A stretch of 64,000 bases of DNA, from NCBI RefSeq assembly GCF_028816475.1, contig NZ_CP118247.1, positions 1,240,001-1,304,000 on the forward strand. The letters are read 5' to 3'. Position 1 is the first letter of the stretch. Each line of letters opens with the position of its first letter. The translations under genes and the position numbers were made by a program. The notes beneath the pieces were generated by a model. That model made no database searches and was not told the origin of the DNA. It was given only the letters and a program-made list of their open reading frames with translations. This document shows, piece after piece, positions 1 through 64,000 of this stretch. This stretch comes from Devosia rhodophyticola. GTDB lineage: Bacteria > Pseudomonadota > Alphaproteobacteria > Rhizobiales > Devosiaceae.

Positions 1-696
1 ATGCCCAACCAGAAACAGCGCCGACTCCGCCGGAAGGATGTCCGAAATCAGCAAATGGTTGCGCCGTTCGTCCCGTTGACGGGCAACACCCAGCGGAAGA
101 GAGGCCAACCGCACCTCAAGTCCGAAGACGTTAAACAGATAGGTGCGAAGCCCCGATTCAAACGTGTCGGCAGACCGATCAATATCGAGTCTGATCCGTT
201 CGGCCTCTGCTTCAAGGGTAGGGAAATAGTTTGAATTTTCCTGCAGAAAGTCCGAAATGGCATCTGTCGCCAGATGAAATGGCTCCACCTCCGAACGCGG
301 CGCTGGTGTCGGCCCGGTTTGCGTTGTGATGATGCGATAGCGGTCATAAAGTTTGACGATAGCTTTGGCCGCCGCCGGATTGGAATGGGCCAGATCGCGA
401 ATTTCGAAGTTGGTCAGATCGCTGTCGGCAAACAGGTCATCCCCGAATGCCTCCATCAGATCGCCAAGCAATCGCCCCTCGTCGCCATCGACCAATTCGC
501 CGGGCTCCACACCAAAATAGCCAGATATTGAGAACAGCAGCGCCACAGTAACCTTGCGGCGATTGTGCTCGATCAGGTTTAGGTAACTCGCCGAAATGCC
601 CAGCGCCTGCGCCAGATCTGCCTGCGCCAGCCCACGAAGTCGCCGCAATCGCTTTATGCGTCCCCCAATCTGGGTATCGGCTGTTTCCTTCATCAT
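1..696 (-). CDS. XRE-family short-chain fatty acyl regulator (ScfR/RamB type), C-terminus cut off by window edge
   Basis: The visible 232 residues start at an ATG at 694-696 (a second ATG follows at once) and run off the left edge. Residues about 8-62 form an XRE helix-turn-helix containing the motif LAQALGISASYLNLIEHNRR. The rest matches the start of the ImmA/IrrE-like region that, with a C-terminal DUF2083 domain, makes up regulators of about 460-480 residues. This family (RamB in actinobacteria, PccR and relatives in Rhodobacter) senses short-chain acyl-CoA state and controls glyoxylate-shunt or propionyl-CoA genes. Its divergent position next to isocitrate lyase supports a RamB-like role here. 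The family call rests on domain order and neighbour; the ligand is unknown. The missing half prevents checking the C-terminal cysteine-containing region. Confidence 0.85.
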   Translation of the reverse strand, partial: MMKETADTQIGGRIKRLRRLRGLAQADLAQALGISASYLNLIEHNRRKVTVALLFSISGYFGVEPGELVDGDEGRLLGDLMEAFGDDLFADSDLTNFEIRDLAHSNPAAAKAIVKLYDRYRIITTQTGPTPAPRSEVEPFHLATDAISDFLQENSNYFPTLEAEAERIRLDIDRSADTFESGLRTYLFNVFGLEVRLASLPLGVARQRDERRNHLLISDILPAESALFLVGH

Positions 697-709
697 ATGC
701 TCCCAATTA

Positions 710-818
710 TTTACATCATTTACAAAAATGACAACCGATTTTGACACTGACTTTACAGCTTTACTTGGGAATTTTCGCTATTATCTTGCAATGAGACGGC
801 ACTTGTCAAATATTTACA
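710..818. promoter_or_regulatory. TTTACA repeat cluster between the ScfR-type gene and the aceA transcript
   Basis: The hexamer TTTACA occurs at 710-715, 719-724, 752-757 and 813-818, with TTTACT at 760-765. The region is AT-rich and lies exactly between the divergent regulator and the aceA unit. RamB/PccR-type regulators are known to bind TTTGCAAA-like repeats, so these could be operators with a G to A change. The repeats are seen; their function is inferred. Confidence 0.35.
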
Positions 819-842
819 CAAATAGGATGAGGAGACTTTCGG

Positions 843-1070
843 ATGAGCCCGACAACCAGTGAACGAGAAGAATATCTGACCATCATCGCCCCTACCGCCA
901 TTGAGGCGATGGAACAGTTCAAGACGCGCGGGCTTGGCGCCCAAGGCTACTCAATCGCTGGCAAGATCGGTCGGCACCAGTTTTCTCTGGTCGGCGCAGG
1001 TTCGGCCACTGAATTGTTCACCGGTGTCGGCATGATTGCCGCCACGTTCAGCCGACGCGTAATCGACTAG
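843..1070 (+). CDS. small conserved-looking hypothetical protein upstream of aceA
   Basis: This 75-residue protein has a clear ribosome-binding site (GAGGAGA, about 828-834) ahead of ATG 843. It is co-directional with aceA, 77 bases upstream of that gene's start. The sequence is compact and hydrophilic at the N-terminus. A glycine-rich middle ([20 protein letters not shown]) looks like a small alpha/beta domain of the kind seen in short DUF1737/DUF4177-like proteins. I see no catalytic motif, signal peptide or membrane segment. The position suggests it shares the aceA transcript under the divergent ScfR-type regulator. No function can be assigned. Confidence 0.6.
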
Positions 1071-1147
1071 CCACTTCACCCCATCGCCGGAAACAACAAT
1101 CGCGTCAAGCGACCGGCGAAGCCATGCCCAAAAAAGAGGAGAATTCA

Positions 1148-2431
1148 ATGCTCGACAAACCCCAGTTTCCCGTCCCCGATTGGGCGCCCGATCGCTGGCG
1201 CAATATTTCTCGGACCTATGCGCCATCCGACGTGGCGCGACTTTCCGGCTCCATGCCATGCCGCCACACCTTGGCCGAAAATGGCGCCAGACGCCTGTGG
1301 GAGTTGCTGCATAGCCAGGACTTTGTGCCAACCCTGGGCACATTCACCGGCAATCAGGCGGTGCAGCAGGTCAAGGCCGGGCTGAAGGCAATTTATCTCT
1401 CTGGCTGGCAGGTGGCGGCCGATGCCAATACTTCGGGCAATATGTATCCCGATCAGAGCCTTTATCCGGTCGATAGCGTCCCTTCGGTGGTCAAGCGCAT
1501 CAACAAGGCCCTGCAGCGCGCCGATCAAATTCAGACGATGGAGCAGGCCGACGGAATAACCACCACTGATCATGATTTCTTCGTCCCCGTCATCGCCGAT
1601 GCCGAGGCCGGGTTCGGCGGCGCGTTGAACGTTTTCGAGCTCATGAAGGCCATGATCGAGGCTGGCGCCGCCGCCGTTCACTTTGAGGATCAACTGGCAT
1701 CGGAAAAGAAGTGCGGCCATTTGGGTGGCAAGGTGCTGGTGCCGACCAGCCAGTTCATTCGCACGCTAAACGCGGCCCGCCTAGCGGCCGACGTCATGGG
1801 CGTGCCCACGCTGATCATGGCACGCACCGACGCAGAAGCGGCCCGCCTGATCACCTCGGATATCGACCCCTACGACGCTCCCTTCGTCATCAAGGAACGT
1901 ACGGCCGAAGGGTTTTACCAGCTCAAGGGTGGTATGGATGCTGCCATTGCCCGAGGCATCGCTTATGCGCCCTATGCCGACTTGATCTGGTGCGAGACCA
2001 GCAAGCCCGATCTGGCTGAAGCGCGCCGGTTCGCCGAGGCGGTGCGCAAGGCGCATCCTGACCAGATGCTGGCCTATAATTGCTCGCCCAGCTTCAATTG
2101 GGCCAAGCATATGGACGAGGCGGCAATGGCCTCTTTCCAGCGCGAAATCGCCGCCATGGGATATAAATACCAGTTCATTACCTTGGCTGGGTTCCATAAT
2201 CTAAGCCTGAGTACGTTCGAATTGGCGCGTGCCTACAAGACCGAAGGCATGGCTGGATATTCACGCCTGCAGCAAGCTGAATTTGCCGCCGAGGAGCATG
2301 GTTTTTCGGCAGTCCGGCACCAGCGCGAAGTCGGCACCAGCTATTTCGATGCCGTCGCGATGGCCGTGAGCGAAGGCAAGAGTGCCACGACCGCCATGGA
2401 ACAAAGTACTGAACAGGCCCAGTTCCGCTGA
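1148..2431 (+). CDS. aceA: isocitrate lyase
   Basis: Isocitrate lyase cleaves isocitrate to glyoxylate and succinate, the first step of the glyoxylate shunt, in the cytoplasm. The 427-residue protein carries the signature [11 protein letters not shown] with the catalytic cysteine, and typical ICL blocks ([27 protein letters not shown]). A longer in-frame start at 1124 exists. ATG 1148 is preferred because AGAGGAG at 1134-1140 sits at normal spacing, and the protein then begins MLDKPQF. Length is normal for the alphaproteobacterial form. No malate synthase gene is in the window. Regulation probably involves the divergent ScfR-type regulator. Confidence 0.96.
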
Positions 2432-2443
2432 TCAGTCCGGCAG

Positions 2444-2481
2444 GAAGCGCTTCGACCATATCGGCCGCGGCGCTTCTTTTT
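2444..2481 (+). terminator. Rho-independent terminator of aceA
   Basis: The arms GAAGCGC (2444-2450) and GCGCTTC (2470-2476) pair perfectly and run straight into TTTTT, 13 bases after the aceA stop. Confidence 0.75.
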
Positions 2482-2567
2482 GGGCGTCGAATGCGGGCGT
2501 TTAGGCCGCCGCCGGGACCGCCCAGTAAATCCAAGCCGCGATCCATGGTGGTCGTTCGATTCAGCCG

Positions 2568-3248
2568 CTATGCAGCTAGTTGCAGCGCAAAATCGGCAAC
2601 ATCGTTAAGCGACTTGCCGATGCGATGCGGGGAGACGCCAAGGCGTTCGAGTGGCAGACCATGGCGGTTCAGCCAGATCGTGCGATGGCCAAACCATGTC
2701 GCCCCGCAGATATCCCAGCAGTTGGACGAAACGAACAATATATCACCCGCTTCGCACGCAAACGCGTCTGGGCCCAATTGATAGGCCTCGGGTGCCGTCT
2801 TGAAGCGACGCACACTATCAACGCTCAGCAAATGATCGAAAAACCCGCCAAGACCCGAGGCGGTTACTGCCTGCGTCAGCATTGCAGGGGTACCATTGGA
2901 CAGGATCGCCAGCGGAATATTTGCTGCCTTGAGGCGTTGCAGGGCAGCTCGGTTCTCCGGAAAGGCGGTCAACTCGGCATACGCACCCATCAGGCGATCG
3001 CGCGCGGTTGGCGTCAGGGTCAGGCCCAGCATTTCGCAGGCATACGCAAGTGCATCCCCGGTTACCTGCCAGAAATCGACATAGCGGTCACACAGGGTGC
3101 GCAATCGTGTGTATTCTATCTGCTTTTCGCGCCAGATGCTGGCCAATTGCGTTCCATTTCCAGGGAACAGTTCCTCGGCCAACGCTCCAACCGAATAGAC
3201 ATCGAACAAGGTGCCATATGCGTCAAAAATGATTGCTTTGATGGCCAT
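2568..3248 (-). CDS. haloacid dehalogenase, type II (HAD superfamily)
   Basis: The 226-residue protein matches (S)-2-haloacid dehalogenase type II, which hydrolyses 2-haloalkanoic acids to 2-hydroxy acids in the cytoplasm. The nucleophile motif is FDAYGTLFD with Asp9. Motif II is LSNGTP at about residue 116. The C-terminal motif is FVSSNCWDICGATWFGHRT, which carries the conserved Asn and Trp/Asp of this subfamily. The start is supported by GGGAGA just upstream. It stands alone between aceA and a LuxR gene. Many genomic members have no proven haloacid substrate, so activity in vivo is uncertain. Confidence 0.9.
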   Translation of the reverse strand: MAIKAIIFDAYGTLFDVYSVGALAEELFPGNGTQLASIWREKQIEYTRLRTLCDRYVDFWQVTGDALAYACEMLGLTLTPTARDRLMGAYAELTAFPENRAALQRLKAANIPLAILSNGTPAMLTQAVTASGLGGFFDHLLSVDSVRRFKTAPEAYQLGPDAFACEAGDILFVSSNCWDICGATWFGHRTIWLNRHGLPLERLGVSPHRIGKSLNDVADFALQLAA

Positions 3249-3357
3249 GAATTCTCCCTGCGCTGGTCATTTGGAACGCATCCGATGTGGCCGCCCCATA
3301 CTTTGGCCAGCCTAACCCCAGCTCTGCCGATTAACACCCGCTTTTACGGGCGCCGCA

Positions 3358-3951
3358 CTAACTTTCGTGGTTGAGCGAAAACCATGCGGTTAACTCGGCG
3401 CTGTTACGGACGCCAGTGGTGCGGATGAGGCGAGCGCGGTGCGCTTCGATGGTGCGGCGCGACAGGCCCATTTCTGTGGCGATGACGGCATTTGTCTTGC
3501 CCTGCGCCACCAGCGTCAATATCTGGCGCTGGCGTCCTGTCAAGCTCATGCTGGTGGCGGTGACCGGCCGAGCCATGGGTTCAAAGCAATAGAGCGCTTC
3601 GGCGAACGGATCGGCAAGGTTCTGGCTGCGGCCGTTGACGCGGCACCAAAACCGCCGTCCCCCGGCCCCACTCATGATACGCTCATCATAATAGACCTGC
3701 CCGCCCGGCAAATGGTGGCGCCACATTTCGCCGGTGCGCACAAAATCGGCAATTTCGGGATACAGCCTCGAAAAACTCTGGCCGATCAAATCCTGACGCA
3801 TCAGGCCAAACAGAAACGCAAACTCGGCGTTGCAATCTCGGATGATACGGTGCGATGCATACACCATTGGGACAGGGATATCAGCGAGCGAGAATTGGAG
3901 AACGGTGGCTGACGGGGCGTTCTGATCGTGGGGAGAGCCAGATAAAATCAT
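3358..3951 (-). CDS. PAS domain-containing LuxR-type transcriptional regulator
   Basis: The 197-residue protein has an N-terminal PAS fold (about residues 18-125) and a C-terminal LuxR/GerE helix-turn-helix (about 135-190). The latter contains LTGRQRQILTLVAQGKTNAVIATEMGLS. No receiver domain is present, so control is by the PAS region, not phosphotransfer. It is divergent from the acetoacetate CoA-transferase operon with 113 bases between them, so it is the obvious candidate regulator of that operon. The PAS ligand is not predictable. No strong ribosome-binding site is seen, so the start is moderately sure. Confidence 0.85.
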   Translation of the reverse strand: MILSGSPHDQNAPSATVLQFSLADIPVPMVYASHRIIRDCNAEFAFLFGLMRQDLIGQSFSRLYPEIADFVRTGEMWRHHLPGGQVYYDERIMSGAGGRRFWCRVNGRSQNLADPFAEALYCFEPMARPVTATSMSLTGRQRQILTLVAQGKTNAVIATEMGLSRRTIEAHRARLIRTTGVRNSAELTAWFSLNHES

Positions 3952-4064
3952 AGGGTATAAATACTACTAACCCCTCTTCTCAAACAAGGCTTAACCTCAC
4001 GGAAAATACCGCTCCGCACCGACCGGAAGCAGAGGTGCGGCAAACAATTCAGGGAGGTCGCATT

Positions 4065-4781
4065 TTGCGCAAGGTTTATGAAAACGCGGGCGAGGCGATG
4101 GCAGGACTGCTGTCGGATGGCATGGTAATCATGTCTGGTGGCTTTGGCCTTTGCGGCATTCCAGAAGCTCTGATTGAGGCGATAAAGCTTTCTGGGGCCA
4201 AGGATCTGACGGTGATATCGAACAATGCCGGGGTCGATGGCATTGGCTTGGGAAGACTGCTCGAAACACGGCAGATCAAGAAAATGATTTCGTCCTATGT
4301 GGGCGAGAACAAGCTGTTTGCCCAACAATATCTGTCGGGTGACCTTGAGCTTGAATTTAATCCCCAAGGCACATTGGCCGAACGCATCCGTGCAGGCGGC
4401 GCTGGTATTCCGGCATTTTTTACCAAGACCGGGGTTGGGACGCTGATTGCCGAGGGCAAGGAAGTGCGCGAATTTGATGGCGAAAATTATGTCATGGAGC
4501 GAGGACTGATTGCCGATGTGGCACTGGTTCACGCATGGAAGGGCGACCACGAAGGCAACCTGATCTATCGGAAGACCGCGCGCAACTTCAACCCGATGAT
4601 GGCGACAGCGGGCAACGTAACGATTGCCGAAGTCGAGCATCTGGTGCCAACCGGTACGCTGGAGCCGGATCAGATCCACACGCCCGGCATTTTTGTTTCG
4701 CGCATTGTTGAAATTGCCAATCCAACCAAACATATCGAGCAACGCACCGTGCGGGCACGGCAATCGGCGGAGGCGCAATAA
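4065..4781 (+). CDS. scoA: 3-oxoacid CoA-transferase subunit A
   Basis: The alpha subunit of succinyl-CoA:3-oxoacid CoA-transferase, with subunit B, moves CoA from succinyl-CoA to acetoacetate. Motifs include [14 protein letters not shown] near residues 22-35 and [17 protein letters not shown] mid-protein. An upstream GTG at 4035 would add ten residues. I prefer TTG 4065 because AGGGAGG (4051-4057) is at ideal spacing and the protein then starts [12 protein letters not shown], as in homologues. The stop overlaps the subunit B start by one base. With the next two genes it forms an acetoacetate-degrading operon. A 3-oxoadipate transferase (PcaI) is less likely because the thiolase is of the acetoacetyl type. 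Confidence 0.92.
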
Positions 4782-5437
4782 TGTCTTGGACACGCGAAAA
4801 GATGGCGGCGCGCGCCGCCCAGGAACTCCAGGACGGCTATTACGTCAATCTGGGCATCGGCATTCCAACGCTTGTGGCCAACTTCATCCCTGAGGGGATG
4901 GATGTTCGCCTGCAAAGCGAAAACGGCATGATGGGAATGGGGGCTTTCCCCTTCGAGGGAGAAGAAGACGCCGATCTGATCAATGCGGGCAAGCAGACCG
5001 TGACCGAATTGGACATGACGAGCTTTTTTTCCAGTGCCGACAGTTTTGGCATGATCCGCGGCGGGCATATCGATCTATCCATTCTGGGGGCGATGCAGGT
5101 TGCGGAAAATGGTGATCTTGCCAACTGGATGATCCCGGGCAAAATGGTCAAGGGCATGGGCGGGGCCATGGATCTGGTGGCTGGTGTCAAACGCGTCGTG
5201 GTGGTCATGGAGCATGAGGCCAAAGGCGCGCCCAAACTTCTCAAGACCTGCACCCTGCCGCTGACCGGACAGCGCGTTGCCGATCTGGTGATTACCGATC
5301 TTGGCGTTTTCACGGTGGAACGTCGCGAGGCGCCAAAAATGGTTTTGATCGAGTGTGCCGAAGGGGTTGGCGTAGACGAAATTACCGCCAAGACCGAGGC
5401 GCATTTCGAGATTGCTCTGGATCGGGAAAAGCCATGA
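4781..5437 (+). CDS. scoB: 3-oxoacid CoA-transferase subunit B
   Basis: The beta subunit of the CoA-transferase has 218 residues. The catalytic glutamate lies in the motif [10 protein letters not shown] (Glu47), which forms the CoA-thioester intermediate. The N-terminal [13 protein letters not shown] and the later GGAMDLVAG blocks are typical. It overlaps scoA by one base (TAATG) and the thiolase by four bases (ATGA), so translation of the three genes is probably coupled. Product acetoacetyl-CoA goes directly to the next enzyme. Confidence 0.94.
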
Positions 5438-6609
5438 GCGACATTGTCATCGTCAGTGCGGCGCGAACGCCCGTCGGCTCCTTCATGGGGAGCCTTTCCA
5501 CCATTTCGGCCGTGTCGCTGGGCAGCACGGCCATCCGGGCAGCAATGGAACGCGCCGAAGTAGACGGCAACGAAATCGACGAGATCATCATGGGTCAGGT
5601 GCTCGCTGCGGGTCTCGGACAAAACCCGGCGCGGCAAGCGGCAGTTGGCGCCGGCATTGATCAGGGTGCGACCGCTTGGGGCGTCAATCAGGTTTGTGGG
5701 TCCGGTTTGCGGGCTGTAGCGCTAGGCATGCAGCAAATTGCCATGGGTGATGCGAAAATCATTGTGGCGGGCGGTCAGGAATCCATGTCCCTGGCGCCGC
5801 ACTGCCAGCAGTTACGGGCACCGGCAAAAATGGGGCCGGTGACATTGGTCGACACGATGATGGTCGACGGACTGGTCGATGCCTTTGGTGGTTACCATAT
5901 GGGCATCACCGCCGAAAATGTCGCCCGGCAGTTCGGCATTGATCGTGACACGCAGGACAGTTTTGCGCTGGCGTCCCAGCAAAAGGCGGCCACCGCACAG
6001 AGGGCAGGGCATTTCGACAGCGAGATCACCCCGGTCATCGTCAAATCCCGCAAGGGCGATATTGTGGTCGACAAGGATGAATATATCCGCGCCGATGCCA
6101 GTGCAGACGCACTGGCGCGCTTGCGCCCGGCCTTTAACAAGGAAGGCACTGTAACTGCGGGCAATGCTTCGGGGATCAATGACGGGGCTGCTGCATTGGT
6201 TTTGATGCATGCTGATGAAGCGGCGCGGCGCAATCTGAGGCCGTTGGCCCGCATCGCCTCCTGGGCAACCGCAGGCGTTGACCCGTCGATCATGGGCACC
6301 GGACCAATCCCCGCCTCGACAAAGGCGCTGGCCAAGGCTGGCTGGCGCGTTCAAGAACTTGACCTGATCGAGGCCAACGAAGCCTTTGCGGCACAGGCAT
6401 GCGCTGTCAATCAGGCGATGGGCTGGGATCTGGACAAGGTCAATGTCAATGGCGGCGCCATTGCCATCGGGCATCCGATCGGTGCTTCGGGTGCGCGGGT
6501 GCTGATAACATTGCTGCATGAAATGATGCGGCGCGACGTCACCAAGGGTCTGGCTACGTTGTGCATTGGTGGTGGGATGGGCGTAGCGCTCTGCGTTGAG
6601 CGAGGATGA
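5434..6609 (+). CDS. acetyl-CoA acetyltransferase (acetoacetyl-CoA thiolase)
   Basis: This 391-residue biosynthetic/degradative thiolase splits acetoacetyl-CoA to two acetyl-CoA, or condenses them. The acyl-accepting Cys88 is in [11 protein letters not shown]. The other active-site blocks are [24 protein letters not shown] and the C-terminal [11 protein letters not shown]. The start ATG 5434 overlaps the scoB stop. A longer in-frame reading from 5353 only covers scoB. The GHPIGASG block fits the AtoB/PhbA type, not the 3-oxoadipyl-CoA thiolase type. No phaB or phaC is nearby, so catabolism of acetoacetate is the likelier role. Confidence 0.94.
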
Positions 6610-6614
6610 AGCGG

Positions 6615-6635
6615 GCGGGGCCAAGTCGGCCCCGC
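6615..6635. terminator. GC-rich hairpin between convergent thiolase and curlin genes
   Basis: The arms GCGGGGCC (6615-6622) and GGCCCCGC (6628-6635) pair perfectly around a five-base loop, just after the thiolase stop. No T-run follows on either strand, so it may act as a bidirectional or Rho-assisted end. Confidence 0.45.
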
Positions 6636-6651
6636 GCAAACTGGTTCTTAA

Positions 6652-7068
6652 TCAGAAACCAAAGACCGTGGTAACGCTGGACTGGTTGTTGCCGGTCTGG
6701 GCACATTGAGCGTTGGTATTTTCACCAAACTGGAACAGACCGCAGCTGTTGTTGTTGCCGTCCTGATTGATGGTACCGGTGTGCCCGTCCCCTTCCTGCA
6801 CGACTAACCCATGATTGCCAGAGCCATTCTGGGCGATACCAGCGGCGTTGAAATTGCCATTCTGGCTGACATCAGCGCCCTGCCCCGAAAGGCCTTTGAC
6901 GATCGAAAACATCTGCAATCCCATGCCCAATGCCTCTGCCTGTTCTGGATCGCTCGGTGCAAAGCTGATGGATACCTGGCCACCAGCGGTGGCGGGTGCG
7001 ATTGTGGCGAGGCCCGCGGTCCCTATGGTGAGGGCGAGAACGGCGGCGGTGGCAAATTTCTTGATCAT
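6652..7068 (-). CDS. curlin-repeat protein (curli subunit-like)
   Basis: The 138-residue secreted protein starts at ATG 7066-7068 behind AGGAGA. A signal peptide (MIKKFATAAVLALTIGTAG, ending near APATAG) is followed by a non-repeat stretch, then several imperfect curlin repeats with Gln-x-Gly-x-x-Asn spacing (SQNGNFN, AQNGSGN, NQDGNNN, AQTGNNQ). It ends in an aromatic-rich VFGF. Two cysteines lie within the repeats. Curlin proteins polymerise outside the cell as amyloid fibres. Its lower repeat number and distinct N-terminal region suggest a nucleator or minor subunit (CsgB-like), but CsgA/CsgB assignment is not secure. A terminator separates it from csgH upstream. Confidence 0.82.
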   Translation of the reverse strand: MIKKFATAAVLALTIGTAGLATIAPATAGGQVSISFAPSDPEQAEALGMGLQMFSIVKGLSGQGADVSQNGNFNAAGIAQNGSGNHGLVVQEGDGHTGTINQDGNNNSCGLFQFGENTNAQCAQTGNNQSSVTTVFGF

Positions 7069-7204
7069 GATATTTCTCCTGGCTGTCTGGTTTGGCGCTG
7101 GAGTGTTCCAGCCGATAAAAGGAGATTGCGCTTTCAGGCCTGAACCAAATCGGAGCCATATATTCATCTTTGGTTCAGTGTTTGAGCGAGGGCGGGCGCG
7201 CAGT

Positions 7205-7228
7205 AAAAAGGGCCCCGCAAGGGAGCCC
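7205..7228 (-). terminator. Rho-independent terminator after csgH
   Basis: On the minus strand GGGCTCC (7222-7228) pairs with GGGGCCC (7210-7216, one G-U pair) and is followed by TTTTT (7205-7209). It lies between csgH and the second curlin gene, suggesting that the latter has its own promoter or relies on read-through. Confidence 0.7.
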
Positions 7229-7253
7229 CGTTCAGTTGTTGGTCTGGCCGATG

Positions 7254-7646
7254 TCAGCGCAGTTTATTGGCGTCGGCGGTGCAATCGATTGTGGCGCCGT
7301 TGGCCGAAATCTCGAAGTCGACCTTGGTGCTGGCATTGGCATTTAGGCTGACTCGGCCGAGCACCACATCCTCGTTGGCGCGAACGGAAAAGCCGCCGCC
7401 CTGATTGATATTGGAGCGACCCGATGGTCCCGAACTGACGATACTGAGACGATAGGTCCCTGAAAGATCGGTCGGCGACAACAGCCGCGCTTCCATGGCA
7501 ACGGAACCGTTGTTGGCATCACTGATCAGCCCACAGCGCAGGTGATCGGCATTGGCGGTATCGGCCTGCCCGCTGGTAACCGCAAAGCCAAGGATGGCCA
7601 TTCCGGCAAGGGCGGGCAAGGCGAGACGCGTATTGAATTTGGTCAT
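7254..7646 (-). CDS. csgH: CsgH-like curli assembly/inhibitor protein
   Basis: The 130-residue protein starts at ATG 7644-7646 behind an AGGAGA site and has a signal peptide ending near residue 30. The mature part has the pattern of alphaproteobacterial CsgH: a cysteine near the start (LRCGLISD), a Gly-Ser-Tyr/Ser beta-strand region, SNINQGGGFSV, and a second cysteine near the end (IDCTAD). CsgH is a periplasmic beta-sandwich protein that prevents premature polymerisation of curli subunits. It lies between two curlin genes on the same strand, which fits that role. Confidence 0.8.
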   Translation of the reverse strand: MTKFNTRLALPALAGMAILGFAVTSGQADTANADHLRCGLISDANNGSVAMEARLLSPTDLSGTYRLSIVSSGPSGRSNINQGGGFSVRANEDVVLGRVSLNANASTKVDFEISANGATIDCTADANKLR

Positions 7647-7730
7647 CGTATTATCTCCTGACTTGGATGGCCGGGCGATGAGCCGAGAGGCCAGGCCTCC
7701 CGGCTGATGGATATTCATTGCTATTGCGGA

Positions 7731-8165
7731 TCAAGGGCAAGCCTGAACGAACGCCGAGACATTACCAACGCCGTGCTGCTCGACATCGGCGCTACAGCCG
7801 TTACCGACCTGAACGCCGGCTGCAACATTGCCGTTCCCATCCTGGCTCAGAACCGAGGTGTGGTTGTCACCAAACTGGCCAACGCCGGCCTGGTTGAAAT
7901 TACCATTCTGGTTGGTTTCGCCATAGTTGTTAAATCCGTCCTGGCCGATAGCACCAGTATTATGATTGCCATTCTGTTGGCCAACTGCCTGATTGAAGGC
8001 GCCGTTCTGGAAGATGCCGAGTTGGTTGTCTACACCGATCTGGGCACCGCCAGCGGCATTGCCGAAGCCGGACTGATTGAGGAAGACGCTGTTCGCCATG
8101 GCGGGGGCGGCGCTGATGGCCAAGATGGCGGCGAGGGCGGTGGTGATGATGATATTGCGGGTCAT
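7731..8165 (-). CDS. curlin-repeat protein (CsgA-like major subunit candidate)
   Basis: The 144-residue protein has a classic signal peptide (residues 1 to about 24, ending APAMA) and then almost nothing but curlin repeats. There are roughly ten strand units with Q-x-G-x-x-N (for example FQNGAFN, GQNGNHN-type and TNQNGNFN). Asn, Gln and Gly dominate and charge is low, as expected of an amyloid-forming surface fibre. Two cysteines lie near the C-terminus. AGGAGA precedes the ATG. It is the first gene of the csg cluster, 84 bases upstream of csgH. The secretion genes csgE, csgF and csgG are not in the window. Confidence 0.85.
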   Translation of the reverse strand: MTRNIIITTALAAILAISAAPAMANSVFLNQSGFGNAAGGAQIGVDNQLGIFQNGAFNQAVGQQNGNHNTGAIGQDGFNNYGETNQNGNFNQAGVGQFGDNHTSVLSQDGNGNVAAGVQVGNGCSADVEQHGVGNVSAFVQACP

Positions 8166-8278
8166 TTTTCTCTCCTGATTGCGGCTGGGTCCCAGTGACC
8201 TTTGTTGCCGATGTCAGGAGGAATAGCGCAGCTCGTCAGAACCGGGCCTGAACCCGAAATTCAGACTCCGTTCACCAA

Positions 8279-8302
8279 CCGGGCGGCGCCATGTCCGCCC
8301 GG
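8279..8302 (-). terminator. hairpin downstream of the TRAP transporter operon
   Basis: CCGGGCGG (8279-8286) and CCGCCCGG (8295-8302) form a perfect eight-base stem eight bases beyond the dctM stop. No T-run follows, so it is a weak terminator or an mRNA-end stabiliser. Confidence 0.45.
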
Positions 8303-8309
8303 CAAGAGA

Positions 8310-9906
8310 TTAGCGTCCGATGATGATTTCGGGGCCCATGAGCGCATAGGGGACCATGGTCGAGAGCGCGGGCAAATAAGTGACCAGCACAAGAAAGGCC
8401 ATCAGAACAACCACGAATGGCAGCGCCGCCTTGACTACCTGGGCAAGGCTCATGCCGGTTATCCCTGAAGTCACGAACAGGTTGAGCCCGATCGGCGGAG
8501 TGACCATGCCGATCTCCATATTGACCACCATAATGATGCCCAGATGTATGGGATCAATCCCCAGTTCCATGGCTATCGGAAACACGACCGGCGCGACGAT
8601 CAACAAGAGGCCTGACGGTTCCATGAACTGACCGCCGATCAGCAGGAGAACATTGACCGCAATCAGGAAAGTAAACCAGTTGAAACCGGCGCCCAGCATC
8701 CATTCGGTAATGGTCTGGGGTATGCGTTCTGCGGTGAGGGTATGAGCAAACAGCAGTGCGTTGACGATGATGAACATCAGCATCACCGTGGTCTTGGCGC
8801 TATCGACCATGACCTTCTTGGTGTCGCGGTGGAACAGGGCGGGCGCAAATCGACGCACGATCAGGCCGAGATTGTAGCGCCATACCGAAAGGCCAGCGAC
8901 AAACGTCAAAGGGCTGGGTTGATTGCGCAGATAGGGGTAACCGATCAGTACGACAAGCGCCATCAGGCCGCCGATCTGGCCGCGGGTTTCATTGCCGAGA
9001 CCACCGAGGAAAAAAACGAGGATATCGTCCAGACGAAAAAAGCCGCCAGCGCATAAACCGAGGCCTTGAAGCCAACAATTGTGCGCTCGGGGCTGCCCTC
9101 GGGCACCCAGGCCAGACCTTTTAGTGGCCCCATGTCGCGATAGACAAACAGCGCTACGAAGGCCGAATAGACGGCGGCAACCGAGGCCGCTTCGGTCGGC
9201 GTAAATGCACCACCATAGATGCCGCCGATGATGATGAATATCAAGAACAGGCCCCAACCAGCGTCTTTACCCGCCGCAACGACTTCACCAAATCCCTGCC
9301 AGGGCTCAGACGGCAGATTGCGACGACGTGCCACCACATAGATCGCAATCATCAGCATCAGGCCAGCGACCAGACCTGGCACGATGCCGGCAAGGAACAT
9401 GCGGCCGACCGAGACATTTGTGGCGGCGGCGTAGACGACCATGACGATGGAGGGGGGATAAGAATGCCCAGGGTTCCCGCGTTGGCGATGATGCCGGCGG
9501 AAAATTCGCGCGAATAGCCGACCTGGCGCATGGCCGCGATGGCGATGGTGCCGATGGCGACGACCGTGGCGGGGGACGAACCTGAAAGCGCAGCAAACAG
9601 CATGCACGCCAGCACTGACGCCATGGCCAGACCACCGCGAAAGTGGCCGACGCTGGCCACTGCCAGCCGGATGATGCGTCGCGCCACCCCACCGGTCGAC
9701 ATGAAGGTGGAAGCCAGCACGAAAAAGGGGATAGCCAGGAGGGTATAATTTTGTGAAGCCGAGAAAAGCTGCAGGGCAACCGAGGACATGCTGTCGCTGG
9801 AAAACAGTGCAATTGTGAGCACACTCGACAGCCCAAGTGCTACCGCGATGGGCACGCCGAGGAACAGAAGAGTTAACACCATGATGAAGAGAATGATGGA
9901 TTCCAT
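8310..9906 (-). pseudogene. dctM: TRAP transporter large permease (DctM), interrupted by two frameshifts
   Basis: This is the 12-helix-type large subunit of a TRAP transporter, which carries dicarboxylate-type substrates across the inner membrane with sodium. Reading starts at ATG 9904-9906 and is normal through AGTLGILIPP. The frame is lost at a C6 run (9452-9457 on the plus strand as G6); one extra C would give the expected IPPSIVMVVYAAATNVSVGRM. A second break is at a T7 run (9010-9016 as A7); one extra T would join SSFF to FLGGLGNETRG. With both restored the protein is about 532 residues and ends PYALMGPEIIIGR. Both breaks are homopolymer losses in a gene whose partners are intact, so sequencing error is likely. 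Confidence 0.85.
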
Positions 9907-9910
9907 GGTG

Positions 9911-10585
9911 TCAGTCCTTCACCGCGTTCTTGTTTTCAGCGACGAGGTCTTCAGCTTCATGGCTGGCAATGATGTATTGCCGATTGCCGCGGGCGATATT
10001 GATGGCGGCTTGCAGGCTGCGATACATAAAGAGGGCCAGACCAATCGGCAGGATCAGGTAGGCAATCCATCGCTGCACACGCTCCTGCAGGCCAAAACTG
10101 TTCTGGGCCCAATCTGGATAGCGCAGATCATCCAGACCAATTCCGACCTTGAACATCTTGGACCAGTAATCGAGAGCGCCGCCTCTGGCGTTGATGCCGA
10201 AGAGCTGCAGCCAGTCGGCATAGAGCAGGATGAGTGCATAGAGAACGCAGGCCAGCGCCGCGACCACGGCGAGAATGCGCGAGGTGCGTTGGGGTACCAG
10301 TTGCAAAACGATATCGACGCCGAGGTGCGAATTGATCTTGATGGCGTAGCTCATGCCAAAAAGAATCAGCCAGGCAAACAGGATGCGGGTAAATTCGAGC
10401 GCGCCGCCCCAGCCACCCGAAAAGCCATAGCGCATTACGACCTGGGTAAATGAAACCAGCGTCAATGCGGCCATCAAGATGGCCAGCATACCCTCCTCAA
10501 AGCGGGTGACAGCCGATGGCCAGCGGCGCTCGATCAGGAACAGTGCCACAAGCAGCACGGCAATGATAATCAGCATCTGCGTCAT
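9911..10585 (-). CDS. dctQ: TRAP transporter small permease (DctQ)
   Basis: The 224-residue four-helix small membrane subunit pairs with DctM. Hydrophobic segments are visible near residues 3-20, 35-55, 75-95 and 125-150, plus one near 185. The motif WGGALEFTRILFAWLILFGMSYA is typical of the family. An ATG at 10583-10585 with a GGGGG stretch upstream is preferred over a TTG four codons earlier. It lies four bases before dctM and behind the hairpin that follows dctP, the usual P-Q-M arrangement. Confidence 0.9.
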   Translation of the reverse strand: MTQMLIIIAVLLVALFLIERRWPSAVTRFEEGMLAILMAALTLVSFTQVVMRYGFSGGWGGALEFTRILFAWLILFGMSYAIKINSHLGVDIVLQLVPQRTSRILAVVAALACVLYALILLYADWLQLFGINARGGALDYWSKMFKVGIGLDDLRYPDWAQNSFGLQERVQRWIAYLILPIGLALFMYRSLQAAINIARGNRQYIIASHEAEDLVAENKNAVKD

Positions 10586-10616
10586 TGGTGCCCCCAACGC
10601 CCGTATTGGCCAGTCG

Positions 10617-10643
10617 AAAACCCGGCGCCGCTAAGGCGCCGGG
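10617..10643 (-). terminator. attenuating hairpin between dctP and dctQ
   Basis: CCCGGCGCC and GGCGCCGGG (10635-10643 and 10621-10629, minus-strand order) form a perfect nine-base stem followed by TTTT. It sits just after the binding-protein gene. It probably lets dctP be made in excess over the membrane subunits. Confidence 0.65.
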
Positions 10644-10651
10644 AACAGGGC

Positions 10652-11653
10652 TTATTTGGTGTTGGCGGCAACCGCTGCAGCGATATTGTCGGCGCCGATG
10701 TCATCCTCGAACTGGGTCCAGACGGGCTTCATTGCATCGACCCATGCCTGACGCTGTTCGGGGGTCAGTTCGCGAATGGTACCGCCGGCATCAAGAATAT
10801 TCTGGCGGTTCCTGGCTTCCTGCTCGGCCACCGAAGCGTTGGCGGTCACTGTCACTTCTTGGGCGATCTTGAGGAACTGATCGCGCACGGCAGGATCGAG
10901 TCCATCAAGCCATTCGGTCGAGGTGACCAGAAGATAGGCCAGCAGCTGATGATTGGTTTCGGTAATGCCGTCCTGAACTTCAAAGAACTTTTGGGTGTAG
11001 ATGTTGGACCAGGAGTTTTCCTGACCATCGACAACCTTGGTCTGCAGAGCGCCATAAACTTCAGAGAATGCCAATTTCTGAGCTGAACCACCCATGGCAT
11101 TGATCATGGCTTCAGCCACATCGGAAGTCTGGATGCGGAATTTCAGACCCGCCCCATCCGAGGGCAACAGCAATGGCTTGTTGGCAGAAAACTGCTTGAG
11201 CCCTGAGGACCAGTATCCCAGCCCGGTGTAGCCAACATCCTGAGTGGCCAACAGCAGATCCTTGGCTTCAGGGGTGTCAAAGAAGCGGGAAACCGAATCG
11301 AGATCGGCGAACAGGAATGGTAGATCAAACAGGCGATATTTGAGGGTATAGGCTTCAAACTTGGCCAATGACGGAGCCGCCAGTTGCACGTCACCCAGCA
11401 ATAGGGCTTCCATTACCTTGTCGTCGTCGAACAGAGTGGAATTGGGGAACACTTCCATGCAGGCGATGCCGTTCATTTCCTTATTGACGCGCTCGGCAAA
11501 CAAGGTTGCCGCGTCACCCTTTGGATGACCGCTGGCGGCAACCACATGGCTGAACTTGATGACCATTTCGCCATCGTCGCACTGGGCCATTGCCGCTGGT
11601 GCGCTCAGGGCCATGGCACCGATGGCGATGGCGGTTGCGATGATCTTTTTCAT
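10652..11653 (-). CDS. dctP: TRAP transporter substrate-binding protein (DctP)
   Basis: This 333-residue periplasmic binding protein has a signal peptide (MKKIIATAIAIGAMALSAPA, cleavage after AMA near residue 22). Its DctP-family features are KFSHVVAASGHPKG near the N-terminus, the conserved arginine in LKFRIQTSDVAEAMI that binds the substrate carboxylate, and GQENSWSNIYTQKFFEVQ. A GGGAGAGA site precedes ATG 11651-11653; an earlier in-frame start would bury the signal peptide. The partner DctB/DctD genes suggest C4-dicarboxylates such as succinate, malate or fumarate. Exact substrate is inferred. Confidence 0.93.
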   Translation of the reverse strand: MKKIIATAIAIGAMALSAPAAMAQCDDGEMVIKFSHVVAASGHPKGDAATLFAERVNKEMNGIACMEVFPNSTLFDDDKVMEALLLGDVQLAAPSLAKFEAYTLKYRLFDLPFLFADLDSVSRFFDTPEAKDLLLATQDVGYTGLGYWSSGLKQFSANKPLLLPSDGAGLKFRIQTSDVAEAMINAMGGSAQKLAFSEVYGALQTKVVDGQENSWSNIYTQKFFEVQDGITETNHQLLAYLLVTSTEWLDGLDPAVRDQFLKIAQEVTVTANASVAEQEARNRQNILDAGGTIRELTPEQRQAWVDAMKPVWTQFEDDIGADNIAAAVAANTK

Positions 11654-11853
11654 TGTCTCTCTCCCAAATGATTGCCGGCACCATTTTTCGGCACCTTTAA
11701 CCCAAGCGCTTGCCGCCTCGCGCCGCCGATAACAACAGGCAAACTGCTGCAATGCGCCAAAAAGCAGCTGTAATCACGAATTGATGGGTGGAAAAGGGTA
11801 CATTACTGCCCAGTGGCGGGTAGAAATGGGTGCAAAGTCACCCACACCGCCGA

Positions 11854-13197
11854 TCAGCTCTGCCGGAAGTCGTTGCGATCGAGCCCGAGTTTTTGCATTT
11901 TTTCATAGAGCGATTTTCGCGACAGACCCAACGTCTCGTAAACCGATTTCAAATTGCCCTGCCGCAACTGCAATTCAGCTGCGATGGTTTGGCGCTCGAA
12001 ATCATTGACCCGGTCGCGGAGTGTGGTGCTTGGCCTGTCGCCGACCCGCTCATCCAAACCGTCAATGCCCAAAACAAAGCGTTCTGCGGCATTGCGCAGT
12101 TCGCGCACATTGCCGGGCCAGGGGCGACTGCTGATTATCGAAAGCATCTGGTCCGACGGTGAGGGCGCGGGCACCCGCAACTGCGTTGCAACGATATGGA
12201 CCAGATGTACGAAAAGGGATGGAATGTCTTCAGCTCGATCAGCCAGAGGCGGCAGACGGAGGGTGGCGATATTGAGCCGGTAGAGCAGGTCCTTGCGGAA
12301 CAGTTCGGCATCGGCGGCCCGCTCCAGATCAACGCTGGAGGTGGCGATAAACCGGGCGTTGAGCGGGACGGGATCGTTTGAGCCCAAGCGCGTTACGGCG
12401 CGCTCCTGAACGACGCGCAATAATTTCGCCTGCAAATAGAGCGGCATGTTTTCGATGTCATCCAGAAAAATCGTGCCATTGCGGGCGTGCTCAAATTTGC
12501 CAAAACGGGCGCGCATCGCCCCGGCAAAAGCCCCTGCCTCATAACCGAATAGTTCGGCTTCCATCATTTCGGCCGGTATGGCAGCGCAATTTATGGCAAC
12601 AAATGGTCGGTCACCCGGCAATGTCAGATCGTGGATGGCACGCGCCGCCAGTTCTTTGCCGGTGCCGGTTTCACCGACGATCAGCACATCCGCATGGGTA
12701 GGCGCAATGGCACGGATCTGCTTACGCACGGCCATCATCAGTTTTGAGCGACCGGCAATCCGAGTTTCCAGATCGTCAGACCGATTGGCAACACTGGAAC
12801 GCAGTTCGCGGTTTTCCAGCGTGAGCTGTCGCTTTTCGAGAGCGCGGGTGACCGATTCCAGCAGGCGTTCGACCGAGAACGGCTTTTCGATGAAATCATA
12901 GGCCCCGGCCCGCATGGCATCGACCGCCAGATTAACGTCGCCATGACCAGTCACAAGGACCACGGGCAAGTCTTCGTCAATGGAAATTGCACGATGGAGC
13001 AGCTGCATGCCATCCATGCCCGGCATGCGAATGTCAGTGACCAATACGCCACGCCATGTGCGCGAAACATAGGCCAGTGCATCTTCGGCCGAACTGGCAG
13101 TGCGGACCGGAAGCCCGGCAAGATCCAGCGTCTGGCTGGCGGCGCGGCGCAGATCTTCCTCGTCGTCAACAAACAGCACTTCAATGGGCGCATTCAT
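11854..13197 (-). CDS. dctD: sigma-54 dependent response regulator (DctD type) with altered GAFTGA motif
   Basis: The 447-residue NtrC-family activator has three domains. A receiver domain holds phospho-acceptor Asp55 in LVTDIRMPG. An AAA+ domain holds Walker A GETGTGKE near residue 175 and LDDIENMP. A C-terminal Fis-type helix-turn-helix contains ETLGLSRKSLYEKMQKLGL. The loop that contacts sigma-54 reads GAFAGA (residues 222-227) instead of GAFTGA, a threonine to alanine change at residue 225. The sequence around it (GKFEHARNGTIFLDDIE) is DctD-like. It overlaps the sensor kinase by four bases and is followed by dctP, so it most likely activates the TRAP operon. I could not find a clear GG-N10-GC promoter before dctP. 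Confidence 0.93.
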   Translation of the reverse strand: MNAPIEVLFVDDEEDLRRAASQTLDLAGLPVRTASSAEDALAYVSRTWRGVLVTDIRMPGMDGMQLLHRAISIDEDLPVVLVTGHGDVNLAVDAMRAGAYDFIEKPFSVERLLESVTRALEKRQLTLENRELRSSVANRSDDLETRIAGRSKLMMAVRKQIRAIAPTHADVLIVGETGTGKELAARAIHDLTLPGDRPFVAINCAAIPAEMMEAELFGYEAGAFAGAMRARFGKFEHARNGTIFLDDIENMPLYLQAKLLRVVQERAVTRLGSNDPVPLNARFIATSSVDLERAADAELFRKDLLYRLNIATLRLPPLADRAEDIPSLFVHLVHIVATQLRVPAPSPSDQMLSIISSRPWPGNVRELRNAAERFVLGIDGLDERVGDRPSTTLRDRVNDFERQTIAAELQLRQGNLKSVYETLGLSRKSLYEKMQKLGLDRNDFRQS

Positions 13198-14924
13198 GCG
13201 GCAACGCCCTCGCTTTCCTGACCCGCCTCAAGCTTGACCACAAACGTTGCTCCCCCTTCAACCTCCGCATTGTCGTGCACCGACAATTGGCCGCCGAAAT
13301 CCTTGACGATATTATAGGAAATCGACAAGCCCAGCCCAAGTCCCTGCCCAACGCCCTTGGTTGTGAAAAATGGATCAAAGATCTGATCGCGGACGGCTGG
13401 ATCTATACCGGGCCCGCAATCGGTGATGGCAATGCTAACGGACTTTTCCGTGCTCGAAACGTTTATGACCAGGCGCGGGGCCGGCTGGCCCTCCATGGCG
13501 TCCAGGCCATTGAGCACCAGATTGACAATAACCTGCTGCAACCGCACATGGCCGCCGCGCACCAGCAAGGCAGGGTCGCCCAGTTCGGTGACGATTTCGG
13601 CCCTGTCGTTGCGAATGCGAGAGACGAGTACCTTGAGCGCGTCCTCGATGACCGCCGCGATGGGCACAGCACCGAAGGTGGGGTTGGGTTTACGGGCAAA
13701 ATTGCGCAGGTGGCGCGAAATTTCAGCCATTCGGTCGGCGAGCTCGGAAATGCGCTTGATGTTGTCGCGCGCCTCCGGTTCGCGGCCACGCTGCAAAAAG
13801 GTCAACGCATTGTCGGCGTAGGATTTGACCGCCGACAGCGGCTGGTTGAGTTCATGGGAAAGCGCCGTCGACATCTGCCCAAGCGCTGCCATCTTGCCGG
13901 TCTGGATCAATTCGGTATGGGTGCGATGCAACTGTTCGACCGCAGCCTCAAGGGCGGTGTTGGATTGCAAGAGTTCGCGGGTCCGGTCGCGCACGATGCG
14001 CTCCAGACGCAGTGATGTCGTGCGGTCCCGTCGCTCCCGGCGCAGGGCAGCAAAATGGCGGTTGATCAATAGCTGTACGGCCAGAGCGATAGCCGCGCAA
14101 ACTGCGACGGCCAGTCCGCCCCAAAGCGTTGCGGCATTGCGGGCGGGGGTGGCATCAACCAGAACCGTAAGGGTCCAATTCAGCGGCGCCAGTACGCGTG
14201 AATTCGAGAAATAGTCGGATGGCGGGGCATCAGGGGCGGCGTCAATTTCAGCATTAAAAGCCGGGGGCGGCAGCAGACGCCAGTGCGCCCGATTGGACAT
14301 GACGACGATGCCCGCCTGATCAACCGCCAGAATCGGGTGGGTGATCAAGCTCCAGTTGTCTTCGATATTTTCGAGATCGACATAGATGGCGACGGCCCCG
14401 AGGTGCCCACCAACTGCCGAAACGCGCGCGGTAAATACGTAGGCACGGCGCCCCTTTTGCAGGACGCGGACGGCCCGGCCCAGCCGTCCCTGCATGGCCG
14501 TTTGCAGCAGGACTGAATCGGGACCAAAACCATCAACAAATTTATCGGCTGCCCGTGCCAGAATTGAGCCGTCAGGACGCACAAAGGCAACCTCAAGCGC
14601 ACCCGAGAGACCAATGGTTGTAAGGCCAACAAGTCTGGCTGCCTCGCGGGCGCGGTTTTGATCGGGATCGAGAAACAGGCTGCGCACTTCGGCACGCTGA
14701 CCCAACATCACCGCCAGCATGCGATATTTGTCCAGCGCGCCATTGAGCGCTTCGGCCTGCACATTAACCGCCTCACGACCGGTGGCACGCAGCCGCGTTT
14801 CCTGAATGTCTGAAGCGCTATGGGCGACGAAATAGGCCGCTATGACGCCGATCAGGATGGCGACGGCGGCATTAAGAAAACTCAGTTCGCGATAGCGGCG
14901 ATTGATCGATGCCCCGTTTGCCAC
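13194..14924 (-). CDS. dctB: C4-dicarboxylate sensor histidine kinase (DctB type)
   Basis: The 576-residue membrane kinase has one helix near residues 14-34, a periplasmic Cache-type sensor region to about 265, and a second helix near 270-290. A HisKA domain follows, with His357 in SHELNQPLSAVKSYADN, then a HATPase domain (NLVLNGLDAMEG, DCGPGID, GQGLGLGLSISY). The HELNQPL box is characteristic of DctB. It is first in the dctB-dctD-dctPQM series and overlaps dctD by four bases. It senses extracellular dicarboxylates and phosphorylates the regulator. Confidence 0.93.
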   Translation of the reverse strand: MANGASINRRYRELSFLNAAVAILIGVIAAYFVAHSASDIQETRLRATGREAVNVQAEALNGALDKYRMLAVMLGQRAEVRSLFLDPDQNRAREAARLVGLTTIGLSGALEVAFVRPDGSILARAADKFVDGFGPDSVLLQTAMQGRLGRAVRVLQKGRRAYVFTARVSAVGGHLGAVAIYVDLENIEDNWSLITHPILAVDQAGIVVMSNRAHWRLLPPPAFNAEIDAAPDAPPSDYFSNSRVLAPLNWTLTVLVDATPARNAATLWGGLAVAVCAAIALAVQLLINRHFAALRRERRDRTTSLRLERIVRDRTRELLQSNTALEAAVEQLHRTHTELIQTGKMAALGQMSTALSHELNQPLSAVKSYADNALTFLQRGREPEARDNIKRISELADRMAEISRHLRNFARKPNPTFGAVPIAAVIEDALKVLVSRIRNDRAEIVTELGDPALLVRGGHVRLQQVIVNLVLNGLDAMEGQPAPRLVINVSSTEKSVSIAITDCGPGIDPAVRDQIFDPFFTTKGVGQGLGLGLSISYNIVKDFGGQLSVHDNAEVEGGATFVVKLEAGQESEGVAA

Positions 14925-14975
14925 CCACGTCTCCCGGCCCGTTTTCCATCACTATGAGTGAGCGCCGTCAAAATG

Positions 14976-15410
14976 TCATGCGGCGGCGTGCTGGTGGTGG
15001 CGGCATTGGCCATGGTCAGCAAGAATTTCAATAACGCGGCAATCTTCAACGCGGCCATGCGAACATCCCAAAACCATACGCTCGAGTTCGGCCTTCAGGG
15101 CATTCAAGCTGGCGATGCGCTGTTCAACATCGATGAGGCGCGCCTTGGCGATGGTATCGGCCTGCTGGCAGGAACGCTGCGGCTGGTCCTGCAGAGCCAG
15201 CAATGTGCGGATGGCGTCGACCTCAAAACCCAGTTCGCGGGCGTGACGAATGAACGTCAGCCGGTTGAGATCGTCCTGGTCATAGATGCGACGATTGTTG
15301 GTGGTGCGGGCTGGGGTCGGCAGAAGTCCGATCTGTTCGTAATAGCGGATGGTGGGCACTTTGACCCCGCTCTGGCGGGCCACTTCGCCGATGGCAAAAT
15401 CAATCTGCAT
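14976..15410 (-). CDS. MerR-family heavy-metal regulator (CadR/PbrR/ZntR type)
   Basis: The 144-residue protein has an N-terminal MerR winged helix (FAIGEVARQSGVKVPTIRYYE), a dimerisation coiled coil near residues 75-112, and a metal-binding end. Cysteines are at about 81, 116, 124 and 136, and the tail is CRHHQHAAA. This pattern (Cys in the coil plus CxxxxxxxC near the C-terminus and a His-rich tail) fits Cd/Pb/Zn sensors, not the mercury or copper types. It is divergent from the P-type ATPase gene, whose promoter carries a perfect MerR-type operator, so it should twist that promoter open when metal is bound. Confidence 0.92.
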   Translation of the reverse strand: MQIDFAIGEVARQSGVKVPTIRYYEQIGLLPTPARTTNNRRIYDQDDLNRLTFIRHARELGFEVDAIRTLLALQDQPQRSCQQADTIAKARLIDVEQRIASLNALKAELERMVLGCSHGRVEDCRVIEILADHGQCRHHQHAAA

Positions 15411-15417
15411 TTTCTGC

Positions 15418-15448
15418 TTGCTCCTATAGTGGCTATAGGATGTAGCGT
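15418..15448 (+). promoter_or_regulatory. MerR-type metal-responsive promoter and operator of the P-type ATPase gene
   Basis: TTGCTC (-35, 15418-15423) and TAGCGT (-10, 15443-15448) are separated by 19 bases. The perfect inverted repeat TCCTATAG-TGG-CTATAGGA (15422-15440) sits inside. An over-long 19-base spacer holding the palindrome is the hallmark of MerR-controlled promoters. A strong AAGGAG ribosome-binding site follows at 15464. Confidence 0.88.
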
Positions 15449-15475
15449 TTTGCTTGATAATTCAAGGAGCCTGAG

Positions 15476-17671
15476 ATGAGCGCAGCCATAACCACCCGTT
15501 TTCGTATCGAAGGCATGGATTGCGCCGGCTGCGCCAAAAAGATCGACACCGCGACCCGCCGGATCGCCGGGGTCAATGAAGTCAATATTTCCGTGGTTTC
15601 CGGCACGATGACGGTTGAGCATGCCAATGAAACCGCGCCATCGGACATTGTCAACAAGGTCAAAAGTCTCGGGTATGGTGCCGCCGAAGTTTCGGCACCC
15701 GTGGCAACGGGCGGGGCGGACGACAAATCTGCGGCGGCCGATGAACATGGGTTTTCCGCCATGCACGGCCAAGACCAAGACCATGATGGCGGAGACACTC
15801 CCTGGTGGCGCACCGGCAAGGCCCGACTAACGGCGTTGAGCGGACTGGCGGTCATTGTCGCCTTTACAACCGGGCAATTGGCACCCCAGCTGGATCAATG
15901 GGCGTTCATCATTGCGATGCTGGTGGGGCTTGTGCCCATCGCACGGCGCGCTTATTCCAGCGCGATCAACGGCAGCCCATTTTCAATTGAAACACTGATG
16001 AGCGTTGCTGCGATTGGCGCGGTTTTCATCAATGCCGCGCAGGAAGCGGCGATTGTGGTGCTGTTGTTCCTGATCGGAGAATTGCTTGAAGGCGTTGCAA
16101 CCGGCCGGGCCCGGGCCAGCATCAAGGCCCTGGCAACGCTGGTGCCCAAGGTTGCCTTGCGCGAAGTTGACGGCGAGACCCGCCAGGTGCCGGCCGAAGT
16201 GCTGGGGCTCGACGATGTCATTCTGGTGCGGCCCGGCGACCGGATCGCGGCCGACGGCATCATCATTTCGGGCCAAAGCGCAATCGATGAGGCCCCAGTG
16301 ACCGGGGAGTCGGTGCCGCAGCAAAAGCAGGTCGATGACAAGGTGTTTGCCGGTACGGTCAATCAAAATGGCGCTTTGCGCATTCGAGTGACGGCGGCGG
16401 CGGCCGACAATACCATTGCCCGGATCATTGCACTGGTTGAGGAAGCGCAGGAATCCAAGGCGCCGACCGAGCGGTTCATTGACCGGTTTTCGCGCTATTA
16501 CACGCCGGGCGTCATGGTCGTGGCGGTGTTGATTGCCATTGTGCCGCCGCTGGTGACGGGTGCGGCGTGGGACGAGTGGATTTACAAGGGATTGGCGATC
16601 CTCTTGATCGGGTGTCCCTGTGCGCTGGTCATCTCAACACCCGCTGCCATTGCGGCGGCATTGTCAGCGGGGGCACGGCAGGGCCTCTTGATGAAGGGTG
16701 GTGCCGTGCTCGAGCAATTGGGCAAGATCAACATGGTGGCACTGGACAAGACCGGTACCCTGACGGCGGGTAAGCCTCAGGTGACCGATATTATTGCCGG
16801 GTCGCGAAGCGCCAAGGAGGTTCTGGCGCTGGCGGCGGCGCTGGAGATGGGCTCCAACCATCCGCTGGCAAGCGCTATTCTGGCCGAGGCGACCCGGGAG
16901 GGGCTGACCCCTGCCCCGGTTAGCGATGCGGGCGCGGTTGGCGGCAAGGGCGTTGTGGGTTCGGTTGACGGGATTGAACTGTTTCTGGGTTCGCCGCGCG
17001 CCGCCAAGGAATTGGCCGAATTGAGCGCCGAACTGGCGCAGCAGATCGCCAGCTTTAATGATGCGGGGAAATCGGTTTCGGTGCTGGTGGCTTCTGGCCA
17101 AATTGCCGGGATCATCGCCATGCGCGACGAACCGCGTGCCGATGCGGCGGAAGGGTTGTTGGCTATCCGGGAGATGGGCGCCGAAGTTGTGATGCTCACC
17201 GGCGACAATGCCCGGACCGCCAGCGCCATTGGTGCTCAGTTGGGTATTGAAGCGCGCGCCGAACTGATGCCAGAGGACAAGCAGGCAATTGTAGGTTCGT
17301 TGCGAGCCAGCGGAAAAATGGTCGCCAAGGTCGGGGACGGCATTAATGACGCACCGGCGCTGGCGGCGGCAGACATCGGGATCGCCATGGGTGGTGGCAC
17401 GGACGTTGCGCTTGAAACGGCCGATGCTGCGGTGTTGCACGGTCGGGTGACCGACATTGCCAACATGATGGGGCTGTCGCGCGCCACCATGGCCAATATT
17501 TCGCAGAACATCACCATTGCGCTGGGTCTTAAGGGATTGTTTCTGGTGACGACTATCCTGGGAATTACAGGGCTGTGGCCGGCCATTCTGGCCGATACCG
17601 GAGCCACAGTGCTGGTGACGGCCAATGCCATGCGGCTATTGGGCTGGAAAGGGCGCGGCGCCGGGCATTGA
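15476..17671 (+). CDS. heavy-metal translocating P-type ATPase (Zn/Cd/Pb exporter)
   Basis: This 731-residue inner-membrane pump exports soft divalent cations at the cost of ATP. An HMA domain at the N-terminus has the metal site GMDCAGC (Cys16, Cys19). A His/Asp-rich linker (about residues 85-105) precedes the membrane domain. The CPC motif is near residue 380, the phosphorylated aspartate is in DKTGTLT near residue 424, and GDGINDAPAL lies near the end. The CPC type with a single HMA, and the divergent CadR/ZntR-like regulator, favour Zn/Cd/Pb over Cu. The name zntA or cadA would be equally plausible. Confidence 0.95.
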   Translation: MSAAITTRFRIEGMDCAGCAKKIDTATRRIAGVNEVNISVVSGTMTVEHANETAPSDIVNKVKSLGYGAAEVSAPVATGGADDKSAAADEHGFSAMHGQDQDHDGGDTPWWRTGKARLTALSGLAVIVAFTTGQLAPQLDQWAFIIAMLVGLVPIARRAYSSAINGSPFSIETLMSVAAIGAVFINAAQEAAIVVLLFLIGELLEGVATGRARASIKALATLVPKVALREVDGETRQVPAEVLGLDDVILVRPGDRIAADGIIISGQSAIDEAPVTGESVPQQKQVDDKVFAGTVNQNGALRIRVTAAAADNTIARIIALVEEAQESKAPTERFIDRFSRYYTPGVMVVAVLIAIVPPLVTGAAWDEWIYKGLAILLIGCPCALVISTPAAIAAALSAGARQGLLMKGGAVLEQLGKINMVALDKTGTLTAGKPQVTDIIAGSRSAKEVLALAAALEMGSNHPLASAILAEATREGLTPAPVSDAGAVGGKGVVGSVDGIELFLGSPRAAKELAELSAELAQQIASFNDAGKSVSVLVASGQIAGIIAMRDEPRADAAEGLLAIREMGAEVVMLTGDNARTASAIGAQLGIEARAELMPEDKQAIVGSLRASGKMVAKVGDGINDAPALAAADIGIAMGGGTDVALETADAAVLHGRVTDIANMMGLSRATMANISQNITIALGLKGLFLVTTILGITGLWPAILADTGATVLVTANAMRLLGWKGRGAGH

Positions 17672-17690
17672 CCTGGCGCGCAACGGTTGG

Positions 17691-19037
17691 TCAGCCAATC
17701 GTAAAGAAATCATACATAAGTTTGAGGTTGAGCACGGCGATGATAATCGCAATGGCGACCGAGAAGGCTATCAGCCATTTGGGCGCGACCATTGCGCCCA
17801 TTTTCTTTTTGTCAGCGGTAAACATGACCAGCGGAAACACCGCGAACGAGAGTTGCAAGCTGAGTACCACCTGAGTCAGGATCAGCAAATGTGCGGTGCC
17901 GGACTGGCCATACCAGATGGTGACGGCGGCAGCGGGCACGATGGCAATGGCGCGGGTGATCAGACGCCGCAGCCATGGCGCCAGTTTGATATCGAGAAAT
18001 CCTTCCATCACGATCTGACCGGCAAGCGTTGCGGTAACCGTCGAATTGATGCCGCAGGCCAGCAAAGCGACACCAAACAGGGTCGGCGCGATTGCCAAAC
18101 CGAGGGCCGGTGCCAATAGCGAATGAACCTGCTCAAGCTCGGCGATATCAGTTTGCCCGGCGACGTGGAAGGTCGCCGCCGCCAAAATCAGGATGGAGGC
18201 ATTGATGCAAAGTGCGAACATCAGCGCCACCGTTGAATCGATGGTGGCGAATTTGAGTGCTTCGCGCTTTTCGGGCAAGCTATTGCCATAATCACGGGTC
18301 TGCACGATGCCGGAGTGCAAATATAGATTATGTGGCATGACCGTGGCGCCCAATATGCCGAGCGCCAGATAGAGCATTTCGGGATTGGTAACGATTTCCG
18401 TGGTCGGGGCAAAGCCGCGGATCACCTCACCCCAATTGGGATCGGCCAAAGCAATCTGGACGAAAAAGCAGGCGGCGGTGATGGCCAATAGCGCCACGAC
18501 CAGCGCTTCAACCCAGCGAAAGCCGAGCTTTTGCAGGTAAAGGATCAGAAACACATCAAGTGCGGTGATCAGAACGCCCAATTCGAGCGGAATGCCAAAC
18601 AGCAGGTTGAGCCCGATGGCGGTACCAATGACCTCAGCAATGTCGGTAGCAATAATGGCAATTTCGGCGAGAAACCACAGTGCATAGGCCACGGGCTTGG
18701 GAAAGGCATCGCGGCAGGCTTGCGCCAGGTCACGACCCGAAGCGATGGCCAGACGCGCGCACAGGGCCTGCAGCACGATGGCCATGATGTTGGAAATTAA
18801 CGCGACCGTTAGCAGCGCATAGCCAAATTTTGATCCACCGGCCAGCGAAGTCGCCCAATTGCCGGGGTCCATATAGCCGACGGCAACAAGGTACCCCGGC
18901 CCGACAAAAGCAGCGGCGCGGCGCCATTTGGATGCCATGCCCTTGACCGGAATCGACCGATTGACGTCCGATAGCGAGGATTCACCACCACCACGGCTCC
19001 AGCCGGTGAATGTTTTGGGAGCGCGTTCATCCATCAA
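17691..19037 (-). CDS. mntH: NRAMP-family divalent metal (manganese) transporter
   Basis: The 448-residue protein is a proton-coupled importer of Mn(II) and related ions in the inner membrane. The metal-site motifs are DPGNW (residues 57-61, helix 1) and MPHNLYLHS (about 234-242, helix 6). Eleven or so hydrophobic segments are evident. The first ~35 residues are polar, and a second Met at residue 34 could be the true start. The upstream region holds a perfect Fur/Mur-like palindrome, and a Fur/Mur-type gene lies at 58.6 kb, so repression by that protein with manganese is likely. Confidence 0.95.
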
Positions 19038-19058
19038 TCAATTTTCCTAATCTGCATT

Positions 19059-19073
19059 TGCAAATCATTTGCA
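19059..19073 (-). promoter_or_regulatory. candidate Mur/Fur operator upstream of mntH
   Basis: TGCAAAT-C-ATTTGCA is a perfect 7-1-7 inverted repeat, 22 bases before the mntH start codon. It resembles the Mur-responsive sequences of rhizobial mntH and sit genes. Binding is inferred. Confidence 0.65.
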
Positions 19074-19306
19074 ACTAATGAACTTGCCTGTCAAGGGCCG
19101 AATGCGAAGCGGCGCCCGTGCATTCCGCAATCCGGGAGGATTGCCCTCGAAAATGGCCGCGCCGACACCTTGATTTTAGGCCGCATCCCGGCCCTAATGC
19201 CGCACTGACAAAGTGACGCGCGCCAAATGGCCATGGTCTTATTCACCTCCAGCAGGCCTACCTATGGCGCTATCGGAAGGCCAAGTGCGCCATTGCGTGA
19301 AGGAAT

Positions 19307-20725
19307 ATGAGCATGTTCATGGGAATGAGCGCCGAAATTCTGGCGCGACTGCAGTTTGCGTTCACCATTTCATTCCACTTTATCTTCCCGGCATTTTCCA
19401 TCGGTACGGCCGCCTTTCTGGCGTATCTCAACTTTCTCTATCTCTGGAAAAAGGACGGTGCATACCTGCGCCTGTTTGATTACTGGAAGACCATATTTGC
19501 CGTAACGTTCGGCATGGGCGTGGTCTCGGGCATTGTCATCAGCTACCAGTTCGGCACCAACTGGGCGACATTCTCGGACAAGGCTGGCGCGGTCATCGGT
19601 CCGTTGATGGGCTATGAAGTGCTGACAGCATTTTTCCTCGAAGCGGGCTTTTTGGGGATCATGTTGTTCGGGCGCAAGCGCGTCGGCGACAGACTGCATT
19701 TTTTCGCAACGCTCATGGTGGCGCTGGGGACGCTGGTTTCAGCGACCTGGATCATTTCCGCCAACAGCTGGATGCAGACACCGGCTGGCTATACCATTGC
19801 AGAAAACGGGCAATATGTGCCTGCTGACTGGTGGGCGATCATTTTCAATCCCTCCTTTCCCTATCGCCTGGTCCACACGGTTCTGGCCGCTTTTCTGACC
19901 ACCGCATTTGCCGTAGGCGCGGTGGGGGCCTACCACCTGCTCGCGGACAGGACCAATCGGCAGGCGCGCATCATGTTTTCGATGGCGATGTGGATGGCAG
20001 CACTGGTGACACCCCTGCAAATCGTGGCTGGCGACGCCCATGGGCTCAATACGCTCGAGCACCAGCCAGCCAAGATCGCGGCCATGGAAGGACACTATGA
20101 AACCCAGTCGGGCGCGCCGCTCATCCTGTTCGGCATTCCCAATGACGAGACCGAAACAACCGATTTCGCCATTGAGATACCCAAGCTCGGGTCGCTGATC
20201 CTGACCCATGATCCCGAAGGTGAGATCAAGGGGCTCAAGGAATGGGCCAAGACCGATCGCCCGCCCGCTCTCATTCCCTTTATCACCTTCCGCGTCATGG
20301 TCGGACTTGGCTTCCTGATGCTGTGTCTGGGACTGTGGTCATTGTGGCTGCGCTGGCGAGGGCGTCTTTATGACAATGTGTGGCTGCATCGCGCCGCCAT
20401 CTTGATGGGCCCCTCAGGATTTGTCGCAGTTCTGGCTGGTTGGTACACGACCGAAGTGGGGCGGCAACCCTACACAATCTATGGTTTGCTGCGCACCTCC
20501 GATAGCCTTTCCAATGTTGATGCTCCGGCAGTGGGCACATCGCTCATCGCCTTCATCATTGTCTATTTCGTCGTCTTTGGCGCCGGGGTTTTCTATCTGT
20601 TGCGCCTGATGCGCCGCACGCCGCAAACCGATGATCATGAGCTTGAAAAAGCGCCGAACCGGGCAGCGGGCATTACGCCCGGACCGGCGCAATCATCAAG
20701 GATGGAGCCGAAAAATGGCCATTGA
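19307..20725 (+). CDS. cydA: cytochrome bd-type ubiquinol oxidase subunit I (CIO type)
   Basis: The 472-residue heme-bearing subunit of a bd oxidase reduces O2 using ubiquinol without pumping protons. The heme ligand near His24 is in [17 protein letters not shown]. The quinol-loop region ([21 protein letters not shown]) is short, as in cyanide-insensitive CioA proteins. The [12 protein letters not shown] block is the family signature with Tyr in place of the usual Trp. GAAGGA lies close to ATG 19307 and at better spacing for the ATG at 19313, so the start could be two codons later. The next gene, cydB, overlaps by 11 bases. Confidence 0.94.
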
Positions 20726-21719
20726 TCTGGCGTTTGTCTGGGCTGGCATCATTGCCTTTTCGGTTTTGGCCTATGTGGTGCTCGACGGCTTTGATCTGGG
20801 CATCGGCATCCTGTTTCCGCTGTTTCCCGAAAAACACGACCGGGACGTGATGACCAATTCAATCGCCCCGGTCTGGGACGGCAATGAAACCTGGTTGGTG
20901 TTGGGCGGCGGCGGCTTGATGGCGGTATTTCCGCTGGCGTACGCCACCATCATGCCAGCGCTTTATATGCCGATCATTGCCATGTTGCTGGGCTTGATCT
21001 TTCGCGGTGTGGCGTTTGAGTTCCGTTGGCGTACCGAGCGCTGGCGGCCCGTATGGGACGTCGGCTTTGCCGCCGGTTCAACCCTTGCAGCCTTTACCCA
21101 GGGGATAGCATTGGGCGCGTTGGTGCAGGGTATTTCGGTTACCGGCAGGCAATATAGCGGCGGCTGGTGGGATTGGCTGACCCCGTTCAGCGTCCTGACC
21201 GGGGTGGCCGTTGTTTTTGGCTATGCCCTTTTGGGCGCCTGCTGGCTCAATCTCAAGACCAGCGGTCCATTGCAGGCCAAAGCAAGGCGCCACGCCATGA
21301 TCGCTGGCGTTGCTACCTTGATCATGATCGGCATCGTCAGCCTGTGGACGCCCTTTATTCGCGAGATCTATTTTGCCCGCTGGTTTGGCTGGCCGACGGC
21401 TTTCTTTTCTGCCTTCGTCCCGCTGCTGCTGGCTGTTTGCGCCTTTGCGCTTTGGCACGGTCTGACCACCGGCAAAAATCTGCAGCCATTTCTGGCCGCA
21501 TTGGGGTTGTTCGTTCTGAGCTTTGCCGGGATCGGGATCAGCTTTTATCCCTATATCGTGCCCGGCGCGCTGACCATCTATGAAGCGGCGGCACCCGACA
21601 GCTCGCTGAGCTTTTTGCTGGTCGGCGCGGTGGTACTGGTGCCGATCATTCTGGCCTATACCGGTTATGCCTATTGGGTGTTCCGCGGCAAGATCGACCC
21701 TGAAGAAGGCTATCACTGA
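20715..21719 (+). CDS. cydB: cytochrome bd-type ubiquinol oxidase subunit II
   Basis: The 334-residue membrane subunit pairs with CydA. Typical sequence includes AYVVLDGFDLGIGILFPLF near the start, WDGNETWLVLGGGGLMAVFPLAYA, and WTPF...YFARWF further on. About eight or nine helices are visible. The start ATG 20715 follows GGAG and lies inside the end of cydA. The stop overlaps the next small gene by one base (TGATG), so all three are probably translated together. Confidence 0.95.
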   Translation: MAIDLAFVWAGIIAFSVLAYVVLDGFDLGIGILFPLFPEKHDRDVMTNSIAPVWDGNETWLVLGGGGLMAVFPLAYATIMPALYMPIIAMLLGLIFRGVAFEFRWRTERWRPVWDVGFAAGSTLAAFTQGIALGALVQGISVTGRQYSGGWWDWLTPFSVLTGVAVVFGYALLGACWLNLKTSGPLQAKARRHAMIAGVATLIMIGIVSLWTPFIREIYFARWFGWPTAFFSAFVPLLLAVCAFALWHGLTTGKNLQPFLAALGLFVLSFAGIGISFYPYIVPGALTIYEAAAPDSSLSFLLVGAVVLVPIILAYTGYAYWVFRGKIDPEEGYH

Positions 21720-21832
21720 TGGCCGAGACACCGCTTTATCGGCGCCTCGGCTGGTTTGTCCTGCTGTGGATCGGTGGTGTTGGGGCCGTCGCCATTGTGG
21801 GGCTGATCATCAAGACCATGCTGAGCGCTTAG
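21719..21832 (+). CDS. DUF2474-family small subunit of the bd oxidase (CydX-like)
   Basis: A 37-residue protein starts at the ATG that overlaps the cydB stop. It has a basic N-terminus (ETPLYRRLGW) and one membrane helix (about residues 12-33, rich in Val, Ile and Gly). DUF2474 proteins are the short third components encoded after cioAB/cydAB, analogous to CydX, which stabilises the hemes. Position, size and a single helix with YRRLGWF make the call good. Its final codons overlap the 3-prime end of the convergent SLC13 gene by four bases. Confidence 0.85.
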   Translation: MAETPLYRRLGWFVLLWIGGVGAVAIVGLIIKTMLSA

Positions 21833-23601
21833 GACAGTGGCCACACCAGCAGCAACATCGGCACGCCTACCAGCACCACGATGATCGAAAGCGGCAGGCC
21901 CAGGCGCCAATAGTCGCCAAATCGATAGCCGCCAGGCCCCATGACCATGGTGTTGCACTGGTGGCCAATCGGGGTGAGGAAATCACAGCCAGCGCCAATG
22001 GCAACGGCCATCAGGAAGGCTTCAGGCCGGAAGCCCAGCGTTGTGGCGAAAGTTGCCGCAATCGGGGCCATCACCAGAACAGTTGCGGCATTGTTGAGAA
22101 ATGGCGTGACCGCCATGGCCGCGACCATGATGAGCGCCAGGGCTCCGTAGGGCGGCAGCGTACTCGCCAGCCCCGACAACCAGTCAGCAATGAGTTCGGT
22201 ACCCCCGGTGGTTTGCAAGCTTTCCGAAACGGGAATAAGGGCCGCCAGCATGACCAGAATTGGGGCATCGAGGTGGGTATAAGCTTCGCGCAGCGGTATG
22301 GAGCGTGTCAGGACCATGAGTGTGGCGGCACCAAAAAAGGCTACCGCCACCGGCACAATCCCGAAGGCTGTCAGGGCCATGGCAACCGCCAGAATGCCAA
22401 CCGGAATCAAACCATTGCGAACGCTGCCCAACTGCAGTTTGCGTTCGGCCAGCGGCAAGCAGTCCCATTGGCGCAAAAGGTTTGGCAGATAGTTCATGTT
22501 ACCGCGCAACAGCAGAACGTCGCCGTTTTGTAGCTGAATCTCGCCCAGACGCTTGGTGAAGCGGATGTCGCGGCGGCTGATGGCCAGAATATTGACCCCG
22601 GTTCGATCAAAAAGCGTCAGATCCTGCGCGCTCAGCCCGATCAGGGCAGAGGATTTTCCAACAATTGCCTCGACGGTGCCGATATCATCGGCAGGCGTCA
22701 CCATATCGACCTTGCGATCCGAGAGGCTGAGGCCGCCCTGCCCGACCAGCTTATCAAGTGCCTCAGGTTCGCCTTCCAGCATTAAAATATCGCCATCGCG
22801 CAGGATGGCGTCGGGCAATGGGGTGCGGCGACGGCCATTTTCGCCAAGAATTGCGGTAATCATGGCCTGACCGCCGCCTAATTTTTGCAATTCGCCAACG
22901 GTCTTGTCGAGCACGGCGGATTCAGCAACCACCTGGGCTTCGGTGGTGTAGTTCTTGATCTTTATGGCTTCATCAATCGAACTGTCTTCGCGCTCGCGTT
23001 CGGGCAGTAATTTGTAACTCACGGCCAACACAGCGACCCCGACGATGGCCAGAACGCCGCCAACGGGGGTGAAGTCAAACATGGAGAAAGTCTCACCGGT
23101 CAGTTCGTAGCGCACGCGCGAAACGATAATGTTGGGCGAGGTGCCCACCTGTGTCATCAAGCCGCCAAGCAGCGAGCCGAACGACATCGGCATCAGGAAC
23201 AAGGAGGGCGAAACCTTGGATTTTCGCGCCATTTGAAAGGCGATGGGGATCATGATGGCGAGCGCGCCGATATTCTTGACGAAGGCCGAGAGCACAGTGA
23301 CCACCAGGACCAGCGCGATCAGTTGAACGCGGGGATGGGTAAGGTTGGGGGCGAAGCGCTGGATGATCACTTCCATGATGCCGGAGCGGGAAACCGCTGC
23401 GCTAACCAGCAAGGCGCTGCCCACGATGATGACGATATCGTCGGAAAAGCCGGAAAACGCATGCTCCGGTTTGACAATACCCACACCGATGGCCACCAGC
23501 AGCGCGCCCGCTGCGACAATGTCGTAGCGCACCTTGCCCCAGATGAAGACGAGCATCATGACGATAATGACAGAAAAGGACAGCAGTTGGTCGGTGGTCA
23601 T
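21829..23601 (-). CDS. SLC13/DASS-type permease with two RCK-C (TrkA-C) domains
   Basis: The 590-residue inner-membrane carrier begins MTTDQLLSFSVII at an ATG behind GGAG; a start seven codons upstream is possible. Two membrane halves (about residues 1-180 and 390-590) flank two RCK-C domains (about 205-285 and 295-375). The first half has GSLLGGLMTQVGTSPNIIV, the second FLNNAATVLVMAPIA and DFLTPIGHQCNTMV, the paired substrate-site motifs of the family. Substrates in this group include sulfate, silicate, arsenite and dicarboxylates, and none can be chosen from sequence. It is convergent with the bd-oxidase operon. Confidence 0.88.
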   Translation of the reverse strand: MTTDQLLSFSVIIVMMLVFIWGKVRYDIVAAGALLVAIGVGIVKPEHAFSGFSDDIVIIVGSALLVSAAVSRSGIMEVIIQRFAPNLTHPRVQLIALVLVVTVLSAFVKNIGALAIMIPIAFQMARKSKVSPSLFLMPMSFGSLLGGLMTQVGTSPNIIVSRVRYELTGETFSMFDFTPVGGVLAIVGVAVLAVSYKLLPEREREDSSIDEAIKIKNYTTEAQVVAESAVLDKTVGELQKLGGGQAMITAILGENGRRRTPLPDAILRDGDILMLEGEPEALDKLVGQGGLSLSDRKVDMVTPADDIGTVEAIVGKSSALIGLSAQDLTLFDRTGVNILAISRRDIRFTKRLGEIQLQNGDVLLLRGNMNYLPNLLRQWDCLPLAERKLQLGSVRNGLIPVGILAVAMALTAFGIVPVAVAFFGAATLMVLTRSIPLREAYTHLDAPILVMLAALIPVSESLQTTGGTELIADWLSGLASTLPPYGALALIMVAAMAVTPFLNNAATVLVMAPIAATFATTLGFRPEAFLMAVAIGAGCDFLTPIGHQCNTMVMGPGGYRFGDYWRLGLPLSIIVVLVGVPMLLLVWPLS

Positions 23602-23658
23602 AATTGGGCTCCGGCATTTCACTGCTATTCAGAGTCTTAAAGCATGCAAACGTGCAGG

Positions 23659-25559
23659 CTAGTATTTTCGATCCTTGCGTCGATGAAAAGATCGCCAGCG
23701 CCGGGAAGCAGCATTGGGGCGATTAAGGATCGAAACAAGCGAGGTCTGCCGCTTTGCGGGCACGACGCGGTGGCGGGTTTTAGCCCAATAGAAAGGCCGG
23801 TCTAGCAGTTCGTAGATGGCGCGGAGCGTGGCCCAGGAAACAAATATCCAATAGAGCGGCAACAGCAGTTGTGGGATCAACAGGCGAACGTGGCCGAGGC
23901 GGATGAGTCCAACCCAGGTCTGGATCAGGGGCGCGGCGTAGCCAAGAATGATGACTAGCAGATAGACGGCGTGCCAGGGGTGATCGAAATCGGCGGAGAA
24001 CGGCAATCCCATAAAAAGACGCGTCAATGTGGCGATAATGTAAGCGCTGTGGAGCAGGGGCGACAGGATCATGCCGCCGACCATGGCTTCAAAGGCGATG
24101 AAATTGCCCCAGCCCAAATCGCGACGCAAGTGATGCGGTCGACGGTTGTGCACCACAAAGGTCTGCATCCAGCCTTTCATCCATCGGGTCCGCTGGGCCA
24201 GCCAGGTGTGCAATTGGGTGGGGATTCTTCGAGTGTGCCGACGGCGAGCGTTTCAACGCGATGTCGTGAGCGGGCCAGACGGACACCGAGATCGGCATCT
24301 TCTGTGACATTGTAAGGATCCCAGCCGCCCAGGCGTCGCAGCGACGACAGGCGGAAATGGTTGGAGGTTCCACCCAGGGGTATGGGCAGACGCCAACGCG
24401 CCAGTGCTGGCAATTGCACACCGAAAAGTCCGGCATATTCGCCGGCGAACAGGCTGGTGAGCGGGGATTCTGCGGCATTGTCGACGATCAGTTCTGCCTG
24501 AATGCAGTGCACGTCGGGATTGTCGCGGAACAGCAGCGCGGTGCGCCAAAGCTGATCGGGAGATGGTGTGTCTTCGGCGTCAAACACCACAACAAACTCG
24601 CCGCGCGCCAGCGGCAGGGCATAGTCGAGCGCTTTGGGCTTGGTCAGAGGCGCGGCGTGAGGCACTTCGATGAGGGTAAACTGTGGCCGGTCCAGCACCG
24701 GTTGGATGGCGTCCACCGTGTCCCTGCCACGAGCCTCCACCACGAACTTGATATCGAGGCGAGCGTGGGGATAGTCCAGTGCCAGCATGGCTGCAACCAG
24801 TTGGGGCACCATGTGTGCTTCATCGCGAAGTGGGATCAACACCGAGTAGACCGGCAATTCTTCGTCCGGCGGGCGTTGCTCGGGGTGGGCCAGCGCGGGT
24901 TTTCGGTACGTAAGGACGCTCGCCAGACGGATAGCGGCAGGCAATGCCAACAGCAATGCGACCACGGGGAAAAGCACCGCTGATTGAAAAAACGAGGATA
25001 TCAGCACCAGTGTCACGGTCGCAAACAGGCCAGCAACAAAGGTCAGCCGCGCTGGAGTCGTCAGCTCAAGATTGGCACTGGCCATTGGCCAATGCCGCGC
25101 CAATCCCTGTCGAGCTTCGGTCAAGAGGTGTTCGGCAGAGGCCTCAACCAAAAAGCGGCGGAGCGCATTGGCGGGCACAAGGCACAAGCGGCGCGCCAAC
25201 TTTGGCTGGGCCTGCACTAGCAATTGCAACCGTGCAAGTTCAAAAAACTGCGGTGCGCAAAACAGCACGTCGCGATCCAGAAGCCTGATCTTGAAGGCGC
25301 GCACATCCGCCAGCGCCTCAAGCCGGACGGGCGCGTAGTTGCCCTGCATCTGGCGGGGCACCACATCAAAATGAGCCAGCCCGGCCCAATTGGCGCAGCG
25401 CTCCAGCGTTGGTGCCTGCCCCACGCCCAATGTGATGGCGCAATAATCCAGCGGGTCCTGCTCGAGCGACAGGGCCGTTTCCAACACACAAAGCGCATCG
25501 TCGTGAGAGGGACACTTTTCGCGCAGAACAGCGCGTATCAGATCAGTGTGCTGCGACAT
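23659..25559 (-). pseudogene. membrane processive glycosyltransferase family 2, frameshifted
   Basis: The gene encodes a BcsA-like GT2 enzyme with an extra N-terminal region of about 150 residues that resembles the type II secretion E-protein N-domain found in some XagB-type transferases. Helices follow near residues 165-205. The catalytic motifs are VFDAED, VTEDADLG and, after the break, QRTRWMKGW, with more helices at the end. Near plus-strand 24216-24224 the reading frame changes. Adding one C to the C4 run (CCCCACCC on the minus strand) restores EESPTQLHTWLAQRTRW, giving about 633 residues. Product polysaccharide is unknown. Other exopolysaccharide genes are absent here. The break may be a sequencing error. 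Confidence 0.8.
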
Positions 25560-25776
25560 GCAACGGTCGCAATAGTCCTATCGCCTTTGATGTGCGCTTA
25601 CAGCAACCTAGCGCCTTGATGCCAATGATAATCAACCGCCCGCTCCCCCAAACAAGTGCGGTGAGGTTGACGTATCCGTCAACGGTCGGCAATTGCCTTT
25701 AATTGCAAAGTTGGGCGTCACTAACAAATTGTATTAATTCGATGTTTACCAGCCGAGCCCACTTTGGCAATTTACA

Positions 25777-26763
25777 TCAATGCTTGATGGAGAAATGGTG
25801 CGGGCTGAAGTGGTAGGCGGTCGAACAAAACTCGCAGACCACCTCGATTTCCCCATCGACTGCCATTTCATCGCGATCTGCATCGGTAAAGCTGGTGGCC
25901 AGCATGTCCTCGATCCGGTCCGCCGAACAGGTGCAGCGCTCAACCATGGGCAGAGGCGGAAAAACCCGCACGCCGGTTTCATGATAGAGGCGGAATAGCA
26001 ATCTTTCGGGCGAAAGGTCCGGGTCCGCCAATTCAACGTCTTCCAGCGTTGCCAGAAGGGCCTTGGCCTGGGTCCAGCTATCGGCTTCCTCTTTGTCTGA
26101 ATTATCCAGGTCGCCATCGCCGGGCAAATCGCGCACCACCGACTCGCCATGGTCGGGTAGATGCTGGATCAGTACGCCACCGGCGCGCCAATGGGGTCGT
26201 TCATCGCCTTTGCGCGTGAATTCGGCAACGGTCAGTCGAACCATGGTGGGGATCTGTTCTGACTGGACAAAATAGGTGTGAGCCACTTCTTCAAGCGAAT
26301 TGCCATCGAGCGCCACGATGCCTTGATAACGTTCGGTATGTTCGCCCTGATCAATGGTCATGGCCAGATGGCCTTTGCCCAGAAGTTCGCCCGGCGTGGT
26401 TCTGCCCGCTTCGGCAGCTGCCACCAATGCGTCCTGATCGAAACGGGCATAGCCGCGCAGCCCGTCGGGCGCGTCAAAATCCACAACGATCAGATTGACC
26501 GGGCCATCGGTCTGGGTCTGGAGAATGAAACGCCCTTCGAACTTGAGCGAGGAGCCGATCAGGGCCGCCAGTGCAACTGCTTCGCCCAGTAGCCGGGCAA
26601 CAAGAGCGGGATAATCATGGCGGCTCAGAATGGTATCGAGCGCATCGCCAAACCGGACGGCGCGTCCGCGCGTATCAAGTTGATCGAGCGTGAAAGGGAC
26701 AACTGCGTCGTCGCCGGTTTCGGGACGATCAAGGCCCAGGGCAGTCATCATATTGTCAGTCAT
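25777..26763 (-). CDS. hslO: redox-regulated chaperone Hsp33
   Basis: Hsp33 is a cytoplasmic holdase switched on by oxidation. The 328-residue protein has the N-terminal core (GEAVALAALIGSSLKFEGRFILQTQTDGP) and the C-terminal zinc switch Cys277-x-Cys279 with Cys310-x-x-Cys313. All four cysteines are present, so redox sensing should be intact. It follows argD and argF on the same strand with 124 bases between, an arrangement common in Hyphomicrobiales. It may be transcribed separately. Confidence 0.95.
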   Translation of the reverse strand: MTDNMMTALGLDRPETGDDAVVPFTLDQLDTRGRAVRFGDALDTILSRHDYPALVARLLGEAVALAALIGSSLKFEGRFILQTQTDGPVNLIVVDFDAPDGLRGYARFDQDALVAAAEAGRTTPGELLGKGHLAMTIDQGEHTERYQGIVALDGNSLEEVAHTYFVQSEQIPTMVRLTVAEFTRKGDERPHWRAGGVLIQHLPDHGESVVRDLPGDGDLDNSDKEEADSWTQAKALLATLEDVELADPDLSPERLLFRLYHETGVRVFPPLPMVERCTCSADRIEDMLATSFTDADRDEMAVDGEIEVVCEFCSTAYHFSPHHFSIKH

Positions 26764-26887
26764 GGCACTCAGGTCCGGCGTAAAATTACAATAGTTTCGC
26801 AGGCCGACGGCAAACGCGCAATCGCCCCCGATTTCCCAGTTGGGAAAATCAGAGGCACTTGCCCATGCGTTCTGTCAGGGGATCAGT

Positions 26888-27814
26888 CTAGTTGACGTCC
26901 GCCCCGAAGGCCCAGCACAACACAGCCTTTTGTGCGTGAAGGCGGTTTTCGGCTTCATCCCACACGACCGATTGAGGACCGTCGATCACCTCATCAGTTA
27001 CCTCGTCACCGCGATGAGCGGGCAGGTCATGCATGAAAAGAGCGTTTTTGTCGGCCAAGGCCATCAAACTGGTGTTGACCTGATAGGGTTTCAAGACCCG
27101 GCGGCGCTCGGCAATATCCACATCGCCCATTGATACCCAGGTATCGGTGATGACAAGATCGGCGCCTTCGACTGCTTCGCGTGGGTCCTGGATCAGCCGA
27201 ACCATATCGCCGGCGCGACGGATGTCGTCCATCAAGTCCTTTTCCGGACTATATTCCTCGGGCGTGGCGATGGTCAGCTGGCACTCGAAAAGTTCGGCGG
27301 CATTAACCCAGGAATGCAGCACATTATTACTATCGCCAACCCAGGCCACCTTGGCGCCCTTGATGGGCCCCCGATGCTCCTCGAACGTCATGAGGTCCGC
27401 CATGATCTGGCAGGGATGAGCGCGGCGCGTCAACCCGTTGATCACAGGCACACTGGCTCCGCCAGCCAATTCGAGCAAATCGGCGTGGGACAGGATGCGG
27501 ATCATGATCGCATCGACATAGCGGCTGAGCACCTTGGCGGTGTCCGACAGGGTCTCCTCGCGACTGAGCTGCATTTCCTGTCCGGAGAGCATAACGGTCT
27601 CACCGCCCAATTGGCGCATGCCGACATCAAAGCTGACGCGGGTGCGGGTCGATTGGCGTTCAAAGATCATCGCCAGGACTTTTTCGGCCAATGGCTTGGG
27701 GCGGTCGCCCTGTTTGAGCCGGGATTTCAGCGATGCTGCGGTCGTGAGCATAGCGCGCAATTCGGCATAGTCGAAGTCGTCGATCGAGAGAAAATGTCTA
27801 GGCTGGCCGGTCAT
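26888..27814 (-). CDS. argF: ornithine carbamoyltransferase with an unusual HDLP motif
   Basis: This 308-residue enzyme makes citrulline from ornithine and carbamoyl phosphate for arginine synthesis. The carbamoyl-phosphate motif [11 protein letters not shown] and the [11 protein letters not shown] block are standard. The ornithine/active-site motif, usually HCLPAHR, reads HDLPAHR, with Asp263 in place of the conserved cysteine. The codon is GAC (plus strand 27026-27028) and the surrounding frame is unbroken. Other residues (DTWVSMGD in place of DVWVSMG) fit the OTCase family, so I keep the call. It lies 45 bases after argD, and the two are probably one operon. Confidence 0.9.
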
Positions 27815-27859
27815 TGGCTTGGGTCCGGTTCTGGTTATCCGAGGTGATGAAAGTGAAAG

Positions 27860-29059
27860 TCAGTCGACAGCGGGGGCAGCAATGGCCTCGGCTTCGATAG
27901 CGTCAAAGGCGGCGGCCAGTTTTTCCATGGCCTCGACAATCTCGGCTTCCGTCACAATCAAGGGCGGCAGCAGGCGCAGAACATTTTCGCCCGCCCCAAT
28001 AGCCAACAATTGGTGATCATCGCGCAGCCGTGCCACGAAATCGCGTACTGGCGGCGTGATCTTGATGCCGGCGAGCAGGCCCTTGCCACGCGTTTCGGTG
28101 ACGAATTGGGGGTAGCTCTGCATCAATTGTTGCAGGTGCCAGGCCAGCTTTTGACCCATCTGATTGACGTGATCTAGAAATCCGGGGGCCAGAATGCGAT
28201 CCAAAACCGCATTGGCCACTGCCGTCCCCAGTGGATTGCCGCCATAGGTTGAGCCGTGGGTGCCCGGCACCATCGACGCGGCGACTTCGCTTCTGGCAAG
28301 ACACGCCCCGATGGGGAATCCGCCGCCGAGCGCCTTGGCAATAGCCATGATATCGGGTTCGATATCGCTCCACTCATAGGCAAAAAAGCGCCCGGTACGG
28401 CCATAGCCGCACTGCACTTCATCCAGGATCAGCAGCATGTCGTTTTCGTCGCACAGCGCCCGCAGCCCCTGCATATATTCAGCGGGTAGCGACGTTGCAC
28501 CGCCTTCACCCTGCACCGGCTCGATCAGAATTGCGCAGGTCTGAGGCGTGATCTGGGCTTTTACCGCCTCAAGATCACCGGGGGCGACATGTTTGAAGCC
28601 CTGGGCAACCGGGCCGAAGCCTTCGGTGTAGCCAGCGTTGCCACCCGCAGCAATGGTGCCCAGAGTGCGGCCATGGAAGGAGCCGGTAAAGGCGATGATC
28701 TCGAATTTTTCCGGCTGACCTTTGGCAAAGTAGTAGTGCCGGGCGGTCTTGATGGCGCATTCGAGTGCCTCAGCGCCAGAATTGGTGAAGAACACCTTGT
28801 CGGCAAAGGTGGCGTCGACCAGTCGCTGGCCCAGACGTTCCTGCTCGGGAATAGTGAAGACATTCGAGGTGTGCCAGACCTTGTCGGCGGCCGCGTGCAG
28901 CGCTGCAGTCAGATGCGGGTCATTATACCCCAGCGCATTGACGGCGATGCCGGAATGGAAATCGAGATAGGCGGTGCCATCCTGAGAGAACAGGCGCATG
29001 CCTTCGCCCCGCTCAAAAGCGAGTTCGGACCGGGCATATGTGCCATAAAGCGCCGACAT
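27860..29059 (-). CDS. argD: acetylornithine aminotransferase
   Basis: The 399-residue class III aminotransferase uses PLP to interconvert N-acetylglutamate semialdehyde and N-acetylornithine. Typical sequences are FHSGIAVNALGYNDP at the start, FFTNSGAEALECAIKTARHY, ILDEVQCGYGRTGRFFAYE with the PLP Asp, and AIAKALGGGFPIGACLA with the Schiff-base lysine. It is the first gene of argD-argF. A role in succinyldiaminopimelate transamination is also possible for this family. Its upstream region is shared with divergent gcrA. Confidence 0.94.
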   Translation of the reverse strand: MSALYGTYARSELAFERGEGMRLFSQDGTAYLDFHSGIAVNALGYNDPHLTAALHAAADKVWHTSNVFTIPEQERLGQRLVDATFADKVFFTNSGAEALECAIKTARHYYFAKGQPEKFEIIAFTGSFHGRTLGTIAAGGNAGYTEGFGPVAQGFKHVAPGDLEAVKAQITPQTCAILIEPVQGEGGATSLPAEYMQGLRALCDENDMLLILDEVQCGYGRTGRFFAYEWSDIEPDIMAIAKALGGGFPIGACLARSEVAASMVPGTHGSTYGGNPLGTAVANAVLDRILAPGFLDHVNQMGQKLAWHLQQLMQSYPQFVTETRGKGLLAGIKITPPVRDFVARLRDDHQLLAIGAGENVLRLLPPLIVTEAEIVEAMEKLAAAFDAIEAEAIAAPAVD

Positions 29060-29418
29060 TGGAGTGCATCCCTATCGTTAGTGTTGCAAATAAATCGCAA
29101 TCGAATGGCCGAATGGCGACAGTGCCACCCGAAAAACCAAAAACGCGCTACTTTTGGCGGCGCGTTCAGCCCGGTAATTAGGTCAAATCGGGCCGACAAG
29201 TCAATGTTCTCCCGGCAAGTGACTGATTTGACTCATCTTCTATTAAAGGAAAATTAACCAAGGGATTTCCGGGGGATATTTTGGGGGGACTCTTGATCCC
29301 GATTCCACCGATAGCGTAAGATCATTGGTGTTGGGGACACGATATCTCGTGTGGCGGACCCGCTCAACATACGATCCGTAGCGATTACTTAAACTGCCAA
29401 TTCCAAGTTGGCAGAACG
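29060..29418. other. intergenic region between divergent argD and gcrA with GANTC sites
   Basis: This 359-base AT-richer stretch holds no convincing gene. It contains GANTC methylation sites at 29230-29234, 29288-29292 and 29301-29305. A fourth lies inside the first codons of gcrA (29425-29429). CcrM-methylated GANTC sites are the known targets of GcrA. No clear hairpin terminator or riboswitch is visible. Confidence 0.7.
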
Positions 29419-30009
29419 ATGAGGGACTCTGTTTTGGCGATGGTAGCGGAAGCACAAACTTCGGGCTGGACTGATGAGCGCGTCGAAATCCTGAAAAAGC
29501 TCTGGATGGATGGTTTGAGCGCCAGCCAGATTGCAGGTGAGTTAGGTCAGGGCGTGACGCGCAACGCGGTCATTGGCAAGGTGCACCGGCTTAAACTGTC
29601 GGCGCGCGCCAAGCCCACCAATTCAACCCCACGGTCACGACCGGCAGCGCGGACAGCGCCGCGACGTGTGGCGAGCCCATCCAGTTCCGGCTCAATGGGC
29701 GGGGGCATGGCTGGCAAGCAGCGCACTGTTTCGAGCATGCGCACCCAAAGCGTTGGCGCAACGGCGCTGGCAGCGGATGCCGAATATGAAACCGAGCGTT
29801 ATGTTGCTCCGGCGGTGCAGGAAATTTTTATTCCCGAAGACAAGCGTTTGAGCCTGCTGCAGCTCAATGAAGAGACCTGCAAATGGCCGATTGGTGATCC
29901 GCTGACCAAGGACTTCTATTTCTGCGGGCAGCATTCGGATGAGGGAAAGCCCTATTGCGAGTTTCACTCGCGGCGCGCCTATCATCAGATCGACAAAAAG
30001 CGCCGCTAG
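29419..30009 (+). CDS. gcrA: GcrA cell-cycle regulator
   Basis: GcrA is an alphaproteobacterial transcription factor that binds sigma-70 RNA polymerase and promoters with methylated GANTC sites, controlling the cell cycle. The 196-residue protein has the N-terminal DNA-binding part (SGWTDERVEILKKLWMDG, then TRNAVIGKVHRLKL), a long basic/Ser-Pro linker, and a C-terminal sigma-binding part with cysteines (ETCKWPIGDP, FYFCGQ, PYCEFHSRRAY). Homologues often start just before the WTDERVE block, so ATG 29440 or a later start is possible. No strong ribosome-binding site decides this. A good terminator follows. Confidence 0.94.
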   Translation: MRDSVLAMVAEAQTSGWTDERVEILKKLWMDGLSASQIAGELGQGVTRNAVIGKVHRLKLSARAKPTNSTPRSRPAARTAPRRVASPSSSGSMGGGMAGKQRTVSSMRTQSVGATALAADAEYETERYVAPAVQEIFIPEDKRLSLLQLNEETCKWPIGDPLTKDFYFCGQHSDEGKPYCEFHSRRAYHQIDKKRR

Positions 30010-30032
30010 ACAAGCGTCGATAAAGTTTAACG

Positions 30033-30057
30033 GGCGTCCTGCGGGGCGCCTGTTTTT
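30033..30057 (+). terminator. Rho-independent terminator of gcrA
   Basis: GGCGTCC (30033-30039) pairs with GGGCGCC (30044-30050) around a four-base loop, with one G-U pair, and is followed by TGTTTTT. It overlaps the end of the convergent LacI gene by two bases. Confidence 0.75.
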
Positions 30058-31126
30058 ATGGGGGATCGGAAAATTCGAAATCGGGATGCTCCAGATGTTG
30101 CAGCGTGTCGGCAGGTTCACCGTTGATCAGGCGTAACAGCAAAAGACCGAGACGTTCGCCAGCAGCAGTGAAGTCCTCGAACACGGTTTCAGCGTCCGGG
30201 CGGAACTGGGTAAAAAGCGGGGAGGACTGTTTGGTGACGACAAAGCAGTTTTGCCCGACCACAAGACCGCTTTCGGTGAGACCGGCAAGGACGGAGAGCG
30301 CTGAAACTTCACTGCAGCAGACAAACCCATCAGGGGCATCGGGGCGGCGGCGCCGACGGATGACGTAGTCGCGAATGGCGTCGGCGGAGCTGTCCAGATT
30401 GACGTCGGCGGCAACTTCCCAGGCAAGCCCGGCCTCGGCAGCAGCCGTTTCCAAGCCGTTGCGCAAATGCTGGCTATAGGTGAGCGAACTATCAGGCAGG
30501 ACGATAGAGACTTTGGTGGCGCCGCGTTCGGCCAGACGTTGAACTGCCCTTTGGGCAAAGGCCTGATTGTCAAAATCGACATAAGCGTGCTGCTCAGGCC
30601 AATCGGTGCGCCCGTGAGTGATGAAAGGGAAATTGTATTCCTGCAGGAATTTCACGCGCTCATCAAACGGCTCGGTCTTGGAAAAAACCACGCCATCGGC
30701 AAGACGATTATGCACGATATGGCGGATGGGCTCGATGGGCGCGATGTTGCGGAAATGGGGGGTCACCACCAGGTGGTAGGTGGTATCGCGCATGGCGAGC
30801 GACAGCCCATTGACCAGTGAAGCGCCAAAGCCAAAGATTTCCTCGTCCGGGGCCAGGACCAATGTGATGACATTGGTGCGGCCGGTCTTGAGCCTTAACG
30901 CCGTGCGATCGGGAACATAGCCGATTTCGGCGGCAATCTTTTGAATGCGGTCGCGGGTTTCCTGGGCCAGTTCAGGGGCGTTATTGAGCGCCCGGGAGAT
31001 GGTGGTGGTGGCAAGCCCGGTCATTTGAGCGATGGTTTTCAGTGTTGGCCGACCGGATGGCTTGGCGCCGCGCCTGGGGCGCGGTGCGGTTTCATTTTCT
31101 GTCACGCCACTCGATCTCCCAAACAA
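30056..31126 (-). CDS. LacI-family transcriptional regulator
   Basis: The 356-residue protein has a LacI helix-turn-helix near residues 27-75 (LKTIAQMTGLATTTISRALNNAPELAQETRDRI, then the hinge NALRLKTGR-like segment) and a periplasmic-binding-protein fold for a sugar ligand. The overall pattern (VLAPDEEIFGFGASLVNGLS) is like AglR-type regulators of alpha-glucoside uptake in rhizobia. No sugar transporter is adjacent, so its target is unknown. The first ~25 residues are polar and a later start is possible. TGGAAACGATAACA on the minus strand at 31142-31155, just upstream, has the CG-centred form of a LacI operator and could serve self-control. Confidence 0.85.
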   Translation of the reverse strand: MFGRSSGVTENETAPRPRRGAKPSGRPTLKTIAQMTGLATTTISRALNNAPELAQETRDRIQKIAAEIGYVPDRTALRLKTGRTNVITLVLAPDEEIFGFGASLVNGLSLAMRDTTYHLVVTPHFRNIAPIEPIRHIVHNRLADGVVFSKTEPFDERVKFLQEYNFPFITHGRTDWPEQHAYVDFDNQAFAQRAVQRLAERGATKVSIVLPDSSLTYSQHLRNGLETAAAEAGLAWEVAADVNLDSSADAIRDYVIRRRRRPDAPDGFVCCSEVSALSVLAGLTESGLVVGQNCFVVTKQSSPLFTQFRPDAETVFEDFTAAGERLGLLLLRLINGEPADTLQHLEHPDFEFSDPP

Positions 31127-31623
31127 GCCTTGATCGGCCTATGTTATCGTTTCCATTGGCCATCAACAGCAGAATTTACGCCAATATTCAACATGTCGAT
31201 TCGGCGGCCGGTTCATTGAGCGCCATAAATCCACAGTGTCGAAATCCAGAATGCGACGAAAGTTGGGTAATATTTGTCAATTATTTTGCCCGATAAGGGT
31301 TCTGTGCGCTGGTAATCGTGGCCCCACTCGCCTATCTTGCCAGTGCGTCGGAATCACACCCGATGCAATTCGTTCAACCCGAAGGAGAGGACTGAAGATG
31401 ACATCATCGAATAACTTCACTATCCGAACCGGGTGCCAGAACGTACGCGTAGCGGACCTGCTTATTGCCAGTAAATGGCTAGGGATTTGTCGCTCTAAAC
31501 GAATGTGACCGCTCGTCACTCGTTTGTCTCACAAGATCGATAAAATCCCCGCGTTGACCGAAACTGCCATGACAAATGTCGGCACGATTGATCGGACCCA
31601 GCGCGCAAGTGGAGTTCCCACCA
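31127..31623. other. 497-base region without a convincing gene
   Basis: It holds the upstream region of the LacI-type gene and then mostly unstructured sequence. One tiny reading frame (31398-31508, 36 residues) has a good AAGGAGAGG site before it. Its composition is ordinary and its product has no recognisable feature, so I do not call it a gene. No tRNA, riboswitch or repeat was recognised. Confidence 0.5.
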
Positions 31624-31845
31624 ATGCAAGAACGTACTTTTGACAGGACCAAGGTCCAAAAGCCCATTGTGATAGAAGTCGGAGGCGAGCCGCTCGGGGT
31701 CGTCGTGGCCGACGAGGCGGGATATAGATTTCTCGCTGTTAAACTGCCGGCCTTCGCCATAGATGGCCATACATACAATAGTGTCGAGAATGCCCGGATT
31801 GCCGCCAGCGAGGCGATGCGGCAGAATGATCTGGATGCGGCGTAA
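31624..31845 (+). CDS. small hypothetical protein
   Basis: A 73-residue protein starts MQERTFDRTKVQKP with GGAG about nine bases upstream. A longer reading from 31576 lacks such support. The sequence is acidic/hydrophobic mixed with VIEVGGEPLGVVVADEAGYRFLAVKL, which suggests a small beta-rich fold, then a helical C-terminus (SVENARIAASEAMRQ). The order resembles short conserved proteins of Hyphomicrobiales without known role. There are no membrane segments or catalytic motifs. Confidence 0.5.
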   Translation: MQERTFDRTKVQKPIVIEVGGEPLGVVVADEAGYRFLAVKLPAFAIDGHTYNSVENARIAASEAMRQNDLDAA

Positions 31846-31969
31846 TACGGGCGGGCATAGTCGGCCCGCCTCCATTTCCCAATCTGTTCAAGTCCCGTTG
31901 GACCGCAGTGCGGCGTCATCGGGTCCGTGCCCGATTGGTAAATGACCGACCCGCAGAGCCTGCAGGAGA

Positions 31970-32188
31970 TCAATCGTCATTGGTGGCGTTGAGCTCGGTG
32001 GGGTGTTTACCCTCTGACACCGGACCAATACTGCCAAGCTTTGAAGGCATGGCCGATACGATTGCGCGTGCCAATTGGGCAACATCAAGCCCCCCGATGG
32101 GATGCCCCTGTCGGCTCAATTCCTGATTGATGATGGCGGCGATCTGTTTGACCACATCACCTCCCTGAATTCGGCTACCCGTTGCCAT
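31970..32188 (-). CDS. small hypothetical protein coupled to an upstream membrane protein gene
   Basis: The 72-residue soluble protein (MATGSRIQGGDVVKQIAAII...) has one predicted amphipathic helical region (VVKQIAAIINQELSRQG) and an Asn/Asp-ended tail. Its start codon lies 14 bases inside the end of the preceding small membrane-protein gene, so translation coupling is likely. There is no family match I can name. Confidence 0.5.
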   Translation of the reverse strand: MATGSRIQGGDVVKQIAAIINQELSRQGHPIGGLDVAQLARAIVSAMPSKLGSIGPVSEGKHPTELNATNDD

Positions 32189-32321
32189 CTATGGAAATTC
32201 CCTGTTCATCCACACGAACCTCGACCCCTGGGCGGGTCTGCTGCTGATAGGTATAGATGGCAAAGCCGATGACGACCACCACCAGAAGGGTGATGAGCAG
32301 GTAAAGACTGTTTCGGTTCAT
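32175..32321 (-). CDS. small single-pass membrane protein
   Basis: A 48-residue protein starts MNRNSLYLLITLLVVVV with AGGA six bases before the ATG. Residues about 6-24 form one membrane helix. A soluble tail TRPGVEVRVDEQGISIDGNG follows and probably lies in the periplasm. The gene overlaps the next small gene by 14 bases. It is of a kind often annotated as hypothetical in this order; no function can be given. Confidence 0.6.
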   Translation of the reverse strand: MNRNSLYLLITLLVVVVIGFAIYTYQQQTRPGVEVRVDEQGISIDGNG

Positions 32322-32388
32322 TGGATATCCTGACGCATTTGACTGATTATATTCAACGCGCCAGCGCCCAAACGGTTCACCTTGGCAG

Positions 32389-32961
32389 TCAGGCAGAATG
32401 GTGATCCGCGACCTGGCGCAGAGCCAGAACCAACCGGGTAATTCCAAAGGTTGGCGTGCCCGAATTATCAATGACAATGGGCACCACATCGTCGGGTAGC
32501 GGTCGGGTTTCGCGGGCCAACCGCGCGGCGATCTGCGCATGATCCTCGCGGCCGCGCCCGGCCAGGCGCTTGGCACGCAGCGAAATTTCGGCGGTGATCA
32601 GCATGACCACACAGCGAGGGAAGGTCGTGATGGCCTGCGGCAAGGTTTGTCGCGATCCATTGGCAATGACCACCTTGCCCAAAGCCAGATCAGTGTTGAC
32701 GCTGAGCGGCAGGCCATAGCGCAAGCCATGGGCCTGCCAGGAAAAGGCCAACCGCCCTGCCTCTTCGAGTTCCCTGAAGCCAGCCTCATCAAGCGTTTCG
32801 TGATCCTCAAGCGTCTGATCGGCGGGGCGGGTCACAAGACGCCTGGCAAAACTAAAGCGCCTGTCGGCAACGAGCGCGTCGCGGGCACCATTGATCAAGG
32901 TATCCTTGCCGGCGCCCGAAGCACCGACAATAAGCACCAATGTCCCCGGCTCCTGCCCCAT
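32389..32961 (-). CDS. phnN: ribose 1,5-bisphosphate phosphokinase
   Basis: PhnN converts ribose 1,5-bisphosphate to PRPP, the last step after C-P lyase cleavage of phosphonates. The 190-residue P-loop kinase has GASGAGKDTL near residue 13, then RRLVTRPADQTLEDHETL and the guanylate-kinase-like SWQAHGLRYGLP. It starts two bases after the phnM stop and the two overlap functionally in the same operon. The C-P lyase genes phnGHIJKL are not here. Confidence 0.92.
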   Translation of the reverse strand: MGQEPGTLVLIVGASGAGKDTLINGARDALVADRRFSFARRLVTRPADQTLEDHETLDEAGFRELEEAGRLAFSWQAHGLRYGLPLSVNTDLALGKVVIANGSRQTLPQAITTFPRCVVMLITAEISLRAKRLAGRGREDHAQIAARLARETRPLPDDVVPIVIDNSGTPTFGITRLVLALRQVADHHSA

Positions 32962-32963
32962 AC

Positions 32964-34103
32964 TCAGCTAACCCGTCTGCCCTGTCGCCAGACGCCGCGC
33001 ACCACAGGCATACCGTCAATAACCCGTACCCGCACCAAGTCGGCTCGTTTGCCGACAGCGATTTCGCCCCGGTCCACTAGCCCTGCCGCCTGGGCGGGGT
33101 TGGCAGTAACCATTGCCAGCGCAGCGGGCAGGCTCATGTCCTCGACCCGCGATGGCAAAAGGAACGCAGCCTGCAACAGGGCAAAGGGCACATAGTCGGA
33201 GCTAAGCACATCCAGAAGCCCGGCCCGCACCAGATCGGTGGCCGAAACATTGCCCGAATGGGAGCCACCGCGCACCACGTTTGGCGCGCCCATCAAAATG
33301 GCGAGACCAGCATCATGGGCGGCGGCGGCCGCCTCCAGCGTCGTGGGAAATTCGGCAATGGCAACGCCGTCGCCAACCGCCTGCTCGACATGGGCCAGAT
33401 TGGCATCGTCATGACTGGCCAGTGCCAACCCCAGTTCGGCGGCGCGACGCACAATAGCGGCCCGGTTGGGCGCAGAATAGCGCTTGTGTTCGGCCTGCCG
33501 GGCATCAAGATATCGGTTTAGTTCCGCTTCGGTGCGGCCCATCTTGTCCTTGTAAAAGCGCCGATAATCATCAAGCGACTGAAACTGGCGCTGGCCCGGG
33601 GTGTGGTCCATGACCGAGGCCAGCCGGGTCAGATCGTGATCGACATAGGCCTCGAATTGCTCGAGCACATCGTGGCTGGGCAATTCGCAGCGCAAATGGA
33701 TGAAATGATCGACGCGCAGCCGGTCCTGATCGCGGCCGGTGCGAATGGCGTTGACCAGACGCTCCACGTGCACCCCCATATCGGGCAGATCGACATCAGA
33801 GCCAATGCGCACTGCATCGAAAACGGTGGTGATACCGGAGGCGGCAATCTGGCCATCATGGGCCTGTAGCGCCGCCATTGGATCCCAGAAGACGCCCGGT
33901 CGGGGGCGATAGTGATTTTCCAGATGGTCGGTATGCAATTCGACCAGGCCGGGAATGAGAAAGTCGCCTTCCAGATCAAAACCGTGGGTGCCGACACCGG
34001 CACCCAAAACATCAATCATGCCGTTTTCCAGACCAAGCCCGCCTTCGATTACGGTGTCGGCGGTAACAATGCGGGCGTTGTAAAAAGCAGTTTCAGTTGG
34101 CAT
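32964..34103 (-). CDS. phnM: alpha-D-ribose 1-methylphosphonate 5-triphosphate diphosphatase
   Basis: PhnM removes pyrophosphate from ribose 1-methylphosphonate 5-triphosphate in phosphonate degradation. The 379-residue amidohydrolase has the metal motif VELHTDHLENHYRPRPGV, DHFIHLRCELPSHD, LASHDDANLAHV and GSSHSGN-like GGSHSGNVSATDL, with SSDYVPFALL near the end. Its start shares one base with the DUF1045 stop (TGATG). Length is normal for the family. It is the middle gene of a three-gene set. Confidence 0.94.
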   Translation of the reverse strand: MPTETAFYNARIVTADTVIEGGLGLENGMIDVLGAGVGTHGFDLEGDFLIPGLVELHTDHLENHYRPRPGVFWDPMAALQAHDGQIAASGITTVFDAVRIGSDVDLPDMGVHVERLVNAIRTGRDQDRLRVDHFIHLRCELPSHDVLEQFEAYVDHDLTRLASVMDHTPGQRQFQSLDDYRRFYKDKMGRTEAELNRYLDARQAEHKRYSAPNRAAIVRRAAELGLALASHDDANLAHVEQAVGDGVAIAEFPTTLEAAAAAHDAGLAILMGAPNVVRGGSHSGNVSATDLVRAGLLDVLSSDYVPFALLQAAFLLPSRVEDMSLPAALAMVTANPAQAAGLVDRGEIAVGKRADLVRVRVIDGMPVVRGVWRQGRRVS

Positions 34104-34798
34104 CAGTTAGCGCCCTGGAGTGGAAAATCGGCAATACGGGTGAACATGCTGCCGCTGTCGGCTTCGTGGTAAAGCGCCAACCGATCCAACTGCAGTGGGG
34201 CTTCGAGCTCGGGGGCAAACCAGGTGTTGGCGGCGGCGGCAATATCAGCTCGCTCGGCGGGGGCAAGTCTGTCGGTCAGGGTCATGTGAAACTGAAATTC
34301 TTCAAAGGCATATGGATAGCCATAGGCGTCGAGCAGTTCCTCCTGACGCGGGGTCAGGCCATCGGCAAGCCGCGCGGCGCGGACCTTGTTGGTAAGGGGG
34401 GCGCGAAAGATTTCAAACTGCTCAACGACGGTGGCGGCAAAATCCTTGATGGCCTCGTCAGGATCGGTAGGCACCAGCGCCAGAAAGCCGGACAGATCGC
34501 CAATTTGCAGCCGACCAAGATCGACAGGGGCGTAGGTTTTGGCAAACCGCTCCAACGCTGCCTGCAAATCGGCGCGGGTTGCTCCCGAAGCCAGCGCCAT
34601 CGGGGCCTTGATGGTGGCATGAAAGCCGTAGCGGCTGGCGGATTGGGTCAGGTTCAACAGGCGGTTGCGGTCAATTCCGGCGACCGGCCCATCGTGGCGT
34701 TCCTTGTTTGCAGGGTCGCGCCCCAACCAGCTTGCCGCGCGGTCCCAAAGCGGATGAGTGGTGGCTGGCGCATAGTAAATTGCGAAACGTTCCGGCAT
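34103..34798 (-). CDS. DUF1045 (2H phosphoesterase-like) phosphonate-operon protein
   Basis: The 231-residue protein belongs to the DUF1045 group found beside phosphonate genes. It has two His-x-Thr/Ser-type motifs of 2H phosphoesterases (YGFHATIKAP near residue 60 and EFQFHMTLTDRL near 175). MPERFAIYYAPA is the usual start and an earlier Met is four codons upstream. It is first in DUF1045-phnM-phnN. The family is thought to process cyclic phosphodiester by-products, but that is not proven here. Confidence 0.88.
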   Translation of the reverse strand: MPERFAIYYAPATTHPLWDRAASWLGRDPANKERHDGPVAGIDRNRLLNLTQSASRYGFHATIKAPMALASGATRADLQAALERFAKTYAPVDLGRLQIGDLSGFLALVPTDPDEAIKDFAATVVEQFEIFRAPLTNKVRAARLADGLTPRQEELLDAYGYPYAFEEFQFHMTLTDRLAPAERADIAAAANTWFAPELEAPLQLDRLALYHEADSGSMFTRIADFPLQGAN

Positions 34799-34913
34799 AG
34801 ATACCCCCAAGAGCGCAGCCCTATCTTACGCTCATGTCAGATTTTTGACGACTGGACAGCCACGAACGGCATAGCCAAAGTGGCACTAAAACACGAGAGC
34901 GCTAAGAAAATTT

Positions 34914-36167
34914 ATGGATCGCCCCCTACTCCAAGAGCTGTTTAGTCACGCCGTTGCCATGGCCCAACCAAGCCTTGGGGTCAAAACAAATCTGCCGCCA
35001 CAGCCCAGAGGCCGGACAGTCGTTATTGGTGCCGGCAAGGCTTCAGCCCAGATGGCACGGGCGTTTGAAATGGCCTGGGATGGTCCGATCACCGGACTGG
35101 TTGTGACCCGTTATGGGTATGCCGAGGCCTGCGAGCGCATTGAAATTGTCGAGGCGGCCCACCCTGTGCCCGACGAAGCAGGATTTCTGGCGGCGCGGCG
35201 AATCATGGAACAGGTTTCGGGGCTCGGGCCGGATGATCTGGTGGTGGCGCTGATTTCAGGCGGCGGATCATCGCTGCTGCCAGCACCCGCCCCGGGACTG
35301 ACACTGGCCGACGAGCAGGCGATCAACCAGTCGCTGTTGGCTTCGGGCGCTCCCATTTCAGTCATGAATCTGGTTCGCAACCAGTTTTCCACCATCAAGG
35401 GGGGACGGCTGGCCCAGCAGGCGGCACCCGCACGCGTTGCAACGCTCGTGGTTTCGGATGTGCCGGGGGATGATCCGGCAGTCGTGGCATCGGGCCCAAC
35501 CATTGCCCAAAGTGGAGATCGGGCACTGGCGCGCAAGTATGTTGAGCTTTACGGGCTTGACCTGCCTGTGCCAGCAGCGCGCATCCTGGCTGGCGAGGAC
35601 AATCTGGCGCCAACGGCGGGCGATCCGCTGTTTGACAATCACAGCGTGCGCACCATCGCCTCGGCAGCGCTTTCCCTGTCGCAGGCGGCCAATCTGGCGC
35701 GACAAAGGGGAATTGAAGCGGCGATCCTGTCGGATTCTATTGAAGGGGAAGCGCGCGACGTCGCACAGGTTCATGCGGCCATGGCGCGCGAGGTCAGCCT
35801 GCGCAATCAGCCTTTTGCCAAGCCAGTTGTCTTGTTGTCGGGCGGTGAAACCACGGTAACGCTGCGCGGCAAGGGCCGCGGCGGGCGCAATGGCGAATTC
35901 CTGTTGTCGCTGGCCATCGGGCTTGACGGCACCAGCGGGATTACCGCGTTGGCTGCCGATACGGACGGGATCGACGGGTCCGAGGACAATGCAGGGGCGT
36001 TCGTTGATGGCCAGAGCGCCAACCGGATGCGGGCGGCCGGCATTGATCCGCTGGCGGCGTTGGCCAATAATGATGCCTACTCAGCATTTGCCGCGATCGG
36101 CGACCTTCTGATCACCGGGCCGACCGGTACCAATGTCAATGATTTCCGCGCGATCATCATTCGATAG
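34914..36167 (+). CDS. glycerate 2-kinase (MOFRL family)
   Basis: The 417-residue enzyme phosphorylates D-glycerate to 2-phosphoglycerate. It has the two-domain MOFRL form: an N-terminal part with VVIGAGKASAQMARAFE and LISGGGSSLLPAPAPGLTL, and a C-terminal MOFRL part with LLSGGETTVTLRGKGRGGRNGEFLLSLA and ADTDGIDGSEDNAGAFVD. Homologues are named TtuD or GckA. It starts 115 bases from the divergent DUF1045 gene and is followed nine bases later by a VOC protein. A role in sugar-acid or glyoxylate/serine metabolism is likely. Confidence 0.93.
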   Translation: MDRPLLQELFSHAVAMAQPSLGVKTNLPPQPRGRTVVIGAGKASAQMARAFEMAWDGPITGLVVTRYGYAEACERIEIVEAAHPVPDEAGFLAARRIMEQVSGLGPDDLVVALISGGGSSLLPAPAPGLTLADEQAINQSLLASGAPISVMNLVRNQFSTIKGGRLAQQAAPARVATLVVSDVPGDDPAVVASGPTIAQSGDRALARKYVELYGLDLPVPAARILAGEDNLAPTAGDPLFDNHSVRTIASAALSLSQAANLARQRGIEAAILSDSIEGEARDVAQVHAAMAREVSLRNQPFAKPVVLLSGGETTVTLRGKGRGGRNGEFLLSLAIGLDGTSGITALAADTDGIDGSEDNAGAFVDGQSANRMRAAGIDPLAALANNDAYSAFAAIGDLLITGPTGTNVNDFRAIIIR

Positions 36168-36176
36168 GAGGCAAGC

Positions 36177-36536
36177 ATGGCCAAGGCGGTTGGAATTGGC
36201 GGGGTGTTTTTTCGCGTCGCCGACAAGGATGGGCTCGCAGGCTGGTATGAAAAACATCTTGGTGTTACCGGCCTCTGGCAACAGCAGGCGGGCTATACGG
36301 TTTTCTCGCCCTTTGCGGCAGACAGCGATTATTTTCCGGCGTCCAAGCAATGGATGATAAATTTCCGCGTTGATGATCTGGATGGCCTGATTGGCCAACT
36401 TGAAAGTGCGGGCATTGCTGTTGAAACCCGCCCCGACGAATGGGACGCCCCCGAGACCGGTCGATTTGCCCGCATTCACGACCCCGAGGGCAATCCGATT
36501 GAGCTTTGGCAGCCGCCTGTCGGACCGGTGGTCTGA
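36177..36536 (+). CDS. VOC-family (glyoxalase-like) protein
   Basis: The 119-residue protein has one vicinal-oxygen-chelate fold: two beta-alpha-beta-beta-beta halves with FFRVADKDGLAGWYEKHLG near the start and ARIHDPEGNPIELWQP near the end, which carries the conserved metal-ligand Glu. GGAGG sits eight bases before the start, nine bases after the kinase gene. VOC proteins bind varied small substrates. A detoxification or isomerase role cannot be chosen. Confidence 0.82.
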   Translation: MAKAVGIGGVFFRVADKDGLAGWYEKHLGVTGLWQQQAGYTVFSPFAADSDYFPASKQWMINFRVDDLDGLIGQLESAGIAVETRPDEWDAPETGRFARIHDPEGNPIELWQPPVGPVV

Positions 36537-36607
36537 TTTAGCGCAGAGCGGCTTCACTTTTCAGCGCCAATCTGTTCTAAAACCGGCAAATTTTTAGGGT
36601 GTTGGAA

Positions 36608-37546
36608 ATGGCCAAGAAGAAGATTGCCGTCATCGGCGTGGGCAAAATCGCTCAGGATCAGCATTTGCCGGTGATTGATCGCGGGGACGATTTTGAACTG
36701 GCCGCCACGGTTTCGGGCCGCGGCGTGGCGCACGGCAATGCACCAGTATTCAAAACCCCGGCCGAGCTTTATGCCGCCATGCCCGAGGTCAAGCTGGTCT
36801 CGGTCTGCACCCCACCCGGCGTGCGCCACGCTTTGGTGCGTGAGGCACTGGATGCGGGCATGGATGTCATGATGGAGAAGCCACCCACCACCACGATCTC
36901 CGAACTCGATGACCTGGTTGCCTACGCCAAGGCCAAGGACCGAGTGCTGTTTCAGACCTGGCATTCCCAATATAATGCGGCGGTCGACAAGGCACGCGAC
37001 ATATTGGCGTCCGACGGGGTCAAATCGGTGCGGATCGACTGGCGCGAAAGTGTGCGCAAATGGCATCCCGGTCAGGACTGGATTTGGGAGCCCGGCGGAT
37101 TTGGTGTGTGCGATCCGGGGATCAATGCGCTCTCGATCTTTACCAAAATCATGCCGTTCCCGGTATTTGTGAAAAGCGCCGAGTTGAATTTTCCGGCCAA
37201 CCGGCAAACCCCGATCGACGCGGAGATCGTTTTCAAATCGGGGCAGGTTCACCAGCCGATAATGAGCGCCGGGTTCAACTGGCTCGAGGAAAACGGCGAA
37301 GTGTGGACGATCAGCATCGAGACCGTTCGCGGTGATCAGCTCAAACTGGAATCGGGCGGACGCATCCTCAAGGTCAATGACAAGATCGTGGTCGAAGCCC
37401 CATCGGAAGAATATGAGCGGATCTATGATCGGTTTGCTGCATTGCTCGAAAACCATGAAAGCGACGTGCAGGATGCACCGTTGCGGCTAACCGCCGATGC
37501 GTTCCTTATGGGCGCGCGCAACAATATCGAGCCGTTCGAATGGTAG
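36608..37546 (+). CDS. Gfo/Idh/MocA oxidoreductase, D-galactose/L-arabinose 1-dehydrogenase-like
   Basis: The 312-residue enzyme has an N-terminal Rossmann fold (IAVIGVGKIAQDQHLPVID) and a C-terminal MocA domain. The lysine motif is EKPPTTT. The run TWHSQYNAAV, then KWHPGQDWIWEPGG and FGVCDPGINALSI, is very close to the family of L-arabinose and D-galactose 1-dehydrogenases (NAD(P)+) of Azospirillum and rhizobia. The products would be the sugar lactones. An AGGG site at 36595 favours ATG 36608 over the GTG three codons earlier. No sugar transporter is next to it. Confidence 0.85.
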   Translation: MAKKKIAVIGVGKIAQDQHLPVIDRGDDFELAATVSGRGVAHGNAPVFKTPAELYAAMPEVKLVSVCTPPGVRHALVREALDAGMDVMMEKPPTTTISELDDLVAYAKAKDRVLFQTWHSQYNAAVDKARDILASDGVKSVRIDWRESVRKWHPGQDWIWEPGGFGVCDPGINALSIFTKIMPFPVFVKSAELNFPANRQTPIDAEIVFKSGQVHQPIMSAGFNWLEENGEVWTISIETVRGDQLKLESGGRILKVNDKIVVEAPSEEYERIYDRFAALLENHESDVQDAPLRLTADAFLMGARNNIEPFEW

Positions 37547-37559
37547 GCTGAATTTTGAG

Positions 37560-37581
37560 GGGCGCTCATATCAGAGCGCCC
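37560..37581. terminator. hairpin between convergent oxidoreductase and aldo/keto reductase genes
   Basis: GGGCGCTC (37560-37567) and GAGCGCCC (37574-37581) form a perfect eight-base stem with a six-base loop. It lies in the 42-base gap between convergent genes and may serve both directions. Confidence 0.6.
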
Positions 37582-37588
37582 ACCAGCT

Positions 37589-38515
37589 TTACTTACCCGC
37601 GTCGGTCAGGCGTTTCAGTTCGGCTTCATCAAGTTCGAGCCGCACGCCTTTGGCGAGGCTCTTAACCTGATCGACTGAGGTTGCCGAGGCGATGGGGGCG
37701 GTGACGCCGGGCTGGGCGACAAGCCAGGCCAGTGATACTTCGGCTGGCGTTGCTTCATGATCTTTGGCCACATCGTCGAGCGCCTTGAGAAGGGCAAAGC
37801 CTTTGGGATTGAGATATTTTTCCATGCGGGCACCGCGCTGACTTTTGTCAAAATCATCCTCCGAGCGGTATTTTCCCGTCAGAAAACCCGCCGCCAGACT
37901 GAAATAGGTAAGCACCCCGATTTCCTCGTCAATGGCGAGTTGCTGTAGGGGTCCTTCGAATTTTTCGCGGTCGTAAAGATTATATTCGGGCTGCTCGGTT
38001 TCATAGCGCGGCAGGGATTTGATGACCGAAATATCATGGGCCTTCTTGATCATTTCGGCAGTAAAATTGGATGAACCGATCACCCGGACCTTGCCCGAGC
38101 GGATCAGGACGTCGAACGCTTCAAGCGTTTCTTCGTGGGGCGTGCCAGGATCGGGTTTATGGCTCTGATAGAGGTCAACATAGTCTGTTTGTAGCCGCTT
38201 GAGCGAGGCTTCAACGGCCTGTTTGACGTAGTCAGCCTTGAGACCGGACTTGCCCGGCGCCATTTCTGCACCGAGCTTGGTGAAAATATGCAGGCTTTCG
38301 CGATTGCCGCGCGCCTTGAGCCATTCCCCGATCATGGTTTCGGACTTGCCCTTGCCGTAAACATCGGCAGTATCGATGGCGGTGAAACCCTCATCGACAT
38401 AGGCATCGAGCACTTTAAATCCCATGTTTTGGTCGACGGTCCAGCCAAAGACATTGCCGCCCAAAACCAGCGGTTCGATAACAAGTTCTGATCGGCCGAG
38501 GGGGCGACGTGACAT
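37589..38515 (-). CDS. aldo/keto reductase
   Basis: The 308-residue NADPH-dependent enzyme has the AKR TIM barrel. The catalytic set is visible: Asp in IDTADVYGKGKSE with Tyr and a Lys near residue 80 (FTKLG). The substrate His site is YQSH instead of the usual YxxH variants, and SSNFTAEMI fits the family. Substrates are unknown. It is convergent with the galactose/arabinose dehydrogenase-like gene, and its upstream gene is a VOC protein, so a carbonyl detoxification or sugar role is possible. Confidence 0.9.
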   Translation of the reverse strand: MSRRPLGRSELVIEPLVLGGNVFGWTVDQNMGFKVLDAYVDEGFTAIDTADVYGKGKSETMIGEWLKARGNRESLHIFTKLGAEMAPGKSGLKADYVKQAVEASLKRLQTDYVDLYQSHKPDPGTPHEETLEAFDVLIRSGKVRVIGSSNFTAEMIKKAHDISVIKSLPRYETEQPEYNLYDREKFEGPLQQLAIDEEIGVLTYFSLAAGFLTGKYRSEDDFDKSQRGARMEKYLNPKGFALLKALDDVAKDHEATPAEVSLAWLVAQPGVTAPIASATSVDQVKSLAKGVRLELDEAELKRLTDAGK

Positions 38516-38556
38516 AAAATTTCTCCTTGGGAAATGACGCTTGCCAGAGGGAAACG

Positions 38557-38952
38557 TCAGTCTTGGTGCTTAGGTTCAATCAGATCCCATTTGTTGGCGT
38601 AAAGATCTTCAAATACGGCAACCGTGCCATAGGGTTCGTGCCGCGGCGCTTCGAGAAATCGTACACCCTGCGACAGCATTTGCGCATGATCGGTGGCAAA
38701 ATCGGTGGTCTCAAGAAAGAATGCGACCCGACCACCGGTTTGATTGCCGATAGCGGCGCGTTGCTCGGCAGTTTCGGCACGGGCCAACAGCAAGCGGGCA
38801 CCTGAACCTATTGGCCCAACCTGCACCCAGCGTCTGTCCTGCCCCTGATCCACATCGGCAATCAGGGAGAATCCGAGCTTTTCACAATAAAAATCAATGG
38901 CCTCATCATAGTTTGCAACGATAAGGGCAAGGGTGGCAATGGACTGGGTCAT
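38557..38952 (-). CDS. VOC-family protein
   Basis: A 131-residue glyoxalase/bleomycin-resistance-fold protein. It starts MTQSIATLALIVANYDEAIDFYCEKLGFSL and has FEDLYANKWDLIEP at the end with the usual metal-ligand Glu. An in-frame start 15 codons upstream is less likely. It is 41 bases upstream of the aldo/keto reductase, on the same strand. Confidence 0.82.
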   Translation of the reverse strand: MTQSIATLALIVANYDEAIDFYCEKLGFSLIADVDQGQDRRWVQVGPIGSGARLLLARAETAEQRAAIGNQTGGRVAFFLETTDFATDHAQMLSQGVRFLEAPRHEPYGTVAVFEDLYANKWDLIEPKHQD

Positions 38953-39018
38953 GGCACATTTCGAGCACCATGGGTCCGCCCCGTCAAGCGCATCCATGGG
39001 GTCGCGGCGGTTAACAGA

Positions 39019-39034
39019 TTGACCAATTGGTCAA
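39019..39034. promoter_or_regulatory. perfect 16-base palindrome upstream of the dipeptide transporter
   Basis: TTGACCAATTGGTCAA is a perfect inverted repeat about 90 bases before the dppA start. Such TTGGTC-type sites are typical of GntR (FadR-like) regulators, but no GntR gene is visible here. Function is inferred. Confidence 0.55.
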
Positions 39035-39125
39035 AAGCCCATTGCGCTGCCAACAAAAAAGCGCTTTGCTGGGGGCCAAGCCACGGAGCAATACCGTGGC
39101 GCACATTCGTTTGGGAGACACAATC

Positions 39126-40721
39126 ATGACATTTATGAAGAGCCTGCTGGCGGCGACCGCTGTGCTGGCGTTGAGCGTGGGCGCTGCGCAAGCCAAGCAA
39201 TTAGTATATTGTTCGGAAGCTTCCCCTGCCCATTTTGATCCCGGCCCAACCACCGGCGGCAACGATTTCGATGCCTCCTCGCGCACGATGTACAACCGTC
39301 TGGTTGAATTCAAGCACGGAGGCACGTCGATCGAGCCTGCTCTGGCAGAGAGTTGGGAAGTGTCCGATGACGGACTGGAATATACTTTCCACCTGCGGCC
39401 CGGCGTCAAATTTCATACCACTTCCTATTTCACGCCGACGCGCGATTTCAATGCTGACGATGTGATCTTCTCGTTCGAGCGGCAGTGGAAGGAAGACAAC
39501 GCCTATTACAATTATCTCGATGGCATCAGCTGGGACTATTTCCAGGGCATGGACATGCCCAAATATCTCAAATCCATCGAAAAGGTCGACGATCTGACGG
39601 TCAAGTTCACGCTTACCGAGCCCAATGCACCAATGCTGGCCAATCTGGGTATGGATTTTGCCTCAATCATGTCCAAGGAGTATGCCGACCAGCTTGAAGC
39701 TGCAGGCACCGAGGAATTGCTGGCCAGCCAGCCGATCGGCACGGGTCCATTCGAGTTTGTCGACTACCAGACCGACGCGGTTATCCGCTACAAGGCCTTT
39801 CCCGACTATTGGGGCGGCAAGGTTGCCATTGATGATCTGATCTTTGCCATCACTACCGACCCGGCAGTTCGCGTGCAAAAGCTCAAGGCTGGCGAATGCG
39901 ATATCATGCCCTATCCAAATCCGGCCGATATTGCTGATCTGCAATCCGATCCCAATCTGAACGTGATGTCGCAGGAAGGCCTGAATATCGGCTACATGTC
40001 CTACAACACCACGGTCGCACCGATGGATAATGTTGACGTGCGCAAGGCGCTCAACATGGCCATCAACAAGGATGCGATCATTGATGCGGTCTATCAGGGT
40101 GCTGGGCAGCCAGCGGTTAATCTGATCCCACCGACGATGTGGTCGTACAATACCGACGTCAAAGACGATGCCTATGATCCAGATGCCGCCAAGGCGCTGC
40201 TGGAAAAAGCTGGCGTCAAGGATCTGACGCTTGACCTGTGGGCCATGCCCGTCAGCCGTCCCTACAATCCAAATGCGCAGCGTGTTGCAGAACTCATCCA
40301 GTCCGATTGGGCTGCGGTTGGGGTCAAAGCCAATATCGTTTCGTATGAATGGACCGAATATCGCGAACGCGGCAAGCAGAAGGATCGCCCCGGCGCCTTC
40401 CAGATCGGCTGGACTGGTGATAATGGTGATCCGGACAATTTCTTTGCCACCCTGTTCTCCTGTTCGGCCATCGGGGTTTCCAACTATTCAAGCTGGTGTG
40501 ACCCAGACTTTGAAAAGCTGATCCAGGACGCCAAGACCACTTCGGATATTGCCGAACGCACCAAGCTCTATGAGCAGGCACAGGTTGTGTTCAAGGAACA
40601 GGCACCTGCCCTGACCCTTGCCCATTCCAAGGTGTTCATGCCGATGAGCAAGCGCGTAACCGGCTTTACGATGGACCCATTGGGCATCCATCGCTTCGAC
40701 AATGTCGACGTGACCGAGTAA
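39126..40721 (+). CDS. dppA: dipeptide ABC transporter substrate-binding protein
   Basis: The 531-residue periplasmic protein starts MTFMKSLLAATAVLALSVGAAQA, a signal peptide cleaved after residue 23 or so. The mature start KQLVYCSEASPAHFDPGPTT is typical of DppA-type dipeptide-binding proteins, with a later SWEVSDDGLEYTFHLRPGVKFHTT and the WTGDNGDPDNFFATLFSC region that contains the binding-cleft Asp. Its long upstream in-frame sequence is not coding. It is the first of five dpp genes and is followed by a strong hairpin. Confidence 0.93.
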   Translation: MTFMKSLLAATAVLALSVGAAQAKQLVYCSEASPAHFDPGPTTGGNDFDASSRTMYNRLVEFKHGGTSIEPALAESWEVSDDGLEYTFHLRPGVKFHTTSYFTPTRDFNADDVIFSFERQWKEDNAYYNYLDGISWDYFQGMDMPKYLKSIEKVDDLTVKFTLTEPNAPMLANLGMDFASIMSKEYADQLEAAGTEELLASQPIGTGPFEFVDYQTDAVIRYKAFPDYWGGKVAIDDLIFAITTDPAVRVQKLKAGECDIMPYPNPADIADLQSDPNLNVMSQEGLNIGYMSYNTTVAPMDNVDVRKALNMAINKDAIIDAVYQGAGQPAVNLIPPTMWSYNTDVKDDAYDPDAAKALLEKAGVKDLTLDLWAMPVSRPYNPNAQRVAELIQSDWAAVGVKANIVSYEWTEYRERGKQKDRPGAFQIGWTGDNGDPDNFFATLFSCSAIGVSNYSSWCDPDFEKLIQDAKTTSDIAERTKLYEQAQVVFKEQAPALTLAHSKVFMPMSKRVTGFTMDPLGIHRFDNVDVTE

Positions 40722-40742
40722 GACTGATCCTTAACTGACGCT

Positions 40743-40767
40743 GAGCGGCGCCGTTTCGGCGCCGCTC
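40743..40767 (+). terminator. stable hairpin between dppA and dppB
   Basis: An 11-base perfect stem (GAGCGGCGCCG, 40743-40753, with CGGCGCCGCTC, 40757-40767) has a three-base loop and no T-run. It probably protects dppA mRNA from 3-prime decay or partly terminates, so that dppA is expressed above the membrane genes. Confidence 0.6.
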
Positions 40768-40785
40768 TCATTTATCAGGTCACCA

Positions 40786-41793
40786 ATGCTCCGCTACATT
40801 TTGCACAAGCTGGCACTGATCGTGCCGACCGTTATTGGCATCACGATTGCCTCGTTCGCCTTTATCCGACTGTTGCCGGGCGATCCGATCCTGGCCATGG
40901 CCGGTCAACATGGCGTGTCGCCGGAACGCTATGAAATTTTGAGGGAGCAGTTCGGCTTCAATCAGCCCATCTGGACCCAGTATTTTCAGTATGTCTGGGG
41001 CGTGCTGCACGGCGATTTTGGCATATCGCTATCAACCAAGCGGCCCGTGATCGTTGATTTTCTGTCATTATTTCCCGCAACGATCGAGTTGTCGCTGTTT
41101 GCGATGATGCTGGCGGTGCTGCTTGGCATCCCGGCGGGAATTTTTGCCGCAGTCAAGCGCGGCTCCTGGTTTGATCAGATGACCATGGGGGTAGCGCTGA
41201 CAGGCTATTCGATGCCGATCTTCTGGTGGGGACTGCTGCTCATCATCTTCTTTTCCGGCTATCTGGGCTGGACCCCGGTCTCGGGGCGGATAGCGCTGAG
41301 CTACTTTTTTCGCCCGATAACCGGGTTCATGCTGGTCGATACGCTGCTTTATGGCAATTGGCCGGCTTTTGTTTCGGCGGTGCGCCATCTGATCCTGCCA
41401 GCCGTGGTACTTGGCACCATTCCGCTGGCTGTTATTGCGCGCCAGACGCGTTCGGCGATGCTCGAAGTATTGGGCGAGGATTATGTGCGTACGGCGCGCG
41501 CCAAGGGCCTGTCGCCTGGTCGAGTGGTCAATGTGCATGCGCTTCGCAATGCGATGATCCCGGTGGTCACCACCATCGGTCTGCAGGTCGGCCTGCTGAT
41601 GGCCGGTGCCATTTTGACCGAGACAATTTTTTCGTGGCCGGGCATTGGCAAATGGATGATCGAGTCGATTTCCAAACGCGACTATGTGGTAGTGCAAAGC
41701 GGTTTGCTGCTGATTGCGCTGGTAGTCATGGCGGTCAATTTGCTGGTCGATATATTATATGCGGTGATCAATCCGCGCATAAGGGTGCGCTAA
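40786..41793 (+). CDS. dppB: dipeptide ABC transporter permease DppB
   Basis: The 335-residue inner-membrane protein has six helices and the ABC permease (EAA) loop VRTARAKGLSPGRVVNVHALRNAMIPVVT near residues 235-265, where it meets the ATPase. The start LRYILHKLALIVPTVIGITIASFAF is typical of DppB/OppB. It ends one base before the dppC start codon. Confidence 0.95.
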   Translation: MLRYILHKLALIVPTVIGITIASFAFIRLLPGDPILAMAGQHGVSPERYEILREQFGFNQPIWTQYFQYVWGVLHGDFGISLSTKRPVIVDFLSLFPATIELSLFAMMLAVLLGIPAGIFAAVKRGSWFDQMTMGVALTGYSMPIFWWGLLLIIFFSGYLGWTPVSGRIALSYFFRPITGFMLVDTLLYGNWPAFVSAVRHLILPAVVLGTIPLAVIARQTRSAMLEVLGEDYVRTARAKGLSPGRVVNVHALRNAMIPVVTTIGLQVGLLMAGAILTETIFSWPGIGKWMIESISKRDYVVVQSGLLLIALVVMAVNLLVDILYAVINPRIRVR

Positions 41794-42714
41794 ATGAGCC
41801 AGACAACAACCGGCGCGGGCCCCTCGACCCCTGACGTAAAAAAGCTGGGACGGGCCGCCGCATTTGCCGAATTCTGGCATTATTTTTCGATCAATCGCGG
41901 CGCCGTCATTGGGTTGGTGGTTTTCATCCTCTTGGTGCTGGTGGCAATTTTTGCCCCACTGCTGGCGCCTTATTCGCCCGACGAGCAGTTCCGCGACGCG
42001 TTGCTGGTGCCTCCAGCCTGGGAAGATGGCGGGTCGATGAGCTTCTTGCTGGGCACCGATCCAGTGGGCCGCGACATGCTTTCACGCCTGATCCATGGGT
42101 CGCGCTATTCGCTGTTTATCGGGCTTGTTGTGGTGACCGTGGCGCTCAGCGTCGGGGTGACCCTGGGGGTTTTGGCTGGCTATTTCGGTGGCTGGGTCGA
42201 TGCCGTGATCATGCGCCTGATGGACATCATCCTCGCCTTCCCATCGCTACTGTTGGCACTGGTTCTGGTGGCGATATTAGGGCCGGGGCTGTTCAATGCC
42301 ATGCTGGCGATTGCGCTGGTGTTGCAACCGCACTTTGCCCGACTGGCCCGCGCGGCGGTGATGGCGGAAAAAAGCCGCGAATATGTCACCTCCGCAAAAG
42401 TTGCCGGGGCCGGGCATATCCGGCTGATGCTGATTACCATTTTGCCCAATTGCGTGGCACCGCTGATCGTTCAGGCAACGCTTTCATTTTCCAATGCGAT
42501 TCTGGAAGCGGCCGCGCTGGGATTTTTGGGTATGGGGGCACAGCCGCCAACGCCTGAATGGGGCACGATGCTGGCCACAGCGCGCGAGTTCATCCTGCGC
42601 GCGCCATGGGTTGTCACCTTTCCGGGGCTAGCCATTCTGATCACCGTTTTGGCGATCAATCTGGTGGGCGACGGGTTGCGAGATGCACTCGATCCGAAAC
42701 TGAAGCGGAGTTGA
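41794..42714 (+). CDS. dppC: dipeptide ABC transporter permease DppC
   Basis: The 306-residue partner permease has the OppC N-terminal segment (helix near residues 33-55), LGTDPVGRDMLSRLIHGSRYSL and the EAA loop KSREYVTSAKVAGAGHIRLMLITILPNCVAPL. Five or six helices follow. It starts directly at the dppB stop, so the genes are translated together. Confidence 0.95.
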   Translation: MSQTTTGAGPSTPDVKKLGRAAAFAEFWHYFSINRGAVIGLVVFILLVLVAIFAPLLAPYSPDEQFRDALLVPPAWEDGGSMSFLLGTDPVGRDMLSRLIHGSRYSLFIGLVVVTVALSVGVTLGVLAGYFGGWVDAVIMRLMDIILAFPSLLLALVLVAILGPGLFNAMLAIALVLQPHFARLARAAVMAEKSREYVTSAKVAGAGHIRLMLITILPNCVAPLIVQATLSFSNAILEAAALGFLGMGAQPPTPEWGTMLATAREFILRAPWVVTFPGLAILITVLAINLVGDGLRDALDPKLKRS

Positions 42715-42718
42715 GGCC

Positions 42719-43555
42719 ATGGCAATGTTGGAAATCAAGAATCTGACCGTGGCGTTCGATACGGCGGCGGGCCTGTTCAAGGCGGTTGACGGGATTGATG
42801 TGTCGGTCGACGGGCGCGAAGTGCTGGCGATTGTTGGCGAGAGCGGATCGGGAAAATCGGTGGCGATGCTGGCAGTTATGGGGCTGTTACCGGCTACGGC
42901 AACCGTCACCGCTGATGTAATGAACTTTGAGGGCAAAGACCTTCTGGCGATGCCACCGAACCAAAAGCGAGCCATCATCGGCAAGGAAATCGCCATGATT
43001 TTCCAGGAGCCGATTGCCAGCCTTAATCCCTGCTTCACCATCGGCTTCCAGATCGAGGAGGTGCTGAACCAGCACATGGGTCTACGCGGCGCCGCGGCAC
43101 GAAACCGGGCGGTTGAGCTTTTGCAAATGGTCGGGATCAGCGATGGTGCCGAGCGCTTGGGGGCGTTTCCGCACCAGATGTCGGGTGGACAATGCCAACG
43201 CGTGATGATCGCCATGGCTATCGCCTGTGATCCAAAACTCTTGATCGCGGACGAGCCGACCACGGCGCTCGACGTGACTATCCAGAAGCAGATTCTGGAT
43301 CTGCTGGTCAGCCTTCAGGATCGCTATGGCATGGCGCTGATCATGATCACCCATGACATGGGTGTGGTCGCCGAAACGGCTGATCGGGTGATCGTCCAAT
43401 ACAAAGGCAATAAGATGGAAGAGGCGGACGTGCTGTCGCTTTTTGAAAATCCGCAATCCAATTATACCAAGGCGCTGCTGTCAGCGCTGCCCGAAAATGC
43501 TGTGGGCGACAGGCTGCCCACGGTTGCCGATTTTGATGGAGGCACGGTGCAATGA
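42719..43555 (+). CDS. dppD: dipeptide ABC transporter ATP-binding protein DppD
   Basis: The 278-residue ATPase has Walker A GESGSGKS near residue 40, signature MSGGQCQRVMIAMA, Walker B LLIADEPTTALDV and the switch His in THDMGVVAE. It is shorter than typical DppD proteins of about 325 residues because the C-terminal oligopeptide/dipeptide (oligo_HPY) extension is reduced. Its stop overlaps dppF by four bases. Confidence 0.93.
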   Translation: MAMLEIKNLTVAFDTAAGLFKAVDGIDVSVDGREVLAIVGESGSGKSVAMLAVMGLLPATATVTADVMNFEGKDLLAMPPNQKRAIIGKEIAMIFQEPIASLNPCFTIGFQIEEVLNQHMGLRGAAARNRAVELLQMVGISDGAERLGAFPHQMSGGQCQRVMIAMAIACDPKLLIADEPTTALDVTIQKQILDLLVSLQDRYGMALIMITHDMGVVAETADRVIVQYKGNKMEEADVLSLFENPQSNYTKALLSALPENAVGDRLPTVADFDGGTVQ

Positions 43556-44379
43556 GTGTTCCGGTTCTCGAAGTCAAAAGCCTTCGGCGCGATTATGTCT
43601 CGAGCGGCGGGTTGTTCCGCCCGGCAAAAGTGGTCCACGCGGTCAAGGATGTCAGCTTTACGCTGGAAAAGGGCAAAACCCTTGCCGTCGTCGGCGAAAG
43701 CGGTTGTGGCAAATCCACACTGGCGCGGATGATCACGCTGATTGATCAGCAGACATCGGGCGAGATCATTGTTGATGGGGCGACCGTAAATGCCAAGGGC
43801 GGGGTCGGCCCCGAATTGCGCCGCAAGGTGCAGATCGTTTTTCAAAACCCCTATGGGTCACTCAATCCGCGCCAGAAAATCGGCTCGGTGCTGGCCGAAC
43901 CCTTGTTGCTGAACACCTCGATGAGCCCGGCGGAGCGGCGCGACAAGGCGATGACCATGCTGCTCAAGGTGGGCCTGCAGGAAGAACACTTTAATCGCTA
44001 TCCGCATATGTTTTCAGGCGGTCAGCGCCAGCGCATCGCCATTGCGCGTGCCCTGATGCTCAATCCATCGTTTCTGGTGCTTGATGAGCCGGTGTCGGCG
44101 CTCGACCTTTCGGTGCAGGCGCAAATTCTCAATCTGCTCAAGGATTTGCAGGACGAGTTCGGGCTGACCTTTGTGTTCATCAGTCATGATCTGTCAGTGG
44201 TCCGCTACATCGCTGACGAAGTGATGGTGATGTACTTTGGCGAAGTGGTGGAACACGGCACGCGCGATGCGGTGTTTAACGATCCGCAGCACGACTATAC
44301 CCGCACCCTTTTTGCGGCCACACCGCGCACCGATGTAGCCAGCATCAAATCACGGCTGGCAAAGAAGACGGCGGCCTAA
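43552..44379 (+). CDS. dppF: dipeptide ABC transporter ATP-binding protein DppF
   Basis: The 275-residue second ATPase has Walker A GESGCGKSTLARM, signature FSGGQRQRIAIARAL and Walker B LVLDEPVSALDLS. The stretch RLDYTRTLF-like DYTRTLFAATP near the end is usual. It completes the five-gene Dpp importer. Its 3-prime end overlaps that of the convergent GGDEF-EAL gene by four bases. Confidence 0.94.
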   Translation: MSVPVLEVKSLRRDYVSSGGLFRPAKVVHAVKDVSFTLEKGKTLAVVGESGCGKSTLARMITLIDQQTSGEIIVDGATVNAKGGVGPELRRKVQIVFQNPYGSLNPRQKIGSVLAEPLLLNTSMSPAERRDKAMTMLLKVGLQEEHFNRYPHMFSGGQRQRIAIARALMLNPSFLVLDEPVSALDLSVQAQILNLLKDLQDEFGLTFVFISHDLSVVRYIADEVMVMYFGEVVEHGTRDAVFNDPQHDYTRTLFAATPRTDVASIKSRLAKKTAA

Positions 44380-47051
44380 ATCGCCTGACGCCAGTTCTGG
44401 GCGGTCAGGAAATCAACCAGGTCACCCGAGCTCATAGGGCGGGCGAAAACATAACCCTGCAGGATATCGCATCCCAGATCGCGCAGCACACACGCATGCG
44501 CCATGGTTTCAACGCCCTCGGCGACCACTTCGATACCTAGTGATTTGCCAATGTCGACGATGGACTGCACGAGGCGCCGCTGGGCCGGATCCTCGACCAC
44601 GGGGGCGACCAGTTGCCGGTCAATCTTGAGCCGTTTGGGGCGCAATTTCTGGAGCGAGACGATTGAGGCATAGCCGGTGCCGAAATCATCAATTTCGATA
44701 TCAATGCCCAACTCCTTGAGCTGATCAATATTCCAGCCGACGACGTCGTCCTTTTCGTCGAGATAGATGGATTCGACCAGTTCAAACGAGATCCTGCCCG
44801 GTTCGATATCGAGGTCGCGCAGGCCCGCGATCAGGTCATCATCATTCAGGCGCCGCAGGGAAACATTGACCGAGGCGCGCGGCACCATGATGCCGTCTTG
44901 ATCCCATTGGGCCAGATCAGCCAGGGTTTGCTCCAATACCAACCGATCAAGCGTGGCGACGACATTGAGTTCCTCGGCGATCTTGAGGAAGCGATCCGGG
45001 GTAAGAACACCCTGGGTCGGGTGATCCCAGCGCGCCAATGCCTCGACCCCGATGAGGTCGAGCGATGTGGCACAAAACTGGGGCTGGTAAAAGGTAATGA
45101 ACTGATTTTGTTCGATCCCACTCAATATCTGGTCGGCGACGCGCTTGGTGTGAACCACTTCGGCCTCAAGGGCCTTGGTAAAGAACTCATAGCGATTGCG
45201 GCCGCGCGCCTTGGCACGATAGAGCGCAATGTCGGCATCGATCAGCAGGCGTTTGACATCAAGTTCACTGTCGCATTCCACCGCGATGCCAATACTGACG
45301 CCAAAGCGACATTCATGGCCGTGATAATAAACCGGCTGACGCATCTGGCAGACAATCGCCTCTGCCATTTCGGCCAACCGGGCTTGTCCCTCGGCAACGC
45401 TCGAAACGACGACAAATTCGTCGCCACCGATCCGGGCGACAAAATCACCGGGCCTCGCATGACGCCGCAGGACGGCCGCGGCGTGGACCAGCATGGCGTC
45501 ACCAGCGGCGTGACCCAGGGTATCGTTGATCTGCTTGAACCGATCCAGATCGATGTGCAGAAGCCCAATGCTGCCAGTATCGTCATAACCGTTGGTCGCG
45601 TTTGCCTGCAGCAATTCATCGAGATAACGCCGATTGGGGAGCCCCGTAAGACTATCGTGCAGGGCTGTGTGTTCGATACGGACCTTGGCAATCTCAAGTT
45701 CGCGGTTGCGCGCTTCGGTCAGGCTGTTGGCGCGCTTGAGCTCCTCATTAAGCGCGACGTCGGCGGTCACGTCCCAATTGACGCCGACGATGCGGGGATT
45801 TTCACCTTCGGAAGCATGGACCGAACCCATGGTGCGGATGTTGCGCACGATGCCACCGGGCAGCACGACGCGAAATTCCGAGTTATACTCGCCCGTCTCG
45901 CGACCGGTCTCAAAGTCGGCAAGCGCCCGGGCGCCATCATCGGGGTGAAGGCGTTCTGTCCAGCGGTTGAGGTTATTGGGCGCGATCTGGCCGGACCAGC
46001 CGTACATTTCATTCATGCGGTCGTCCCAAAGCAATTCGTTGGTGACCAGATCAACTTCCCATACCCCGATCCGCGACGTATCGAGCGCCAACCCCAGGCG
46101 CTTGGACAGGCGCGACAGATCAATCTGGCGCTGGCCCAGTTCTCGGATATGGCTTTGACGTTCATGGAGCAGCCGCGCCACGATGAAGGCCGGGATGAAA
46201 AGAAGCGCCCAGACAAGGCCAATCATCGCCCGAAATGCGGTGTTGTTATTTGGCGCGGCATCCCAACCGCCTTTGGGAATGGCCGAAATTTCCCAACTGC
46301 CCGTGGGCAAGATAACTTGTGCTGTGACCGGATCGACGTTGGCCAACGAGCGCCCATAAAAACGGGTACCCCGATGACCGGTGGCATCCTTGCCGGCGAT
46401 CGAGATTTCAATGGAAAGATCAGGATCAAGCAGGCCGCTATCGGCATAAAGCTGCTCCATATCGACGACCGAGGAGACGATGCCCCAGAATTTCTTGTTC
46501 TCGCCGACAAAGACGGGGAAGCGACCGAGGAAGCCAGTACCGCCCTGGACAAGATTGACAGGTCCGGCCAATACCAGCTTTCCGGTATCGCGGGCCCGCA
46601 GTACCGCGTCGCGCTGGGCCAGATTGAAGCGATAATCAAGTCCGATTGCCTTTTCGTTTCCCTTGAGCGGAAAGGTCATGGAAACAACCAGGTTGGGCGC
46701 AATGGCAATTGACCGCAGTTGGGTCGACTGGCCAATCAGATTCTCAGCCAACGCAGCTATGCGCGTTTGATCAAATTCGGGCGTGCTGGAAATGACGCTG
46801 ACCAGACCGCGCACCAACTGGATATTGCTGCTGATATTGCCTTCAAGCTTGGCGCGCACAATCGAAAGCGCGTTTAGGGCCATGGCACGCGCATGCTGGT
46901 TGGCAACATGGGTATTTTGCCGGTCGGCATAGATGCCTGCCGCAATGACAATGACCGCAAAAAGAACGGCCAAAAGCTGGAGCGAACCGCGCCAGAGGGT
47001 CTGGGCCAGACCGAATGTCTTTTTCTTCTTAGTCACCACTACCTCAGCCAC
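44376..47051 (-). CDS. membrane diguanylate cyclase/phosphodiesterase with CHASE, PAS, GGDEF and EAL domains
   Basis: This 891-residue signalling protein makes or destroys the second messenger c-di-GMP. It has a helix near residues 20-42, a periplasmic CHASE-like sensor region (about 60-255), a second helix near 275-295, a PAS fold (about 320-435), then GGDEF and EAL. The cyclase motif GGDEF (about 541-545) is intact and preceded by an RxxD inhibition site (RPGD, five residues before). The phosphodiesterase motifs EALARW (about 667), DDFGTGYAS and EVVAEGVET are also intact, so both activities are possible and which dominates is unclear. The ligand of the CHASE domain is unknown. Confidence 0.93.
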   Translation of the reverse strand: MAEVVVTKKKKTFGLAQTLWRGSLQLLAVLFAVIVIAAGIYADRQNTHVANQHARAMALNALSIVRAKLEGNISSNIQLVRGLVSVISSTPEFDQTRIAALAENLIGQSTQLRSIAIAPNLVVSMTFPLKGNEKAIGLDYRFNLAQRDAVLRARDTGKLVLAGPVNLVQGGTGFLGRFPVFVGENKKFWGIVSSVVDMEQLYADSGLLDPDLSIEISIAGKDATGHRGTRFYGRSLANVDPVTAQVILPTGSWEISAIPKGGWDAAPNNNTAFRAMIGLVWALLFIPAFIVARLLHERQSHIRELGQRQIDLSRLSKRLGLALDTSRIGVWEVDLVTNELLWDDRMNEMYGWSGQIAPNNLNRWTERLHPDDGARALADFETGRETGEYNSEFRVVLPGGIVRNIRTMGSVHASEGENPRIVGVNWDVTADVALNEELKRANSLTEARNRELEIAKVRIEHTALHDSLTGLPNRRYLDELLQANATNGYDDTGSIGLLHIDLDRFKQINDTLGHAAGDAMLVHAAAVLRRHARPGDFVARIGGDEFVVVSSVAEGQARLAEMAEAIVCQMRQPVYYHGHECRFGVSIGIAVECDSELDVKRLLIDADIALYRAKARGRNRYEFFTKALEAEVVHTKRVADQILSGIEQNQFITFYQPQFCATSLDLIGVEALARWDHPTQGVLTPDRFLKIAEELNVVATLDRLVLEQTLADLAQWDQDGIMVPRASVNVSLRRLNDDDLIAGLRDLDIEPGRISFELVESIYLDEKDDVVGWNIDQLKELGIDIEIDDFGTGYASIVSLQKLRPKRLKIDRQLVAPVVEDPAQRRLVQSIVDIGKSLGIEVVAEGVETMAHACVLRDLGCDILQGYVFARPMSSGDLVDFLTAQNWRQAI

Positions 47052-47151
47052 TTGGCGCCAATTTGGGCAACCTAGAGGCAGAAAGTTTACAACCGGCCTA
47101 CTGGGTCGGGCCGAAATTCGACGTGGTTAACAAATATTACTGCATCGTAAA

Positions 47152-47946
47152 TCAGAGACCTGCCACAGCTTCGATCAGGTTCACGCCATGTTCGGCGCAT
47201 AATGCGCGGAAGCGCGCCGACGGGCAGGAATCGGTAATGAAGGTATCGATCTGGTCGATGCGGGCTATGCGTACCGGGGCGGTACGCTCGAATTTGGTGG
47301 CGTCAGCCACCAGAATGACGTGGCGGGCATTGGCGATGATGGCCTGGGCGACCTTGACCTCGCGAAAGTCGAAATCAAGCAGGGCGCCGCCCTCGTCGAG
47401 CGCCGAGGCGCCGATCACGGCGTAATCGAGCTTGAATTGCTCGATGAAGTCAACCGCGGCCTCGCCCACGATGCCGCCGTCGGCGCCGCGCACAATGCCA
47501 CCGGCGATCACCACTTCAAATTCCGGGTAGATGCGCATGCGGTTGGCGACATTGATATTGTTGGTAATCACCATCAGACCCAGATGATCCAGCAAGGCGC
47601 GACTGACGGCCTCCGTGGTGGTGCCGATATTGATGAAAAGTGCACAATTATTGGGAATTAGCGCGGCCGCGGCGCGCCCTATGGCTTCTTTTTCTGGAGC
47701 GGCCAGATCGCGGCGGGCCTCATATTCGAGATTTTCGATCCCCGAGGGCATGACAGCGCCGCCGTGGACGCGTTCAAGCAGCCGCTTGTCGCACAACTCG
47801 TTGAGATCCTTGCGAATTGTCTGAACGCTGACACCAAAATGATGTGCCAGATCATCGACCAGAACCCGCTCCTGCTGTCGGGCAATGGCAATGATTTCAT
47901 CATGTCGGGCGATCAATCCCATGGTGCTGCTTTCGTTTTTCTCCAA
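47152..47946 (-). CDS. DeoR/GlpR-family transcriptional regulator
   Basis: The 264-residue protein has an N-terminal winged helix (VDDLAHHFGVSVQTIRKDLNEL, about residues 28-55) and a C-terminal sugar-phosphate isomerase-like sensor domain with INIGTTTEAV and GGIVRGADGGIVG. DeoR proteins usually sense phosphorylated sugars. It lies 34 bases after mce on the same strand and may be co-transcribed with the propionyl-CoA operon, although its family's ligands do not suggest this. ATG nine codons downstream is an alternative start. Confidence 0.88.
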   Translation of the reverse strand: MEKNESSTMGLIARHDEIIAIARQQERVLVDDLAHHFGVSVQTIRKDLNELCDKRLLERVHGGAVMPSGIENLEYEARRDLAAPEKEAIGRAAAALIPNNCALFINIGTTTEAVSRALLDHLGLMVITNNINVANRMRIYPEFEVVIAGGIVRGADGGIVGEAAVDFIEQFKLDYAVIGASALDEGGALLDFDFREVKVAQAIIANARHVILVADATKFERTAPVRIARIDQIDTFITDSCPSARFRALCAEHGVNLIEAVAGL

Positions 47947-47980
47947 TTTAGGTCAAAACGAAACCAGAAGGAAGCCTGTT

Positions 47981-48385
47981 TCAAACCTCTTCGAGTTCGA
48001 TCAGCGTGCCATCGAAATCCTTTGGATGCACAAAGACCACCGGGCGGCCATGGGCGCCAATTTTGGGGTTGCCGTCACCCAGCACGCGCGCGCCCTCGGC
48101 GGTCAGACGCTTTATCGCAGCGGCCAGATCAGCGACCTCAAAACAGATGTGATGCATGCCACCCCCCGGATTACGCGCCATGAAGGCGGCGATGGGGGAA
48201 TTGCCGTCCAGCGCCTGCAGCAGTTCGATCTTGGTGTTGCCAGTGTCGATGAAGATGACGCGCACGCCATGTTCTGCCAATACTTGTTCTTGCCCCACCT
48301 GGGCGCCCAAGCCCTCGCGATAGCGGGCCGCTGCTGCTGCCAGATCGGGCACGGCGATGGCGATATGATTGAGCCGACCGATCAT
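47981..48385 (-). CDS. mce: methylmalonyl-CoA epimerase
   Basis: The 134-residue VOC-fold enzyme interconverts (S)- and (R)-methylmalonyl-CoA. Metal ligands are visible in RLNHIAIAVPD, GGMHHICFEVAD and the final LIELEE. It starts within the end of the mutase gene (ATGA overlap). This step joins the carboxylase and the mutase of the same operon. Confidence 0.95.
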   Translation of the reverse strand: MIGRLNHIAIAVPDLAAAAARYREGLGAQVGQEQVLAEHGVRVIFIDTGNTKIELLQALDGNSPIAAFMARNPGGGMHHICFEVADLAAAIKRLTAEGARVLGDGNPKIGAHGRPVVFVHPKDFDGTLIELEEV

Positions 48386-50504
48386 TTGTTGGTCAACCTT
48401 CCCTCGATCTGGCCGAGGACCGCAAAGGCGGCTTCGAGCACATTGGTGCCCGGTCCGAAAATTTCAACAACACCAGCATCGCGCAAAAAGCCATAGTCCG
48501 CTTCGGGGATGACGCCGCCGACGATGACGGCGATATGGCCAAGACCACGGTTTTGCAGATCCTTGATCAATTCCGGCACAAGGGTCTTGTGCCCCGCCGC
48601 GAGGGAAGAAACGCCGATGGCATCCACCTGCATTGCCCCAGCGCTTTCAGCGATTTCGGCCGCCGTTTCAAACAGCGCGCTGATTTCCACCTTGAAACCG
48701 AGATCGGCAAAGGCCGAGGCGATGATCTTGGCACCCCGGTCGTGACCATCCTGCCCCATCTTGGCGATGAAAATTGACGGTGGACGGCCCCGACTCTGGC
48801 CAAAATTTTGTATGCGGCGGGTGAGTTCTTCATATTGAGGATCACCGGCATAGCTTTGGGCGTAGATTCCGAGATTATTTGGGTGGTCGCAGAATAGCGC
48901 CCAAACACGTCTTCCATGGCCTGGGAAATCTCGCCTAGCGTCGCGCGAGCCCTTGCCGCCTCGATGGCAGCATCAAGCAGGTTGCCTTCGTCCATGGCCG
49001 CATATTCACGCAGCGCCGCGAGTGCTGCATCAACCGCCGACTGATCTCGGGTCTGGCGCAGCTTTTCGAGCAGGGCAATCTGTTCGGCGCGCACCCGGGC
49101 ATTGTCGATATCGCGCACGGCAAGCGGTTCTTCGGTTTCGAGGCGATAGCGATTGACCCCGACAATGACGTCCTCTCCCCGATCAACACGTGCCTGTCGC
49201 AGGGCCGCCGCTTTTTCGATTTCAAGCTTTGGTGTGCCCGCAGCAACCGCCTTGGTCATGCCACCCGCCGCCTCAGCTTCGGCGATCAGGACGCTGGCCT
49301 GTTCGACCAATTGGGCGGTGAGTGCCTCGACATAGTAGGAGCCGCCCAACGGGTCGACCACATCTGTGATGCGGCTTTCGTGTTGCAGGATCAATTGGGT
49401 ATTGCGGGCGATGCGACTGGAAAATTCGGTGGGGAGCGCGATGGCCTCGTCAAAGGAATTGGTGTGCAGGCTTTGCGTGCCCCCCAACGTTGCGGCCAGC
49501 GCTTCAATGGTGGTGCGCACGATATTGTTGTGCGGGTCCTGTTCGGTCAGCGACACGCCCGAGGTTTGACAATGGGTCCGCAGCATTTTCGAGCGCGCGT
49601 CTTTGGCACCGAGATCGGTCATGATGCGCGACCAGAGCTGGCGGGCGGCGCGCAGCTTTGCCACTTCGACAAAAAAGTTCATGCCAATGCCGAAAAAGAA
49701 GCTGAGGCGCGGCGCGAAAGCGTCGATATCGAGCCCCTTGGCCGAAGCGGCGCGGACATATTCCATGCCATCGGCCAGCGTATAGGCTAGTTCCTGCACC
49801 GCCGTCGCACCCGCTTCGTGCATGTGATAGCCCGAAATCGACACCGAATTGAACTTTGGCGCGTGGCGAGCCGTCCATGCAATAATGTCGCCAACGATGC
49901 GCATCGAGGGTTCGGGCGGGTAAATATAGGTATTGCGTACCATGAACTCCTTGAGCACATCGTTTTGAATGGTGCCGGAGAGTTTTTCGGATTTGACGCC
50001 CTGTTCTTCGGCCGCAACGATGAACATGGCCAGTACCGGGATGACTGCCCCGTTCATGGTCATTGACACGCTCATTTGATCGAGCGGGATCTGGTCAAAG
50101 AGAATTTTCATGTCCTCAACGCTGTCGATGGCGACGCCAGCCTTGCCGACATCGCCCGTAACGCGCGGATGGTCGCTATCGTAGCCGCGATGGGTGGCCA
50201 GATCGAAGGCGACCGAAAGCCCTTTTTGGCCGCCTGCCAGGGCTTGGCGGTAAAAATTATTGCTTTCGCGCGCGGTCGAAAACCCGGCGTATTGGCGAAT
50301 AGTCCAGGGGCGGTTGGCGTACATTGTGGCGCGCACGCCGCGCGTAAATGGTTCAGCGCCGGGGATTTCTGCTGTGGGATCGGTGCCGAAATAGACGGGT
50401 TTGACAGCAATCCCGCCATAGTCGCGGTCAAGCGTTTCGGGCTCGGCCTTAAGCTCGGCCTGTGCCACTTGATACCATTTGGCGGCTGGAGATTTTTCGC
50501 TCAT
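48382..50504 (-). pseudogene. methylmalonyl-CoA mutase, frameshifted between catalytic and cobalamin-binding domains
   Basis: The enzyme converts (R)-methylmalonyl-CoA to succinyl-CoA with adenosylcobalamin. The N-terminal catalytic barrel ([14 protein letters not shown], then [21 protein letters not shown]) is complete. After ATTQIIS the frame breaks at two Cs (plus strand 48869-48870). One more base (G3, not G2, on the coding strand) restores [20 protein letters not shown], then the B12 motif DGHDRGAKI and GGVIPEADY, giving 707 residues, the normal ScpA/McmA size. Because all flanking genes of the pathway are intact, I judge a sequencing error likelier than gene death. ATG 50502-50504 overlaps the pccA stop by one base. 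Confidence 0.9.
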
Positions 50505-52519
50505 CACACCGCCTCAAATTCCATCATGATCTGGTCGACCGCCAATATGGCGCCCGCCGTGACATGGAGTTTTGAAACGCGGGCGCGCTTGGGCGCCTTG
50601 AGCACATTTTCCATTTTCATGGCCTCAACAATTGCCAGCGTCTGGCCGTCCTCGACCACTTCGCCCTCGCTGACATCGACGCGCACCACCTGGCCCGGCA
50701 TAGGGCAGAGCAGATATTTGCTCATGTCGGGCGGCACTTTGATCGGCATCAAACTAAGAAGCGCGGCGATGTGCGGTGCCAAAGCCTGCACCTTGAGATC
50801 GGCGCCGCGATAGCGAATGCGGAAACCGGCGGTGATCGGGGAAACCTTGAGCGTGCTCAACTGATCACCATGCCAATGGATGGTCGCAAGGTTAGCGCCC
50901 GGCTTCCAGTCAAAACGATCAACCTGGGCGGTGTTATCAAGCAGGTTCAGCTCCCAGGTGCCGCCTGGCTCGAGCCGATGCAGTTTGACCGGAAAATGCT
51001 CGCCTTCAATGACAATGCTCCACTCGCCGTAAATTTCGACGCCACCGCCAAGAGCGGCGCGGCTGGTCTGACCGTGACGCTCGGCCAGTTGCAAAGCCAT
51101 CATGGCGGCGACCGCGATGACCTCAAACAGCCGACCATGCGGCAACTGAACGCCGGAAAATCCTTCGGGAAATTCCTCCGCGATATAGTTGGTCGTCAGC
51201 TGGCCGGCGCGGAAACGCTCCTGATCCATGACGGCGGAGAGGAAGGGCAGATTATTGCCGACCCCTTCAAGCTCGAACCTGTCCAGCGCCACTGCCATCG
51301 CGTCGATGGCCTGGAGGCGAGTGGGTGCCCAGGTGCAGAGTTTTGCGATCATCGGATCATAAAAAGTCGATATTTCGCCGCCCTCGAACACCCCGGTATC
51401 ATTGCGCACGGCCAAAGTATCGTGGGCCTCTTCCTGCGGTGGTCGATAGCGCGTCAGTCGCCCGGTGGAAGGCAGGAAATTGCGGTAAGGATCCTCAGCA
51501 TAAAGCCGGGATTCGATGGCCCAGCCATTCAGTTTCACCTCGGCCTGGGTCAAGGGCAGCTTTTCGCCCGCAGCGACACGCAGCATCAGTTCGACCAGAT
51601 CAAGGCCGGTGATCAGTTCGGTCACCGGATGTTCGACCTGCAGGCGGGTGTTCATTTCCAGAAAATAGAAATTGGCCTTGGCATCGACGATGAATTCGAC
51701 CGTGCCGGCACTGAAATAGCCAACAGCCTTGCACAGCGCCACGGCCTGCTCGCCCATGGCCTTGCGGGTCTTGGCGTTCAAAAACGGGCTGGGCGCTTCT
51801 TCGATGACTTTTTGGTTGCGGCGCTGGATCGAGCACTCGCGCTCACCCAGATAAATGATGTTGCCGTGGGTATCGCCGATCACCTGAATTTCGATATGGC
51901 GCGGTTCGGTGACGAATTTTTCAATGAAAATGCGGTCATCGCCAAACGAGGACGCCGCTTCCGACTTGGAGCGGGCAAAGCCTTCGCGGGCCTCCTCGTC
52001 ATTATAGGCAACGCGCATGCCCTTGCCGCCGCCGCCCGCACTGGCCTTGATCATCACCGGATAACCGATTTCGCTGGCAATCCTCACCGCCGCGTCGGCA
52101 TCGTCGATCAGGCCCATATGGCCGGGCACAGTGGAAACACCCGCCTCGGCGGCCAGTTTTTTGGACGTGATCTTGTCGCCCATCGCCTCGATGGCGTTTA
52201 CCCGTGGGCCGACGAAAATGATGTTGGCGGCGGCAAGCGCTTCGGCGAATTTTGGGTTTTCGGACAAAAAGCCATAGCCGGGATGGACGGCATCGGCGCC
52301 GGTCTCTTGGCAGGCGGCAATGATTTTTTCGATCTGCAGATAGCTTTGTGCCGCTGGAGACGGACCGATATGAACCGCCTCGTCAGCCATTTGCACATGC
52401 AGCGCTTCGCGGTCAGCATCCGCATAAATCGCGACGGTTTTGATGCCGAGCTTTCTGGCGGTCTTGATGATCCGACAGGCAATCTCGCCGCGATTGGCAA
52501 TGAGGAGTTTTTGGATCAT
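50504..52519 (-). CDS. pccA: propionyl-CoA carboxylase alpha subunit (biotin carboxylase and biotin carrier)
   Basis: The 671-residue subunit has the biotin carboxylase part ([15 protein letters not shown]-grasp [26 protein letters not shown]) and a C-terminal biotinyl domain with the biotinylated Lys635 in EAMKMEN. It makes carboxybiotin for the PccB subunit. The length with a long linker fits propionyl-CoA or acyl-CoA carboxylases, not AccC. It follows the GNAT gene with one base between and precedes the mutase. Confidence 0.94.
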
Positions 52520-52520
52520 T

Positions 52521-53030
52521 TCAGGCGGGCTCCATCACGATGCGTTGTGGCGTGGTCTGTATTGCGCGGAAGCCTTCGCGCTCATAAAATTTTATCGCTC
52601 GCGGATTGGTGGTCAAGACGCTGAGTCGCAAAGGCAGGCCAAGCAAGTCTGCATCGTTGCGGGCGCGTTCGAGCAACGTCACACCGTGACCACGGTTGCG
52701 CGCTTCGGGCAGCAGATAGAATTTATTGAGTTCAACAAAAGTCGGCTTTTGCCAAAGGTCAATGCAGCCCATATCGCGGTCATTGATAACGACAATCCTG
52801 TGCCGTTCTACGTCGAAGCCGTATTTTTCTATACTCGGCACCCAGTCGTCCCATAACGCTAGCGCGTAATCACGCATGCAGATGTCTTCGAGGCTGTTGA
52901 CGAAATCAGCGTCGTCCACCGTTGCCGGGCGAAGTGTTAGCACCACTTTTGGGCTAGGACCGTGATTTGTAGTGGAACCTCCGGCACTGGGTGGTCCCGC
53001 GCCCGGGACGGACGAGCGTGCCTCTCTCAT
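52521..53030 (-). CDS. GNAT-family N-acetyltransferase inserted between pccB and pccA
   Basis: The 169-residue protein has the GNAT fold with an acetyl-CoA site ([13 protein letters not shown]) and a C-terminal [17 protein letters not shown]. The ATG overlaps the pccB stop (ATGA), so translation coupling favours this start, although a GTG 28 codons later would begin at the more usual VVLTLRPAT. The location inside the carboxylase operon is unusual. It might acetylate a small molecule or a protein lysine, but no substrate is indicated. Confidence 0.82.
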
Positions 53031-54559
53031 AGCGGAATGTTCCCGTGCTTCTTCCTGGGCCCAACCGACTGCTTGTTCTTGAGCGTTGAGAAGGCGCGGA
53101 TGACGCGGCGGCGGGTGCCGTGGGGCATGATGACGTCGTCGATAAAGCCGCGTTCGGCGGCAACGAAGGGGTTGGCAAAGCGCGCTTCATAGTCGGCGGT
53201 CCGTTTAGCGATCTTTTCCTTGTCAGTCAGTTCGGAGCGATAGAGAATTTCGGCGGCACCCCTGGCGCCCATCACGGCGATTTCGGCGGTGGGCCAGGCG
53301 TAGTTGACGTCTGCCTTGATATGTTTGGAGGCCATCACATCGTAAGCACCGCCATAGGCCTTGCGGGTAATGACGGTGACCAATGGGACAGTGGCTTCGG
53401 CATAGGCGAACAGCAGTTTTGCCCCGTGTTTGATGATGCCGCCATATTCCTGGGCGGTACCGGGCAGAAAGCCGGGGACATCGACAAGGGTCAATATCGG
53501 GATTTCAAAACTGTCGCAGAAACGAATGAAGCGGGCGGCTTTTTTGGCAGCGTTAATATCAAGGCAACCGGCCAATACCAGCGGCTGATTGGCAACAACG
53601 CCTATCGGCTGGCCATCGAGCCGGATAAAGCCTGTCAAAATATTGCCGGCATGGTCTTTTTGCAGTTCAAGAAAATTGGCCTCGTCAGCAATTTTGACGA
53701 TGACTTCGTGCATGTCATAGGGTTGGTTGGGGCTGGCCGGAATGATGGTATCAAGGCTGATTTCGGCGCGGTCGGGACTATCGCTTGAGGGCAGAACGGG
53801 CGGTTTATGACCGGCAGACAGGGGCAGGAAATCAAACAGCCGCCGCACTTCGAGAAGCGTTTCGATATCATTGTCGAACGCGGCATCGGCAACGGCAGAA
53901 ATCTTGGTGTGGGTCGATGCTCCGCCCAATTCTTCGGCGGTGACGATTTCGTTGGTGACGGTTTTGACCACGTCGGGGCCAGTTACAAACATGTAGCTGG
54001 TGTCTTTGACCATATAGATGAAATCGGTCATGGCGGGCGAGTAGACCGCACCACCGGCGCAGGGCCCCATGATCACAGAAATCTGGGGAATGGCCCCCGA
54101 GGCCTGCACATTGCGCCAGAACACATCGGCATAGCCGCCAAGGCTTGCGACACCTTCCTGAATACGGGCGCCGCCACTGTCATTGAGCCCAATGACCGGC
54201 GCGCCGTTTTGCAGCGCCAGGTCCATGATCTTGCAGATTTTCTTGGCGTGGGTCTCGCTTAGCGAACCGCCAAAGACGGTAAAATCCTGGGAGAATACAT
54301 AGGTGATGCGGCCATTGATGGTGCCCCAGCCGGTCACCACGCCATCGCCGGGAATGATGGTGTCGGCCATGCCGAAATCGGTGGCGCGATGGGTGACGAA
54401 CATGTCGTATTCTTCAAAACTGCCGGGATCGAGCAGAATGGCGAGCCGTTCGCGGGCGCTCAGCTTGCCCTTGGCGTGTTGGGCGTCGATACGGCGTTTG
54501 CCGCCGCCCTGCCGCGCCTGTTGACGCCGCGATTCGAGCGCCTTGATGATCTCCTGCAT
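53027..54559 (-). CDS. pccB: propionyl-CoA carboxylase beta subunit
   Basis: The 510-residue carboxyltransferase moves CO2 from carboxybiotin to propionyl-CoA giving methylmalonyl-CoA. Typical sequence: [61 protein letters not shown] and [24 protein letters not shown]. It is the first gene of a five- or six-gene operon. GGGGGAGAT precedes the ATG. A palindrome lies 31-52 bases upstream. Confidence 0.95.
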
Positions 54560-54590
54560 ATCTCCCCCGGCAAAGTTCAGATGCTGCCGT

Positions 54591-54610
54591 TTTTGACCGG
54601 ACAGTCAAAA
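54591..54610 (-). promoter_or_regulatory. inverted repeat upstream of pccB
   Basis: TTTTGAC-CGGACA-GTCAAAA has perfect seven-base arms around a six-base spacer, 32 bases before the pccB start codon. It could be an operator of the propionate operon. It does not match the TTTGCAAA form known for PccR. Confidence 0.45.
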
Positions 54611-54662
54611 GCCAGATTGGGCGGGGCAGCGTAAAAATGCAATGACCGATCAGCGTTTACCC

Positions 54663-55217
54663 TCAGGTCGGGTCAAAGCTTAATTCATGTTTGGCGACCG
54701 GGCGACATCCCTTGGCAAAGCGGCGAGCGTTCTGGACATAATGATCGGCGGACTGAACCAGCTTGGCGATGGCGTCGGCATCGAGTTCGCGCACCACTTT
54801 GCCCGGCGCACCAACGACCAGGGAATTATCGGGAATGGTTTTTCCCTCAGTGATCAAGGCCCCGGCGCCGATCAGGCAATTCTTGCCAATTTTCGCGCCA
54901 TTCAGAATGGTGGCGCCCATGCCGATCAGCGTGTTGTCGCCAATAGTACACCCATGCAGCATTGCCTTGTGGCCAATGGTGCAGCCCACCCCCACGGTCA
55001 GCGGAAAACCCATGTCGGTGTGAAGCACAGTATTTTCCTGGATGTTGGTGCGCGGGCCGATGGTAATCGGCTCATTGTCGCCCCGCGCCACGACGCCGAA
55101 CCAGACACCGACATCGCGGGCAATATTGATCTGACCAACCAGCACAGCGGTCGGGGCGATCCAGGCAACTTCGGGATCAATGTTCGGGCCGACATCATCC
55201 AACGCATAAAGGGTCAT
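54663..55217 (-). CDS. gamma-carbonic anhydrase/acetyltransferase-like hexapeptide protein
   Basis: The 184-residue protein is a left-handed beta helix (LbH) of the YrdA/PaaY/gamma-CA group. Repeats of IGxxxxI-type hexapeptides run through residues about 50-130 (IGPRTNIQENTVLH, TIGHKAMLHGC, IGDNTLIGMGATI). Metal-binding His occur at LHTD and GHKAMLHG. AAAGGAGG precedes the start; a longer reading lacks support. It follows selO on the same strand with a 13-base gap. Carbonic-anhydrase activity or thioesterase activity are both claimed for this group. Confidence 0.88.
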   Translation of the reverse strand: MTLYALDDVGPNIDPEVAWIAPTAVLVGQINIARDVGVWFGVVARGDNEPITIGPRTNIQENTVLHTDMGFPLTVGVGCTIGHKAMLHGCTIGDNTLIGMGATILNGAKIGKNCLIGAGALITEGKTIPDNSLVVGAPGKVVRELDADAIAKLVQSADHYVQNARRFAKGCRPVAKHELSFDPT

Positions 55218-55230
55218 GGCACCCTCCTTT

Positions 55231-56640
55231 TCACGGTTCAATGCCATAGGCGTCGCGCATTTGGGCAATTTCGGCAAGAGTTGATGCCAAAACCGACCAA
55301 TCGTCATTTTCGGCAATCGGGTCCCAGATCGCCTCGACCTCCTCGATCAGCATGGTGCGGGGGCGTGATCGCGCAAAATAGGGGTGATTGAGATTGGCGG
55401 TCTTGTCGGGCACAAAATTATCAAGAAGGTCGGCGACCGAGCGAAAATCGGCGCTCGTGTAAAACTGGGCCGCCGGACTTTTGGCGGCGCGTTCGGCACT
55501 TTGGGCCCCGCCGCGCCAATCGAAAAAGAACTGCTCATAGGGTGCCTCTGATGCGCCTAAAAAGCCGAAAAGCGCGGTGACAAATTGGGTGCCCTGCTCG
55601 TCGGTGCCCGGTGTGAGCGCCAAACGCGCCAGCATGGCATTGGACAATTCGGTGCGAAAGATCGGCCAGAACCGGTTGAGGACGGGTTCAAGCGCCTCGG
55701 TCGAGGAAATCGGTAGCAAGGATTCGGCCAGGCGGGTAAGATTCCACGCCAATGTGTCGGGTTGTCGGCCAAAGCTATAAAGTCCTGTATTGTCGAAATA
55801 GGCGGCGGTGAATTCGGGATCATAGCTGGGCACGAACCGCCACGGGCCATAGTCGAAACTTTCCCCGGTGATGTTGATATTATCGGTATTGAGCACGCCG
55901 TGAACAAATCCCGCAGCGATCCACTGCGCGCCCAGTCGCGCCACTCGAGCAGCCACGACCCCGAGAAAAGCGGCGGGCCTGTCGGCGGCGTCGGTCAGTT
56001 CAGGATAGTAATTGGCAATGGCATAATCGAGCAATTGGCTGATGCCAGCATGGTCCTCAAGATAGGCCAACCGCTGGAACGTGCCGATGCGAATATGGGA
56101 GTGGCTGAGACGTACGAGAACCGCCGAGCGGGTTGGGGATGGTTCGTCGCCGCGATGCAGCGCCTCGCCGGTTTCGACCAATGAGAACGATTTTGAGGTG
56201 TAAACGCCCAACGCCTCAAGCATTTCGGTGGCCAGAATTTCGCGCACGCCGCCCTTGAGGGTCAGCCGCCCATCGCCGCCACGCGACCAGGGGGTTTTGC
56301 CCGACCCCTTGGTGGCAAAATCTAGCAGGCGACTATCGACAGGATCATAGGCTTGCGCGAACAAAAATCCTCTTCCATCGCCGAGTTCTGGATTGTAGCT
56401 GCGGAACTGATGGCCGTGGTAGCGCAAGGCCAGTGGTTCGGCTAGAGAGCCTGGAAGCGGTTCAAAACGGCCAAAATGGGCCAGCCATTGGGCTTCATCA
56501 AGATCCCCCAACCCCATGCGGTCGGCCCAGCGCTGGTCGCGATGGCGCAGGATGGTTTTGGGGAAATCGGCCGGGGCAACATGATCATAAAAGGCATCGC
56601 CCAAAGTTTCGTGGTTTTTGGCTGGCTTGAAAGTGCTCAT
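55231..56640 (-). CDS. selO: protein adenylyltransferase SelO (YdiU)
   Basis: SelO transfers AMP to proteins with a flipped pseudokinase fold and links to redox control. The 469-residue protein has FATKGSGKTPWSRGGDGRLTL near residue 110, then RGDEPSPTRSAVLVR, and NTDNINITGESFDYGP, where the Asp residues bind metal. The selenocysteine or Cys of eukaryotic forms is not expected in bacteria. It is divergent from the next gene and sits upstream of the gamma-CA gene. Confidence 0.94.
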   Translation of the reverse strand: MSTFKPAKNHETLGDAFYDHVAPADFPKTILRHRDQRWADRMGLGDLDEAQWLAHFGRFEPLPGSLAEPLALRYHGHQFRSYNPELGDGRGFLFAQAYDPVDSRLLDFATKGSGKTPWSRGGDGRLTLKGGVREILATEMLEALGVYTSKSFSLVETGEALHRGDEPSPTRSAVLVRLSHSHIRIGTFQRLAYLEDHAGISQLLDYAIANYYPELTDAADRPAAFLGVVAARVARLGAQWIAAGFVHGVLNTDNINITGESFDYGPWRFVPSYDPEFTAAYFDNTGLYSFGRQPDTLAWNLTRLAESLLPISSTEALEPVLNRFWPIFRTELSNAMLARLALTPGTDEQGTQFVTALFGFLGASEAPYEQFFFDWRGGAQSAERAAKSPAAQFYTSADFRSVADLLDNFVPDKTANLNHPYFARSRPRTMLIEEVEAIWDPIAENDDWSVLASTLAEIAQMRDAYGIEP

Positions 56641-56782
56641 GGTCCAAGGCTTAGTCCGCCCAATGCAATCCGTCTACTGATGCGTCAGGGCAGCAGGGAT
56701 TGGCGAAAAGCCAATGATTTCTTATCAGCCACTTGATTGGATCGGCCAAGCCCATAAAAGTGCGGCAAAGCCGGAGACAATC

Positions 56783-57844
56783 ATGACCAAAATCCTCGCC
56801 GATCTCGAAACCCCTTGCGTTGTCATCGACATTGATCGGGTGGAAGCCAATCTCAAACGGGGTCAGGCAGCGGCCGATGCCCTTGGCGTTGCCTTGCGTC
56901 CCCATATCAAGACGCACAAGATTCCGCGTTTTGCGCTGCGGCAGGTTGAACTGGGCGCAGTGGGGATCACGGTACAAAAGCTGGGCGAGGCCGAAACCAT
57001 GGCCGATGCCGGACTGGATGATCTCTTCCTGCCCTACAATATCATTGGGACCACAAAGCTTGATCGGTTGGTGGCGCTCAATGATCGGCTCAATCTGAAG
57101 GTCACGGCAGACAGCCCCGACACGGTTGCGGGCTATGCGCAACGCCTTGCAAATTCGGCCAAACCACTGGTGGTTCTGGTGGAATGCGATACCGGATTAG
57201 GCCGGTGCGGGGTACAGACGGCGGCGCAGGCTCTTGCCCTGGCGCGCCATATTGCTTTGTCGCCGGGGTTGCAATTTGGCGGGCTAATGACCTATCCGGC
57301 AGCTGGCAAGGTCGCCGAGTCCGATCATTGGCTGGCCGATGCAGTGGCCCTTCTGACCGAAGCCGGGTTTGATTGCCCCGTGGTTTCGGGGGGCAACACG
57401 CCCGACATGTTTCGCCTGAACAAATCTGTTGTTACCGAAATTCGGCCCGGCACCTATATTTATTTTGACCGGGGGCAGGTCTCGCTCGGGGCTGCAAGTT
57501 TTGAGGATTGTGCGCTCAGCGTTTTGACAACCGTGGTATCGCGCCCAACGGCAAACAGGATCGTTATTGATGCCGGATCAAAATCGCTGACCAGCGATCT
57601 GTTCGGTCTGGTGGGGTTTGGCGTGGTGATGGACAACACGGCGGTGAGCGTTACCTCGCTTTCCGAAGAACATGGGGTCATCGAGCTTGCCGAGCCCTCC
57701 GACGCGCCAAGGGTTGGTGATCGCATCCGCATCATTCCCAACCACGCCTGTCCGGTTTCCAACCTGCACGATCAGGTCCATCTGATCTCGGGCAACGAAT
57801 GGGTTGAGACCATTACAGTTGCGGCGCGCGGTCGCACGGATTGA
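56783..57844 (+). CDS. PLP-dependent D-serine dehydratase/D-threonine aldolase-like enzyme (DSD1 family)
   Basis: The 353-residue fold-type III PLP enzyme has the Schiff-base lysine in RPHIKTHKIPRFA near residue 47 and the C-terminal metal site NHACPVSNLHDQ, which provides His and Cys ligands for zinc in D-serine dehydratase. LETPCVVIDIDRVEANL is the usual N-terminal strand. GGAGAC sits before ATG 56783; an in-frame start 23 codons upstream lacks support. It could act on D-serine, D-threonine or 3-hydroxy-D-aspartate. Confidence 0.9.
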   Translation: MTKILADLETPCVVIDIDRVEANLKRGQAAADALGVALRPHIKTHKIPRFALRQVELGAVGITVQKLGEAETMADAGLDDLFLPYNIIGTTKLDRLVALNDRLNLKVTADSPDTVAGYAQRLANSAKPLVVLVECDTGLGRCGVQTAAQALALARHIALSPGLQFGGLMTYPAAGKVAESDHWLADAVALLTEAGFDCPVVSGGNTPDMFRLNKSVVTEIRPGTYIYFDRGQVSLGAASFEDCALSVLTTVVSRPTANRIVIDAGSKSLTSDLFGLVGFGVVMDNTAVSVTSLSEEHGVIELAEPSDAPRVGDRIRIIPNHACPVSNLHDQVHLISGNEWVETITVAARGRTD

Positions 57845-57958
57845 GCAGGCGTTGAAATTAAATTCCTGTGGTGAACCATATCGAGGATGGTTGCGTTAGC
57901 AATCGGTGAACTCTGCTCACCTATTCAATTCACGGGGGCTCCGAACAGGAGCTTGGAA

Positions 57959-58237
57959 GTGCCATATAGTTTAATTGATATCGGCATTGTGCGCCGTAAC
58001 GCGCACAAGTCACTGCCGAACCGCGTGGTGGGTACGGTACGCGCTGTGCTCAAGGAAATTCAGGATGATCGGGAGCAGGAACATGAGCTTGCGGTGTCCG
58101 TCTGGGCCGAGACCTGCCCCGAGATGAGCGAGCAGGACATTGAAATGGCGCTGTTGCTCAAGGCCGCCGATATTGTGGGTCGGGTCAAAACCAATCTGGA
58201 ACGCAGCGATCGGATACCCCCGCCATCACCATCTTAA
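57959..58237 (+). CDS. small hypothetical protein
   Basis: A 92-residue protein starts at GTG 57959 with AGGAGC a few bases upstream. A longer ATG-less reading from 57887 has no ribosome-binding site. The sequence (PYSLIDIGIVRRNAHKSLPNRVVGTVRAVLKEIQDDREQEHELAVSVW) is mostly helical, with a hydrophobic run only in the middle. No known domain is recognised. It is 114 bases after the DSD1 gene. Confidence 0.5.
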   Translation: MPYSLIDIGIVRRNAHKSLPNRVVGTVRAVLKEIQDDREQEHELAVSVWAETCPEMSEQDIEMALLLKAADIVGRVKTNLERSDRIPPPSPS

Positions 58238-58250
58238 TGGTAACCGAGGC

Positions 58251-58487
58251 CTAGTGCTTTTGATTGGCCAATTCCCGATCATCGGTCGACAATACAGGAA
58301 CGCGGGCCCTTTCGGTCATCGGGCCGAGGCGGGCAACGGCCAGCCGCGTTGCCGAAGGGCGTGCAAATTGGCGCGCAATGGCATCCTGTTCAGCCTCACG
58401 GCGGGCGCGTCGAGCGCGCTCATCCTTGACAAACCAGAGGATTGCCAGGGCCACAACCGCCCACATTGCCAGCAATTGCAAGATCAT
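58251..58487 (-). CDS. small single-pass membrane protein
   Basis: A 78-residue protein with one membrane helix at the very N-terminus (MILQLLAMWAVVALAILWFV) and then a long basic, helical cytoplasmic tail. The ribosome-binding site is weak (GGGTGCGG). It is convergent with the preceding small gene. There is no family match. Confidence 0.45.
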   Translation of the reverse strand: MILQLLAMWAVVALAILWFVKDERARRARREAEQDAIARQFARPSATRLAVARLGPMTERARVPVLSTDDRELANQKH

Positions 58488-58618
58488 AACCGCACCCGTG
58501 TGTTTTTCGCACGAGTTTCATAGCTAACAAAAGCTTAACTGGCCAAAGGATGTCGGTGTTAGGCTTAACGGTGGGCATTTTATCCAAAATTTCCGCGCAC
58601 CATCGGCCCCAATATTCG

Positions 58619-59062
58619 CTATCTGTCGGCGCCGTCCGGTTTGTTGATCGGGACCGCATAGAGTTCGAGCCGGTGATCGACCAGCTTGTACCCGAGCTTA
58701 CGGGCAATCACTTCCTGAATAGCCTCTATTTCCTCATTGCGAAATTCAATGACGGTACCAGTGCGGATGTCGATCAGATGGTCGTGATGCTCATCAGGGA
58801 TCAGCTCGAACCGGGCGCGGCCGTCCTTGAAGTCGTGCTTGGTAACAAGCCCCGCTTCTTCAAACAGGTTCATGGTGCGATAGACTGTGGACAGCGAAAT
58901 GCGCGGATCAATCGCCGAGGCGCGGCGATAGAGTTCCTCGACATCGGGGTGATCCTCGCTCTGTTCGATCACCTGGGCAATCACACGGCGCTGCTCGGTC
59001 ATGCGCATGCCGCGCTGGGCGCAAGCTTCTTCGAGGGTCAACTCGGTCTGGATGTTGCTCAC
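58619..59062 (-). CDS. fur: Fur/Mur-type metal-responsive repressor
   Basis: The 147-residue protein has a winged-helix part (residues about 12-85, with RMTEQRRVIAQVIEQSEDHPDVEELYRRA and ISLSTVYRTMNLFEEAGL) and a dimer/metal part with FELIPDEHHDHLIDIRTGTVIEF. The sequence is of the Fur/Mur type; in many Hyphomicrobiales this gene is Mur and responds to manganese. It ends the tsaB-rimI-fur series. The mntH palindrome in this window is a likely target. Confidence 0.9.
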   Translation of the reverse strand: MSNIQTELTLEEACAQRGMRMTEQRRVIAQVIEQSEDHPDVEELYRRASAIDPRISLSTVYRTMNLFEEAGLVTKHDFKDGRARFELIPDEHHDHLIDIRTGTVIEFRNEEIEAIQEVIARKLGYKLVDHRLELYAVPINKPDGADR

Positions 59063-59090
59063 GCTATCCTCCTACCGCCAAAATACCGGG

Positions 59091-59570
59091 TTACCCAAGA
59101 TCGCGAGACATGACAAGCGCTGTTGCCGCGCTGCCATCGGCCTTGGGATAATAGCCCTTGCGGGTGCCGATTTGGGAAAAGCCCTCGCGTTCATAGAGCG
59201 CCAGTGCCGATGCATTCAGTTCGTCAACCTCGAGAAAAACGGTTTTGACTGGACTCATCATCAAATCGGAAAAGGCGGCGTGCAACAGGGCGGTCCCCAC
59301 TTTCTTGCCGCGCCATTTTGGATCGACGGCAATGGTCAAGAGTTCGGCCTCGTCGCCTGCAATGCGAAACATGGCAAATCCGGCAATGCGCCTTTTGGCG
59401 TCGCACGCCACATATGTGGGATTGGACGCTTCGGCCAGAAAGCCCGTGAACTCGTCACTCGACCATCCCCGATAAAAGCCCTGTTTGTGCAATCTGGCCA
59501 GATCGGCAGCATCGCGGGTCTGGGCTGGCTCGATATGCAGGCCCGCCGGGGCCATCCATAATTTCATCAT
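59091..59570 (-). CDS. rimI: ribosomal protein alanine N-acetyltransferase
   Basis: The 159-residue GNAT protein has RDAADLARLHKQGFYRGW at the N-terminus and the acetyl-CoA loop WRGKKVGTALLHAAF near residue 88, plus FLEVDELNASALALYEREGF. It overlaps tsaB by four bases and precedes fur by 28 bases. The position next to tsaB is diagnostic for RimI, which acetylates S18. Confidence 0.9.
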   Translation of the reverse strand: MMKLWMAPAGLHIEPAQTRDAADLARLHKQGFYRGWSSDEFTGFLAEASNPTYVACDAKRRIAGFAMFRIAGDEAELLTIAVDPKWRGKKVGTALLHAAFSDLMMSPVKTVFLEVDELNASALALYEREGFSQIGTRKGYYPKADGSAATALVMSRDLG

Positions 59571-60175
59571 GGGCTCACCCTGGCGATACGGGCGGCGGTT
59601 TGCGGTTTGGCGTCGGCGTGCCGCACATAGCTCGCCTCGGGCGGGAAGGCTGCCGGATCGGCCTTATCTGCAAAGCGCGCCAGCAGGGCGATCTCAACAA
59701 AGGGGCTTTCTATGATGACGGCGTCGGCCGTGAGGCCTGCACGTGCGCCCTCCATGGGAACAAGGCGCGCCGCATCGAGAGGTACACCGGGGGCGGAAAA
59801 ATTTTGCACATAGGCCTGATCGCGTCGTGCATCGAGCAAGACACTGACCGGCACACCCGGCGTGGCGGCAAGCGAAATCGCCAAAAGACTCGGTACGCCC
59901 AGAACCGGGATATTGCGTGCCAGACCGACGCCACGGGCCGCCGACAATCCGATCCGCAGGCCGGTAAAGGAGCCGGGGCCGGTCGTGACCGCGATCCGCT
60001 CAAGATCGGCATAGCCGAGATCATTGCGCGACAAAAGCGTCTCGATCCGGGCAAAAATGAGCTCGGCATGACCCGTGGAAATCTCGTCGATGAGCTGGTC
60101 GGTTTGCCCATTGGCGTGCAGCAGCGCCAATTGCAAACGGGGGGCAGCGGTATCAATTGCCAAGGTGATATACAT
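59567..60175 (-). CDS. tsaB: tRNA threonylcarbamoyladenosine biosynthesis protein TsaB
   Basis: TsaB is a non-catalytic partner of TsaD in making t6A in ANN-decoding tRNAs. The 202-residue protein has the ASKHA N-domain LAIDTAAPRLQLAL and the TGPGSFTGLRIGLSAARGVG block (residues about 67-86). It is first in the tsaB-rimI-fur operon. An essential gene in most bacteria. Confidence 0.94.
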   Translation of the reverse strand: MYITLAIDTAAPRLQLALLHANGQTDQLIDEISTGHAELIFARIETLLSRNDLGYADLERIAVTTGPGSFTGLRIGLSAARGVGLARNIPVLGVPSLLAISLAATPGVPVSVLLDARRDQAYVQNFSAPGVPLDAARLVPMEGARAGLTADAVIIESPFVEIALLARFADKADPAAFPPEASYVRHADAKPQTAARIARVSP

Positions 60176-60282
60176 AATTAGGGTCTAGCGATGCAGGCGT
60201 AGCTAGTCCAGCGGCTTGACGCTATGGATTGGGACGGCGACCTTGCCGGGATGCACACTGATTCGTTGCGAGTTGCACTGAT

Positions 60283-61894
60283 ATGACCTGGTTGGCAGAA
60301 ACTGCCATGTTGAGCCACGGCTGGCGGCGATTTTTGTTGCTGGTGGTGGCCGGAGCCATTGCCGCGCTGTCGATTGCCCCGCTGTTTGTGCTGCCCGCCT
60401 TGTTCGTGACTTTTCCGATCTGGATCTGGTGTCTGGACGGGGCCGAGCGGCGTGGCGGCTGGCAAAAATTGTTCGGGCCAGCCTTTGGCATCGGCTTTGC
60501 CTTTGGGTTGGGCTATTTCACCGTATCGTTTCACTGGCTGGGCGCCGCGTTTTTTGTTGATGGCGGCATCATGATCGCGATCATGCCGTTTGCCATGGTG
60601 TCGCTGGCGGCACTGATTGCGCTTTTCTGGGGCTTTGCAAGCGCGTTGGCGCACCTGTTCTGGTCCAATGGGGCGTGGCGGGTGGTGACGCTGGCCACTT
60701 TCCTGACCATCGCCGAATGGGCGCGCGGCCATTATCTGAGCGGCTTTCCGTTTGATCTTTTGGGCTATGCGCTGACCCCGACCGAAGAAATGATGCAGCT
60801 GGCCTCGGTCATCGGGATTTACGGCCTGACATTTTTGGCAGCACTTCTGGCGATGACGCCCTCGCTGATCTGGCCAGCCGATCAACGCACCCTGACGCGG
60901 CGTCTTGCGCCGTTTTTTCTCGGCCTTCTGGCGTTGGTGGGACAAATGGGCTTTGGCTACAACCGGCTTGCGGCAACACCGGTCACACCAATGCAGGACA
61001 TTCGGATCCGGCTGGTGCAGCCGTTGATTTATGAGCATGCAGACTGGAGCAAGGTTGATCCCGCCGCAACGATTGACCGGTTGCTGACCCTATCACAAAT
61101 GCAGGTTAGCCCAGAGGACAAGGGTTTGGCGGGGATCACCCAATTGATATGGCCAGAGTCGGCACTGCCGTTCTTCTTGTCGCAATATCCCGAGGCACTG
61201 GCCCGTATTGCACGCATGTTGCCCGATACGACGATCCTGCTGACCGGCGCCCCACGACAGGACTATGTTCCGGGCGATGCGCCATCGGCCAAACCACCGT
61301 TCAATTCCCTGCTCGCCATCAATGGCGATGGAGAAGTGTTTGACAGCTATGACAAGTCGCATCTGGTGCCATTCGGCGAATTTTTACCATTTCAAGGGTT
61401 TTTCGCCCAGTTGGGGATCAAGCAGTTTGTGCCTGGCGCCGATGGCTGGGCGCATGGCGACGCGCGACGTCGGTTGATGAGCCTGCCCAACATGCCGCCG
61501 TTTCTGGCGCTGATTTGCTATGAGGCGCTTTTTTCAGGCGACCTTGGCGATACCGTGCAGGCCCGGTACCTGCTCAATATTACCAATGATGCGTGGTTTG
61601 ATGGCTCCATCGGGCCGGCCCAGCATGCCCAGCATGCGCGGGTGCGGGCTGTGGAAGAAGGCATGAGTCTGATCTCGGGCGGCCAATTCGGGCGTCACCA
61701 TGGCGGTTGATCCGCTGGGGCGGATTGCAGCGCAATTGCCGGTGCAACAAATGGATGTGCTCGACGTCGTGCCAGATGAGCGGCTCGCGACCACAATTTT
61801 TGCACAGTATCGCTATTGGCCGCTGCTGATCGCCTTGCTTTTCGGCCTCGGTATCAGCGTAGCGGTCGGTCGCCGTCAAAAGCGCGTTTCCTGA
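60283..61894 (+). pseudogene. lnt: apolipoprotein N-acyltransferase, frameshifted near the C-terminus
   Basis: Lnt puts the third acyl chain on lipoproteins in the inner membrane. The N-terminal membrane part (residues about 1-220, with GAIAALSIAPLFVLPALF at the start) is followed by a nitrilase-type domain with the triad Glu (WPESALPF), Lys (YDKSHLVPFGEFLPF) and Cys (ALICYEALF). The reading frame breaks at about 61675: the sequence ATCTCGGGC has one extra base relative to ATC-CGG-GCG needed for LIRAANSGVTMAVDPLG. Corrected, the protein has 536 residues and ends with a last membrane helix. As read, it stops 22 residues after the break, leaving 475 residues. The extra base may be a sequencing error. 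Confidence 0.9.
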
Positions 61895-61928
61895 CGCAGG
61901 AAATTTGTTTCCGGACAATCACTTCAAC

Positions 61929-61948
61929 ATATCAAGATTTCTTTATAT
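61929..61948 (+). promoter_or_regulatory. inverted repeat upstream of metK
   Basis: ATATCAAGA-TT-TCTTTATAT has eight of nine matched positions per arm, 85 bases before the metK start. The shape is that of ArsR-family operators, as known for SAM/SAH-responsive repressors before methionine-cycle genes. No riboswitch fold was recognised. Regulation is inferred. Confidence 0.4.
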
Positions 61949-62032
61949 CCGTCTTGACCGTTTGGCCATGCGGTGGCAGAAACTGGCCCCAATTGCTCTT
62001 TTTTGAGCCTTTTGCGCATTTGGAGGCCTGTT

Positions 62033-63289
62033 TTGGCACGCTCAACCTATCTGTTCACCTCTGAATCAGTCTCTGAAGGCCATCCCGACAAGGTGTGTGA
62101 CCGGATTTCCGACGAGATCGTTGATCTGGTTTTCCGCGAAGCCAAAAAGGCTGGCATGGATCCTGCTCAGGTGCGCACTGCCTGCGAAACGCTGGCAACC
62201 ACCAACCGCGTGATCATTGCCGGTGAAGTTCGCGTTCCCCCTTCCTTGCTCAAAAAGGACAAGGACGGCACCATCATGCTTGATGCCGCAGGCAATCCGC
62301 GGGTCAATCCTTCCAAGTTCAAGTCGGTTGCCCGCAAGGCCATCCGTGCCATTGGCTACGAACAGTCGGGCTTTCACTGGAAGACCGCCAAGATCGATGT
62401 GCTGCTGCATGGGCAGTCTGCCGATATTGCGCAAGGCGTGGATGAAAGTGGCAACAAGGATGTTGGCGCGGGCGATCAGGGGATCATGTTTGGCTATGCC
62501 AGCCGAGAAACTCCCGAACTGCTGCCAGCGCCGATCTATTATGCCCACAAAATTCTCAATGACCTGACCGTTGCGCGCAAGGAAGGAACCGGCCCTGCCC
62601 GCGTCCTGGGACCTGACGCCAAGAGCCAGGTAACGGTGCGTTATGAGAATGGCATTCCCGTTGCTGTAACCCAGATTGTTCTGTCGACCCAGCATCTGGA
62701 TGCATCGCTCAATTCCAGCGATGTCCGGCTGATCGTTGAGCCAATCATCCGGGCGGCCTTGCCTGAGGGTTGGGTTTCGGAAGAAACTGTGTGGCACGTC
62801 AACCCGACCGGCAAATTCGTCGTGGGGGGCCCTGATGGCGATGCAGGTCTGACCGGCCGCAAGATCATCGTTGACACTTATGGCGGTGCTGCCCCCCATG
62901 GCGGCGGCGCTTTTTCGGGCAAAGACCCCACCAAGGTTGATCGGTCAGCAGCCTACGCGGCGCGCTATCTGGCCAAAAACGTTGTGGCTGCAGGGCTCGC
63001 AGACCGCGCAACGATCCAGCTCAGCTATGCTATTGGTGTCGCCCAGCCACTTTCGATCTATGTCGATCTGCACGGCACCGGCAAGGTCGATGAATCGGTA
63101 TTGGAACTCGCCCTGGCAAAAGTCATGGATTTGACGCCGCGCGGCATCCGTACCCATCTCGACCTCAACAAGCCGATTTACTCCAAGACGGCCGCCTACG
63201 GCCATTTCGGGCGCAAGGCCGGTCGCGACGGTAGCTTTTCCTGGGAAAAGACTGATCTGGTCAGCGCGCTCAAAGCTGCAGTCAAATAG
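62033..63289 (+). CDS. metK: S-adenosylmethionine synthetase
   Basis: MetK makes SAM from methionine and ATP. The 418-residue protein starts from TTG at 62033, with GGAGG at 62022-62026; the start [20 protein letters not shown] agrees with homologues. The motifs [28 protein letters not shown] and the ATP/phosphate loop [19 protein letters not shown] are intact. A reading from 61973 would add 20 residues with no support. It is 138 bases after lnt. Confidence 0.96.
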
Positions 63290-63299
63290 CGTCGCCTCA

Positions 63300-63337
63300 A
63301 TGGTTCCGGCCCGGATTTATGACCAGGCCGGAACCAT
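63300..63337 (+). terminator. hairpin downstream of metK
   Basis: ATGGTTCCGGCC (63300-63311) and GGCCGGAACCAT (63326-63337) form a perfect 12-base stem with a 14-base loop, 10 bases after the metK stop. There is no T-run, so termination is likely incomplete before trmB. Confidence 0.55.
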
Positions 63338-63404
63338 GTGGGGTTGACGGCGGGGCCCGTGTCTTTGCAAGGAGGGCAACGATTTTGCTGTCGAGAAAGC
63401 CCTG

Positions 63405-64000
63405 ATGTCCCACGAACTCCCCAAAACCCGCGATGGTGCGCCGCGCGCCTTTTTCGGTCGCCGCGTGGGCAAACGCCTGCACGAGGGGCAACAGGCGATC
63501 TATGACGCCACCTTGCCCGATCTTGAAATCAAGCCGGATGACGGTGCATTTGATCCGGCATCCCTGTTCCCCGAGGCCAAAAAACTGTCGCTGGAAATTG
63601 GCTATGGCGGGGGCGAGCATCTGGCTCTGGAGGCCAGCCGCAATCCCGAGACAGGCTACATTGGTTGCGAAGTTTTTACAGGCGGTATCGGCAAGATCGT
63701 CCAGACGATCAATGAGCAGCAGCTAAAAAACATCACACTTTATACCGACGACGCCTACAAGCTTTTGGTCAAACTGCCTGACGCATCGCTTGACGAGATT
63801 TTCCTATTGTACCCCGATCCATGGCCAAAAACCCGACACCACAAACGCCGGTTTGTTTCGCCTACGACGCTCAAGGAACTGGCGCGGGTGCTCAAGCCCG
63901 GTTGCCTGTTTTATTTTGCGACCGATATCGAGGATTACGCCAACTGGACTCTGGCCCATATTCTGGCAACGCCAGAATTTATCTTCGCGCCAAGCCACCC
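63405..64000 (+). CDS. trmB: tRNA (guanine-N7-)-methyltransferase, C-terminus cut off by window edge
   Basis: TrmB uses SAM to methylate G46 of tRNA. The visible 198 residues from ATG 63405 include a basic N-terminus (RAFFGRRVGKRL), the SAM site LSLEIGYGGGEHLALEA and the motif IFLLYPDPWPKTRHHKRRFV. The reading frame remains open at the right edge, where about 30-40 more residues are expected. It follows metK, which makes the SAM it needs. Confidence 0.94.
   Translation, partial: MSHELPKTRDGAPRAFFGRRVGKRLHEGQQAIYDATLPDLEIKPDDGAFDPASLFPEAKKLSLEIGYGGGEHLALEASRNPETGYIGCEVFTGGIGKIVQTINEQQLKNITLYTDDAYKLLVKLPDASLDEIFLLYPDPWPKTRHHKRRFVSPTTLKELARVLKPGCLFYFATDIEDYANWTLAHILATPEFIFAPSH

Follow-up and report, generated by a model that had tools for sequence, protein, structure and literature searches.

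The DUF1045-phnM-phnN genes of Devosia rhodophyticola, a genome without PhnI or PhnJ matches: conservation across Devosia and a possible role outside phosphonate breakdown

Introduction

Why does Devosia rhodophyticola carry phnM, phnN and a DUF1045 gene where no C-P lyase gene is seen beside them? In the C-P lyase pathway (phnCDEFGHIJKLMNOP in E. coli, phnGHIJKL-DUF1045-phnM-phnN in Alphaproteobacteria) the same three families occur, and the trio keeps the order of the operon tail. The DUF1045/RcsF 2H phosphoesterase of C-P lyase clusters is proposed as a replacement of PhnP in the portions available of two reports (PMC8235418, PMC3840354), and in the accessible text phnM (PMC9381506), or phnM and phnN (PMC3840354), serve as survey markers of phosphonate use in genomes and metagenomes. 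If the trio is conserved in the absence of C-P lyase, phnM/phnN counts of this sort would mislead, and PhnM and DUF1045 would gain a role in the cell unmasked by phosphonate breakdown.

The trio genes in D. rhodophyticola

The window, that is the whole stretch of DNA analysed, comprises 64,000 nucleotides of the one-contig 3.47 Mb genome of this Devosia species. The DUF1045, phnM and phnN genes are intact and consecutive on the minus strand, from 34798 to 32389:

34103..34798, (-), DUF1045, 2H phosphoesterase, putative phosphoribosyl cyclic phosphodiesterase (TIGR03223, PF06299)
32964..34103, (-), phnM, ribosyl-5-triphosphate diphosphohydrolase by family (amidohydrolase superfamily), 379 aa
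32389..32961, (-), phnN, ribose 1,5-bisphosphate phosphokinase (PRPP-forming) by family, 190 aa

PhnM scored 557.7 bits against NF011983 (cut-off 486) and 491.1 bits against TIGR02318 (cut-off 390.55), and PhnN scored 182.4 bits against TIGR02322 (curated NCBIfam cut-off 156), which places both in their families. DUF1045 scored 251.0 bits against TIGR03223, barely above the cut-off of 248.95, and 175.8 bits against Pfam PF06299 (cut-off 24.3). The longest DUF1045 reading frame opens with TTG at 34810; the likely start is not this listed codon but the ATG at 34798, from which the protein would begin MPERFAIY. Comparison with operon proteins revealed that PhnN keeps 25/25 operon-conserved columns, PhnM 61/62 (the exception being T to N at 235, with all conserved H, D and E columns kept) and DUF1045 38/42.

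Sequence search of solved structures returned none for DUF1045; the matches for PhnM (amidohydrolases) and for PhnN (guanylate kinases) were all weak. The predicted model of DUF1045 (pLDDT 97.0) has the 2H fold and was matched to 2d4g (Z 15.0, rmsd 3.2 over 165) and 1jh6 (Z 13.3, rmsd 4.4 over 173), and the motifs H64-x-T66 and H175-x-T177, numbered from the TTG start, are nearly invariant across 59 Devosia DUF1045 proteins. Two HxT motifs in a predicted 2H fold mark DUF1045, as modelled, as a 2H phosphoesterase. In both features, and in adjoining phnM, it is like the DUF1045/RcsF proteins treated in the available parts of PMC8235418 and PMC3840354; unlike those of C-P lyase clusters it is kept without PhnI and PhnJ, the activity being putative in both.

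The model also resembles a plant phosphodiesterase for ADP-ribose cyclic phosphate. The trio might accordingly be imagined to handle ADP-ribose 1,2-cyclic phosphate (Appr>p) from RNA 2-prime-phosphate removal by KptA/Tpt1, with ring opening by DUF1045, splitting of the pyrophosphate by PhnM and formation of PRPP by PhnN, three steps that by our reasoning would fit. This route was rejected, and is most improbable, because PF01885 found no match in the D. rhodophyticola genome and was found in one of 61 Devosia genomes.

The C-P lyase core

Six-frame search of the single contig, whose stated completeness is 93.44 percent, gave 0 matches for PhnJ and 0 for PhnI, the enzyme making ribosyl 1-phosphonate 5-triphosphate, the substrate of PhnM in the C-P lyase pathway; both searches were positive in E. 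coli and each in 56 of 101 genomes. The best matches to PhnP in this genome were partial, at 26 and 21 bits against a cut-off of 272.25. With neither PhnI nor PhnJ matched, a functional C-P lyase does not appear to be encoded.

The sister genome on the tree, that of D. algicola, carries phnGHIJKL at another locus, where phnM, phnN and DUF1045 are lacking. A 17-kb stretch around this core matched D. rhodophyticola at its two flanks only, apart from pieces of 50-109 bases, and the core itself is a 7.8-kb block that is absent as a whole from the corresponding D. rhodophyticola site. The genes flanking the block were not found at the 15 other core loci checked. Since the D. algicola core lies without trio genes and the site is empty here, dispersal holds for relatives and the core is missing in D. 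rhodophyticola. The initial annotation, which described phnM, phnN and DUF1045 without C-P lyase, was thus right in the gene identities, all above their cut-offs, and in the missing PhnI and PhnJ; a core in another operon, its own counter-case, did not turn up in the genome search for these two proteins. Its suggestion that the remaining genes are split off elsewhere in the genome does not apply to D. rhodophyticola, where PhnI and PhnJ gave no match, but describes relatives whose cores have no trio genes alongside.

The locus across Devosia

Comparison of one Devosia genome per species revealed a shared locus of DUF1045 in 59 genomes, with a glycerate kinase gene adjoining in 57 of them. In the window this marker of the syntenic locus is:

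34914..36167, (+), glycerate 2-kinase-like gene, divergent from the trio (DUF4147 256 bits, MOFRL 135.5 bits)

The locus is common to Devosia with and without PhnJ, so that, compared with the C-P lyase pathway, the trio sits at a genus-wide locus of its own whatever the status of the core. At 18 of the loci the genome is without PhnJ, and all three genes are full length in 15 of these; on the tree, four Devosia species form a clade entirely without PhnJ. Genomes G040, G041 and G017 were set apart, PhnJ being unmatched but phn genes lying on small contigs of each (completeness is 62 percent for G017 and 55 percent for G041, and G040 is split over 370 contigs); G040 and G041 are counted among the 18 loci and were excluded from the column comparison below.

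Six core loci were read in distant Devosia. In four of them, as in D. algicola, no phnM, phnN or DUF1045 was found adjacent to phnGHIJKL; in the fifth phnM lies some 8 kb away, and the sixth is a contig of 4.2 kb. When PhnJ, whatever its type, is mapped on a tree of two flanking genes, its distribution requires 10 changes or more, and a second C-P lyase type is scattered over the genus. These observations, together with the D. algicola block wholly absent from D. rhodophyticola, favour the main alternative to an independent role, namely that the trio is a set of standby parts for C-P lyase cores, which would be mobile, and gained and lost so frequently that the trio is used often enough, a second function being unneeded. 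Against it, among the ten core loci read in the main clade, seven possess both phnM and phnN and an eighth phnM only; the trio copies would therefore be spare there. The four-species clade without PhnJ, whose trios are constrained, also speaks against standby parts, a reading that we regard as possible but rather doubtful.

A second alternative is a decaying relic, in which the core was recently lost and the tail still awaits removal. The contrast between D. algicola with its core and D. rhodophyticola without would agree with this, as would losses within the trio, of phnN in G006, G035 and G038 and of phnM in G028 and G052, and the state of G053, a 2.0 Mb genome outside the 59 loci that gave no DUF1045 match and only pieces of phnM with stops at a contig end. 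On the other side, G006, G035 and G038 have DUF1045, phnM and phnN adjoining their C-P lyase core. G052 has DUF1045 and phnN side by side, a pair without phnM that fits what cyclic phosphate salvage would allow.

Selection and conserved columns

Nine pairs without PhnJ, which overlap in shared species and of which five lie inside clades all without PhnJ, gave dN/dS of 0.102-0.156 for phnM and 0.076-0.208 for phnN at dS 0.65-1.5. The values of seven PhnJ-positive pairs were similar (phnM 0.071-0.173, phnN 0.076-0.219). DUF1045 ranged over 0.122-0.411 without PhnJ and 0.099-0.147 with it. Tip rates, compared in 47 genomes with all five genes near full length, did not differ between PhnJ-less and PhnJ-positive tips for phnM (p 0.35) or phnN (p 0.32), and DUF1045 evolved a little faster in the tips without PhnJ (median ratio 2.03 vs 1.61, p 0.009, uncorrected for kinship and for three tests). 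This acceleration is what mild relaxation would give; it counts against an independent role and in favour of a relic.

Operon-conserved columns were kept in PhnJ-less Devosia at 98.5 percent for phnM (n=14), 97.3 percent for phnN (n=15) and 91.5 percent for DUF1045 (n=14), and in PhnJ-positive trios at 99.0, 95.1 and 91.1 percent, respectively. Since dN/dS is low and catalytic columns are kept in PhnJ-less Devosia, the trios there do not look like decaying relics; with full-length genes at most PhnJ-less loci as well, decay is disfavoured for the genus and quite improbable.

Origin of the trio

Maritalea, a member of the same family, has the operon order phnG-I-J-K-L-DUF1045-phnM-phnN. In a tree built from 126 of 139 distinct PhnM proteins, the PhnM of Devosia trios and of the Maritalea operon formed one group (SH-aLRT 99), which demonstrates, at the level of protein sequence, their common descent. 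The PhnJ tree did not place the Maritalea core beside the Devosia core (support 21). The trio would then be the tail of an ancestral C-P lyase operon of the family, which in the Devosia line would have settled at its own locus beside the glycerate kinase gene and been inherited there, with C-P lyase cores gained and lost at other loci. Of the gene identities and this history, as read from the sequences, we are highly confident.

Survey of the Hyphomicrobiales

In the sample of the order, 175 of 176 PhnJ genomes have DUF1045, and 45 of 220 DUF1045 genomes are without PhnJ. DUF1045 is thus strongly tied to PhnJ, which counts against an independent role and favours standby parts. Two genera whose DUF1045 genomes are all or nearly all without PhnJ speak against standby parts. 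In genus g40, all four DUF1045 genomes are without PhnJ and all have the trio; in genus g34, 11 of 12 are without PhnJ, and a phnM-DUF1045 pair was present at 7/7 loci read. No phnN was found near the g34 pair at these loci (in G093 none over the cut-off), and the g34 pair thus does not include the PRPP step. In g44, a genus of the same family as Devosia, three of four listed genomes lack both DUF1045 and PhnJ.

The four g40 loci read carry, divergent from the trio, an ABC importer (its ATPase gene so placed in 4/4) and an inositol-phosphatase-like gene; the importer's binding protein is similar to 4r72 and to a binder of pyridoxal phosphate. These neighbours count in favour of a phosphoribosyl-recycling role. 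The trio might also, on this evidence, handle a phosphorylated sugar or nucleotide that bears a cyclic phosphate and is imported. The Devosia locus, however, showed no importer of this kind, the adjacency within the single genus g40 may reflect shared descent, and the importer exceeded no curated phosphonate-transport cut-off; we consider import unlikely.

Proposed function

The intact trio in many Devosia species without C-P lyase suggests a second job, perhaps the recycling of phosphorylated ribose. PRPP decays to 5-phosphoribosyl 1,2-cyclic phosphate. DUF1045 would open this compound to ribose 1,5-bisphosphate, PhnN would phosphorylate the latter to PRPP, and PhnM would shorten the 5-triphosphate of a related ribosyl compound, leaving the monophosphate; the substrates would probably come from PRPP and nucleoside triphosphates, as products of their breakdown or of side reactions. 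We put forward this specific PRPP-salvage chemistry tentatively, since the reactions here, the substrate source and the role of PhnM are all inferred. Some function independent of C-P lyase is somewhat probable; that the trio as a whole is kept for an independent phosphoribosyl-recycling role appears evenly balanced. A broader proposal falls a little short of even: PhnM, DUF1045 and often PhnN may act across the Hyphomicrobiales as a self-contained module for phosphoribosyl repair or salvage that needs no C-P lyase and into which cores plug, the natural substrate of PhnM being a non-phosphonate. Purifying selection on the trio in PhnJ-less genomes, and trios free of C-P lyase elsewhere in the order, favour the initial suggestion that ribose bisphosphate or a cyclic phosphate is supplied from a different source, the substrate being putative.

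To our knowledge PhnM has no substrate without PhnI, which counts against an independent role. A search of the literature on PRPP breakdown and on phnM without phnJ, with narrow terms, found nothing. Hove-Jensen is said to have described in 2003 that E. coli PhnN acts in NAD biosynthesis, outside phosphonate breakdown. The trio would share with E. coli PhnN such action outside phosphonate breakdown; E. coli has C-P lyase, whereas in Devosia this could be the sole role. As in a case given in the accessible part of PMC9381506, phnM of Devosia lies outside a C-P lyase operon; the organisms there have two phnM copies, of which one is outside. In Phaeobacter, according to the portion available of PMC10132767, DUF1045 and PhnM rise with PhnI, PhnJ and PhnL under phosphate stress, a co-response that phosphonate use would predict and that counts against an independent role.

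Neighbouring genes and the upstream region

The other features flanking the trio in the window are:

30056..31126, (-), LacI-type regulator, usually after the trio (Pfam LacI and Peripla_BP_3, synteny)
32175..32321, (-), small protein of 48 aa downstream of phnN, with one likely membrane span (reading frame and span by our reading)
34799..34913, no strand, intergenic region separating DUF1045 from the divergent glycerate kinase gene, carrying TCGTCAAAAATCTGACAT at about 34834-34851

The 48-aa protein was detected at 53/59 Devosia loci by tblastn with the reading frame of the window. Adjacency of the LacI-type regulator is no proof that it controls the trio.

The upstream space of DUF1045 was scored against the Pho-box pattern, which we take to be CTGTCAT-N4-CTGTCAT. 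TCGTCAAAAATCTGACAT has 4 mismatches to it, and 6/100 shuffles do as well. Over the 59 Devosia loci the pattern was met with 3 to 6 mismatches; at most 5/100 shuffles were equal in 11 loci and more elsewhere, and the best Pho-box-like sites occur in Devosia both with and without PhnJ. From these mismatch and shuffle counts a general Pho box upstream of DUF1045 is therefore not shown, and Pho control was rejected as a general feature of the trio.

In many loci an element TGTCAAA...GACA recurs instead at about -42 upstream of DUF1045. It is not the best hit at two loci without detected gckA (G004, G060), and is missing too at some loci with gckA.

DUF1045, phnM and phnN in the absence of C-P lyase

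Three genes scoring above the curated cut-offs of their families lie on the minus strand of the window, in the following order of transcription:

34798-34103, minus strand, DUF1045 (first)
34103-32964, minus strand, phnM (second)
32961-32389, minus strand, phnN (third)

DUF1045 and phnM overlap by 1 base and phnM and phnN are separated by 2 bases. Profile searches of the whole genome, a single contig of 3,474,928 bases carrying the window at 1,240,001-1,304,000, gave no match for PhnJ or PhnI, which confirmed the initial annotation of these genes as a trio without C-P lyase. The PhnJ and PhnI searches picked the identical 56 genomes in a set of 101. The closest named relative of the DUF1045 protein was that of Devosia algicola (82 percent identical), the next being mostly from other Devosia, and D. 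algicola (G025) was the sister of our genome in a tree of two flanking genes; the genome therefore belongs with Devosia, which together with Maritalea is placed in the Devosiaceae, order Hyphomicrobiales.

A comparison of 27 Devosia genomes found alkylphosphonate degradation to be widespread and three strains to lack it, and the orphan trio goes unmentioned in its section on that pathway (PMC6981132). A marine survey noted that a second copy of phnM can lie outside the operon (PMC9381506) and, in Phaeobacter under phosphate stress, the DUF1045 and PhnM proteins increased along with PhnI, PhnJ and PhnL (PMC10132767). A literature search, whose coverage mostly excluded subscription journals, returned no report of the trio being retained without C-P lyase.

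The trio locus in Devosia

The genus group comprises 61 genomes, and the DUF1045 locus was read in 59 of them, the window counted in. The typical gene order was gfo, gckA (glycerate 2-kinase-like, divergent from DUF1045), DUF1045, phnM, phnN, a small protein and lacI, with gckA detected at 57/59 loci. Eighteen of the 59 loci came from genomes without a PhnJ match (PhnJ-less); there DUF1045 was full length at 18/18, phnM and phnN at 16/18 each and the entire trio at 15/18. The gaps were in G052 (no phnM), G040 (neither phnM nor phnN) and G041 (no phnN), the PhnJ status of the latter two being doubtful since both assemblies are fragmented, with further phn genes lying on small contigs. In PhnJ-positive genomes all three genes were near full length at 35/41 loci, the exceptions being absence of phnN (G006, G035, G038) or phnM (G028), a contig edge (G049) and split genes (G025). 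At the G025 trio locus (L202) lacI, gcrA and dppA are split as well, which suggests assembly errors, and in the C-P lyase block of the same genome (L241) a GntR-like gene looks split or frame-changed. The two genomes not fully read at the locus were G017 (62 percent complete) and G053 (2.0 Mb); the latter carries phnM fragments with stops at the end of contig C76 (L182) and gave no DUF1045 match in the profile search, and is perhaps a natural case of trio decay.

Downstream of the trio, a protein of 48 amino acids with one likely membrane span (window 32175-32321) was detected at 53/59 Devosia loci. A TGTCAAA...GACA element (window 34834-34851) lies about 42 bases ahead of the DUF1045 match in many Devosia, with PhnJ or without; the divergent glycerate kinase gene may be the one it serves.

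Descent of the trio and location of C-P lyase cores

Three Maritalea carry a single run phnG-I-J-K-L-DUF1045-phnM-phnN. In a quick PhnM tree one group (SH-aLRT 99) united the 68 trio proteins of Devosia with the three from Maritalea, the trio excluding Maritalea being supported at just 43, while phnM of Devosia C-P lyase operons formed a separate group (91). By these groupings the trio is related to the old operon tail of the family, and phnM of most main-clade cores read has a different descent. In the PhnJ tree the usual Devosia cores formed one group (support 96), while Maritalea was placed with weak support (21).

The core of D. algicola comprises frames for phnG, phnH, phnI, phnJ, a phnK-like gene and phnL, together with a GntR-like gene, a chloride-channel gene (Pfam) and a MarR-like gene, and is flanked by a nitronate monooxygenase (Pfam) and a gene read as a chromate transporter. 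Neither phnM, phnN nor DUF1045 was found at this locus, and the sole PhnM above cut-off in the genome is the trio copy. The core flanks match our genome at 1,118,228-1,123,633 and 1,123,848-1,127,588, where the two flanking genes are adjacent and no phn remnant was found. Six distant Devosia genomes with PhnJ were also read at the core: in four, phnM, phnN and DUF1045 were unfound in stretches of 18-19 kb, in L257 a phnM lies about 8 kb off, and L258, a contig of 4.2 kb, tells little. Judging from these core stretches, the C-P lyase of species with tail-less cores probably relies on the trio at its distant locus. The initial suggestion that the core had been split off elsewhere thus holds for relatives but not here, as our genome and several others keep the tail with PhnI and PhnJ unfound.

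Among ten main-clade core loci read, seven had both phnM and phnN (L179, L180, L243, L261, L262, L263, L265), L244 had phnM only, and L241 and L259 had neither. A second, divergent PhnJ type (about 365-379 bits) occurred in 18 of the 61 genus-group genomes, two matches being partial; one such locus, L181 (G026:C1:3376000-3394000, 5581-11360), has its own phnI, phnK, phnL and phnM. One genome carries a third kind of C-P lyase set (L261; G059:C11:45000-64000, 7129-11339), whose PhnJ shares 52 percent identity with the usual Devosia PhnJ.

DUF1045 and PhnJ across the order

Among 297 genomes of the order, 220 had a DUF1045 match (219 above cut-off) and 176 had PhnJ. Both were present in 175, DUF1045 alone in 45 and PhnJ alone in one; the two are therefore strongly coupled and the exceptions are nearly all DUF1045 without PhnJ. 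Thirty of the 45 DUF1045-alone genomes matched at E 2e-47 or better, and the other 15, weaker, may represent another subfamily. Loci were read for 25 of the 42 DUF1045-alone genomes outside the genus, giving the whole trio at nine, a DUF1045-phnM pair at ten and DUF1045 alone in the stretch read at six, one of these a 6.9-kb contig.

All four DUF1045-bearing genomes of one other genus (g40) lacked PhnJ and had the trio. In another genus (g34) 11 of the 12 DUF1045-bearing genomes lacked PhnJ; phnM adjoined DUF1045 at all seven loci read (L266-L271, L230), phnN was not seen near the pair at these loci, and the one genome of these searched genome-wide for phnN, G093, had none above cut-off. A gamma-glutamyltranspeptidase gene (Pfam) lies upstream of the pair at L270, and related genes occur at the six remaining loci. 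The counter-case is a genus of the same family (g44), where three of four listed genomes lacked both DUF1045 and PhnJ. PhnJ was found in 21 of 25 further genomes reached via their DUF1045 loci and was absent from four, two with the trio (L122, L125) and two with DUF1045 and phnM (L123, L132).

Selection on PhnJ-less trios

Across nine PhnJ-less species pairs, which share species and hence overlap, Nei-Gojobori dN/dS was 0.102-0.156 for phnM, 0.076-0.208 for phnN and 0.122-0.411 for DUF1045 (dS 0.65-1.5, values near 1 making the estimates rough). The corresponding ranges in seven PhnJ-positive pairs were 0.071-0.173, 0.076-0.219 and 0.099-0.147. A task independent of C-P lyase is the likelier reading of the trio's retention, with standby parts for a re-acquired C-P lyase as the main rival. 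Five of the nine pairs lie inside clades without any PhnJ (four among G013, G019, G033 and G043, plus G050-G057), and the path of the remaining four passes relatives bearing the second-type PhnJ. Mapped on the tree of two flanking genes, which covers 54 genomes, the presence of PhnJ of any type requires at least 10 changes, and G019, G033, G043 and G013 form a four-species clade without PhnJ.

Tip rates scaled to flanking genes were compared between 14 PhnJ-less and 33 PhnJ-positive genomes, by statistics that ignore kinship. No difference was seen for phnM (medians 1.29 vs 1.56, p 0.35) or phnN (1.26 vs 1.11, p 0.32), while DUF1045 tips were faster in PhnJ-less genomes (2.03 vs 1.61, p 0.009, kinship ignored). 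Of the columns conserved in operon-borne proteins (PhnM 62, PhnN 25, DUF1045 42), PhnJ-less Devosia retained 98.5, 97.3 and 91.5 percent and PhnJ-positive trios 99.0, 95.1 and 91.1 percent, respectively. The window DUF1045 departs at 4/42 columns (P58A, R59S, F71M, V168A), of which P58, R59 and F71 are also changed in nearly all Devosia trios.

Possible function

The initial annotation had also proposed another source of substrate, and of this proposal a function without C-P lyase is likely, while its chemistry is one that we infer. The predicted DUF1045 structure (mean pLDDT 97.0, high confidence) resembled the 2H phosphoesterases YjcG (Z 15.0, rmsd 3.2, 165 aligned), Arabidopsis cyclic phosphodiesterase (Z 13.3, rmsd 4.4, 173 aligned) and E. 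coli LigT (Z 12.7, rmsd 3.8, 170 aligned). DUF1045 has been proposed to open phosphoribosyl cyclic phosphate, replacing PhnP (PMC8235418, PMC3840354), and the C-P lyase pathway is described as running PhnI, PhnM, PhnJ, PhnP, PhnN (PMC3463581). Without PhnI and PhnJ, the final two steps could be fed by a compound of other origin. A candidate feed is 5-phosphoribosyl 1,2-cyclic phosphate out of PRPP decay.

G052, which is PhnJ-less and has no phnM above cut-off in the whole genome (best E 1.8e-8), fits a role in the last two steps, as DUF1045 and phnN are retained there as neighbours. Genus g34 fits less well, having phnM and DUF1045 with phnN not nearby. At 4/4 g40 loci the trio and an ABC ATPase gene point away from each other, with an inositol-phosphatase-like gene between them. 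The g40 binding protein scored 234.8 bits against phnS2, below the cut-off of 392.75, and matched a pyridoxal-phosphate-binding protein at 267.9 bits and 4r72 at 321.5 bits; 4r72 and its sister entries we take to be the sugar-phosphate binder AfuA.
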